Below, piece after piece: positions 1 through 37,269 of a DNA stretch of 37,269 bases. The notes beneath the pieces were generated by a model. It was not told the DNA's origin. It saw only the letters and a program-made list of their open reading frames with translations, and made no database searches. Source of the stretch: a bacterium (GTDB taxonomy: Bacteria > Bacillota > Clostridia > Lachnospirales > Lachnospiraceae); NCBI GenBank assembly GCA_023666335.1, contig JAMPCE010000021.1:1-37269 (forward strand), given 5' to 3'. Each line of letters opens with the position of its first letter. Position 1 is the stretch's first letter. The position numbers were made by a program, and so were the translations under genes.

Positions 1-293
1 ACTTGACTGTGCCGAAAGCCTTTATTTCTGCCCTTTTTCCGTTTTTCTGTGCGGAGCGTTTGTATCAAACAACGAATTTTTATATCAAGTATTGTTACCC
101 TTTCGCCCTTATTGCGCGATGACTCATAAAAATGCTGTAATAGTTTATTATCATCATAGATATAATCCAGCAAGGCAATTCTGAAATTAGCTGTGATTCG
201 TCGCGCAAAATATTTATGGATAAAAAATACAGATTTTTTCTGCTTGCCTCTTTCAAAGCAGGCTGGTATAAATCTTCAAATGAAATCGTATTA
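1..293 (-). other. Unrecognised open frame at the window edge
   Basis: Reading on the minus strand from the end of the Rpn remnant, one frame stays open to base 1. It contains the stretches ALLDYIYDDNKLLQHFYESS and RNKGERVTILDIKIRCLIQ, followed by a very basic tail. It has no early ATG and no clear ribosome binding site, and it runs off the window, so I cannot say whether it is a gene fragment. A second frame over the same bases (95-403) encodes 102 residues and also lacks a recognisable domain. Both probably belong to the same decayed locus as the neighbouring Rpn fragment. I assign no function. Confidence 0.25.
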
Positions 294-480
294 TTAAAAC
301 GCATGACTATCACCCCAGTCTGTGATTTTATCCCCGTTTGGAAGAACAGTGTCTTTCCTATCCTTGATATAGACATCCAGCCTGACACTTTTTGCATCCG
401 CATCCGGCATCCTGCATGACGTTTCCAAACAGAAAATCATTATCTATGCCCAGTGATTCCCAAATTGAAGTAAGTTCCAT
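294..480 (-). pseudogene. Remnant of an Rpn-family (PD-(D/E)XK) nuclease/transposase gene
   Basis: The frame opening at 480 reads MELTSIWESLGIDNDFLFGN followed by VMQD, the N-terminal signature of Rpn-type PD-(D/E)XK 'transposase' proteins common in Lachnospiraceae. It stops after 41 codons at 358. In a second frame, ending at 294, the downstream part reads DADAKSVRLDVYIKD, which matches the segment with the family's catalytic Asp. Normally about 30 residues separate these two segments; here they nearly abut in different frames. The simplest explanation is an internal deletion with a frameshift. The start codon has a good GGAG ribosome binding site, and a promoter lies at 517-545. Family assignment is from remembered motifs; the break is seen directly. 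Confidence 0.65.
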
Positions 481-516
481 TTTGTTCTCCATCTCTTCTC
501 TGCCTCTCTTAAGCAT

Positions 517-545
517 ATTATACAAAGTCCTTTTTCAAAATACAA
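517..545 (-). promoter_or_regulatory. Promoter of the decayed Rpn gene
   Basis: On the minus strand there is TTGTAT (540-545), a 17-nt spacer, and a perfect TATAAT (517-522). It lies about 40 nt upstream of the Rpn ATG and overlaps the region just past the stop of the glycosyltransferase gene. The promoter looks intact although its gene is broken. Confidence 0.55.
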
Positions 546-550
546 TCGTT

Positions 551-2758
551 TCACCTGATCACCCACCGCTGCCTTACATCCTCTTCACAGGCATCCAGAT
601 ATACGCTGTTTGTCTCCTCCTCATAAGTCAGCGCCATATCCCCGATCAGCAGATAATATTCCCCCTCGCCTGCCGGTTCCAACACCCACCGATCCTTTAC
701 TTCCATTCCGGTCTCATAATACATATTTCTGGTATCGTCGATATAGCACAGCAGCCGATACGCCTCCTCCGGAAGCGCCGCGAGCACCTGCTCGGATCCC
801 CGGAAGCGTATGCTTGCTTTTTTCTGATCGACAGTCATCGTGATATTTTTTGTTTCAGGATCCTGCAGCAGCACAACGTCCCTATCCTGCTGCCCCAAAA
901 CAAGTCCGTCTGCTCCACAGGGCGAGATCGTATAATATCCTGTCTCGATCCCCGCTTCCTGCGTCTGCGTTCTCCGATAAAACTGCTCCTTTGCCTCCGC
1001 GCCGTCATCCAACGCGATCGTATCCGCAAACAAACTGCTTCTGCCAAAAAGCAGCAGCAGTACGATTACCACCAAGACAACCGCAATTCTACATACCTGT
1101 CTGGCTTCGGGCATCTTTCTGTCCTTTCCTGCGGCAGCACGACTCTGCTCACCTTTCTCCCGCACAGACCGCCCCGCCCGAACAACTTCCTTACATTTCG
1201 CATCCGCATTCTGCACGATATCCAGCCATCCCTTTACGGCGTACGGAACAAGAACGATATAATAGGGAAGCGCGTAGGTACTGTTTGCCTCCCAGAACAT
1301 ATGAAACAGAAATCCGCCCAGAAACAGGATCATGCCAAAGAGGTCATAACTGTCTTTTCTGTTTCGGCATAAGATCAGATAGCCTAAGACGCCGAACAGG
1401 ATCATGGTCTGCATGTAATTGAGAAACACTGAGATCCCGACGCCGATCTTGCCCTCAATGACGCTTTTTGCAAAATCAGGGAGCACGATCGCGGAACGTC
1501 TGTCTGCGGATAACTTAAGTCCGGAAAAAGTGGGATCGTTCCACTGAAAAGCGGTCTTTTTTGCAAAGAAAGGTATCCCCTCCTCCAAAGGATTTCTCAG
1601 ATATCTTTTTAAGATAGTCTTCGCATCCGTAAAAGAAACCTCTGTGATCTGTTCCGTATCATAGTGATAGATTTCAAACAGATGGATCGTATAGCCGCTA
1701 TAAGCGCCAGGTCCGATGCCGCCATCCTGTAGTCCCATCCCGACATAGGACATCATCGCCTCACCCTGTGCGGTCTCATGTCCGGTCAACCGCTCCGCAT
1801 ATCTTTCCACCGCAAGATTGCATCCTTTCATTGCAAGGAGCATCATGGCGATGAACAGAAGCGAGCGGATCCGCTCCTTTTTTACAGATGTGACAACCAT
1901 GTCATAAATAAGCACGCAGACGATCGCGATCAGGCAGATCAGGAAATTCTTTTTGAAGACCGTTGCCGCTCCGATGCAAAGCGATGCAGCGACCATGAAG
2001 CTGTATTTTCGCGACTCAAGATACCGCGCCGCCAGATACACCGCCGCAAAAGAACAGGCGGCGCCGGGCAGGATCCCATACAGATAAGTGACGTAAAAGA
2101 AAGGCGGCAGCCACAGGATCAGACACAGATATACTTTTACGGCGATCTTCCGATCGTCTTTCCAGCAAAGACCGGCTGTTTTTGCAAGGAAAAAATAAGC
2201 CAGAACCAGCGCCGCCACATTCAAAAACTGTATGCCGACATAATTATTTCTGCCAAAGAGAAAAGACAACAGATAATAGAACAGGACGATGCCCGTCTGG
2301 TGGGGGCTGCGAAACAGATAACCGCCCTCCGCCATGCTGGAAAAATTCCTGTTCCGCCATTCCAGTGCGATATCATAAACTTTTGCCTGATCGGAGATCG
2401 GCGCAAGCTGTGTCGTCAGGATCCAGAAGCATCCCGCTGCTCCAAGAAAGAAACAAAGAAATGTCAGCCATCCGGACTGCGAGATCTTTGCAAAAAAAGA
2501 ACCCTCGGTCTTCTGCCGGATCCTCTGCCAGCCCCTCCTCAACCATACCAAAAGCACAACAGATACGAATAAAATGACCAGATGGAACAGCGGATGATCC
2601 GCGATATTTAAGGTCCTATCCTGTAAAGAACCGTCTGCCCCCGCAATGGCGCCGATAAAGCTGGTACTGAAAATACTTTGCAGGAAAAGCCCTAAGATCA
2701 GAAGCGCAAACAGGACGCGAACCGTATATCTCATGATATCAGATAGGATCTTTTGCAC
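551..2758 (-). CDS. Polytopic GT-C/PMT-like membrane glycosyltransferase with C-terminal ricin-like domain
   Basis: This 735-residue protein has about 12 hydrophobic segments over residues 10-510. A charged loop follows the second or third helix, with ISDQAKVYD and then RSPHQTG, as in dolichyl-phosphate-mannose-type (GT39/GT-C) transferases, which move a lipid-linked sugar outside the membrane. A basic cytoplasmic linker and a last helix (about 560-580) lead to an external domain of about 150 residues. Its pattern (YTISPC, VLLQDP, RWVLEPAGEGEYYL, VYLDACEEDVRQRWVI) resembles a ricin-type beta-trefoil, a sugar-binding fold. Translation probably starts at the GTG at 2758, which has GGAGG 9 nt upstream inside nrdG, giving a 20-bp overlap and suggesting translational coupling. 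The sugar and acceptor are unknown. Confidence 0.75.
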   Translation of the reverse strand: MQKILSDIMRYTVRVLFALLILGLFLQSIFSTSFIGAIAGADGSLQDRTLNIADHPLFHLVILFVSVVLLVWLRRGWQRIRQKTEGSFFAKISQSGWLTFLCFFLGAAGCFWILTTQLAPISDQAKVYDIALEWRNRNFSSMAEGGYLFRSPHQTGIVLFYYLLSFLFGRNNYVGIQFLNVAALVLAYFFLAKTAGLCWKDDRKIAVKVYLCLILWLPPFFYVTYLYGILPGAACSFAAVYLAARYLESRKYSFMVAASLCIGAATVFKKNFLICLIAIVCVLIYDMVVTSVKKERIRSLLFIAMMLLAMKGCNLAVERYAERLTGHETAQGEAMMSYVGMGLQDGGIGPGAYSGYTIHLFEIYHYDTEQITEVSFTDAKTILKRYLRNPLEEGIPFFAKKTAFQWNDPTFSGLKLSADRRSAIVLPDFAKSVIEGKIGVGISVFLNYMQTMILFGVLGYLILCRNRKDSYDLFGMILFLGGFLFHMFWEANSTYALPYYIVLVPYAVKGWLDIVQNADAKCKEVVRAGRSVREKGEQSRAAAGKDRKMPEARQVCRIAVVLVVIVLLLLFGRSSLFADTIALDDGAEAKEQFYRRTQTQEAGIETGYYTISPCGADGLVLGQQDRDVVLLQDPETKNITMTVDQKKASIRFRGSEQVLAALPEEAYRLLCYIDDTRNMYYETGMEVKDRWVLEPAGEGEYYLLIGDMALTYEEETNSVYLDACEEDVRQRWVIR

Positions 2759-3284
2759 GTTCCACTTCCTCCCACAACACGATCTTCCCCGCCTTAAGCG
2801 ACTCCTGCACCTGAATGATCCGCTGATTCTCCGACCCCCGAAACCGCAGGCTGATGTTTTTCTGCGCCTGTATAAACTCTCCGTCCACGATCACGTCCAA
2901 ACAGGACAGGAACGTTCTCATATCCTCCCATTTTTTACAGAAAGTATCGCAGATATCCCTGTCAAAAAGATACCCCGTATAGCACCAGATCGTTTTGTCG
3001 GGATACGCCTTTTTCACCGCCTGCATGAGCGGCAGGAGCGCCTGCCGGTTTCCGTCCTCAAGCGGCTCTCCGCCCAGCAGCGTAAGCCCCGCGATATAGT
3101 CCGGCGCAAGCGCTTGCAGGATCTCTTCCTCCACCTGTGCCGTAAACGGCTCTCCATAGGCGAAATCCCATGTCTCGGGATTGAAACACCCCGCACAGTG
3201 ATGGGTGCAGCCGCTGACAAAGAGCGTCACCCGCACCCCCGGACCGTTCGCGATGTCACAATTTTTTATTACGGAATAGTTCAT
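2739..3284 (-). CDS. nrdG: Anaerobic ribonucleotide reductase activating protein (radical SAM)
   Basis: NrdG uses S-adenosylmethionine and a [4Fe-4S] cluster to generate the glycyl radical on NrdD, so it is needed for anaerobic dNTP synthesis in the cytoplasm. The 181-residue length fits the short NrdG class. The cluster ligands are the CxxxCxxC at residues 26, 30 and 33 (GCTHHCAGCFN), and LLGGEPL is the SAM-binding GGE-type motif near residue 95. The ATG overlaps the nrdD stop by 4 bp (ATGA), so the two are co-translated. Its 3' end overlaps the following glycosyltransferase gene. Confidence 0.95.
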   Translation of the reverse strand: MNYSVIKNCDIANGPGVRVTLFVSGCTHHCAGCFNPETWDFAYGEPFTAQVEEEILQALAPDYIAGLTLLGGEPLEDGNRQALLPLMQAVKKAYPDKTIWCYTGYLFDRDICDTFCKKWEDMRTFLSCLDVIVDGEFIQAQKNISLRFRGSENQRIIQVQESLKAGKIVLWEEVERAKDPI

Positions 3285-5443
3285 AAATGCAGCACTCTCT
3301 CTTTGATCTCCTGCGTGCGCCCCTGATTCCAGAACTGCGTCCCGATATAGCCGCAGGTACGTCGCGCCACGTTCATCTTATTCTGGTCGGTATTGCCGCA
3401 GTTCGGGCATTTCCAGACAAGTTTCCCGTCCGTATTTTCCTCGATTTGGATCTCTCCGTGGTAATCGCAGACCTGGCAGTAATCGCTCTTGGTATTTAAC
3501 TCGGCGTACATGATGTTATCATAGATATACTGCATCACGGAAAGAACCGCATCCAGATTGTTCTCCATATTCGGCACTTCCACATAGCTGATCGCGCCGC
3601 CGGGGGAAAGTTCCTGAAACTGCGCCTCGAATTTCAGCTTGTCAAAGGCGTTGATCTCCTCCGTCACATGAACGTGATAGCTGTTTGTGATATAATTCTT
3701 ATCCGTCACGCCCTCAATGATACCGAAGCGCTTCTGTAAACATTTTGCAAATTTATAGGTGGTGGACTCGAGCGGCGTGCCGTAGAGGCTGAAATCAATA
3801 TTCGTCTCCTCCCGCCATTCCTTGCAGGCGTTGTTCAGATACTGCATCACCTTGAGGGCAAACGGTGTCGCCTCGGGATCCGTATGACTCTTTCCCGTCA
3901 TGTAACGGGTACACTCGCACAGCCCGGCATAGCCGAGGGATATCGTGGAATACCCGTTATAGAGAAGTTTGTCGATCTTCTCTCCTTTTTTCAACCGGGC
4001 AAGTGCGCCGTTCTGCCACAGGATCGGCGCGACGTCCGAGAGCGTCCCTTTCAGCCGATTATGCCTTGCCATCAGCGCTCTCCTGCACAGTTCCAGCCTC
4101 TCATCCATGATCTGCCAGAAACGCTCCGGATCCCGCCCGGAAGAACATGCCACATCCACCAGATTTAAAGTGACCACGCCCTGATTGAATCTGCCGTAAA
4201 ACTTCGGCTGGTCGTTTTCGTCATGGTACACGGTGAGGAAAGAGCGGCATCCCATACAGGTATAGCAGTTGCCGTCCTTTAACTGCTTCATGATCTTCTC
4301 CGAGATATAATCCGGCACCATGCGCTTTGCCGTGCACGACGCCGCAAGGCGCGTCAGATACCAGTATTTTGTCCCCTCGCGGATATTGTCTTCCTCCAGC
4401 ACATAGATCAGCTTCGGGAATGCCGGGGTGATATAGACGCCTTTCTCGTTCTTGACGCCGCGGATGCGCTGGTTCAACATCTCCTCAATGATCATCGCCA
4501 GATCATCCCGCAGCTGTCCCTCGGGGACCTCGTCGATGTACATAAAGACCGTGATAAAGGGCGCCTGTCCGTTGGTCGTCATCAGGGTGATGACCTGATA
4601 CTGAATGATCTGCACGCCCTGGCGGATCTCGTCTTTCACACGCTTTTCGGCGATCGCATTGATCTGCTCATCGCTCACCTCCACGCCCATTTCCTTAAGT
4701 TCCGTCCGCACTTTTTCACGGAATTTTTCCCTGCTCACGTTCACAAAAGGCGCCAGATGAGAAAGGGAAATGCTCTGTCCGCCGTACTGGCAGCTCGCGA
4801 TCTGAGCGATGCTCTGCGTCGCCACGTTGCAGGCCGTGGAAAAACTCTTCGGCGTATCGATCATGGTCTCGCTGATGACCGTGCCGTTCTGCAGCATATC
4901 CTCCAGATTGACCAGACAGCAGTTGTGCATGTGCTGGGCGAAATAATCCGCATCGTGAAAATGAATGACGCCCTGTTCATGCGCCTCCACAATATCCGGT
5001 GCGAGCAGGAACCGCTTCGTGATGTCCTTGCTGACCTCACCCGCCATATAATCGCGCTGCACGCTGTTGACGGTGGGATTCTTGTTCGAATTTTCCTGCT
5101 TGACCTCCTCGTTGTTACACTCCAACAGACTTAAAATCTGCTCATCCGTCGAATTGGATTTCCGCACGAGCGCCCTCTTATAGCGATAGGTGATGTAATT
5201 TCTGGAAATGGTGTAAGCCCGATACTTCATCAGCTGGTTCTCCACCATATCCTGGATCTCCTCCACGTTGGGAGCGCGCCGCATCTCCTTACAGTGATCG
5301 GCTACGACCGAGGCGATCTCGTCGATCTCCGCCTCCGTCAGCTTCTCCTCCTCTTTTACGCTGTTGTTCGCTTTTTTGATCGCCGCAACGATCTTTCGCA
5401 GGTCAAAATTGTCCTCTACGCCGCTTCTCTTGATGATCTTCAT
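3281..5443 (-). CDS. nrdD: Anaerobic ribonucleoside-triphosphate reductase (class III)
   Basis: The large subunit reduces ribonucleoside triphosphates to dNTPs using a glycyl radical. It starts MKIIKRSGVEDNFDLRKI, the opening of an N-terminal ATP-cone allosteric domain. The C-terminus has the zinc-binding cysteines (CQVC and CPNC) and the glycyl radical motif RRTCGYIG, with the radical Gly about 23 residues from the end. The frame extends to an ATG at 5461, but family members start at MKII and a GGGGA lies 9 nt upstream of that ATG, so I prefer 5443. It is followed by nrdG with a 4-bp overlap and preceded by a promoter covered by two NrdR boxes. Confidence 0.95.
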   Translation of the reverse strand: MKIIKRSGVEDNFDLRKIVAAIKKANNSVKEEEKLTEAEIDEIASVVADHCKEMRRAPNVEEIQDMVENQLMKYRAYTISRNYITYRYKRALVRKSNSTDEQILSLLECNNEEVKQENSNKNPTVNSVQRDYMAGEVSKDITKRFLLAPDIVEAHEQGVIHFHDADYFAQHMHNCCLVNLEDMLQNGTVISETMIDTPKSFSTACNVATQSIAQIASCQYGGQSISLSHLAPFVNVSREKFREKVRTELKEMGVEVSDEQINAIAEKRVKDEIRQGVQIIQYQVITLMTTNGQAPFITVFMYIDEVPEGQLRDDLAMIIEEMLNQRIRGVKNEKGVYITPAFPKLIYVLEEDNIREGTKYWYLTRLAASCTAKRMVPDYISEKIMKQLKDGNCYTCMGCRSFLTVYHDENDQPKFYGRFNQGVVTLNLVDVACSSGRDPERFWQIMDERLELCRRALMARHNRLKGTLSDVAPILWQNGALARLKKGEKIDKLLYNGYSTISLGYAGLCECTRYMTGKSHTDPEATPFALKVMQYLNNACKEWREETNIDFSLYGTPLESTTYKFAKCLQKRFGIIEGVTDKNYITNSYHVHVTEEINAFDKLKFEAQFQELSPGGAISYVEVPNMENNLDAVLSVMQYIYDNIMYAELNTKSDYCQVCDYHGEIQIEENTDGKLVWKCPNCGNTDQNKMNVARRTCGYIGTQFWNQGRTQEIKERVLHL

Positions 5444-5515
5444 TCCCTGACATCCCCACATTCTCTTTTCGATGCTGTCCCCGTGTTACAAAATATATGT
5501 CCCGTTTCATCGTGC

Positions 5516-5562
5516 ATACTATATATTGTATCACGTCAAAATATTATGTCAAGTTATTGTGG
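5516..5562 (-). promoter_or_regulatory. nrd promoter overlapped by tandem NrdR boxes
   Basis: On the minus strand the promoter is TTGACA (5547-5552), a 16-nt spacer and TACAAT (5525-5530). The known NrdR box is ACACWATATATWGTGT. Bases 5516-5531 read ATACTATATATTGTAT, matching 14 of 16. Bases 5547-5562 match 10 of 16. The box starts are exactly 31 bp apart, three helical turns, as in characterised NrdR operators. One box covers the -10 and the other the -35. ATP/dATP-bound NrdR would therefore repress nrdDG and the downstream glycosyltransferase. The boxes are seen directly; control by NrdR is inferred. Confidence 0.75.
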
Positions 5563-5640
5563 TGTATATTTTCAGAAGACTTTGGAAAACAAGATTGACT
5601 GACTCGGTCGAATAATACCTGCGCATAAGCAGAAAAGGCA

Positions 5641-5672
5641 GATAAACCGAAAGGCCCCGCCTCTGCGGAGCC
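5641..5672 (-). terminator. Probable terminator of the tRNA-Thr transcript
   Basis: On the minus strand, 10 nt past the tRNA 3' end, an 8-bp GC-rich stem (5665-5672 with 5653-5660, one G-U pair) closes a 4-nt loop and is followed by TTTCGGTTTAT. The U-run is imperfect, so its strength is uncertain. Confidence 0.5.
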
Positions 5673-5681
5673 TCTCCCGAA

Positions 5682-5754
5682 AGCTGGAAAAGGGACTCGA
5701 ACCCTCGACCTACTGATTACGAATCAGTTGCGCTACCAACTGCGCTATTCCAGC
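5682..5754 (-). tRNA. tRNA-Thr(CGT)
   Basis: A full cloverleaf can be folded. The 7-bp acceptor stem is GCTGGAA/TTCCAGC, the D arm contains AGTTGGTA, the 5-bp anticodon stem is ACTGA/TCAGT with loop TTCGTAA (anticodon CGT, reading ACG), and the T arm loop is TTCGAGT. The discriminator is T and CCA is not encoded. It is a single tRNA with its own promoter (5775-5803) and a downstream hairpin. Confidence 0.95.
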
Positions 5755-5774
5755 TTAACCTTGCAACAATGATT

Positions 5775-5803
5775 ATTATATGATGGAACGCATGATTTTG
5801 CAA
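5775..5803 (-). promoter_or_regulatory. tRNA-Thr promoter
   Basis: On the minus strand TTGCAA (5798-5803) is followed by a 17-nt spacer and a perfect TATAAT (5775-5780). Transcription would start about 14 nt upstream of the mature tRNA. The -35 begins about 20 nt past the mscS stop. Confidence 0.75.
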
Positions 5804-5822
5804 GAGCTTTTTTTTCGGATTG

Positions 5823-6716
5823 TCAGGATTGTTCCGATTTCTGCACATGAACATCCATCTGCGGATAGGGAATGGAAATACCTGCCTCATCCAGCGCATA
5901 CTTTGCCGCCTCCAAAAGCCGCCACTTCGTCTCCCAGAACAGCTCGTTTGTACTGTAGCAGCGCATAATCAGGTTCACGCCGCTCTCCGCCAGTTCCTCC
6001 ACGAACACCCGCTTCTCCTGCTCCTGCAATACGCCAGGATCCTGTTCCAGCAGGGCGAGGAGCGCTTCCTTTGCCCTGCGGATATCCGCATCATAGGAAA
6101 TGCTGATCTCAAGGTCCATCCGCCGCTCTTCCGTGGTGCTCATATTCAGGATATTCGAATTGGCAAGCGTTCCGTTCGGCACGATCACGATGTGCCGGTC
6201 AGGCGTGACCAATCTGGTGAAGAAAAGCTGCACTTCCTCCACCGTTCCCTCGTTTCCGGCGGCATCCCGGATATAATCCCCGATCTTAAAGGGCTTTAAC
6301 AGCAGGATCAATACGCCGCCCGCAAAGTTTGACAGGCTTCCCTGTACCGCCAGACCGATGGCTACCCCTGCCGAACCGACTAACGCCACCACGCTGGTGG
6401 CGTCCAGCCCGAACGAAGAGGCAATCGTAAAAAACAACAAAATATAGAGTACCGCCTTGATCAGGGAATCCAGAAAACGGCTCACGCCGACATCGACATG
6501 CCGCCGCTCAAAGGATCTGCGCAGAATCTTGCGGATCAGCTTGATGAGCTGGATGCCGATAAACAGGACCACCAGCGCCAGAAGCACCCTGACGCCGAAG
6601 CGGAGCAGTTTTTCGGGAAGTTCCTGCAAATAGCGTTCGATCAGACCTACATTCAGTTCATCCGAAGCGATGTATTCAATTTCTTTCAGCTGTTCTTCCA
6701 CGATCTGCTCTTCCAT
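5823..6716 (-). CDS. mscS: Small-conductance mechanosensitive channel, MscS family
   Basis: The 297-residue length is typical of MscS. An amphipathic N-terminus of about 40 residues precedes three membrane segments (about 40-62, 80-105, 108-135). The pore-lining TM3 is rich in Gly and Ala (GSAGVAIGLAVQGSLSNFAG), followed by the conserved LLLKPFKIGDYI and the cytoplasmic beta domain (TPDRHIVIVPNG). Such channels release solutes on hypo-osmotic shock. The gene lies 26 nt after glgB and is probably the last of a DUF1015-glgB-mscS transcript. A GGGAGG ribosome binding site precedes the ATG. Confidence 0.93.
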   Translation of the reverse strand: MEEQIVEEQLKEIEYIASDELNVGLIERYLQELPEKLLRFGVRVLLALVVLFIGIQLIKLIRKILRRSFERRHVDVGVSRFLDSLIKAVLYILLFFTIASSFGLDATSVVALVGSAGVAIGLAVQGSLSNFAGGVLILLLKPFKIGDYIRDAAGNEGTVEEVQLFFTRLVTPDRHIVIVPNGTLANSNILNMSTTEERRMDLEISISYDADIRRAKEALLALLEQDPGVLQEQEKRVFVEELAESGVNLIMRCYSTNELFWETKWRLLEAAKYALDEAGISIPYPQMDVHVQKSEQS

Positions 6717-6742
6717 GATGCCTCCCTGCTATCGTTTTCCTG

Positions 6743-9289
6743 TCAGCTCTGTTTCTCTGCGTCTGCTTTCTTCTTTGCCGCGGGCTTCCTGCCTGCCGCT
6801 TTTGCCCCTGCTCTTGATTTCTTCGTCAGATCCTGCAGCTTCTGCGCTGCTGCCTCCGCCGCTTTCTCTAACAGCTCGGCTGCCTTTGCGCTCTCTCTGG
6901 CTTCCGCGGCTGCCCGCTTTGCCAGCTCCTTTGCCTCCGCAGCCGCGCGTTTTGCCTGCTCCCTTGCCTCCGCAGCCGCCTGCGCCGTGCGCTCCGCTTC
7001 CTCCTCGGCGAGCCGCCGCTCCTCGGCTTCTTTCGCCAGGCGTCTCTTTTCGGCGCGCTTTTTCTCGATCGCCGCTTTCTCTTCCTTTGTATAAGGCGTA
7101 TAGGAAAAGATACTGATGGAGAGAGGCGCGCTCACCATATCGATCGCGCAGGGTCTGCCGTCCCACTCGGTCTCGATGGTCTCACAGACGGCTTTATTGA
7201 CGATGCCGTCGCCGCCAAACGCCATATCGTCCGTGTTGAAGACCTCCTGATATTTCCCCTCACAGGGCACGCCGACGCGGAATTCCTGTCTGGCGTCCGC
7301 AAAATTTGCCACCACGACCAGCATATCGCCCGCATTATCGGTTTTTCGTATATATGATAACATGCAGGCGTTCGGCGTGATGCAGTTGATCCACTCAAAG
7401 CCCTCCCATGACGTATCCTTCTCATAGAGCGCAGGCGATTCCGCATAAAATTGATTTAACGCCGCCACCATGCGGTTCAGTTTCTTATGGTCGTTCTGCT
7501 CCAAAAGTTCCCATTCCACAGCGCGCTTTTCATTGAACTCGTCGTATTCCCCGATATCCTGCCCCATAAAGAACAGCTTTTTCCCGGGATGCGTCATGTG
7601 ATAGGCGTAGGTGAGACGCAGATTGGCAAACTGTTTTTTCCGCTCCCCCGGCATCCGGCTAAGGAGCGTCCCCTTGCCGTGCACCACCTCGTCGTGGGAC
7701 AGGACAAGGATAAACTTTTCACTGTAAGCGTAGATCATACTGAACGTCAGGTCGTTATGCCGCCCCGAGCGGAAAAACGGATCCGTGGCGATATAACCGA
7801 GGTAATCGTTCATAAAGCCCATATTCCATTTCAAGTCAAAGCCGAGTCCGTCCTCCTCGAGCGCCCCCGTGACCTTCGGCCATGCCGTGGATTCCTCCGC
7901 GATCATCAGCACGCCGGGATTTCTCTTTTTCATGATAGAATTCAAGTGTTTTAACAGTTCCACCGCTTCCAGATTCTCATGACCGCCGTAGATGTTCGCC
8001 ACCCACTCGCCGTCGTTCTTTCCATAGTCCAGATAGAGCATGGAAGCCACGGCGTCGATGCGGATGCCGTCCGCATGGTATTTCTCCGCCCAGTAAAGCG
8101 CGTTGGCAATCAGATAGTTGCTCACCTGCGGTCTGCCGTAATTATAAATGAGCGTCCCCCAGTGCGGATGATAGCCCTGTCTGGGATCCTGATGCTCATA
8201 GAGGCAGGTGCCGTCAAAATTCGATAACCCATAGGTATCTCTGGGAAAGTGAGCCGGCACCCAGTCAAAGATCACCCCGATTCCCGCCGCGTGCATCTCA
8301 TCCATAAAGTACATCAGATCTTCCGCCGTCCCGTAGCGGGCGGTCGGCGCATAGTAACCGATCACCTGATAGCCCCAGGATTCGTCCAGCGGATGCTCCA
8401 TCACCGGCATCAGCTCAATGTGGGTATAGCCCATCCGCTTCACATAGTCGATGATCTTCGGCGCAAGCTCCCTGTAAGTATAAAACTCTCTGCCGTCCGA
8501 GGGCTTTTCGAAAGAGCCGAGATAAACCTCGTAAATACTCATAGGCTGATCCTCCGCCTGCCGGGCAGCCCTCTCCTTTATCCATTTCTGATCTTTCCAG
8601 GAATGGGTCTCGATATCCCGCACCACCGAAGCGCTGTCGGGCCGAAGCTCGGCTCCAAATCCGTAAGGGTCCGCTTTCAGGCAGATCAGCCCGCTCTTTG
8701 CCTTGATCTCATATTTATAGCATTCGCCCTCTTTGACATCCGGAATAAAGATCTCAAAGATGCCGGAATCCCACAGACGCCGCATCTGGTGCGCCCTGCC
8801 GTCCCAGCCGTTAAAGTCTCCCACCACGCTGACCCGCAGCGCATTCGGCGCCCAGACCGCAAACGCCGTACCCGCGGTCCCGTCCAGCGTCATCGGATGC
8901 GCGCCCAGCTTCTCATAGACGGTATAGTGGATCCCCGCCGCAAATTTATCCGTGTCCTGCTTTGTAATCTGCGGCGCAAAATTGTACGCGTCCCGTATCT
9001 TTTTCAGACTCCCGTTCTCCGCCTCCACCACATACTCGTAGGCAGGAACTGTCTTTCCGGGCAAAAGCAGCGCAAAATAGCCCTCCTCGTCAGCCTCCTC
9101 CATCCGATAGCTCTTATCGCCATCGAGAAGTTGTAAGCGCACGCTCTTTGCGCCCGGCTGGAACGTCTGCACCAGCACCGAATTTCCCGTTACATGCGCC
9201 CCCAGGATATCGTGGGGATGATCCGATTCCGAGTAGACGATCTCCTCGATCTGTGCCCAGTTCATCAGCTTATACAGTTTTTTATTCAT
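6743..9289 (-). CDS. glgB: 1,4-alpha-glucan branching enzyme with an unusual charged Ala-rich tail
   Basis: GlgB forms alpha-1,6 branches in glycogen. Residues about 1-105 and 115-215 look like the two N-terminal beta-sandwich domains (N1 and CBM48). A GH13 barrel follows, with DGIRIDAV carrying the nucleophile Asp, EEST the acid Glu, and LSHDEVVHGKGT the third carboxylate. The enzyme core ends near YTPYT at about residue 730. The remaining 115 residues are almost only Ala, Lys, Glu and Arg, with heptad-like repeats (AAAEAKELAKRAAAEARE) and a histone H1-like end (AGRKPAAKKKADAEKQ). That tail is not part of ordinary branching enzymes. Other glycogen genes are not in the window. Confidence 0.95.
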   Translation of the reverse strand: MNKKLYKLMNWAQIEEIVYSESDHPHDILGAHVTGNSVLVQTFQPGAKSVRLQLLDGDKSYRMEEADEEGYFALLLPGKTVPAYEYVVEAENGSLKKIRDAYNFAPQITKQDTDKFAAGIHYTVYEKLGAHPMTLDGTAGTAFAVWAPNALRVSVVGDFNGWDGRAHQMRRLWDSGIFEIFIPDVKEGECYKYEIKAKSGLICLKADPYGFGAELRPDSASVVRDIETHSWKDQKWIKERAARQAEDQPMSIYEVYLGSFEKPSDGREFYTYRELAPKIIDYVKRMGYTHIELMPVMEHPLDESWGYQVIGYYAPTARYGTAEDLMYFMDEMHAAGIGVIFDWVPAHFPRDTYGLSNFDGTCLYEHQDPRQGYHPHWGTLIYNYGRPQVSNYLIANALYWAEKYHADGIRIDAVASMLYLDYGKNDGEWVANIYGGHENLEAVELLKHLNSIMKKRNPGVLMIAEESTAWPKVTGALEEDGLGFDLKWNMGFMNDYLGYIATDPFFRSGRHNDLTFSMIYAYSEKFILVLSHDEVVHGKGTLLSRMPGERKKQFANLRLTYAYHMTHPGKKLFFMGQDIGEYDEFNEKRAVEWELLEQNDHKKLNRMVAALNQFYAESPALYEKDTSWEGFEWINCITPNACMLSYIRKTDNAGDMLVVVANFADARQEFRVGVPCEGKYQEVFNTDDMAFGGDGIVNKAVCETIETEWDGRPCAIDMVSAPLSISIFSYTPYTKEEKAAIEKKRAEKRRLAKEAEERRLAEEEAERTAQAAAEAREQAKRAAAEAKELAKRAAAEARESAKAAELLEKAAEAAAQKLQDLTKKSRAGAKAAGRKPAAKKKADAEKQS

Positions 9290-9352
9290 CCGCTGTCTCC
9301 CGCCTTTCTGTCCGTTTTATTTTATCTGCCTTTTGTGCCGTCTTTCCCGCAT

Positions 9353-10597
9353 TTATCGTTCCTCGATCTTATGAAGTAACAGCCCGCTTCTGAGTTTCGG
9401 CTCAAACCATGTGGATTTCGGCGGCATCAGCTTTCCCGCATCCGACACGGCAAACAGCTCGTGAATGTCCGTAGGAAACATGGCAAATGCCACTTTCGCA
9501 TCCGTGTGCACCCTGCGTTCCAGCTCGGCAAGCCCCCGGATGCCGCCCACAAAGTCAATGCGCTCATCCGTCTTCGGGTCTTTGATGCCAAACGCAGGCT
9601 CCAGCAGGAATCTTTGCAAAACCGCCACATCCAGATCCTCCACCGGATCATTTTTATAACATGTGTTATTGATTGTCAGCCGATACCAGTTGTCCGCATA
9701 ATACATCCCGATCTCGCCCTTTTTCTGCGGGCGATATGCCTCCTGCCCCAGCTTTTCCACCTGAAAATGCTTCTCGATCACGGAGAAAAAGGCTTTTTCG
9801 TCAAAATCCGCATCCGGCTTTACGACACGGTTATAATCCATGATCATGAGCTGATCGTCCGGAAAGAGCACGGATAGAAAGAAGTTAAACTCCTCCTGCC
9901 CCGTATAGTCCGGAAAAGATGCCCGCCGTTTTTTCGAGACATTGACCGCCGAAGCGCATCTGTGGTGCCCGTCCGCGATATAGATGGAATCCACCTTCTC
10001 GAATGCCAGGCGGATCCGCTCCACCGCTTCCTCGCCGTCAATCACCCAGATCCGGTGCGTGATCCCGTCCTTTGCCGTAAAATCATAGAGCGGCGGCATC
10101 GTCATCGCCTGCCGGACCTCCCGCTCGATCTCCTCCCGTCTTCGGTAAGCCAGAAAGATCGGGCCGGTCTGCGCGCTGCACACATCCACATGGCGGATGC
10201 GGTCGGCTTCTTTCTCCGCGCGGGTGTTCTCATGTTTTTTTATGACACCATTGTCATAATCATCCACGCTCGCGCAGGCGCCGATCCCCACCTGCGATCT
10301 GCCGTCCATTACCAGCTCATAGACATAATACGCTCTTCTTTCTTCCTGTAAAAAGAGTCCATCCTCCATCATCCGGTCAAGCATCTTTCGCGCCTCTTCG
10401 TAAACTTCCGGCGCATACATGTTATAATCTCCCGGAAACTGCGTCTCCGGTCTGTCGATCCGCAGAAAGGTATAGTCGTCTCCCTTTACCGCCTCTCTTG
10501 CCTCCTGCCTGTTATATACGTCATAGGGCAGAGCCGCGATCCTGTCCGCAAGATCCGCCCGGGGCCTGACTGCCCGAAATGGAATAATCCGTGCCAC
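9353..10597 (-). CDS. DUF1015 family protein (possible serine kinase)
   Basis: This 414-residue soluble protein opens MARIIPFRAVRPR and carries the family landmarks ALPYDVYNRQEA and, at residues 209-213, DGHHR. From memory, DUF1015 genes often neighbour serA and serC in Clostridia, and that pair lies 470 bp away here. The DGHHR motif recalls the GxHR-like ATP/phosphate-binding motif of ParB/sulfiredoxin-fold proteins, a fold that includes the archaeal free serine kinase SerK. Kinase activity is only a hypothesis. The start is GTG, after AAGGACGGATGAAGG. It has its own promoter and leads into glgB 63 nt downstream. Confidence 0.8.
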   Translation of the reverse strand: MARIIPFRAVRPRADLADRIAALPYDVYNRQEAREAVKGDDYTFLRIDRPETQFPGDYNMYAPEVYEEARKMLDRMMEDGLFLQEERRAYYVYELVMDGRSQVGIGACASVDDYDNGVIKKHENTRAEKEADRIRHVDVCSAQTGPIFLAYRRREEIEREVRQAMTMPPLYDFTAKDGITHRIWVIDGEEAVERIRLAFEKVDSIYIADGHHRCASAVNVSKKRRASFPDYTGQEEFNFFLSVLFPDDQLMIMDYNRVVKPDADFDEKAFFSVIEKHFQVEKLGQEAYRPQKKGEIGMYYADNWYRLTINNTCYKNDPVEDLDVAVLQRFLLEPAFGIKDPKTDERIDFVGGIRGLAELERRVHTDAKVAFAMFPTDIHELFAVSDAGKLMPPKSTWFEPKLRSGLLLHKIEER

Positions 10598-10646
10598 CCT
10601 TCATCCGTCCTTTCACATCCTGTCTCTTTTGAAAATACTTATGTCT

Positions 10647-10675
10647 ATTTTAACAAATTCTGCTAGCCACTACAA
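10647..10675 (-). promoter_or_regulatory. Promoter of the DUF1015-glgB-mscS unit
   Basis: On the minus strand TTGTAG (10670-10675) is followed by a 17-nt spacer and TAAAAT (10647-10652), about 50 nt before the GTG start. On the opposite strand an extended -10 (TG, one base, TACACT at 10687-10692) probably serves the divergent small gene, though its -35 is poor. Confidence 0.5.
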
Positions 10676-10725
10676 GAGATTCATGTTACACTCAAAATAA
10701 AAATATAAAGAAAGGATGAATCATC

Positions 10726-11010
10726 ATGAGCCCTGAAAATAAAAAGATCCTCGACCGGATCAACGCCTACGCGGAGAAAGTCCTCGCCGACATCGACCCG
10801 CAAAAGACCCCGATCTCCTATCAGCTCGAAGCGCTGCGCCCCGTCATGGACGACATTGCAAAGGAGACGGGAAAGTCCGTAGAAGATATCTTCATCCTCT
10901 ACATGGATCTGGCGAGCGAAGCCGCCGTGGAAGCCGAAAGGCAGTTACAGGCGACGCTGGAGGACGACGAAAGCGCGAATTTCTCCTCGATCGCAAACAG
11001 ATTAAATTAG
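10726..11010 (+). CDS. Small conserved-looking acidic protein of unknown function
   Basis: This 94-residue acidic protein is predicted to be entirely helical, with no membrane segment, signal peptide or cysteine. A ribosome binding site (AAAGGATG) lies about 8 nt before the ATG, and a strong terminator begins one base after the stop. That makes it a well-bounded single-gene unit, one of only two on this strand. It opens MSPENKKILDRINAYAEKVL. I do not recognise a family. Its position between the DUF1015 gene and serA does not by itself suggest a role. Confidence 0.75.
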   Translation: MSPENKKILDRINAYAEKVLADIDPQKTPISYQLEALRPVMDDIAKETGKSVEDIFILYMDLASEAAVEAERQLQATLEDDESANFSSIANRLN

Positions 11011-11042
11011 AAAAAACCTGTCGGAGACCCGGCAGGTTTTTT
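11011..11042. terminator. Bidirectional rho-independent terminator
   Basis: A 14-bp stem with one G-U pair (11011-11024 with 11029-11042) closes the loop AGAC and is flanked by A6 on one side and T6 on the other. It can end both the small plus-strand gene and the serC-serA transcript, which converge here. Confidence 0.92.
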
Positions 11043-11063
11043 ATCTCAATAACACTTGTTACC

Positions 11064-12227
11064 CTATTTCACCACTCTGACGCGGAACACCCCGTCGATG
11101 GATTGCAGCTTCTCGATGACTTCCCCGGAGGCTGGCTGCTCGATGTCCAGCATCGTGTAAGCGATCTCGCCCTTTGACTTATTGATCATGTCGGAGATGT
11201 TGATGTTGTTCTCGCCGAAGCATGTGGAAAACTTCGCGATCATATTGGTGATGTTCCGATGGAAGATCGCGATCCTGCCTGCCTGTTCGCAGACGCCCAT
11301 ATCACATCTCGGATAGTTCACGCTGTTTGTGATATTGCCGTTTTCCAGATAATCTTTCAATTCTTTGACTGCCATCACTGCGCAGTTGTCTTCGGACTCC
11401 TCGGTGGACGCCCCCAGATGCGGGATCACGATGCAACCCTCCTGCCCCGCCGTCACGGCGTTCGGGAAATCCGACACATACTTTCTCACCTTGCCAGCCC
11501 TGATCGCCGCAAGCACCGCCTTTTCATCCACGAGCAGGTCTCTGGCAAAGTTTAGGAGAATCACGCCGTCTTTCATCTGCGAGAGCGCTTCCTCCCCGAT
11601 CATGCCTTTCGTCGCGTCCATCAGCGGTACATGGATGGTGATGATGTCGCATTCCTGATAGATGTCCTCCACATGGATCACATGCTTGACGTCGCGGCTT
11701 AAGTTCCATGCCGCGTCCACGGAAACATACGGGTCATAGCCGTAGACTTCCATGCCGAGATGCTTCGCCACATTTGCCACCCTAACGCCGATCGCGCCCA
11801 GACCGATGATGCCGAGTTTCTTGCCCTCGATCTCCGTGCCCGCAAAGTTCTTCTTGGCTTTCTCGGCATTCTTGCCGACATTCTCGTCCGTCTGATTTTC
11901 TTTCACCCACTCGATGCCGCCCACGACATCGCGGGAAGCCAAGAGCATCCCTGCGATCACCAGCTCTTTCACGCCGTTTGCATTGGCGCCGGGCGTGTTG
12001 AAGACCACGATGCCTTTCTCGGCGCATTTATCAAGGGGAATGTTATTGACGCCAGCACCCGCGCGCGCGATCGCCAACAGCTTCTTTGGCAGTTCCAGAT
12101 CGTGCATGGCTGCGCTCCTGACCAGAATGCCGTCCGCTTCCTCTATTGTTTCCGTCTTTTCATACTGATTGCTGAATTTCTCCAGTCCCACCTGCGCGAT
12201 GGGATTCAAACAATGATATTTGAACAT
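11064..12227 (-). CDS. serA: D-3-phosphoglycerate dehydrogenase
   Basis: SerA oxidises 3-phosphoglycerate to 3-phosphohydroxypyruvate with NAD+, the first step of serine synthesis. At 387 residues it is a short-type enzyme. The nucleotide-binding motif is LGIIGLGAIG (about residue 140), followed by the catalytic Arg region (LLNFARDLLVDE) and HLGASTEESE with the catalytic His. A C-terminal ACT domain (about 315-387, ending IDGVFRVRVVK) suggests serine feedback or oligomerisation. The start codon lies 3 nt after the serC stop. No serB phosphatase is present in the window. Confidence 0.96.
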   Translation of the reverse strand: MFKYHCLNPIAQVGLEKFSNQYEKTETIEEADGILVRSAAMHDLELPKKLLAIARAGAGVNNIPLDKCAEKGIVVFNTPGANANGVKELVIAGMLLASRDVVGGIEWVKENQTDENVGKNAEKAKKNFAGTEIEGKKLGIIGLGAIGVRVANVAKHLGMEVYGYDPYVSVDAAWNLSRDVKHVIHVEDIYQECDIITIHVPLMDATKGMIGEEALSQMKDGVILLNFARDLLVDEKAVLAAIRAGKVRKYVSDFPNAVTAGQEGCIVIPHLGASTEESEDNCAVMAVKELKDYLENGNITNSVNYPRCDMGVCEQAGRIAIFHRNITNMIAKFSTCFGENNINISDMINKSKGEIAYTMLDIEQPASGEVIEKLQSIDGVFRVRVVK

Positions 12228-12230
12228 TTC

Positions 12231-13313
12231 TTATCCCTCTTTCTCCTGGAACTCTCTCATAAACGCAACTAACTTCTCCACGCCCTCGACCAGCATCGCA
12301 TTGTAGATGCTGGCACGCATGCCGCCCACGGTCCTGTGACCTTTCAAATTCACAAAGCCAGCCGCCGTCGCTTCCTTAATGAATTTCGCGTCGGTCTCCT
12401 CATTCCCCGTGACAAAAGGCACGTTCATCAGGGATCTGTCTTCTTTTCTGACCGTTCCCTTGAACAGGCTGCTCTCATCCAGGAAGTCATAGAGGATCTT
12501 CGCTTTCTTTTCATTGAGCGCCTGCATCGCCTCCAGACCGCCGTTCTTCAACAGCCACTTGAAGACCTTGCCGCAGATGTAAATGCCGTAGCAGGGCGGC
12601 GTATTATACAACGAATCGTTGTCCGCGTGTACTTTGAACTTCATCATGGTAGGCGTGCCGGGAAGCACATCGTCCGTCAGCAGATCCTCCCGGATGATTA
12701 CCACCTGCGTGCCCGCAGGACCGACATTTTTCTGTACGCCCGCGTAAACCAGCCCGTATTTCGTCACATCCATCGGCTCCGACAGGAAGCAGGAGGACAC
12801 GTCGGAGACAAGGATCTTACCTTTCGTGTCCGGCAGCTTGTGGTATTTCGTGCCGTAGATGGTGTTGTTCTCACAAATATAGACATAATCCATATCGTCC
12901 GTGATCGGAAGATCGGAGCAGTCCGGAATGTAGGAAAACGTCTCGTCCGCAGAAGACGCCAGCTCCACCGCCTCGCCGTAAAGCTTCGCTTCCGCAAAGG
13001 CTTTCTTCGCCCACTGACCTGTCAGGATGTAACCCGCTTTCCTGTTCTTCATCAGATTCATGGGCACGGACGCAAATAAAAGACTCGCGCCGCCCTGTAA
13101 AAACAGCACTTTATAGTTGTCAGGGATTCCGAGCAGGGTGCGCAGATCCGCCTCCGCCTCCTTGATGATCGTATCATAGACCTTGGAGCGATGGCTCATC
13201 TCCATCACGGACATTCCCGATCCCTTATAGTCAAGCATCTCCTCCGCCGCTTCCCGGAGCACTTCCTCCGGCAAGACCGCGGGGCCTGCTGAAAAGTTGT
13301 ACACTCTGGACAC
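12231..13313 (-). CDS. serC: Phosphoserine aminotransferase
   Basis: SerC is a PLP enzyme that converts 3-phosphohydroxypyruvate and glutamate to O-phosphoserine. The N-terminus YNFSAGPAVLPEEVL and the PLP-lysine region YAGVQKNVGPAG are diagnostic, and the length of 360 residues is typical. The frame is open upstream to an ATG at 13358, but that base lies inside the promoter -10. The GTG at 13313 has GGGAGGAG 6 nt upstream, so translation starts there. It forms an operon with serA. Confidence 0.95.
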   Translation of the reverse strand: MSRVYNFSAGPAVLPEEVLREAAEEMLDYKGSGMSVMEMSHRSKVYDTIIKEAEADLRTLLGIPDNYKVLFLQGGASLLFASVPMNLMKNRKAGYILTGQWAKKAFAEAKLYGEAVELASSADETFSYIPDCSDLPITDDMDYVYICENNTIYGTKYHKLPDTKGKILVSDVSSCFLSEPMDVTKYGLVYAGVQKNVGPAGTQVVIIREDLLTDDVLPGTPTMMKFKVHADNDSLYNTPPCYGIYICGKVFKWLLKNGGLEAMQALNEKKAKILYDFLDESSLFKGTVRKEDRSLMNVPFVTGNEETDAKFIKEATAAGFVNLKGHRTVGGMRASIYNAMLVEGVEKLVAFMREFQEKEG

Positions 13314-13357
13314 TGTTTTCTCCTCCCGTTTTCCTCGATTTTTATTTCCAAAATCCA

Positions 13358-13386
13358 ATTTTACGCTATCCGCGCACGTTAGTCAA
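13358..13386 (-). promoter_or_regulatory. serC-serA promoter
   Basis: On the minus strand TTGACT (13381-13386) is followed by a 17-nt spacer and TAAAAT (13358-13363). The predicted transcript starts near 13351, about 38 nt before the GTG of serC. It lies just past the stop of the L,D-transpeptidase gene. Confidence 0.75.
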
Positions 13387-13411
13387 ATGTTTTATTCTCA
13401 GCACGCGCCAG

Positions 13412-14809
13412 TTAGTAGAACATTACAACCGGCGTCCCCACTTCCGCAAGCGCAAAGAGCTGCTCCATCGCCGCCCGCGGCGTGTTGATACAGCCGTGCG
13501 ATCCGTTGGTCTGGTAGATGGTGCCGCCGAATTTCCCCCGCCACGACGCGTCGTGAATGCCGATATTGCCTTTCACGGGCATCCAGAAATCCACATGGGT
13601 CGCGTAGTCCCTGCCGCGCAGGATGCGGTTTGTCTGCTTGGCATACACATAATTTACCCCGGAAGGCGTCCCCATCTTACGGGAAGTATTCCCCGTCACA
13701 ATGGGCGTGTCGATGACAATCTCGCCCTCCACATAGTAGTACATCTTCTGCTCCGTCATATCCACTTCGATATAGGTGGAACCGATGTCTTCGCTTCCCT
13801 GTTTCCATGCCGTCTGCAAGTAGGCAGGTTCATGCACTTCGCTCTTCCCCGCCGCGAAAGCTTCTTCCAGATATGCCCGCTCCGCCTCCTGATCGATCTT
13901 GTTGCCGTAGAGTCCGCCCTCCACCGTCACCACGTCTCCTCTGGTGGACCGAAACTGCCTGCTTGCGCCCACAGTGTCATATTTCGCCGCAAGCGTCTCC
14001 ACAAACGCCCCGATCGCATTTTCCTTTAGCTGTAATTCCTTTGCATCGTCCAATAAAAAACGCCCGTTATCATCTACGGCGATCCAGTCGCATACCACGG
14101 AGGCGTCCACCGGAATCTCTTCGTCCCCCATCCGATACACAATGCCGCACTGTTGAAAATCCTGCAATTTCTCCCAGATCTCCAATGTCTCCCGCATCTG
14201 CGCCGTAAGCTCCAGATCATGATAGCAGCCCGCTTCCGCAAGGGACACTTCGCTCTTCGCCTCCTCGATTGCGGTGAGCACGGCGCCCTTTGCCTCCTCC
14301 GCAAACAGAACGTCTGTCCGCTCGTTCACAAGCGCATACCCCTGCGCCGTGCGGACGATCTCCACCCGGCGTTCCGCATCCGTCCGCCTGTCCTGACAAA
14401 AGGGCAGCGCCGCAAAACAGGCTTCAAACGCCTCGCTGTCATAGGATACCACCGGAACAAGCTCCACCCTGTTCCCGCCAAAAAGGCTGTCGATCCACAT
14501 CCACGGATCCTGCTGCTTTTGATAGATTTCAAGAGCCTTTTTGAAATCAAACTGATAGGCAATATCTTCCGCCGCAATCTGATAGCGGTTTCCCTCCCGA
14601 TCTTCTACGGTAACGCCGTCATAGGAAAACTGCCCTGCCAGATCGTTGTTTACCTCTTCAATACTCCGTCCTGTGCAGTAAATGCCGTTGATCCAGGTCC
14701 CGTAAGGAAACGCGTGATGATAATACACGGCGAGTCCCACATAAGTCGCCAGCAGACTGACGCCGAGAATGCCCAGGATCACCGCAACATGCTTTAGTAA
14801 TCTCTTCAT
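13412..14809 (-). CDS. Membrane-anchored L,D-transpeptidase (YkuD domain)
   Basis: This 465-residue protein has one N-terminal membrane segment (about 8-30) and a long extracytoplasmic region. Residues about 55-310 look like the peptidoglycan-binding type-4 repeats that accompany YkuD domains in Clostridia. The catalytic domain (about 335-465) has HDASW and SHGCINTPRAAM, with the catalytic Cys at about 440. Such enzymes make 3-3 cross-links or attach proteins to peptidoglycan. It lies 32 nt after ilvB, apparently as the last gene of that transcript. No clear terminator is visible before the serC promoter. Confidence 0.9.
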   Translation of the reverse strand: MKRLLKHVAVILGILGVSLLATYVGLAVYYHHAFPYGTWINGIYCTGRSIEEVNNDLAGQFSYDGVTVEDREGNRYQIAAEDIAYQFDFKKALEIYQKQQDPWMWIDSLFGGNRVELVPVVSYDSEAFEACFAALPFCQDRRTDAERRVEIVRTAQGYALVNERTDVLFAEEAKGAVLTAIEEAKSEVSLAEAGCYHDLELTAQMRETLEIWEKLQDFQQCGIVYRMGDEEIPVDASVVCDWIAVDDNGRFLLDDAKELQLKENAIGAFVETLAAKYDTVGASRQFRSTRGDVVTVEGGLYGNKIDQEAERAYLEEAFAAGKSEVHEPAYLQTAWKQGSEDIGSTYIEVDMTEQKMYYYVEGEIVIDTPIVTGNTSRKMGTPSGVNYVYAKQTNRILRGRDYATHVDFWMPVKGNIGIHDASWRGKFGGTIYQTNGSHGCINTPRAAMEQLFALAEVGTPVVMFY

Positions 14810-14841
14810 AATCGACCCTTATGCCAACATTTCTCTTCCCG

Positions 14842-16512
14842 CTATTTGAGATCACCCGCGTCAAAAGCCTCGCTGATCGGCGCACCCGCAGGCACCATCG
14901 GAAACACTTTATCATCCTCGGGGATCAGGCAATTCAATAACACCGGTTTTTTTAAGGCGATCGCCCTTTCCAAAGCAGGCGCGACCTCCTCTTTCTTCGT
15001 CACCAGAATCGCCTCGCAGCCAAGCCCTTCCGCCACTTTACAGAAATCCACCCCGTCATCCAGAACAGTCTGTGAATAGCGTTTCCCGTAAAACAGAGTC
15101 TGCCACTGTCTCACCATCCCCAGCACATGATTGTTGATGACCACCTGGATGATCGGGATATGATAACGGCTTGCTGTCGCCAGCTCGTTCATGTTCATGC
15201 GGAAACACCCGTCTCCGGCAATGTTGATGCAGATCTTATCGGGCTGACCCATCTTCGCGCCGATGCAGGCGCCCAGCCCGTACCCCATCGTGCCAAGCCC
15301 GCCGGAAGTCAAAAGCGTGCGCGGCATCGAATACCTGTAATACTGCGCCGCCCACATCTGATGCTGTCCCACATCCGTGGTGATGATGGCTTCGCCCTTT
15401 GTCACCCGGTCGATCTCCTCCATGATATAAGGACAGGACAGGGCGGAAGTATCATAGGAGAGCGGATACTTCTCTTTCAGCTCGGCAACGTGCTTCATCC
15501 AGTCAGCGTGCTTCTGCTTTTTCAGCTTTTTATTGAGAACCGTGAGCACTTCCCTAAGATCCCCCACCAGGGAAACGTCTGTTCGGATATTTTTGTTGAT
15601 CTCCGCCGCGTCAATGTCGATATGGAGCACTTTTGCCTCTTCCGCAAACTTCTTCGGATTGCCCACCACGCGGTCGGAAAAACGCGCGCCGAGCGCGATC
15701 AGCAGATCGCATTCGCTGACGCCGAAGTTCGAAGCTTTCGTGCCGTGCATTCCGATCATGCCCGTATATCTGTCGTCGCTGCCGTCGATGACGCCTTTCC
15801 CCATCAGGGTATCGCAGACCGGCGCATCCACAAGGGATACAAACTCTCGCACCTCGTGATACGCGCCCGACAGCACCGCGCCGCCGCCCACATAGACAAA
15901 CGGCTTCTTAGCATTCTCGATCAGCCCGATGGCTTCCTCGAGCATCTCTTTGGTATAGCGGACCGTCTGCGTCTCGCTCTCCGGTCTCTTCTTCTCATAC
16001 TCGCAGGATGCCGCCGTCACGTCTTTCGTGATATCCACCAGGACAGGACCGGGTCTGCCGCTCCTTGCGATCGCAAATGCCTTTCTGAGCGTATCCGCCA
16101 GGATATTCACATCTTTTACGATATAGTTATGTTTGGTGATGGGCATGGTGATGCCCGCGATATCCACCTCCTGAAAGGAATCCTTTCCCAAAAGGGGGAG
16201 GTTTACGTTACAGGTGATCGCTACCACCGGGATGGAATCCATATACGCCGTAGCGATGCCCGTCACGAGATTGGTCGCGCCCGGACCGCTGGTCGCAAGA
16301 CAGACGCCCACCTTTCCGGTGGCTCTGGCATAACCGTCCGCCGCATGGGCTGCCCCCTGTTCATGGGAAGTCAGAATATGACTGATCTCCTCACTGTGCT
16401 GATAAAGCGCGTCGTATACATTCAAGATCGTGCCGCCGGGATATCCGAACACCGTATCCACTCCCTGCTCTTTCAGGCATTCCACTACGATCTCCGCTCC
16501 TGTCAATACCAT
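14842..16512 (-). CDS. ilvB: Acetolactate synthase, large (catalytic) subunit
   Basis: This TPP enzyme joins two pyruvates to acetolactate (valine/leucine) or pyruvate with 2-oxobutyrate (isoleucine). It shows the catalytic-Glu region and N-terminal motif FGYPGGTILNVYDAL, then SGPGATN, and the TPP/Mg motif GDGCFRMNMNELATA. Start choice: the ATG at 16512 (MVLTGAEIVVE) has GGAGG 8 nt upstream, whereas the ATG at 16527 has none. No ilvN regulatory subunit or ilvC is adjacent. It is 67 nt downstream of ilvD in the same direction. Confidence 0.95.
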   Translation of the reverse strand: MVLTGAEIVVECLKEQGVDTVFGYPGGTILNVYDALYQHSEEISHILTSHEQGAAHAADGYARATGKVGVCLATSGPGATNLVTGIATAYMDSIPVVAITCNVNLPLLGKDSFQEVDIAGITMPITKHNYIVKDVNILADTLRKAFAIARSGRPGPVLVDITKDVTAASCEYEKKRPESETQTVRYTKEMLEEAIGLIENAKKPFVYVGGGAVLSGAYHEVREFVSLVDAPVCDTLMGKGVIDGSDDRYTGMIGMHGTKASNFGVSECDLLIALGARFSDRVVGNPKKFAEEAKVLHIDIDAAEINKNIRTDVSLVGDLREVLTVLNKKLKKQKHADWMKHVAELKEKYPLSYDTSALSCPYIMEEIDRVTKGEAIITTDVGQHQMWAAQYYRYSMPRTLLTSGGLGTMGYGLGACIGAKMGQPDKICINIAGDGCFRMNMNELATASRYHIPIIQVVINNHVLGMVRQWQTLFYGKRYSQTVLDDGVDFCKVAEGLGCEAILVTKKEEVAPALERAIALKKPVLLNCLIPEDDKVFPMVPAGAPISEAFDAGDLK

Positions 16513-16579
16513 GTTTGTTTCCTCCATTCCGAACCGCCTATTCCGTTCCTGTCGTCCTCAATATAATAACATCTGTAAT

Positions 16580-18256
16580 TTATTTGTTTCCCCTGGGAAT
16601 CTCCAAGATTGCGCCCCGGTTTCCGCTCGTCACCATCTCGCGGTATCTGGCAAGATAGCCGCTTGTCACCTTAGGGTCTCTCGGCTGCCAGTTTTTCCTG
16701 CGCTCCGCAAGCTCCGCCTCCGAGACCTTGACGTCCAGTTTCATATTGGGGATATCAATGCTGATGATATCGCCCTCCTGCACCAGCGCGATCGGTCCGC
16801 CGACTGCCGCTTCCGGCGAAACGTGACCGATGGATGCGCCTCTGGAAGCGCCGGAGAATCTGCCGTCCGTGATCAGCGCCACGCTGGAACCAAGTCCCAT
16901 GCCCGCGATCGCCGAAGTCGGATTTAACATCTCGCGCATCCCCGGACCGCCTTTGGGACCCTCATAGCGGATCACCACCACGTCGCCCGCCACGATCTTA
17001 CCGCCCTTGATGGCTTCAATGGCGTCCTCCTCGCATTCAAAAACTCTCGCAGGTCCTTCATGCACCATCATCTCCTCCACCACGGCGGAGCGCTTCACCA
17101 CGCTGCCGTCGGGCGCAAGATTGCCTTTCAGGACCGCCAGACCACCGGTCTTACTGTAAGGATTCTCTACCGTACGGATCACCTCTGTGTTTTTGTTGAC
17201 GGCATCCTTGATATTCTCGCCGATCGTCTCTCCCGTAACGGTCATGCAGTCTGTGTGTAACAGCCCGATGTCCGCCAGTTCTTTCATCACCGCATAGACG
17301 CCGCCCGCCTCGTTCAAATCTTCCATATAAGTGGGACCCGCAGGCGCCAGATGGCACACATTCGGGGTCTTTGCACTGATCTCGTTGGCAAAGGCGATAT
17401 CAAAGTCGAAACCGACCTCATGCGCGATCGCCGGTAAGTGCAGCATGGAATTTGTCGAGCATCCGAGCGCCATATCGACCGTCAGCGCATTCAAGATCGC
17501 ATCTTTCGTCATAATGTCGCGCGGTCTGATATTCTTCTCCAACAGCTTCATCACCGCCATGCCCGCGTGTTTTGCCAGCTTGATGCGCTCGGAGTAGACT
17601 GCCGGGATCGTGCCGTTACCGCGAAGCCCCATCCCCAGCGCCTCAGTCAGGCAGTTCATGGAATTTGCCGTATACATACCGGAACAGGAACCGCAGGTCG
17701 GGCAGGTCTTCGCCTCAAATTCCAGAAGCTCCTCATCCGTCATCGTTCCCGCCGCATGAGAGCCGACTGCCTCAAACATGGAAGAAAGGCTGGTCTTCTT
17801 TCCTTTCACATGTCCGGCAAGCATCGGACCGCCGGAAACGAATACGGTCGGTACATTGATCCGCGCCGCCGCCATCAGAAGCCCCGGCACATTCTTATCG
17901 CAGTTTGGCACCATCACCAGCGCATCGAACTGATGTGCGAGCGCCATGCACTCCGTGGAGTCCGCGATCAGATCCCTTGTCACCAGAGAGTATTTCATGC
18001 CGATATGCCCCATAGCGATGCCGTCGCAGACCGCGATCGCCGGAAACACCACCGGTACGCCTCCGGCTTCCGCCACGCCCAGCTTCACCGCATCCACGAT
18101 CTTATCCAGATTCATATGCCCGGGCACGATCTCGTTGTAGGAGCTGACGATGCCCACCATAGGCTTTTTCATCTCCTCCTGCGTAAACCCGAGGGCATTG
18201 AACAAACTTCTGTGGGGCGCCTGCTGTGCCCCTGTTTTCACATTGTCGCTTCTCAT
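16580..18256 (-). CDS. ilvD: Dihydroxy-acid dehydratase
   Basis: IlvD is an Fe-S enzyme that dehydrates dihydroxy-isovalerate and dihydroxy-methylvalerate to the keto acids. The 558-residue length is typical. Cluster cysteines are visible in PNCDKNVPG and [17 protein letters not shown], and the C-terminal [10 protein letters not shown] is a family signature. A strong AAAGGAG precedes the ATG. It sits between a membrane glycosyltransferase gene (22 nt upstream) and ilvB. Oxygen-labile clusters fit an anaerobic host. Confidence 0.96.
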
Positions 18257-18277
18257 CGTTTTTTCTCCTTTCCAGTT

Positions 18278-19924
18278 TCACTTCGCTCGCGCTTGATTTC
18301 TCGCAAACAGAATGTAGTGCCAGTTTTCATAGATCTGCGCCATATTTTCTTCGAGATAGGAGCGTTTTTCCTCCACTTCCTCCTCCGTCAGATAGAATTT
18401 CCATTCCTCAGGATCCTCTCTGTAGTCGTAGGGCAGTCCCAGAAGCGCCTTATCAAACAGAACGAGATCGGCTTCCTCAATCTTTCTCGTAACGCGCTCA
18501 TCCCGCATTCCGTACTGATACAAGAGCAGATACTCCTGATCGCAGTCCGTCACCGCGACCGCGCGCGCATCCTCGACCGCAGCCTGCGCATAGGCGTCCG
18601 CAAGCAGCTCGTCCCGCATACTGTACGGCGTCATATCCGCCAGCACAAAAGCCCAGGAAATGCCTGCCGCCAGATAGGCAAAGACTTTCCAGCCCTTACA
18701 GAATCCGTTCCGCAGACGAACATCAGACAGTTTATCAAACAGCGCGGCGATCCGCCGCACCAGCCATCCGACTAAGAGCGCAGCCCAGACGCCGAGGAAA
18801 GAAAACACTCTCTGATAGGGCAGCTTACACTGGATCAACAGCGCAGCTGCCAGAAGAACGGCTGTCAGCACAAAATACCATTCCAAAAAGACTTTCTTCG
18901 GTCTTCCGATCAAGGAGACTGCCGCCGTAAGAAGCCCCGCAAGAAGCAGAACACACATCCCGCTTCCGAAAAATCCGTGTCCCGGCGCAAGCTGCATGCC
19001 GAACAGCGTCCCCAGCCAGTGCCTTGCCTGCCCCCAAAATTCCTGTCTGGACATACTTTGAATATACGGCGTGTCAAGCATATACCCGATTCCCGCAGAA
19101 AGCGCACGAAAAGGCGCATGGAGAATAATGTCGATATGCCCTGCCATATAAAAGGGGCCGTCCGGCGTCTTACTGAGCAGATTGGAGCCGATGGCAAGCC
19201 ACAAAATGCCGTAAAGCCCTGCCACACACGCCGCACTGATGAGAGACGCTGCGATCAGGCGAACGAGTCTTTTGTAGTCCCTGTCCAAAAGGAGCAGAAA
19301 CCCGCCGATCAGGCAGAGCGGCATCACCATATATAAGCTGCTCGGAACCGCCCACAGAGCGATCACGAGCGAAGCCCCGAATATAATATAATTACACTTG
19401 TTATCTTTTTTCTCCGCCACGACCGCATAGAGCGACAACAACGCGGACAGATAACAGAACGTCACAAGTGCGTATCCCCTGCCCTGTACCGCCAGCTGAT
19501 TGACCATATACATACCCGCAAACAAAAATACGGGGACAAGCGCCACGGCGTCCGAAAACCATTTTTTTGAGATCCGGTATAAGAGGATCAGGCTTCCAAG
19601 GCTGCACAGCCATGATACACCGCGCAGAGCGATCGGCGCACATCCAAATATCCCCAGACATGCCGACAGAGTGGAATAGCCGACGTGATTGTTGGGGAGC
19701 GGCCAGTGGATCGCCGCATACACCGGTCCTCTGCTGATAAAATAATAATATGTATAAAGTTCGTCATACCAAGGGGTCAGCGTAAACAGCCGACAACCGT
19801 AATAGATTGCCATCGCCAGGAAAAACAGGCAAAAAACCATATCTTCCCTGCTGTACACCCTCTTTTTTCCCGTTATGAAATAAGCGGTACCGCCCTTTTC
19901 CCGGTGTCTCAAAAAATAACTCAC
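18278..19924 (-). CDS. Polytopic GT-C (GT39/GT83-like) membrane glycosyltransferase
   Basis: This 548-residue protein has about 10-11 membrane helices through residue 430 and a short soluble C-terminus. The first external loop has WYDELYTYYYF followed by HWPLPNNHVGYS, the acidic 'DE' motif of GT-C enzymes that use polyprenyl-phosphate sugars. It is probably an extracytoplasmic glycosyltransferase for a cell-wall polymer, lipid or protein; the substrate is unknown. It lies 4 nt after leuB and 21 nt before ilvD, so it is embedded in the branched-chain amino acid operon. The start is taken as GTG at 19924; its ribosome binding site is distant, so a slightly later start is possible. Confidence 0.8.
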   Translation of the reverse strand: MSYFLRHREKGGTAYFITGKKRVYSREDMVFCLFFLAMAIYYGCRLFTLTPWYDELYTYYYFISRGPVYAAIHWPLPNNHVGYSTLSACLGIFGCAPIALRGVSWLCSLGSLILLYRISKKWFSDAVALVPVFLFAGMYMVNQLAVQGRGYALVTFCYLSALLSLYAVVAEKKDNKCNYIIFGASLVIALWAVPSSLYMVMPLCLIGGFLLLLDRDYKRLVRLIAASLISAACVAGLYGILWLAIGSNLLSKTPDGPFYMAGHIDIILHAPFRALSAGIGYMLDTPYIQSMSRQEFWGQARHWLGTLFGMQLAPGHGFFGSGMCVLLLAGLLTAAVSLIGRPKKVFLEWYFVLTAVLLAAALLIQCKLPYQRVFSFLGVWAALLVGWLVRRIAALFDKLSDVRLRNGFCKGWKVFAYLAAGISWAFVLADMTPYSMRDELLADAYAQAAVEDARAVAVTDCDQEYLLLYQYGMRDERVTRKIEEADLVLFDKALLGLPYDYREDPEEWKFYLTEEEVEEKRSYLEENMAQIYENWHYILFARNQARAK

Positions 19925-19928
19925 GTTA

Positions 19929-21014
19929 TTATTTTATCCTCTCCACGATCAGGTCTCCCATCTTCCGACAGCCCACCTGCGTACATCCTCCGGACATGAT
20001 ATCGCCCGTGCGGAAACCATCCTGCAATACCTGCTTGACCGCCCTGTCGATAGCCTCCGCCTCCTTGTCCAGATCAAAACTGTAGCGCAGCATCATGGAC
20101 GCGGAAAGGATGGTCGCAATTGGATTTGCCAGATCTTTTCCCGCGATATCGGGTGCGGAGCCGTGGCTCGGCTCATACAGACCGAACTTCGTATCGTTTA
20201 AGGAAGCGGATGCCAGCATACCGATCGAGCCCGTCACCATGCTCGCCTCGTCGGACAGGATATCCCCGAACATATTCTCCGTGAGGATCACGTCAAACTG
20301 CGCGGGATCCTTTACCAGCTGCATCGCGCAGTTGTCCACCAGCATATGCTCCAGCGTCACGTCGGGATAGTCTTTTGCCACCTCATTTACCACTGCCCGC
20401 CAGAGTCTGGAAGAATCCAGGACATTTGCCTTATCCACGCTCGTTACTTTCTTTCTGCGCTTCCTTGCGATGTCAAAGCCTTTGACCGCAATGCGGCGGA
20501 TCTCATTCTCATCGTAGGTCAGCGTATCGATCGCTTTCCTGACGCCGTTTTCCTCCACGGTCTTTCTCTCACCGAAATACAGACCGCCTGTCAGCTCCCG
20601 CATGATCAGCATATCAAATCCCTTTGCGGAAATCTCCGTCTTCAAGGGACAGGCGCCTGCCAATTCTTCATAGAGATAAGCCGGGCGGAGATTCGCAAAC
20701 AGATTCAGCGCCTTGCGAATACCTAAAAGACCCGCTTCGGGTCGCTTGTCGGGCGGCAGCTTGTACCAGGGGGAAGTCGTGGTATCGCCGCCGATGGAAC
20801 CCATCAGCACCGCATCCGCGCTCTTTGCCGTCTCCACCGCCTCGTCCGTGAGCGGTACGCCGTGCACGTCGATGGACGCGCCGCCCATCAGAATATCCGT
20901 GTACCGCATCGTGTGACCGTACTTTTCTGCCGCCGCGTCCAGGACTTTTTTTGCCTCCGCCACGATCTCCGGGCCGATCCCGTCGCCGGGAATACAGGTT
21001 ATCTTACATTCCAT
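19929..21014 (-). CDS. leuB: 3-isopropylmalate dehydrogenase
   Basis: LeuB oxidatively decarboxylates 3-isopropylmalate in leucine synthesis using NAD+. Motifs include [12 protein letters not shown] at the start, [12 protein letters not shown], and [11 protein letters not shown] with [12 protein letters not shown] for the metal and substrate site. GGAGGG lies 8 nt before the ATG at 21014; an upstream ATG at 21062 would put translation in the 5' leader without a ribosome binding site. It is the first gene of the leuB-glycosyltransferase-ilvD-ilvB-transpeptidase unit. leuA, leuC and leuD are not in the window. Confidence 0.96.
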
Positions 21015-21068
21015 ATGATAGTCCCTCCATTTATAAACCAAAGCCCATTCGTAAAATATCACTTATCT

Positions 21069-21097
21069 ATCATAGACTATTCCCGCGCAAATTTCAA
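21069..21097 (-). promoter_or_regulatory. leuB operon promoter
   Basis: On the minus strand TTGAAA (21092-21097) is followed by a 17-nt spacer and TATGAT (21069-21074). The leader would be only about 50 nt, too short for a T-box or a classical attenuator, so control at this operon, if any, should be at the promoter. Confidence 0.7.
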
Positions 21098-21102
21098 CCG
21101 CG

Positions 21103-21133
21103 AAAAGGAAAGCCGGATCATTTCTGACCCGGC
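21103..21133 (-). terminator. Terminator after yajC
   Basis: On the minus strand a 9-bp stem (21125-21133 with 21112-21120, one G-T pair) closes a GAAA tetraloop and is followed by TTTCCTTTT. It separates the vanY-tgt-yajC transcript from the leuB promoter, which starts 6 nt further on. Confidence 0.85.
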
Positions 21134-21162
21134 ATTTATCCTGTATCCGTTATTTTCTGTTC

Positions 21163-21480
21163 TTACTCTGTCTCCGCCTTTTCGATCTGCGCGACCGCCG
21201 ACTTCTGCATGGGAATACGGCAGTTCTTGTTGCTGCCAAACTCCACGATGACCGTATCGTCCGTAATATCGATCACAACGCCGTAGAAGCCGCTGTTTGT
21301 CAATACGGCATCCCCTACCGCCATATCCGCCAGCATCGCCGCTATCCGCTTCTGTTCTTTCTTCTGCGGACGGATCATGAAAAAGTACATGAAACCCACG
21401 ATGATGACGATATAGAAGACCATGATCAGACCGCCGCCCGAAGCTGCCGCTGCCGCATCGGCACTTAATAATAATCTCAT
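21163..21480 (-). CDS. yajC: Preprotein translocase subunit YajC
   Basis: This 105-residue protein has one N-terminal membrane helix (about 18-38: MVFYIVIIVGFMYFFMIRP) directly followed by QKKEQKR and a small beta domain (MLADMAVGDAVLTNSGFYG), exactly the YajC layout. YajC associates with SecDF and the SecYEG translocon. GGAGG lies 7 nt before the ATG. It follows tgt by 86 nt, the usual tgt-yajC gene order. Confidence 0.93.
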   Translation of the reverse strand: MRLLLSADAAAAASGGGLIMVFYIVIIVGFMYFFMIRPQKKEQKRIAAMLADMAVGDAVLTNSGFYGVVIDITDDTVIVEFGSNKNCRIPMQKSAVAQIEKAETE

Positions 21481-21566
21481 ACTGTTTCCTCCGTTATTTG
21501 ATCAGTAAACGTCATTGCCTATCATACACAACTTGGAAAGGAAAAACAAGCCCTTTCCCGAAAATT

Positions 21567-22694
21567 TCATAAATTCTGCATTCCGGAAAGCTTCTTATTC
21601 TTATACGCCGTAAAGCTGCCCTCGTCCAGCGCATCCCGGATCTCCGCCATCATCGTATTATAGAAATAAAGGTTATGCAGCACGCACAGCCGCATTCCCA
21701 GCATCTCTTTCGCTTTCAAAAGATGGCGGATGTACGCGCGGGAATACCGCCTGCACGCAGGGCACTGGCAGCCCTCCTCGATCGGTCTGTCATCCAGCTC
21801 ATATTTCGCGTTAAAGAGATTGATCTTTCCGCGATTCGTATACAGATGACCGTGCCGTCCGTTTCTCGTGGGATACACGCAGTCAAAGAAATCCACGCCC
21901 CGTTCCACCGCTTCCAGAATATTCGCCGGCGTCCCGACTCCCATCAGATAAGTCGGTTTGTCAATCGGCAGATAAGGGACCGTCTCCTCGATCACATGGT
22001 ACATCTGCTCGTGGCTTTCTCCGACTGCAAGACCGCCCAGCGCATAGCCGTCGCAGTCCAGTTCTGCGATCCGCCTGGCGTGTTCGATCCGAATATCATC
22101 AAAGACCGCGCCCTGATTGATGCCAAATAACAGCTGTTTTTTATTGATTGTGTCCTCCAGCCCGTTCAGACGCTTCATCTCCTGCACACATCGGACAAGC
22201 CACCTTGTCGTGCGCGCCACGGAGTCCTCTACATACTTTCTCTCCGCCATGCTCGGCGGGCACTCGTCGAAAGCCATCGCGATCGTGGAAGCGAGGTTCG
22301 ACTGGATCTGCATACTCTCCTCCGGTCCCATAAAGATCTTGCGGCCGTCTATGTGGGAGTGGAAATACACCCCCTCCTCCCTGATCCGCCGAAGCCCCGC
22401 CAGCGAAAAGACCTGAAAGCCGCCCGAATCCGTAAGAATCGGCTTCTCCCAGGACATAAACCGATGCAGACCGCCCAATTCCCGAATGATCCGGTCGCCC
22501 GGTCTTACATGCAGATGGTAGGTATTGGACAGTTCCACCTGCGTGCCGATCTGCTCCAGATCCTCCGTCGATACCGCACCCTTGATCGCCGCCGCCGTCC
22601 CTACATTCATAAAGACAGGGGTTTGGATCGTGCCGTGTACTGTGGTCAGTTCAGCCCGCTTCGCCCTGCCTTCCTGTTTTAAGATTCGATACAT
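21567..22694 (-). CDS. tgt: Queuine/preQ1 tRNA-guanine transglycosylase
   Basis: Tgt exchanges guanine-34 of Asp, Asn, His and Tyr tRNAs for preQ1 (bacterial substrate) or queuine. Visible motifs are LTDSGGFQVFSL with the catalytic Asp, GVDFFDCVYPTRNGRHG with the nucleophile Asp, and the zinc site CQCPACRRYSRAYIRHLL. The 375-residue length is typical. No queuosine synthesis genes are nearby, which fits either salvage or synthesis elsewhere. It lies 26 nt after the vanY-like gene. Confidence 0.97.
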   Translation of the reverse strand: MYRILKQEGRAKRAELTTVHGTIQTPVFMNVGTAAAIKGAVSTEDLEQIGTQVELSNTYHLHVRPGDRIIRELGGLHRFMSWEKPILTDSGGFQVFSLAGLRRIREEGVYFHSHIDGRKIFMGPEESMQIQSNLASTIAMAFDECPPSMAERKYVEDSVARTTRWLVRCVQEMKRLNGLEDTINKKQLLFGINQGAVFDDIRIEHARRIAELDCDGYALGGLAVGESHEQMYHVIEETVPYLPIDKPTYLMGVGTPANILEAVERGVDFFDCVYPTRNGRHGHLYTNRGKINLFNAKYELDDRPIEEGCQCPACRRYSRAYIRHLLKAKEMLGMRLCVLHNLYFYNTMMAEIRDALDEGSFTAYKNKKLSGMQNL

Positions 22695-22720
22695 ACTGTC
22701 TTCTCTCCGATATAAAATAA

Positions 22721-23812
22721 CTATAGATATTTATCCCAGAACTCCTCGAGGCAGAGATTTTCCTCTTTCATCACGGAGGCGGCTTCCCTGCCGACATAGC
22801 GGAAATGCCAGGGTTCATACTCGATACTCGTGATATATTCCTTTCCCGCAGGATAGCGCAGGATAAAGCCGTATTCATGGCTGTGCTCCGCCAGCCACTG
22901 TCCCTCTTTGGTATCGGCAAACCCCTGCAAAAGCTGTAAATAGGATTCCGACGTGATATCGAGCGCAAGCCCGACCTCGTGTTCGCTGCATCCCGGGACC
23001 GTAATCACCTGCGATGTCGCTTTATATGCCTCCATATAAGACAGCCCCTGCCGCATATAGGATTTGATCCTGTCGTTAAAGTTCGATTCCTGCCTGTCGG
23101 AAGTGCGGTACGGAGATCTGATCGCCAGATTCATGCCATCTTTCTTGGCTGCCTGCATCATGAGCAGCAGATCTTCGATAATTCTGTCGTCGAGCTGGAT
23201 ATTCTTTGTCTCGATCGACATCCTGCCAAGTTTGAACTCATAATCCTCTGATATGGGATGCTGCTTATTGATCAGCACAAGCCGCCAGTCCGTCGAATCA
23301 AAATTCCGATCACTGGCAGCCACCGCCGTCTGCACCCCGTCCGACTGATCTTCCTCTTCCTCATGAGCGCCCTTATGCTCGTGGTATGCCAAAATATCAT
23401 CCAGCGTATAAGCTTCTATCTGTGTCTCATCCTGCGTCTCGTCCCCCGTCTCAGTCTCATACGCCGCGGTGCCGCCGCTTTCCTTTTCCGACAAAAGCGC
23501 TCCCGCCTCCGGCGCTACAGGCGCCAGCGAAATATCCGATATCCCCACGACCGCGCTGTAAGTTTCCTGTACGCCGGTAAAACCCGTACGCTCCGCAAAC
23601 ACCGCAAAGGAAAAACTACAGCTGCTCACAAAGAAGATCCCTACAAACGCGATACTGGCATAGCGCTTGCCGTTCGACATGAAATGCCTCCCGATATAAT
23701 AGAAAAAGAGAGAGACGAACAACGCCAGCAGGGAAGGGTACTTTAACAGCTTATGCTTTTTCCCGACGCCCGTAAAATATATGATTATCTTTTCCCGAAA
23801 TGTCTTCTCCAT
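22721..23812 (-). CDS. VanY-like D-alanyl-D-alanine carboxypeptidase (peptidase M15B)
   Basis: This 363-residue protein has two N-terminal hydrophobic segments (about 24-42 and 52-73), an acidic, Glu/Thr-rich linker (about 85-165) and a zinc peptidase domain (about 175-363). The metal and catalytic motifs are SEHEVGLALD (SxHxxGxAxD) and EPWHFRYVG (ExWHxR). It should trim the terminal D-Ala of peptidoglycan stem peptides outside the membrane. Nothing around it suggests glycopeptide resistance: there is no vanS, vanR, vanH or ligase gene. It is first in a vanY-tgt-yajC unit. Confidence 0.9.
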   Translation of the reverse strand: MEKTFREKIIIYFTGVGKKHKLLKYPSLLALFVSLFFYYIGRHFMSNGKRYASIAFVGIFFVSSCSFSFAVFAERTGFTGVQETYSAVVGISDISLAPVAPEAGALLSEKESGGTAAYETETGDETQDETQIEAYTLDDILAYHEHKGAHEEEEDQSDGVQTAVAASDRNFDSTDWRLVLINKQHPISEDYEFKLGRMSIETKNIQLDDRIIEDLLLMMQAAKKDGMNLAIRSPYRTSDRQESNFNDRIKSYMRQGLSYMEAYKATSQVITVPGCSEHEVGLALDITSESYLQLLQGFADTKEGQWLAEHSHEYGFILRYPAGKEYITSIEYEPWHFRYVGREAASVMKEENLCLEEFWDKYL

Positions 23813-23880
23813 CCGCTCCTCAACGATCTCGCCATCCTGCCGGATGATTTACGATTACGATAACTTTCATTCTGTCTTTT

Positions 23881-23908
23881 ATCATAACATATAAAATTTA
23901 TTTGTACA
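23881..23908 (-). promoter_or_regulatory. Promoter of the vanY-tgt-yajC unit
   Basis: On the minus strand TGTACA (23903-23908) is followed by a 16-nt spacer and TATGAT (23881-23886), with TG one base before the -10 (extended -10). The leader would be about 65 nt. Confidence 0.55.
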
Positions 23909-24059
23909 CCCCCTTTTTTATGTAAATCTCATATTTTTCTACAAATTTTTCCCATTTTTTAAAAACTTTTCCCTCTTGATTTAATTTTTGGAATGCAGCT
24001 GTTATTTTCCAGCCACGCCGGCACCGTTCTTTTTCTTTCTTTTTTTCGTCAGCCTGCTC

Positions 24060-24087
24060 TTGCATTTTTAACCGGATATGATATGAT
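24060..24087 (+). promoter_or_regulatory. aroC promoter (extended -10)
   Basis: TTGCAT (24060-24065), a 16-nt spacer and TATGAT (24082-24087), with TG at 24079-24080 forming a TGn extended -10. The stretch 23909-24059 between this and the vanY promoter is AT-rich and pyrimidine-rich; I see nothing coding in it. Confidence 0.65.
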
Positions 24088-24093
24088 GGTTAG

Positions 24094-24279
24094 TGAAAAA
24101 AGCAAGGATTTTTGCGCGGTCTTTGTCGAATTTACGGTTTTCCGTCTACTTTTGCGGCAAGTGCCCGGCGGAACGCATTTTTAACTCTGCATTTTATATT
24201 TCAGGCGCAATTTTATTTTGCAGGATATCCTGCATGTTATTTTCAGAAAATTTCACACACTAAAAGAAAGGGTCAGACA
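24094..24279 (+). other. Long aroC 5' leader with a 16-bp perfect palindrome
   Basis: If the promoter is right, the leader is about 185 nt, long for an unregulated gene. It contains a perfect palindrome TGCAGGATATCCTGCA at 24219-24234, which could be an operator or an RNA hairpin with a 6-bp stem and ATAT loop. A GC-rich partial stem near 24153-24177 is followed by T5 and might be a weak attenuator. I see no T-box motif and no convincing leader peptide. The palindrome is certain; any function is inference. Confidence 0.4.
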
Positions 24280-25380
24280 ATGGCAGGTTCATCACTGGGA
24301 ATTATCTACCGAATCACCACTTGGGGCGAGTCTCACGGTCCCGGGCTTGGCGTCGTGATCGACGGCTGCCCCGCCGGGCTTCCCCTCCATGTAAACGACA
24401 TTCAGACATATTTGGACAGGCGGAAACCGGGAAAAAGCCGGATCACCACCTCCCGCAAAGAGGCAGACGCCGTGGAGATCCTCTCCGGCGTTTTTGAAGA
24501 AAAGACCACCGGCGCTCCCATCTCCCTGCTTATTCAAAACACCTCGCAGCGTTCCGGAGATTACAGTGAAATAGCGGCTTCCTACCGCCCCGGACACGCC
24601 GATTACACGTTTGACCAAAAATACGGCTTCCGCGACTACCGGGGCGGCGGACGTTCTTCCGGCAGAGAGACCGTCGGACGTGTCGCCGCAGGCGCGATCG
24701 CCGCAAAGGCGCTGCGGGAGTTCGGGATCGAGCTATTTGCCTACACGCGCTCCATCGGTCCGGTATCCATCGACCCGGAACGTTTTGACAGGGCGGCGGC
24801 GGCGGAAACGCCGACCTGTATGCCCGACCGGGACGCTTCCGCCCTGGCGGAAAAGTATCTCTCGGACTGCATGAGCAATTACGACTCCGCGGGCGGTGTG
24901 ATCGAGTGCGTGATCGACGGCGTCCCCGCAGGGCTCGGCGATCCTGTTTTTGAAAAGCTGGACGCCAACCTGGCAAAGGCGCTGATGTCCATCGGCGCGG
25001 TAAAAGCCGTGGAGATCGGCGACGGCATCGAAGTGAGCACCCGCCGCGGCTCTGCCAACAATGACGCGTTCCGCGTACGGGACGGTCAGATCGTAAAAAC
25101 CACGAACCATGCGGGCGGAATTTTGGGCGGCATCAGCGACGGCTCACAGATCGTGCTCCGCGCCCATGTAAAGCCCACCCCCTCCATCTTCTCCCCACAG
25201 GATACCGTGAACCGGGACGGCGAGGAGATCAGCCTTTCCATCAAAGGCCGCCATGATCCCGTGATCGTGCCCCGGGCAGTCGTCGTGGTGGAGAGCATGG
25301 CGGCAATCACGCTGCTGGACGCGCTTTTGGTCAATGCAGGCGCCAAAATGGATCATCTGAAAGCCATTTACAAAAATTAA
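24280..25380 (+). CDS. aroC: Chorismate synthase
   Basis: AroC converts EPSP to chorismate with reduced FMN, the last shared step to Phe, Tyr and Trp. It starts [20 protein letters not shown], the family N-terminus, and shows RPGHADYTF and [18 protein letters not shown]. The 366-residue length is normal. The frame is open upstream to 24112, but GAAAGGG lies 9 nt before the ATG at 24280 and homology begins there. It is monocistronic, on plus, ended by a large terminator. No other shikimate genes are adjacent. Confidence 0.97.
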
Positions 25381-25383
25381 ATC

Positions 25384-25443
25384 AAAAAGAAAAATCAGCA
25401 ATTTGTTAAATTTTGTTTTAACATATTACTGATTTTTCTTTTT
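25384..25443. terminator. Large bidirectional terminator between aroC and the DUF3737 gene
   Basis: A 15-bp perfect stem (25384-25398 with 25429-25443) encloses a second 7-bp hairpin (25404-25410 with 25417-25423). The stem contains A-rich and T-rich arms, so it can work in both directions for the converging genes. The remaining bases to 25555 hold nothing I can identify. Confidence 0.8.
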
Positions 25444-25555
25444 CATTCTCTCCGGACGAATCAGAAGGCGCAAATTAAGTCAACCTTGCTCCTGCTCCCA
25501 CAAATATCATAATATCGTACAATAACATCCGCCGTTTTCGGCTGTCCTTAAAATA

Positions 25556-26410
25556 TCATCCGTTCTTTTCTCTTACGACGATTTCGCCCAAACATTCCAT
25601 AACGGGTGCTTCCCTGATAATCTCCCCGACGCTGTCCACCGTGATGGTCCCCGACTTCGGATTCTTGATGGAGAGCACATGCCCTTTCACATCCGCCTCC
25701 ACATCCGAATACTCGAAAGAAAGGTCGGTATCTTCCATCGTGCAGTTGATCAGTTTCAGGTTTTTACAGTAGCATAAGGGCTGCGTCCCGATGATCTTAC
25801 AGTCGATCAGCGTCAGACCGTCGGAGAACCATGCCAGATATTCTCCCTTGACAACACTGTTTTTCACCGTCACGTTCTCGCTGTGCCAGAAAGCGTCTTT
25901 CGTATCCAGCACGCAGTCCGTGATCTCCAGATTCTTCATATACTGAAAGGAATATTTCCCTTTCAGCTTCACCCGCGTAAGCGTCACGTTCCTGCTGTCA
26001 AAGAACGGATACTCCGACTCGATCTCAGAATCTGCAAGCGAAATATCTGATGATTTCCAGCCAAATTCCTGCGACACGATATGACAGTCCGCAAGACTGA
26101 TCCGCTCACATTCCCTGACCGCCTTGATACCGCCGAGCGTAGAGTCTTTGATCACGCCGTCCGACGCGTACCAGATGGCTGCCCGCGTCAGTTCATCCAT
26201 CGTGGAATGCTCCATCGTAAACTTTTTGACATGCCACAGGGGATAGCGGAGAGAAAATGTACAGTCTGTGACCACGATATCCCTCGATTCTTTCAGGACC
26301 GATTCGCCGTCCGCAGGGCCTGCAAAAACACAACTTTTCACGTCGGCGTTCTGCAAATTGTATAACGCCCGTTCTTCATCAAACTGCTGCTTTTCGACCA
26401 CTGTTCTCAT
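25556..26410 (-). CDS. DUF3737 family protein, right-handed beta-helix
   Basis: The protein, 284 residues from the chosen start, is built from repeated beta-helix turns of the type 'ADCHIVSQEFGWKSSDISLA' and 'TDCVLDTKDAFWHSENVTV'. Aromatic and acidic residues recur at each turn, as in pectate-lyase-like folds. I recognise it as DUF3737, common in gut Firmicutes and of unknown function. No signal peptide is present, so it is likely cytoplasmic. Start choice: AAGGAGG lies 6 nt before the second of two adjacent ATGs at 26410; longer upstream frames overlap the previous gene. It follows the GH25 gene by 19 nt. Confidence 0.8.
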   Translation of the reverse strand: MRTVVEKQQFDEERALYNLQNADVKSCVFAGPADGESVLKESRDIVVTDCTFSLRYPLWHVKKFTMEHSTMDELTRAAIWYASDGVIKDSTLGGIKAVRECERISLADCHIVSQEFGWKSSDISLADSEIESEYPFFDSRNVTLTRVKLKGKYSFQYMKNLEITDCVLDTKDAFWHSENVTVKNSVVKGEYLAWFSDGLTLIDCKIIGTQPLCYCKNLKLINCTMEDTDLSFEYSDVEADVKGHVLSIKNPKSGTITVDSVGEIIREAPVMECLGEIVVREKNG

Positions 26411-26429
26411 CATGAGCCTCCTTTTCCAC

Positions 26430-28112
26430 TTACTGCTGTAAGTAACTTGATATCGCATAGACGGTCTGACCGTTATAGGAAAGTCTCGACCAGCCGTAAT
26501 CCTCATTGATGCCCGTCCTGGTGGCATACTCGCCGTTGTGCAGGACCGCCACCACCACAGCGTCGGGGTTCGTCACGCTGGGAAGAGCGCGCAGATTGAC
26601 TTCGATCTTTGCCGTCACCTGTTCGTCCCGCTCCGCAAACTTCGTCTTTAAGCCGTCGCCGCTGCCCGCGCCCTCCTGCACCTCAGGCTGCGGCGTCTGG
26701 TACGCGAGATCTGTCGTCAGATAACTGCTCACGGCATAGACGGTCTGTTCGTTGTAAAGAAGCCTTGACCAGCCGCTCTCGCTCACGCCGGTCCGCTTTA
26801 GCGTCTCTCCGTTTTTCAGCGTGTACACGATCGTGCTGTCATCGCCCTGGCTGGGGATGTTCCGCAGATTGGTCGCATCCTTTGCCGTCACTTCTTCCTC
26901 CACCGCCGTAAACGGCATCAGCGCCTCCACATCCGCGGCTGCTTCCTCCGGCGCTTCCTCATTTTGCGCATCGGCAGTCCCCTCATAGCCGAAATATGCG
27001 ATGTTGACGTCCACAGGCTGGCTGATGCCCGCGACCGTTCCCCGGTTCGTGTACTGCCACATGGCATGAGCGCCGCCATAAGCGGACTTTTCCGTCTGGG
27101 GATAAGGCGTTTGCGGATACTGGGAGACCCAGATGCGGAAACTCGTCTCGATCCGGGAGGTCTCCCATTTCGCATCGCCCGCCATCTCATTCATGGAAGA
27201 ATAGAACATCGGCGTATAGCCCCTCTCATAAATTCTATTCAAAAACGCGATCGCTATGTCCGTCCGCTGTGTGGCGGACAGACCGTACTGCGCACTCTGC
27301 GCGCGTTCAAAGCCCTCGCAGTCAAAGGCTACGGGGTATGTGATCTGATACTGCGAGATATAGTCCGCCGTCCAATCGGCTTCCTCTCTCGCTTCCTCCT
27401 CGGTGACTGCGGTAGAAAAGAAATAAGCGCCAAGCTTTATGCCGTTTTTCTGCGCTTCCTGCATATTATAACGGGCGTTACTGTCAGCCACGATCTCCCG
27501 ACTTTCATCCATGCGGTAGCCCACCCGCACCATGACAAAATCAACGCCTGACGCCGCCACCTGCGCCCAGTCGATCGTTCCCTGATAGCGGGCTACATCG
27601 ATGCCGAACGTGATCTCATCCGTTTCCGCCGCCGCTTCGGAGGAGAGAAGTTTCGTCACATCCACCTCCGTGCCCTGCTCGGTGCTCATCGTCTCCGTCT
27701 CCGGATCCGTTCCCTGCGCCAGCTCTCCGCTCTCCCCGTCTGCCGCTCCGCCTAAAAGCCCCGCGTCATCCACAGCCGGTTCTTCCTGCATCTCCTGTCC
27801 GGTTTCCGATTCGGCGGATATCTCTTCCGTTTCCTGCCCTTCGATTTCCTGCCCCACTGTCATTTCTGCAGCCGGAACGGCTTCTTCTTCCGCCTTTTTG
27901 CCGCCTCTGGTCATGAGAATTGCCGCCACGGCAACGATCACGACCACCAGACCGATCACGGACGGAAACAGCACCCTGCGCACGAACCGCAGCGTCTTCT
28001 CGTCCAGTTCATCCTCGAACGCCCCGTCATCGTCATAGTCATCCGCAGCATTCTCCGGCAGATCGTCGTCCAGATCCATAAATTCCAGATCGTCATCTTC
28101 TTGCAGTTTCAC
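26430..28112 (-). CDS. Membrane-anchored GH25 lysozyme-like muramidase with two SH3-type domains
   Basis: This 560-residue protein has an acidic cytoplasmic N-terminus (about 1-40, rich in Asp), one membrane helix (about 47-68), a Glu/Ser/Thr-rich linker (70-165) and a GH25 domain (about 168-370). Motifs include FGIDVARYQGTIDWAQV and YPVAFDCEGFE, which hold the expected acidic residues. Two bacterial SH3 repeats follow (about 395-460 and 495-560), both starting VTAK and ending SSYL. Such enzymes cut peptidoglycan glycan strands. The start is GTG after AGGAGTGAGGA. It probably forms a pair with the DUF3737 gene. Confidence 0.9.
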   Translation of the reverse strand: MKLQEDDDLEFMDLDDDLPENAADDYDDDGAFEDELDEKTLRFVRRVLFPSVIGLVVVIVAVAAILMTRGGKKAEEEAVPAAEMTVGQEIEGQETEEISAESETGQEMQEEPAVDDAGLLGGAADGESGELAQGTDPETETMSTEQGTEVDVTKLLSSEAAAETDEITFGIDVARYQGTIDWAQVAASGVDFVMVRVGYRMDESREIVADSNARYNMQEAQKNGIKLGAYFFSTAVTEEEAREEADWTADYISQYQITYPVAFDCEGFERAQSAQYGLSATQRTDIAIAFLNRIYERGYTPMFYSSMNEMAGDAKWETSRIETSFRIWVSQYPQTPYPQTEKSAYGGAHAMWQYTNRGTVAGISQPVDVNIAYFGYEGTADAQNEEAPEEAAADVEALMPFTAVEEEVTAKDATNLRNIPSQGDDSTIVYTLKNGETLKRTGVSESGWSRLLYNEQTVYAVSSYLTTDLAYQTPQPEVQEGAGSGDGLKTKFAERDEQVTAKIEVNLRALPSVTNPDAVVVAVLHNGEYATRTGINEDYGWSRLSYNGQTVYAISSYLQQ

Positions 28113-28191
28113 GGTTCCTCACTCCTCTGTTTTCCGTTTCTCCTGTTTTTCTGTTCTCTTTCGGCGCCAAATAAATATCATATGTTATTTA

Positions 28192-29175
28192 TCAAAAGCT
28201 TTCCAGAAGCTCCAGATAGAATTCGTAATAATCTTTCCTGTTTTCTTTCATAAACTGGATCGCCGACTTGGGATGCTGGTTCAACAGCCCGGTCAACAGA
28301 TACGGTACATCATAGCCCCACGTCACGCCGGATTCCCTAAGCGGAACCATCTGCTGCTGGATAAACCGCAGGATCGGATTGACATTGTACTTCGGATTTT
28401 TCAAAAATCCCAGCAACAGTTCGCTGGGGCAGTTGCCGCAGCCCCGTCCCATCCCGTTCACTGTGGCGTCCAGATAACTCACACCCATGATGACGACTTC
28501 CGTTGTGTTCGCAAAGGCAAGCTGCTGATTGTTGTGGGCATGGATCCCTACCTTTTTGCCGTACTTATCCGCCACTTCCAGATATTTCTCCGCAAGACGG
28601 CGCGCCTGCTCCGGATAGAGGGAGCCGTAGCTGTCCACCAGGTAGATTGTCCCCACGCTGCTTTGACCAAGTAAGTCAAGTGCTGCGTCCAGATCCGTCT
28701 CATTCGCCTTGGAGATCGCCATGATATTGACCGTGGTCTCGTACCCTTTTTTCGTGCAGTCCTCGATCATCTCGATCGCTGCCGGTATGGTATTGATATA
28801 CGTCGCGATGCGCACCAGATCGACCGGGCTGTCCTTTTTGTTCAGGATATCCCTTTTGAAATCGCAGCGCCCCACATCCGCCATCACGCCGATCTTCATA
28901 TCCGTCTTGTTATCGCCCACAACGGCGCGGATGTCCTTATCGTCACAGAACTTCCACTTGCCGAACTTATTGACGTCAAACATCTCTTTCGACGCCTTGT
29001 AGCCAAACTCCATATAGTCCACGCCTGCCTTGATATTCGCCTGATACAGGTCCCTTACGAACTCATCCGTAAAATAAAAGTCATTGACCAGCCCGCCGTC
29101 CCGCAGCGTACAGTCCACCACCTTGATATCCGGTGCGTAGGACATTAACGTCCTTCCCTTTGCTCTCTTTTCCAT
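28192..29175 (-). CDS. DRE-TIM metallolyase-like aldolase domain protein
   Basis: The protein, 327 residues from the chosen start, has the HMGL-like TIM barrel signature: VDCTLRDGG with the Arg/Asp pair, HAHNNQQLAFANT with the metal-binding HxHN, and GMGRGCGNCPSELLLGFL. It resembles 4-hydroxy-2-oxovalerate aldolases and related lyases but lacks an obvious partner dehydrogenase, so the substrate is unknown. The ATG at 29175 has GGAGG 8 nt upstream; an in-frame ATG at 29190 has none. It lies 55 nt after tyrS and is likely co-transcribed under the tyrosine T-box. Confidence 0.8.
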   Translation of the reverse strand: MEKRAKGRTLMSYAPDIKVVDCTLRDGGLVNDFYFTDEFVRDLYQANIKAGVDYMEFGYKASKEMFDVNKFGKWKFCDDKDIRAVVGDNKTDMKIGVMADVGRCDFKRDILNKKDSPVDLVRIATYINTIPAAIEMIEDCTKKGYETTVNIMAISKANETDLDAALDLLGQSSVGTIYLVDSYGSLYPEQARRLAEKYLEVADKYGKKVGIHAHNNQQLAFANTTEVVIMGVSYLDATVNGMGRGCGNCPSELLLGFLKNPKYNVNPILRFIQQQMVPLRESGVTWGYDVPYLLTGLLNQHPKSAIQFMKENRKDYYEFYLELLESF

Positions 29176-29230
29176 TGTCATTTCCTCCATAATTTTGCTT
29201 CTTTCTACTCCCCGTCATCTGTCCGATCGA

Positions 29231-30454
29231 TTATGCTATGATCTTCTTAAAGTTCTTCTTTCCCTTTTTCACAATGAACTCCTCTGCTGCGATCTGTTCT
29301 TTCGTGTAGCAGGTTTTTAAGTCCGTCACCTTTTCTCCCTTGATCGTCACGCCGCCCTGTTCGATCGCCCTGCGCGCGTCAGAGCGGGAAGACGCAAGCC
29401 CAGCCGCCACCAAAACGCCCTGAATGTCGATCTTTCCGTCCCGAAAATCTTCCTCTGTCAGGGTCACTGTCGGCATATTCTCCAAACTTCCGCCGCCGGA
29501 AAAGAGCGCCTTTGACGCCTCTTTCGCTTTTTTCGCCTCCTCCTCGCCGTGCACGAGGTTCGTCAGCTCATAGGCAAGGATATCTTTCGCCTCGTTCAGT
29601 TGGCTGCCCTCCCAGCCGTCCATCTCCTCGATCTGTGAGAGGGGCAGGAACGTCAGCATCCGCAGGCATTTTAAGACATCCGCGTCATCGACGTTACGCC
29701 AATACTGATAGAACTCATAAGGCGAAGTCTTGTCGGGATCGAGCCACACCGCGCCTTTCTGCGTCTTACCCATCTTCTTGCCCTCGGAATTCATGAGGAG
29801 CGTGATCGTCATGGCATAAGCGTCCTTGGATAATTTACGGCGGATCAGGTCCGTGCCGCCCAGCATATTGCTCCACTGATCGTCCCCGCCAAACTGCATA
29901 TTGCAGCCGTATCGCTTGTAAAGCTCCAGGAAATCATAACTCTGCATGATCATGTAGTTGAACTCCAAAAAGCTTAAGCCTTTCTCCATCCGCTGTTTGT
30001 AGCACTCCGCGCGGAGCATATTGTTCACGGAGAAGCACGGTCCCACCTCTCGGATAAATTCGACATAATTTAAGTCAAGGAGCCAGTCCGCATTGTTGAC
30101 CATCAGCGCCTTTCCCTCGGAAAAGTCGATAAAACGGCTCATCTGCTTCTTAAAGCACTCGCAGTTGTGCGCGATCGTCTCTTTCGTCATCATGGAACGC
30201 ATATCCGTTCTGCCGGAAGGATCTCCAATCATCGCCGTGCCGCCGCCAATCAGCGCAATAGGCTTGTTTCCCGCCTCCTGCAAACGCTTCATCAGACAAA
30301 GCGCCATAAAATGCCCTACATGCAGGCTGTCCGCCGTCGGATCGAACCCGATGTAAAAAGTCGCTTTGCCGTTGTTGATCAGCTCGCGGATCTGAGCCTC
30401 ATCCGTCAGCTGCGCGAGAAGTCCCCGCGCCTGCAATTCTTCGTAGATTCCCAT
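29231..30454 (-). CDS. tyrS: Tyrosyl-tRNA synthetase
   Basis: TyrS charges tRNA-Tyr. The class I signatures are [12 protein letters not shown] (HIGH-type) and KMGKT (KMSKS-type). The tyrosine-recognition segment is [20 protein letters not shown], and a C-terminal S4-like RNA-binding domain runs from about 345. The 407-residue length is typical. The ATG has GGAGG 5 nt upstream, within the leader that also holds a T-box and the three-hairpin element. The adjacent iorAB operon consumes aromatic keto acids, a thematic link only. Confidence 0.97.
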
Positions 30455-30461
30455 TTTTTCC

Positions 30462-30592
30462 TCCGTTCCGAAGCGTTCTACGCTGAGGCCGCGAGCAGAA
30501 TCTCAAATTCTGCTCTGCGATCATAGGAATTTGTGACGCTTCACCACAAATTCCAGATTGAAAAAAATGCTCATCAGAGATTTTTTTCAATC
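30462..30592 (-). repeat. Three-hairpin structured repeat, copy B (tyrS leader)
   Basis: Hairpins in + coordinates are: H1 30493-30501 with 30507-30515 (9 bp, loop CTCAA); H2 30526-30535 with 30545-30554 (10 bp, loop ACGCTTCAC); H3 30556-30568 with 30580-30592 (13 bp) capped by a CTC/GAG stem and ATCA loop. The H2 loop can pair with 30470-30476 (7 bp), 5 nt upstream of GGAGG. The same architecture with different stem sequences recurs at 31559-31688. It separates the T-box terminator from the tyrS start, lengthening the usual gap. The strand is inferred from its place before minus-strand start codons. Confidence 0.8.
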
Positions 30593-30619
30593 ATCTCCCT
30601 TTCTTTTCTGCAAACAGGA

Positions 30620-30938
30620 AACCCCCGTCCTGTATCAGGACGAGGGTTAAACTCGTGCTACCACCTAATTTCACAGACGGCTCGCGCCGACTGCCTCATT
30701 GAGTACTGCGTATAAATAACTCGCGTTATTAGCTCATTCCGCAATACTCCGCCGCGATAACGTGCGGCATTCCGCCACAGCCTACTAAGAACGCCCCGTT
30801 CCATTCTGCCGTGAAGCTCCGAGATGTATTCATGGAAAAGTTCCCGCGCGCCTCTCATCAACCGGCTGCTCTCTGTTCGTTCCCTGATCCACTACTTGTT
30901 CTCTTCATCGCCTGTTTTTGTCTCTGTTTTCTTACTGC
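30620..30938 (-). promoter_or_regulatory. Tyrosine T-box riboswitch
   Basis: The leader of tyrS shows a stem I with specifier TAC (Tyr) at 30826-30828 in the context GAATACATCTC. The antiterminator is canonical: AGG (30664-30666), 7-nt bulge TGGTAGC (30657-30663) and ACGAG (30652-30656) pair with CTCGT and CCT (30637-30644). The competing terminator is a 7-bp plus 5-bp stem with one mismatch at 30620-30648; its U-run is weak. Uncharged tRNA-Tyr would bind TGGT and allow read-through. It may also end read-through from the iorAB operon upstream. Confidence 0.92.
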
Positions 30939-30943
30939 CTAAT

Positions 30944-30972
30944 AATTTATACGATAACTTCCCGTTTGTCAA
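30944..30972 (-). promoter_or_regulatory. tyrS promoter
   Basis: On the minus strand a perfect TTGACA (30967-30972), a 17-nt spacer and TAAATT (30944-30949). It begins 8 nt past the iorB stop codon, so tyrS has its own start although no terminator separates it from iorB. Confidence 0.8.
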
Positions 30973-30979
30973 CTGTTTT

Positions 30980-31552
30980 TTACGCGCTTTCTCCCAGCGC
31001 GAACGCCTTTTTGTTCAATTCCAAGAACTTTGGCGGCACGCTCTGTTCGATCGCTTCCATCCACTCTTCTTTGGTAAAGTCAAAATAGTTCGCCAGCCGC
31101 CCCATCAACACCAGATTGACCGCCTTGCTGCTCCCCGCTTCCTCCGCGAGCGTCAGCGCATCCAGCGCGTCCACCTGGATCCCCAGCGCTAAAAGTTTCT
31201 CCGTCAGATTCTCGGGATAGACCGCCGCGCCCGCGATCACCGGCATGGGATTGACCTGCTGGCTGTTTACAATGATTCTGCCGCCTGGTTTTAGGAACTC
31301 TGTATAGCGCGCCGCTTCCAGCAGCTCAAACGAGAGGATGCAGTACGCCTGTCCCTTGTCGATGATGGGAGAATACACCCGCTCGCCCCAGCGCACATAA
31401 GTGACCACGCTGCCGCCGCGCTGGCTCATGCCGTGCACCTCGCTCACTTTCACATCGTATCCTTTTGTGAGGAGCAGCCGCCCTAAGAGTTTACTCGCAA
31501 GAAGCGTGCCCTGACCGCCTACCCCCACGATCATGATATTTTTTGTTTCCAT
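30980..31552 (-). CDS. iorB: Indolepyruvate:ferredoxin oxidoreductase, beta subunit
   Basis: IorB is the small subunit (2-oxoacid:acceptor oxidoreductase gamma-type domain) that with IorA turns arylpyruvates plus CoA into aryl-acetyl-CoA, CO2 and reduced ferredoxin. It starts METKNIMIVGVGGQGTLLAS (GVGGQG nucleotide/CoA motif) and has SEVHGMSQRGGSV, both family hallmarks; 190 residues is the usual length. The start at 31552 has GGAG 6 nt upstream; the longer open frame upstream covers the structured repeat. It is separated from iorA by that repeat. Confidence 0.92.
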   Translation of the reverse strand: METKNIMIVGVGGQGTLLASKLLGRLLLTKGYDVKVSEVHGMSQRGGSVVTYVRWGERVYSPIIDKGQAYCILSFELLEAARYTEFLKPGGRIIVNSQQVNPMPVIAGAAVYPENLTEKLLALGIQVDALDALTLAEEAGSSKAVNLVLMGRLANYFDFTKEEWMEAIEQSVPPKFLELNKKAFALGESA

Positions 31553-31558
31553 ATTATT

Positions 31559-31688
31559 CTCCATTCCGGAGCGTCTTCGCGACGGGGCGACGCAAATCTC
31601 AAATTTGCGTCTGCCATCATACAAATTTGTGACGCTCCTACACAAATTTGCGTGTAAAAAATCAGCACATCAGTGTGATTTTTTACAC
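31559..31688 (-). repeat. Three-hairpin structured repeat, copy A (iorA-iorB junction)
   Basis: Hairpins in + coordinates are: H1 31589-31597 with 31603-31611 (9 bp, loop CTCAA); H2 31622-31631 with 31641-31650 (10 bp, loop ACGCTCCTA); H3 31652-31663 with 31677-31688 (12 bp) containing CAC/GTG around an ATCA loop. The H2 loop region 31631-31638 pairs with 31568-31575 (8 bp), ending 5 nt before the GGAG of iorB. Compared with copy B, loops are kept and stems covary. The iorA stop codon lies inside H3, so insertion may have reshaped the end of iorA. Confidence 0.8.
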
Positions 31689-33422
31689 ACCTCCTCCATC
31701 AAGTGCCCCAAATTTGCATAACTGCTCACAGACCCCGCACCCCACGCACAGGGTATTGTCGATCTTGACTTTCCCGTCCGTCACGCTGATCGCCGGGCAG
31801 CCGATCTTCATGCAGACCTTGCAGCCCTTACATTTCTCCGGATCGGCACAGATCGGTCCCGGATGCTTCACATATTTGAGCAGCGCGCAGGGACGGCGGG
31901 AAATGATGACCGACGGCTCCTTTGCCGCCAGTTCCTCCGTAAGCGCCTTTTCGCAGGCGTCCATATCGTAGGGATCCACCACCCGCACCCTATTGATGCC
32001 GACCGCGTGGCAGAGGGTCTCCAGATCGATCTTTGTACAGGGATCGCCTTTCAGATTATATCCTGTAGTCGGATTCTGCTGATGCCCCGTCATACCCGTA
32101 ATGGAGTTGTCCAGAATAATGACGGTCGCATTCGATTCGTTGTAAGCGATATTGATCAGACCCGTAACGCCGGAGTGAATAAAGGTCGAGTCGCCGATCA
32201 CCGCTACCGTCTTTCCTTCCCGCTCTTCGCCGCCCGCTTTCACAAAACCGTGCAGCCCCGATACGGACGCACCCATACAGATCGTCGTGTCGATCGCATT
32301 TAAGGGCGCCACCGCTCCCAATGTATAACAGCCGATATCTCCCAGAACCGTGAGGTTCATCTTCTTTAATACATAGAATATGCTGCGGTGCGGACAACCC
32401 GCGCACATCACGGGCGGTCTCGCCGGAATCTCCTCCGAAAGGACAGGTCCTGCCTGCACTTTCCCGCCGAGCTTTTCCGCGACGATATTCTGGCTCAGCT
32501 CACCGACTGCGGAAAACAGTTCTTTTCCCGTCACCGCAAGCCCCAGGTTCCGGCAGTGCGCCTCGATAAAGCCGTCCAATTCCTCCACCACCACCAGCTT
32601 CTCCACCGAAGCTGCGAAATCGCGGATCTTTCTCTCCGGCATCGGCCAGATCATCCCCAGCTTCAAAACGGGATAGGTATCCCCGAATGCCTCTTTCACA
32701 TACTGATAGCAGGTCGAGGAAGTGACGATGCCGTACTTTTTGTCAGTTCCCGCCTCAATGCGGTTGATCTCTGCAGTCTCCGCCCACTCCGCCAAAGCCT
32801 TTGTGCGCGCTTCCACAGCCGGATGTTTCTTTTTCGCATACCCCGGCATCATAATGTATTTTGCGGAATTCTTTTCGTATGGCTTTTCTTTCGGCAGCAC
32901 GCGCTCCGCCGTCTCCACCACGCTCTGGGAGTGGCTTACGCGGGTGCACATCTTAAGAAGCACCGCCGTGTCAAACTGCTCGGAAAGTTCGTAGGCGAGT
33001 TTCGCAAAGGCAAGCCCCTCCGCCGCATCGGAGGGCTCCAGCATGGGTACTTTCGCGCTTAAAGCATAGTGGCGGGAATCCTGTTCGTTCTGGGAACTGT
33101 GCATCCCGGCGTCATCCGCCACGCCTAGGATCAGTCCCGCACCTACGCCCGTATAAGAAATCGTAAACAGCGGATCCGCTGCCACATTTAAGCCCACATG
33201 CTTCATCGCGCAAAAGCTTCTCTTTCCCGCCAGAGACGCGCCAAACGCCGCCTCGAGCGCAACTTTCTCGTTCGGCGCCCATTCCGCGTAGACCTCCTCG
33301 TATTTCGCCACGCATTCGGTGATCTCCGTGCTGGGCGTCCCCGGATAACTGGACACAAAACTGCATCCCGCCTCATAAAGCCCTCTGGCAACCGCCTCAT
33401 TGCCAAGCATCAATGTCTTCAT
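31683..33422 (-). CDS. iorA: Indolepyruvate:ferredoxin oxidoreductase, alpha subunit
   Basis: This 579-residue TPP-dependent subunit has an N-terminal pyrimidine-binding domain (SSYPGTPSTEITE), a central domain with CAGCPHR, and a TPP/Mg domain with GDSTFIHSGVTGLINIAYN and ILDNSITGMTGHQ. A C-terminal ferredoxin-like part has two cysteine clusters (CKGCKVCMKIGCP and CVGCGVCEQLC), binding [4Fe-4S] clusters. It acts on indole-, phenyl- and hydroxyphenyl-pyruvate in aromatic amino acid fermentation. AAAGGAT lies about 8 nt before the ATG. It follows the symporter by 60 nt. Confidence 0.96.
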   Translation of the reverse strand: MKTLMLGNEAVARGLYEAGCSFVSSYPGTPSTEITECVAKYEEVYAEWAPNEKVALEAAFGASLAGKRSFCAMKHVGLNVAADPLFTISYTGVGAGLILGVADDAGMHSSQNEQDSRHYALSAKVPMLEPSDAAEGLAFAKLAYELSEQFDTAVLLKMCTRVSHSQSVVETAERVLPKEKPYEKNSAKYIMMPGYAKKKHPAVEARTKALAEWAETAEINRIEAGTDKKYGIVTSSTCYQYVKEAFGDTYPVLKLGMIWPMPERKIRDFAASVEKLVVVEELDGFIEAHCRNLGLAVTGKELFSAVGELSQNIVAEKLGGKVQAGPVLSEEIPARPPVMCAGCPHRSIFYVLKKMNLTVLGDIGCYTLGAVAPLNAIDTTICMGASVSGLHGFVKAGGEEREGKTVAVIGDSTFIHSGVTGLINIAYNESNATVIILDNSITGMTGHQQNPTTGYNLKGDPCTKIDLETLCHAVGINRVRVVDPYDMDACEKALTEELAAKEPSVIISRRPCALLKYVKHPGPICADPEKCKGCKVCMKIGCPAISVTDGKVKIDNTLCVGCGVCEQLCKFGALDGGGV

Positions 33423-33461
33423 AAAAGTTTATCCTTTCTCATATGATACAGATGTTGCGGA

Positions 33462-33482
33462 GAATGCCGTTTTATGGCATTC
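33462..33482. other. Intergenic hairpin between symporter and iorA genes
   Basis: A perfect 7-bp inverted repeat GAATGCC/GGCATTC with a 7-nt loop begins right at the symporter stop codon. It lacks a U-run, so it is more likely an mRNA-stabilising or processing hairpin inside the operon than a terminator. Confidence 0.45.
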
Positions 33483-35027
33483 CTATTCCCCGATTGAATC
33501 CTTCACGGAAACCGTCACCTTCTGATCATAACACGAAAATACTTCCGTAAGCCGCTCCTCTTCGGGCGCTTTCGTGAAAACGCTCACCACCGGCACAATC
33601 ACCAGCCCCGCCAGCATACAGAACGCGCCGGCATTGATCGGGGACTGCAAAAGAGCCGGAAAACTCGCCCTGAAAAAGATATTCGCCAGCATGACGATCG
33701 TGGAAAACAGGAAACTCACCCAGCAGGCCGCTTTCGTGGTCCGCTTCCAGTACAGACCGTAGAGGAACGGCGCAAGAAAAGCGCCCGCCAGCGCGCCCCA
33801 GCTCACACCCATGAGCTGCGCGATAAAGGTAACGTTAGAGCGATACTGAATGAGCGCCAGAATGACGGAAATCACGATAAACACCACCAGCAGCGCGCGC
33901 ATCCATTTGACCTGGCTTTTTTCATCCATCTCTTTTATGATATTACCTTTAATAAAGTCCAGCGTCAAGGTGGAGCTGGATGCCAAAACAAGGGAAGACA
34001 GGGTGGACATGGAAGCGGACAGCACCAGAATGACCACGACCGCGATCAAAATGGTGGGAAGCCCCGACAGCATGGTCGGCACGACCGAATCATAACCGTT
34101 CGCCGCAATGTCGATCTTGTCAGAAAACAGTCTGCCGAAGCCGCCCAGAAAATAGCAGCCGCCGGAAACGATCGTCGCAAAGACCGTGGAAATGACCATA
34201 CCCTTGTTGATCGCGCTCTCGCTCTTGATCGCATAGAATTTCTGCACCATCTGCGGCAGTCCCCAGGTGCCGAGACTCGTGAGAATCACCACGCCGAGCA
34301 GACCCACCGGATCCGGTCCGAAGAAAGAATTGAACACACCCGGCGCCGCGGAAACGGTCTCGTCGCTCACTGCCGCCAATTTATCAAGCGCCGCCAGAAA
34401 ACCGCCCTGACTGTGAAGCACTGCTAAAATAACAGCTGTTATTCCAAATATCATGATGATGCCCTGAATAAAATCATTGATGGCAGTCGCCATATAGCCG
34501 CCGGCAATGACATAGATGCCTGTGAGCACCGCCATCACGATCACGCACACGCTGTAGTCGATGTCGAACGCCATCCCGAACAAGCGGCTCAGCCCGTTGT
34601 AAAGACTGGCGGTATAGGGGATCAGGAAGATAAAGATGATCGCCGATGCCGCCAGCTTTAACGGCTCGCTCCCGAAACGCTTTCCGAAAAATTCCGGCAT
34701 GGTCGCACTGTCCAGATGCTGCGTCATGATACGGGTGCGCCGTCCCAGCACCGCCCAGGCAAGCAGCGAACCAAGAAAGGCATTCCCAAGTCCCGCCCAG
34801 GTAGCCGCGATGCCGTATTTCCAGCCGAACTGTCCCGCGTAGCCCACAAAGACCACCGCTGAAAAATAGCTGGTGCCGTAAGCAAAAGCGGTCAGCCACG
34901 GACCCACGCTCCTGCCGCCCAACACGAAACCATTGACATCCGTTGCATGCTTTCTACAGTATAGTCCGATTCCGATCATCACCCCGAAAAAAACAACTAA
35001 CATCAATACCTTAATAAAAAGATCCAT
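33483..35027 (-). CDS. Sodium:solute symporter (SSS family)
   Basis: This 514-residue protein has about 13 membrane helices and the LeuT-fold SSS pattern: GRSVGPWLTAFAYGTSYFSA early, GGYMATAINDFIQGIIM in the middle and LSASMSTLSSLVLASSSTLT with the Na2-site Ser residues. It resembles the pantothenate/proline branch, but the substrate cannot be read from sequence. Between an acyl-CoA ligase and iorA, an aromatic or other carboxylate is plausible, taken up with Na+. AGGAG lies 9 nt before the ATG. A 14-bp palindrome sits 24 nt upstream of the start. Confidence 0.9.
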   Translation of the reverse strand: MDLFIKVLMLVVFFGVMIGIGLYCRKHATDVNGFVLGGRSVGPWLTAFAYGTSYFSAVVFVGYAGQFGWKYGIAATWAGLGNAFLGSLLAWAVLGRRTRIMTQHLDSATMPEFFGKRFGSEPLKLAASAIIFIFLIPYTASLYNGLSRLFGMAFDIDYSVCVIVMAVLTGIYVIAGGYMATAINDFIQGIIMIFGITAVILAVLHSQGGFLAALDKLAAVSDETVSAAPGVFNSFFGPDPVGLLGVVILTSLGTWGLPQMVQKFYAIKSESAINKGMVISTVFATIVSGGCYFLGGFGRLFSDKIDIAANGYDSVVPTMLSGLPTILIAVVVILVLSASMSTLSSLVLASSSTLTLDFIKGNIIKEMDEKSQVKWMRALLVVFIVISVILALIQYRSNVTFIAQLMGVSWGALAGAFLAPFLYGLYWKRTTKAACWVSFLFSTIVMLANIFFRASFPALLQSPINAGAFCMLAGLVIVPVVSVFTKAPEEERLTEVFSCYDQKVTVSVKDSIGE

Positions 35028-35050
35028 ATTTTTTATCTCCTCACTGTTTT

Positions 35051-35064
35051 ATAACATATGTTAT
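35051..35064. promoter_or_regulatory. Perfect 14-bp palindrome before the symporter gene
   Basis: ATAACATATGTTAT is a perfect palindrome located between the ligase stop and the symporter ribosome binding site, 24 nt from the ATG. A near-identical palindrome lies in the equivalent place before the ligase gene. This may be an operator or RNA-level site; the function is unknown. Confidence 0.4.
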
Positions 35065-35081
35065 GTAATATGAGACCACAC

Positions 35082-36719
35082 TCAATTTCTGATCTGCGCC
35101 TCAACAAGACTGCCATGACAATACCGCTCCCTGAGGACCGGCTTCTCGATCTTTCCGGTCGGGTTCCTGGGTACCTCTTCAAAAATAATCTTCCGGGGAC
35201 GCTTGTAGCGGGGCAGTTCCTTGCAGAACTCATTGATTTCCTCCTCCGTAGCGGATACGCCCTCTTTCAGTTCAATGACAGCCGCCGCGATCTCGCCAAG
35301 CCTGCTGTCCGGCAGACCGATCACCGCCACATCCTTGATCTTATCATTTCCCCGCAGGAAATCCTCGATCTGCACCGGATACAGGTTTTCGCCGCCCGAG
35401 ATGATGACGTCCTTCTTGCGGTCCACAAGGTAGATGAAGCCATCCTCATCCATGCGTGCCATATCTCCGGTGTAAAGCCATCTGTCTTTTAAGACTTCGT
35501 CCGTCGCTTCCGGATTCTTGTAATAGCAGAGCATCACGCCCGGTCCGTACACGGCAAGCTCGCCCACTTCGCCCTGCTCGACCTCTTCGCCCTGCTCGTT
35601 CACGATCTTTGCCTCCCAGTGATAGCCGGGCTTTCCGATCGCGCCTACTTTATGTATGTTCTCCACGCCCAGATGCACGCAGCCCGGTCCTATGGATTCG
35701 CTTAAGCCATAGTTCGTGTCATACAGATGATGCGGAAAATGCTTTTTCCAGCGCTGAATGAGACTCGGCGGAACGGGCTGTGCGCCGATGTGCATCAGCC
35801 GCCACTGTTCCAGCAGATAATGGGACATATCCACTTTCCCGGAATCGATCGCATCCAGAAGATCCTGCGCCCACGGCACTAAAAGCCAGACGATCGTGCA
35901 CTTTTCCTCCGTGACCGCCCTTAAGATCCACTCCGGCGTCACACCTCGCAGAAGCACCGCCTTACTGCCCGAAAGCAAGGAGCCGAACCAGTGCATCTTT
36001 GCCCCGGTGTGATAAAGGGGCGGGATACATAAAAATACATCGTCTCTGGTCTGTCCGTGATGGTTCTGTTCCGTTTCACAGGAAGACCGCAGGGACAAAT
36101 GGTTATGCAGGATCGCTTTCGGAAATCCTGTCGTGCCGGAGGAAAAATAAATCGCCGCATAATCCATCTCGTCAAGCGCCACCGGCGGCGCGCTGGAGGA
36201 ACAAAATCCCATCAGTTTCAGACAGTCCTCCGTATAATCGGGACCGCCTTTCCCCGGAAAGAACATCATCCTGATGGCGGACAAATCTTTCGCGATACTG
36301 TCCATGCGCTCGATAAACTCCGGTCCGAAGACCAGAATCTCCACATCCGCAAGCCCCAGACAATACTTGATCTCCTCCGCCGAATAGCGGAAATTTAAGG
36401 GCACAGCCACCCCGCCCGCTTTCAGGATCCCGAAATAGATGGGCAGCCATTCCAGACAGTTCATCATCAAAATGCCCACCTTGGTCTCCCGCTCCATCCC
36501 ACGGGACAAGAGCAGATTGGCAAAGCGGTTCGCCCGCCTGTCAAAATCCGACCAGCTCAGTTCCCTGCGGTAGGGCGCGCCATCCCCCGCACTCTCGATC
36601 AGACTCGCCTCCCGCCATGTCACGGCGCTGTCGCGCTCCTGCGAGGGATTCAATTCCACAAGCGCCGTATCCTGTCCGTAGAGACGGGCGTTGCGCTCCA
36701 AAAACTCCGTAATGACCAT
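35082..36719 (-). CDS. AMP-forming acyl-CoA synthetase (candidate aryl/fatty acid CoA ligase)
   Basis: This 545-residue ANL-superfamily enzyme activates a carboxylic acid with ATP and CoA. Core motifs are YFSSGTTGFPKAILHNH (P-loop), YDTNYGLSESIGPG (A5), LYTGDMARMDEDGFIYLVDR (A7/hinge) and PRNPTGKIEK with the catalytic Lys near the C-terminus. It is too long for a PaaK-type phenylacetate-CoA ligase and looks like the general acyl/aryl ligase branch. Operon context with IorAB and a thioesterase suggests arylacetate or a related acid. AAGGAGG lies 9 nt before the ATG. Confidence 0.88.
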   Translation of the reverse strand: MVITEFLERNARLYGQDTALVELNPSQERDSAVTWREASLIESAGDGAPYRRELSWSDFDRRANRFANLLLSRGMERETKVGILMMNCLEWLPIYFGILKAGGVAVPLNFRYSAEEIKYCLGLADVEILVFGPEFIERMDSIAKDLSAIRMMFFPGKGGPDYTEDCLKLMGFCSSSAPPVALDEMDYAAIYFSSGTTGFPKAILHNHLSLRSSCETEQNHHGQTRDDVFLCIPPLYHTGAKMHWFGSLLSGSKAVLLRGVTPEWILRAVTEEKCTIVWLLVPWAQDLLDAIDSGKVDMSHYLLEQWRLMHIGAQPVPPSLIQRWKKHFPHHLYDTNYGLSESIGPGCVHLGVENIHKVGAIGKPGYHWEAKIVNEQGEEVEQGEVGELAVYGPGVMLCYYKNPEATDEVLKDRWLYTGDMARMDEDGFIYLVDRKKDVIISGGENLYPVQIEDFLRGNDKIKDVAVIGLPDSRLGEIAAAVIELKEGVSATEEEINEFCKELPRYKRPRKIIFEEVPRNPTGKIEKPVLRERYCHGSLVEAQIRN

Positions 36720-36747
36720 TCCGCAAATCCTCCTTTGGTATCTATAT

Positions 36748-36761
36748 ATAACATGTGTTAT
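36748..36761. promoter_or_regulatory. 14-bp palindrome-like site before the acyl-CoA ligase gene
   Basis: ATAACATGTGTTAT differs from the palindrome at 35051-35064 at one position and lies 28 nt upstream of the ligase ATG, abutting the thioesterase stop. The same 14-mer also occurs by itself inside the DUF1015 coding region (9656-9669), so chance remains possible. Confidence 0.35.
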
Positions 36762-37160
36762 TTATCCAACTGTAAAGGCATTGATCGTCGCATGCGCCAC
36801 ATAAGTATCCAATTCATCCCGAATATCCACGGCATACAGCCCCGTCGTCCGCCCCGCCCGCAGACAGGACGCCTCTGCAATGAGCCGCTTTCCTTTCGCC
36901 GGGGAAAGGAACGTAATGGACGCATTCTGGCTGACCGTCACTCTCTCGGCATGACCGTTTGCCGCCACCGCACAGGCAAAGTCCGCTAACGTAAAAATAG
37001 CGCCCCCCATAGGGACGTTGTTCGCGTTCATGTGATGCGCCTTAAGCGTCACTGAGCAGACCGCCTTTCCCGGCTGTGCGGCATCGATCACAATATTCGC
37101 CGCCTCCGTGGCAAAACGGTCTTTTTGAAAGCGCTCCCTGATCTCTTCTAAGGTTGGCAT
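36762..37160 (-). CDS. PaaI-type hotdog-fold thioesterase
   Basis: This 132-residue single-domain hotdog protein has the PaaI-type motif: HHMNANNVPMGGAIFTLADFACAV, where the usual His-Gly is replaced by MGGAIF and an Asp lies in the central helix (LADFA). It should hydrolyse acyl- or aryl-acetyl-CoA to free acid plus CoA. The ATG at 37160 has AAAGGAG 7 nt upstream; an in-frame ATG at 37181 lacks a site. It is the first gene of the operon through iorB, with the promoter directly upstream. Confidence 0.88.
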   Translation of the reverse strand: MPTLEEIRERFQKDRFATEAANIVIDAAQPGKAVCSVTLKAHHMNANNVPMGGAIFTLADFACAVAANGHAERVTVSQNASITFLSPAKGKRLIAEASCLRAGRTTGLYAVDIRDELDTYVAHATINAFTVG

Positions 37161-37184
37161 GAACGGACTCCTTTCTTCCAAATC

Positions 37185-37213
37185 ACTTTAGCACTTTTAA
37201 TCGCTAAAGTCAA
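37185..37213 (-). promoter_or_regulatory. Operon promoter with an 8-bp inverted-repeat operator
   Basis: On the minus strand TTGACT (37208-37213), a 17-nt spacer and TAAAGT (37185-37190). A perfect inverted repeat ACTTTAGC (37185-37192)/GCTAAAGT (37203-37210) with a 10-nt centre extends from the -10 into the -35. A dimeric repressor bound here would block RNA polymerase. The regulator is unknown and may be encoded beyond the window edge. On the plus strand a TATAAT at 37221-37226 hints at a divergent gene. Confidence 0.7.
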
Positions 37214-37269
37214 GGCGCGCTATAATCCTTGAGTTTCCGTAGTTTTATCCACAGCCGCCCGATCTTCCC

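Follow-up and report, generated by a model that had tools for sequence, protein, structure and literature searches.

The tyrS and iorB genes of a Lachnospiraceae genome are each preceded by a copy of the same folded element, which raises the question of whether this element is an RNA structure kept by selection or a repeat that travels between leaders. Both copies lie in the window, i.e., the whole stretch of DNA that was analysed (37,269 nucleotides, GCA_023666335.1, contig JAMPCE010000021.1). The element is a repeat of about 137 nt, predicted to form three hairpins (H1, H2 and H3) and a pseudoknot, and some Lachnospiraceae genomes hold as many as about 120 copies of it. We regard it as a dispersed family, probably a non-autonomous mobile element that uses the gap between the Shine-Dalgarno sequence and the start codon as a safe site. 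The copy number, the position, the direction, the empty orthologous sites in other species and the covarying pairing (three hairpins plus a loop-to-tail pseudoknot), all directly observed, back this explanation. Because the repeat brings its own Shine-Dalgarno sequence, its probable spread as a mobile element would leave the entered genes active.

The two copies in the window

A preliminary description of this DNA had reported two structured copies, before tyrS and before iorB, which share a layout and differ in the letters of their stems. Both are present and fold as described, with none of 200 dinucleotide shuffles as stable for either copy (Table 1), and a pairwise alignment returned the same layout with different stems. 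The placement in the two leaders also holds, but the strand is minus, and the extents of 30462-30592 and 31559-31688 given previously are replaced by those in Table 1. Read on the minus strand, the element has the transcript order H3, H2, H1, tail, Shine-Dalgarno sequence and ATG, and the ATCA loop reported for H3 is TGAT.

A covariance model, R1, was built from ten aligned copies and a hand-set structure that is broken by none of the ten, with one outer pair added later. Both window copies are among the ten training sequences of R1, and their bit scores in Table 1 are those of training copies. In a search of the whole window with Rfam 15, no family reached the gathering threshold over the element, and below the threshold (region search, E up to 5) only chance-level matches fell on it. 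The same database gave nothing over the element at eight loci with related copies, in agreement with the preliminary description, in which it was not recognised as a named RNA class. In the open-access literature searched, the element was not named, and the slot between the Shine-Dalgarno sequence and the start codon was not brought up for such repeats.

Upstream of the tyrS copy lies a T-box leader (RF00230, 99.2 bits, window 30633-30917, minus strand), so that a T-box and an inserted repeat share one leader. The possibility that the element is a part of the T-box was rejected, as the T-box is a separate Rfam match upstream and none lies over the element. Elsewhere in the window, an inverted repeat at 25380-25447 with 31-nt arms (90% complementary, 6 nt apart) was the sole pair reported at a length of at least 28, a seed of 10 and a distance of up to 80.

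Table 1. Parts of the two copies of the repeat and the Shine-Dalgarno sequences around them, in window coordinates
Feature	Positions	Strand	Basis
Full element, tyrS leader	30455..30592	-	R1 147.9 bits, training copy; fold z-score -7.16
Full element between iorA and iorB	31553..31688	-	R1 146.0 bits, training copy; fold z-score -7.28
tyrS copy, H3: 13+3 bp, bulged C, TGAT loop	30556..30592	-	Fold; pairs counted in the covariation analysis as helices 1 and 2
tyrS copy, H2: 10 bp, 9-nt loop GTGAAGCGT	30526..30554	-	Fold
tyrS copy, H1: bulged A, TTGAG loop	30490..30519	-	Fold
tyrS copy, pseudoknot 3' strand ACGCTTC, pairs with GAAGCGT of the H2 loop	30468..30476	-	Duplex -10.8 kcal/mol; covariation
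tyrS copy, own Shine-Dalgarno GGAACGGAGG; ATG then at 30454	30460..30469	-	Sequence
Older Shine-Dalgarno-like run AAAGGGAG, directly upstream of the tyrS copy	30595..30602	-	Sequence; family-wide counts
iorB copy, H3; iorA stop codon (31683) inside	31652..31688	-	Fold
iorB copy, H2, loop TAGGAGCGT	31622..31650	-	Fold
iorB copy, H1: bulged A, TTGAG loop	31586..31615	-	Fold
iorB copy, pseudoknot 3' strand ACGCTCC, pairs with GGAGCGT of the H2 loop	31566..31574	-	Duplex -13.0 kcal/mol
iorB copy, own Shine-Dalgarno GGAATGGAG; ATG then at 31552	31559..31567	-	Sequence
Older Shine-Dalgarno GGAGGAGGT, directly upstream of the iorB copy	31689..31697	-	Sequence

Copy number and distribution

A covariance-model search of the kind suggested in the preliminary description brought up many further copies with strong covariation, pointing to a structured family that is not registered. 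In the genome of the window, a DNA search found full copies and fragments, and R1 found 17 copies with E < 1e-20. For a deeper count, up to 150 candidates were scored with R1 in each of ten genomes from the genus. Accepting E up to 1e-5 and counting fragments, six of these genomes had 120, 62, 57, 43, 43 and 25 matches and the four others had 0. The element thus shows what defines a small interspersed repeat, i.e., many dispersed copies (17 in its own genome) whose number varies among relatives, here from 0 to 120 in the ten genomes.

Beyond the genus, matches are scattered in the samples scored. A first survey, with 54 candidates scored per genome under stricter filters, found a match at E up to 0.01 in 34 of 61 genomes, comprising 33 of 37 from the same genus and 1 of 24 others. 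Among 295 genomes of the order, again under stricter filters and with 11 candidates scored per genome, nine had a match at E up to 1e-8, i.e., the genome of the window, five more from the family but outside the genus, and three from a single further family. Scanning named genomes with a pattern yielded at least 115 stretches; the pattern used to fetch them lay in H1 (GCAG, AATTTGARATT, CGC), so the conservation of those H1 bases is by construction. The 80 titles among the matches listed were mostly Lachnospiraceae, with some Acetatifactor, Roseburia and Eisenbergiella, and the others were labelled only Clostridia or Eubacteriales, plus single odd labels. One such label, Muribaculaceae for locus L187, is doubtful because the flanks of L187 are identical to those of L084, which comes from a relative, and L131 was left out as a likely chance match. 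The genus to which the window belongs also includes the Lachnospiraceae bacterium UBA3282, as the flanks in G002 and in that record are identical (L073 and L139). A single copy (L232) sits on a 17 kb contig classed as viral, a possible vehicle.

Position before start codons

Among the copies examined, most are in sense orientation, with a Shine-Dalgarno sequence ahead of them and a start codon behind them, and supply a further Shine-Dalgarno sequence at their own end. This placement was missed in the preliminary description. At the fetched loci, a Shine-Dalgarno sequence, a start codon and an open frame follow at narrow spacing after 111 of 136 evaluable copies, compared with 303 of 3000 random positions. 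Many of the 25 copies that failed this test precede, by eye, a start codon with a weak Shine-Dalgarno sequence or another repeat; L192, L198 and L230 are plainly not before a start codon. On the upstream side, a Shine-Dalgarno-like 4-mer lies within 14 nt of 85 of the 95 copies with a clear H3 (drawn from 139 copies; H3 of 35-38 nt and at least 22 nt upstream), compared with 1059 of 5000 random positions. A logo of the upstream letters, based on the 115 of 139 copies in which a script found H3 (a few of them misplaced), is 82-88% purine at positions -8 to -4 and has A in 75% at position -1. Shortened copies, with H3 fused to the tail or with the tail alone, were seen at L009, L012 and L013, and the start codon still follows directly.

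In the genome of the window, each of the 17 strong copies reaches an open frame of 60 codons or more, ending where the frame starts or no further than 12 nt into it. A Pfam family was assigned to 14 of these 17 frames and none to the other three. The genes are unrelated, namely DUF1385, alaS, tyrS, a deoB-like metalloenzyme, ABC, iorB, GH2, rnfB, GT52, argJ, mrpF, a class II tRNA synthetase, parB and SDR (gene names beyond Pfam are our own reading), which makes a single-ligand regulator unlikely. A peptide-coding element or leader peptide was considered and rejected, since the reading frame is not kept across copies. The frame of type A corresponds to 31 short predicted proteins, one of which is named, as hypothetical; by eye, the start codon or the frame is lost in copies with GTGTAA, GATTAA or GGGGG starts and in type B.

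Empty orthologous sites

The preliminary description had favoured a selected RNA structure over simple DNA duplication. However, empty orthologous sites and the range from 0 to 120 matches per genome within the genus identify the copies as dispersed insertions. Empty orthologous sites are a feature of small interspersed repeats such as miniature inverted-repeat transposable elements (MITEs); those seen here come from other species. In the iorA-iorB slot, the element was found only in the window's genome among 22 loci. The gap is short in 13 of the 21 relatives (14-35 nt, on a scale where the filled allele measures 145), one of which, G031, holds a tail-only remnant, and the remaining 8 of 21 have other inserts. 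In the rnfA-rnfB slot, for which loci from 30 of 71 genomes with a match were looked at, 0 of 29 relatives carry the element, with a gap of at most 24 nt in 18 of them and a longer one in 11. At one further locus, L088, a divergent copy occupies the rnfB slot, so that loss and repeated entry are indistinguishable there.

A third set of filled and empty alleles, L100 versus L112, places the insertion between GGAGGAA and GGTATG. The filled allele reads ..ATGGAGGAAA(element ..ATGGAGGTA)GGTATGG and the empty allele ..AAAGGAGGAAGGTATGG. In addition, a related genome (L120) has the T-box leader of tyrS without the element, and tandem copies occur in which one copy enters the end of another (both by eye). 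Terminal inverted repeats, which a classical MITE would have, were not seen by eye, as the ends GTGTG.. and ..GGAATGGAGATTA are not inverted repeats, and no fixed-length target duplication was seen by eye at the copy junctions or in the L100/L112 pair.

Covariation and the pseudoknot

In an alignment of 110 distinct rows (A4), 44 pairs in five helices have 96.4% of their cells paired. Changes on both sides occur in 41 of the 44 pairs, with 603 double-change cells versus 164 in shuffles, and 0 of 500 shuffles reached the observed values; A4 and a further alignment, A5, were made by fitting to the R1 structure with H1-H3, a procedure that favours the pairs of these hairpins; the pseudoknot is not in R1. 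Two bulges were absent from the preliminary description. The bulged C of H3 occurs in 53 of the 114 rows of A4, and the bulged A of H1 in 104 of 114, although the latter base was part of the pattern that fetched most rows. At some loci the hairpins look remodelled by eye: a small palindrome, GAACGAACTTTGTTCGTTC, lies inside or beside H3 in L138, L146, L159, L192 and L165, as if inserted, and arms of H2 or H1 are extended or replaced by hairpins such as CGCATTCGCG or ACGCAAAATCAAAGATTTTGCTATA in L118, L205, L330, L333 and L326.

The preliminary description missed a further pairing. The H2 loop (7-10 nt) is complementary over 7-10 bp to a stretch that ends 2-5 nt before the element's own Shine-Dalgarno sequence, i.e., GAAGCGU with ACGCUUC in the tyrS copy and GGAGCGU with ACGCUCC in the iorB copy. 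This pseudoknot is 90.2% paired versus 85.0% in shuffles and has 50 double-change cells versus 13.4, values that 0 of 500 shuffles reached in either case, and the pairing drops to 21-48% when one strand is slid by 1-3 columns. Two other measures are weaker, as 7 pairs with a change on both sides were reached by 55 of 500 shuffles, and 19 further pair types by 4 of 500. A run of at least 6 bp is found in 81 of 94 usable rows (out of 114; loop of 6-14 nt, tail of at least 25 nt), compared with 16% of shuffled loops. Remote copies in other genera, read by eye with 2 of 17 loci left out, keep the genomic context and have re-paired the pseudoknot with new letters, e.g., GACGAGC/GCUCGUC and UGCCGAGC/GCUCGGCA. 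The pseudoknot adjoins the new Shine-Dalgarno sequence, which suggests that it keeps that site open; it is predicted to hold the upstream hairpins off this site, so that ribosomes could load.

A sense RNA under selection is expected to tolerate G-U more than A-C mismatches. Among 124 near-complete copies (out of 174 unique copies), H1 has 8 G-U and 16 A-C mismatch cells and H3 has 25 and 22, which together give 33 versus 38, as decaying DNA copies would, and H2 has 10 versus 1. The pseudoknot has 53 G-U versus 26 A-C cells in the distinct rows of A4. The proposal of a selected RNA structure thus fits H2 and the pseudoknot, which show an RNA-like bias, and does not fit H1 and H3, although this contrast is only a lead because mismatch cells are not independent. 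Since H1 and H3 lack the bias, covariation by itself is no proof of selection on RNA. For the pseudoknot and H2 we lean towards such selection, and their G-U excess hints at more of an RNA role in the resident copies than a pure parasite needs.

The alternative rated second is a cis-regulatory translational switch, in which the tail strand would pair either with the H2 loop, forming the pseudoknot and leaving the Shine-Dalgarno sequence free, or with the Shine-Dalgarno sequence itself (CUCC/GGAG or CCUC/GAGG), turning the gene off. At least 4 bp between the Shine-Dalgarno sequence and the preceding strand are possible in 77 of 94 usable rows, a count without a chance control, and the tail folds of both window copies close on the Shine-Dalgarno sequence. 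The G-U bias in H2 and the pseudoknot and the context kept in other genera are likewise consistent with a switch. However, the downstream genes share no pathway, species differ in whether iorB and rnfB carry the element, and no ligand pocket or regulon is known. Moreover, some divergent copies keep the pseudoknot and lose the CUCC/GGAG pairing (by eye). The absence of the Shine-Dalgarno-hiding fold from such copies places the switch behind the mobile element and makes it unlikely; on the same ground, a simple anti-Shine-Dalgarno switch was rejected as a conserved principle.

The stems could also belong to a palindromic DNA repeat without any RNA role, whose arms are kept complementary by hairpin-templated repair. 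Such template switching is a published mechanism able to change both arms at once (PMC8794818), and it would account for the similar numbers of G-U and A-C cells in H1 and H3. However, near neighbours in the same set of 124 copies show single-sided steps: across the three stems, 32 of the distinct changes are single and 27 are clean double ones. The strands of the pseudoknot lie almost 60 nt apart across H1, yet covary with a G-U excess, and the H2 counts also point away from repair, leaving this explanation improbable.

Possible mode of insertion

For the preferred reading, a non-autonomous mobile element, target recognition may take place at the purine run GGAGG or immediately behind it. A putative enzyme supplied in trans would insert the element there and restore a Shine-Dalgarno sequence, and the H1 and H3 stems, with their bulges and loops, are the predicted recognition features for this enzyme. 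Selection would then purge the insertions that break genes; insertions elsewhere in genes would be lost, so that the copies that persist are those in the gap ahead of the start codon.

In 37 genomes, the mobilising enzyme was sought as a Y1 transposase or a reverse transcriptase (RT), which were present in 12 and 14 genomes, respectively. Neither tracks the copy number, and G006 (43 matches, 95% complete) has neither, so mobilisation by either protein was rejected. Movement as single-stranded DNA by a Y1 transposase (IS200/IS605, REP-type) would explain bulged hairpins and one-way insertion without duplication, and the bulged bases and strand-specific insertion of the present element recall such systems. 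However, apart from its presence in only a third of the genomes (12 of 37), Y1 was found neither in the window's genome nor in G006, G009, G014, G029 and G031, which have 43-120 matches (G009 and G014 being only 80-81% complete), and H3 sits right at the element's edge; this route is therefore quite doubtful. The position of tyrS beside iorB, and the inclusion of tyrS, iorB, alaS and a further class II tRNA synthetase among the 17 genes, might suggest a regulator dedicated to aromatic amino-acid or tRNA-synthetase genes. Such a regulator is scarcely credible, as the set is mixed and also includes deoB, rnfB, argJ, mrpF, parB, GH2, ABC and DUF1385, and as iorB orthologues lack the element.

Comparison with known systems

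REP/BIME, ERIC and Correia elements are dispersed palindromic repeats able to fold in transcripts, and the present element resembles them in these respects. However, they are not known for one-way insertion at ribosome-binding sites, in which the present element differs. Translational riboswitches, e.g., preQ1 and SAM-II, place a pseudoknot strand directly before the ribosome-binding site. The placement is alike here, but the present element has a high and variable copy number, and one downstream gene function across species, as a riboswitch would have, was not found, as the genes are mixed and the element is not kept at iorB or rnfB. The T-box leader RF00230 likewise stands in the tyrS leader, but is separate and upstream of the element.

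In its behaviour, the present element is comparable to BOX, RUP and SPRITE of Streptococcus pneumoniae. These, too, are small interspersed repeats; they can enter one another, and the authors regard them as parasites (passages of PMC3049150). The same passages of PMC3049150 describe one pneumococcal BOX that forms a composite RNA with T-boxes, and the tyrS copy similarly follows a T-box. Neither a location between Shine-Dalgarno sequence and start codon nor a new Shine-Dalgarno sequence is described in those passages of PMC3049150. BOX is also linked there to ISSpn2-like ends (PMC3049150), whereas no partner was found for the present element among Y1 and RT.

If a repeat can settle in the few bases where a gene is most sensitive, as many as about 120 times in a single genome, and bring its own repair, this would show how selfish sequence can be accommodated in compact bacterial genomes. 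The repeat alters the leaders of essential genes between related species and provides a natural collection of folded leaders, each equipped with a ribosome-binding site. It is also a case where covariation in stems may owe more to mobility and DNA-level change than to a role of the RNA. More speculatively, the gap between the Shine-Dalgarno sequence and the start codon might be a general safe harbour, which at least two apparently unrelated families (the present one, the family Y described below and perhaps the insert X) would enter, stack in and close with a new Shine-Dalgarno sequence. They might do so by a shared start-recognising mechanism, conceivably at the mRNA level, with the pseudoknot handing the ribosome to the new site; we hold this only as a tentative idea.

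Other inserts in the same gap

A second repeat family, Y, consists of a GCGTGAGAAG.ACTTCTA.. hairpin followed by GAGAATGCC..GGCATTCTC, and 16 places are listed for it, some of them counted twice. It was found at L112, L242, L191, L244, L099, L234, L235 and L216. Y fills the gap before the start codon at iorB (L112) and at rnfB (L242), and in L191 it lies directly behind the Shine-Dalgarno sequence of a copy of the present element. In four species (L102, L104, L105 and L106), the iorA-iorB junction holds an insert of yet another kind, X (..ACGATATTTTGCAAGAC..). In L102 and L104, X ends with CGGAATGGAG, like the present element.
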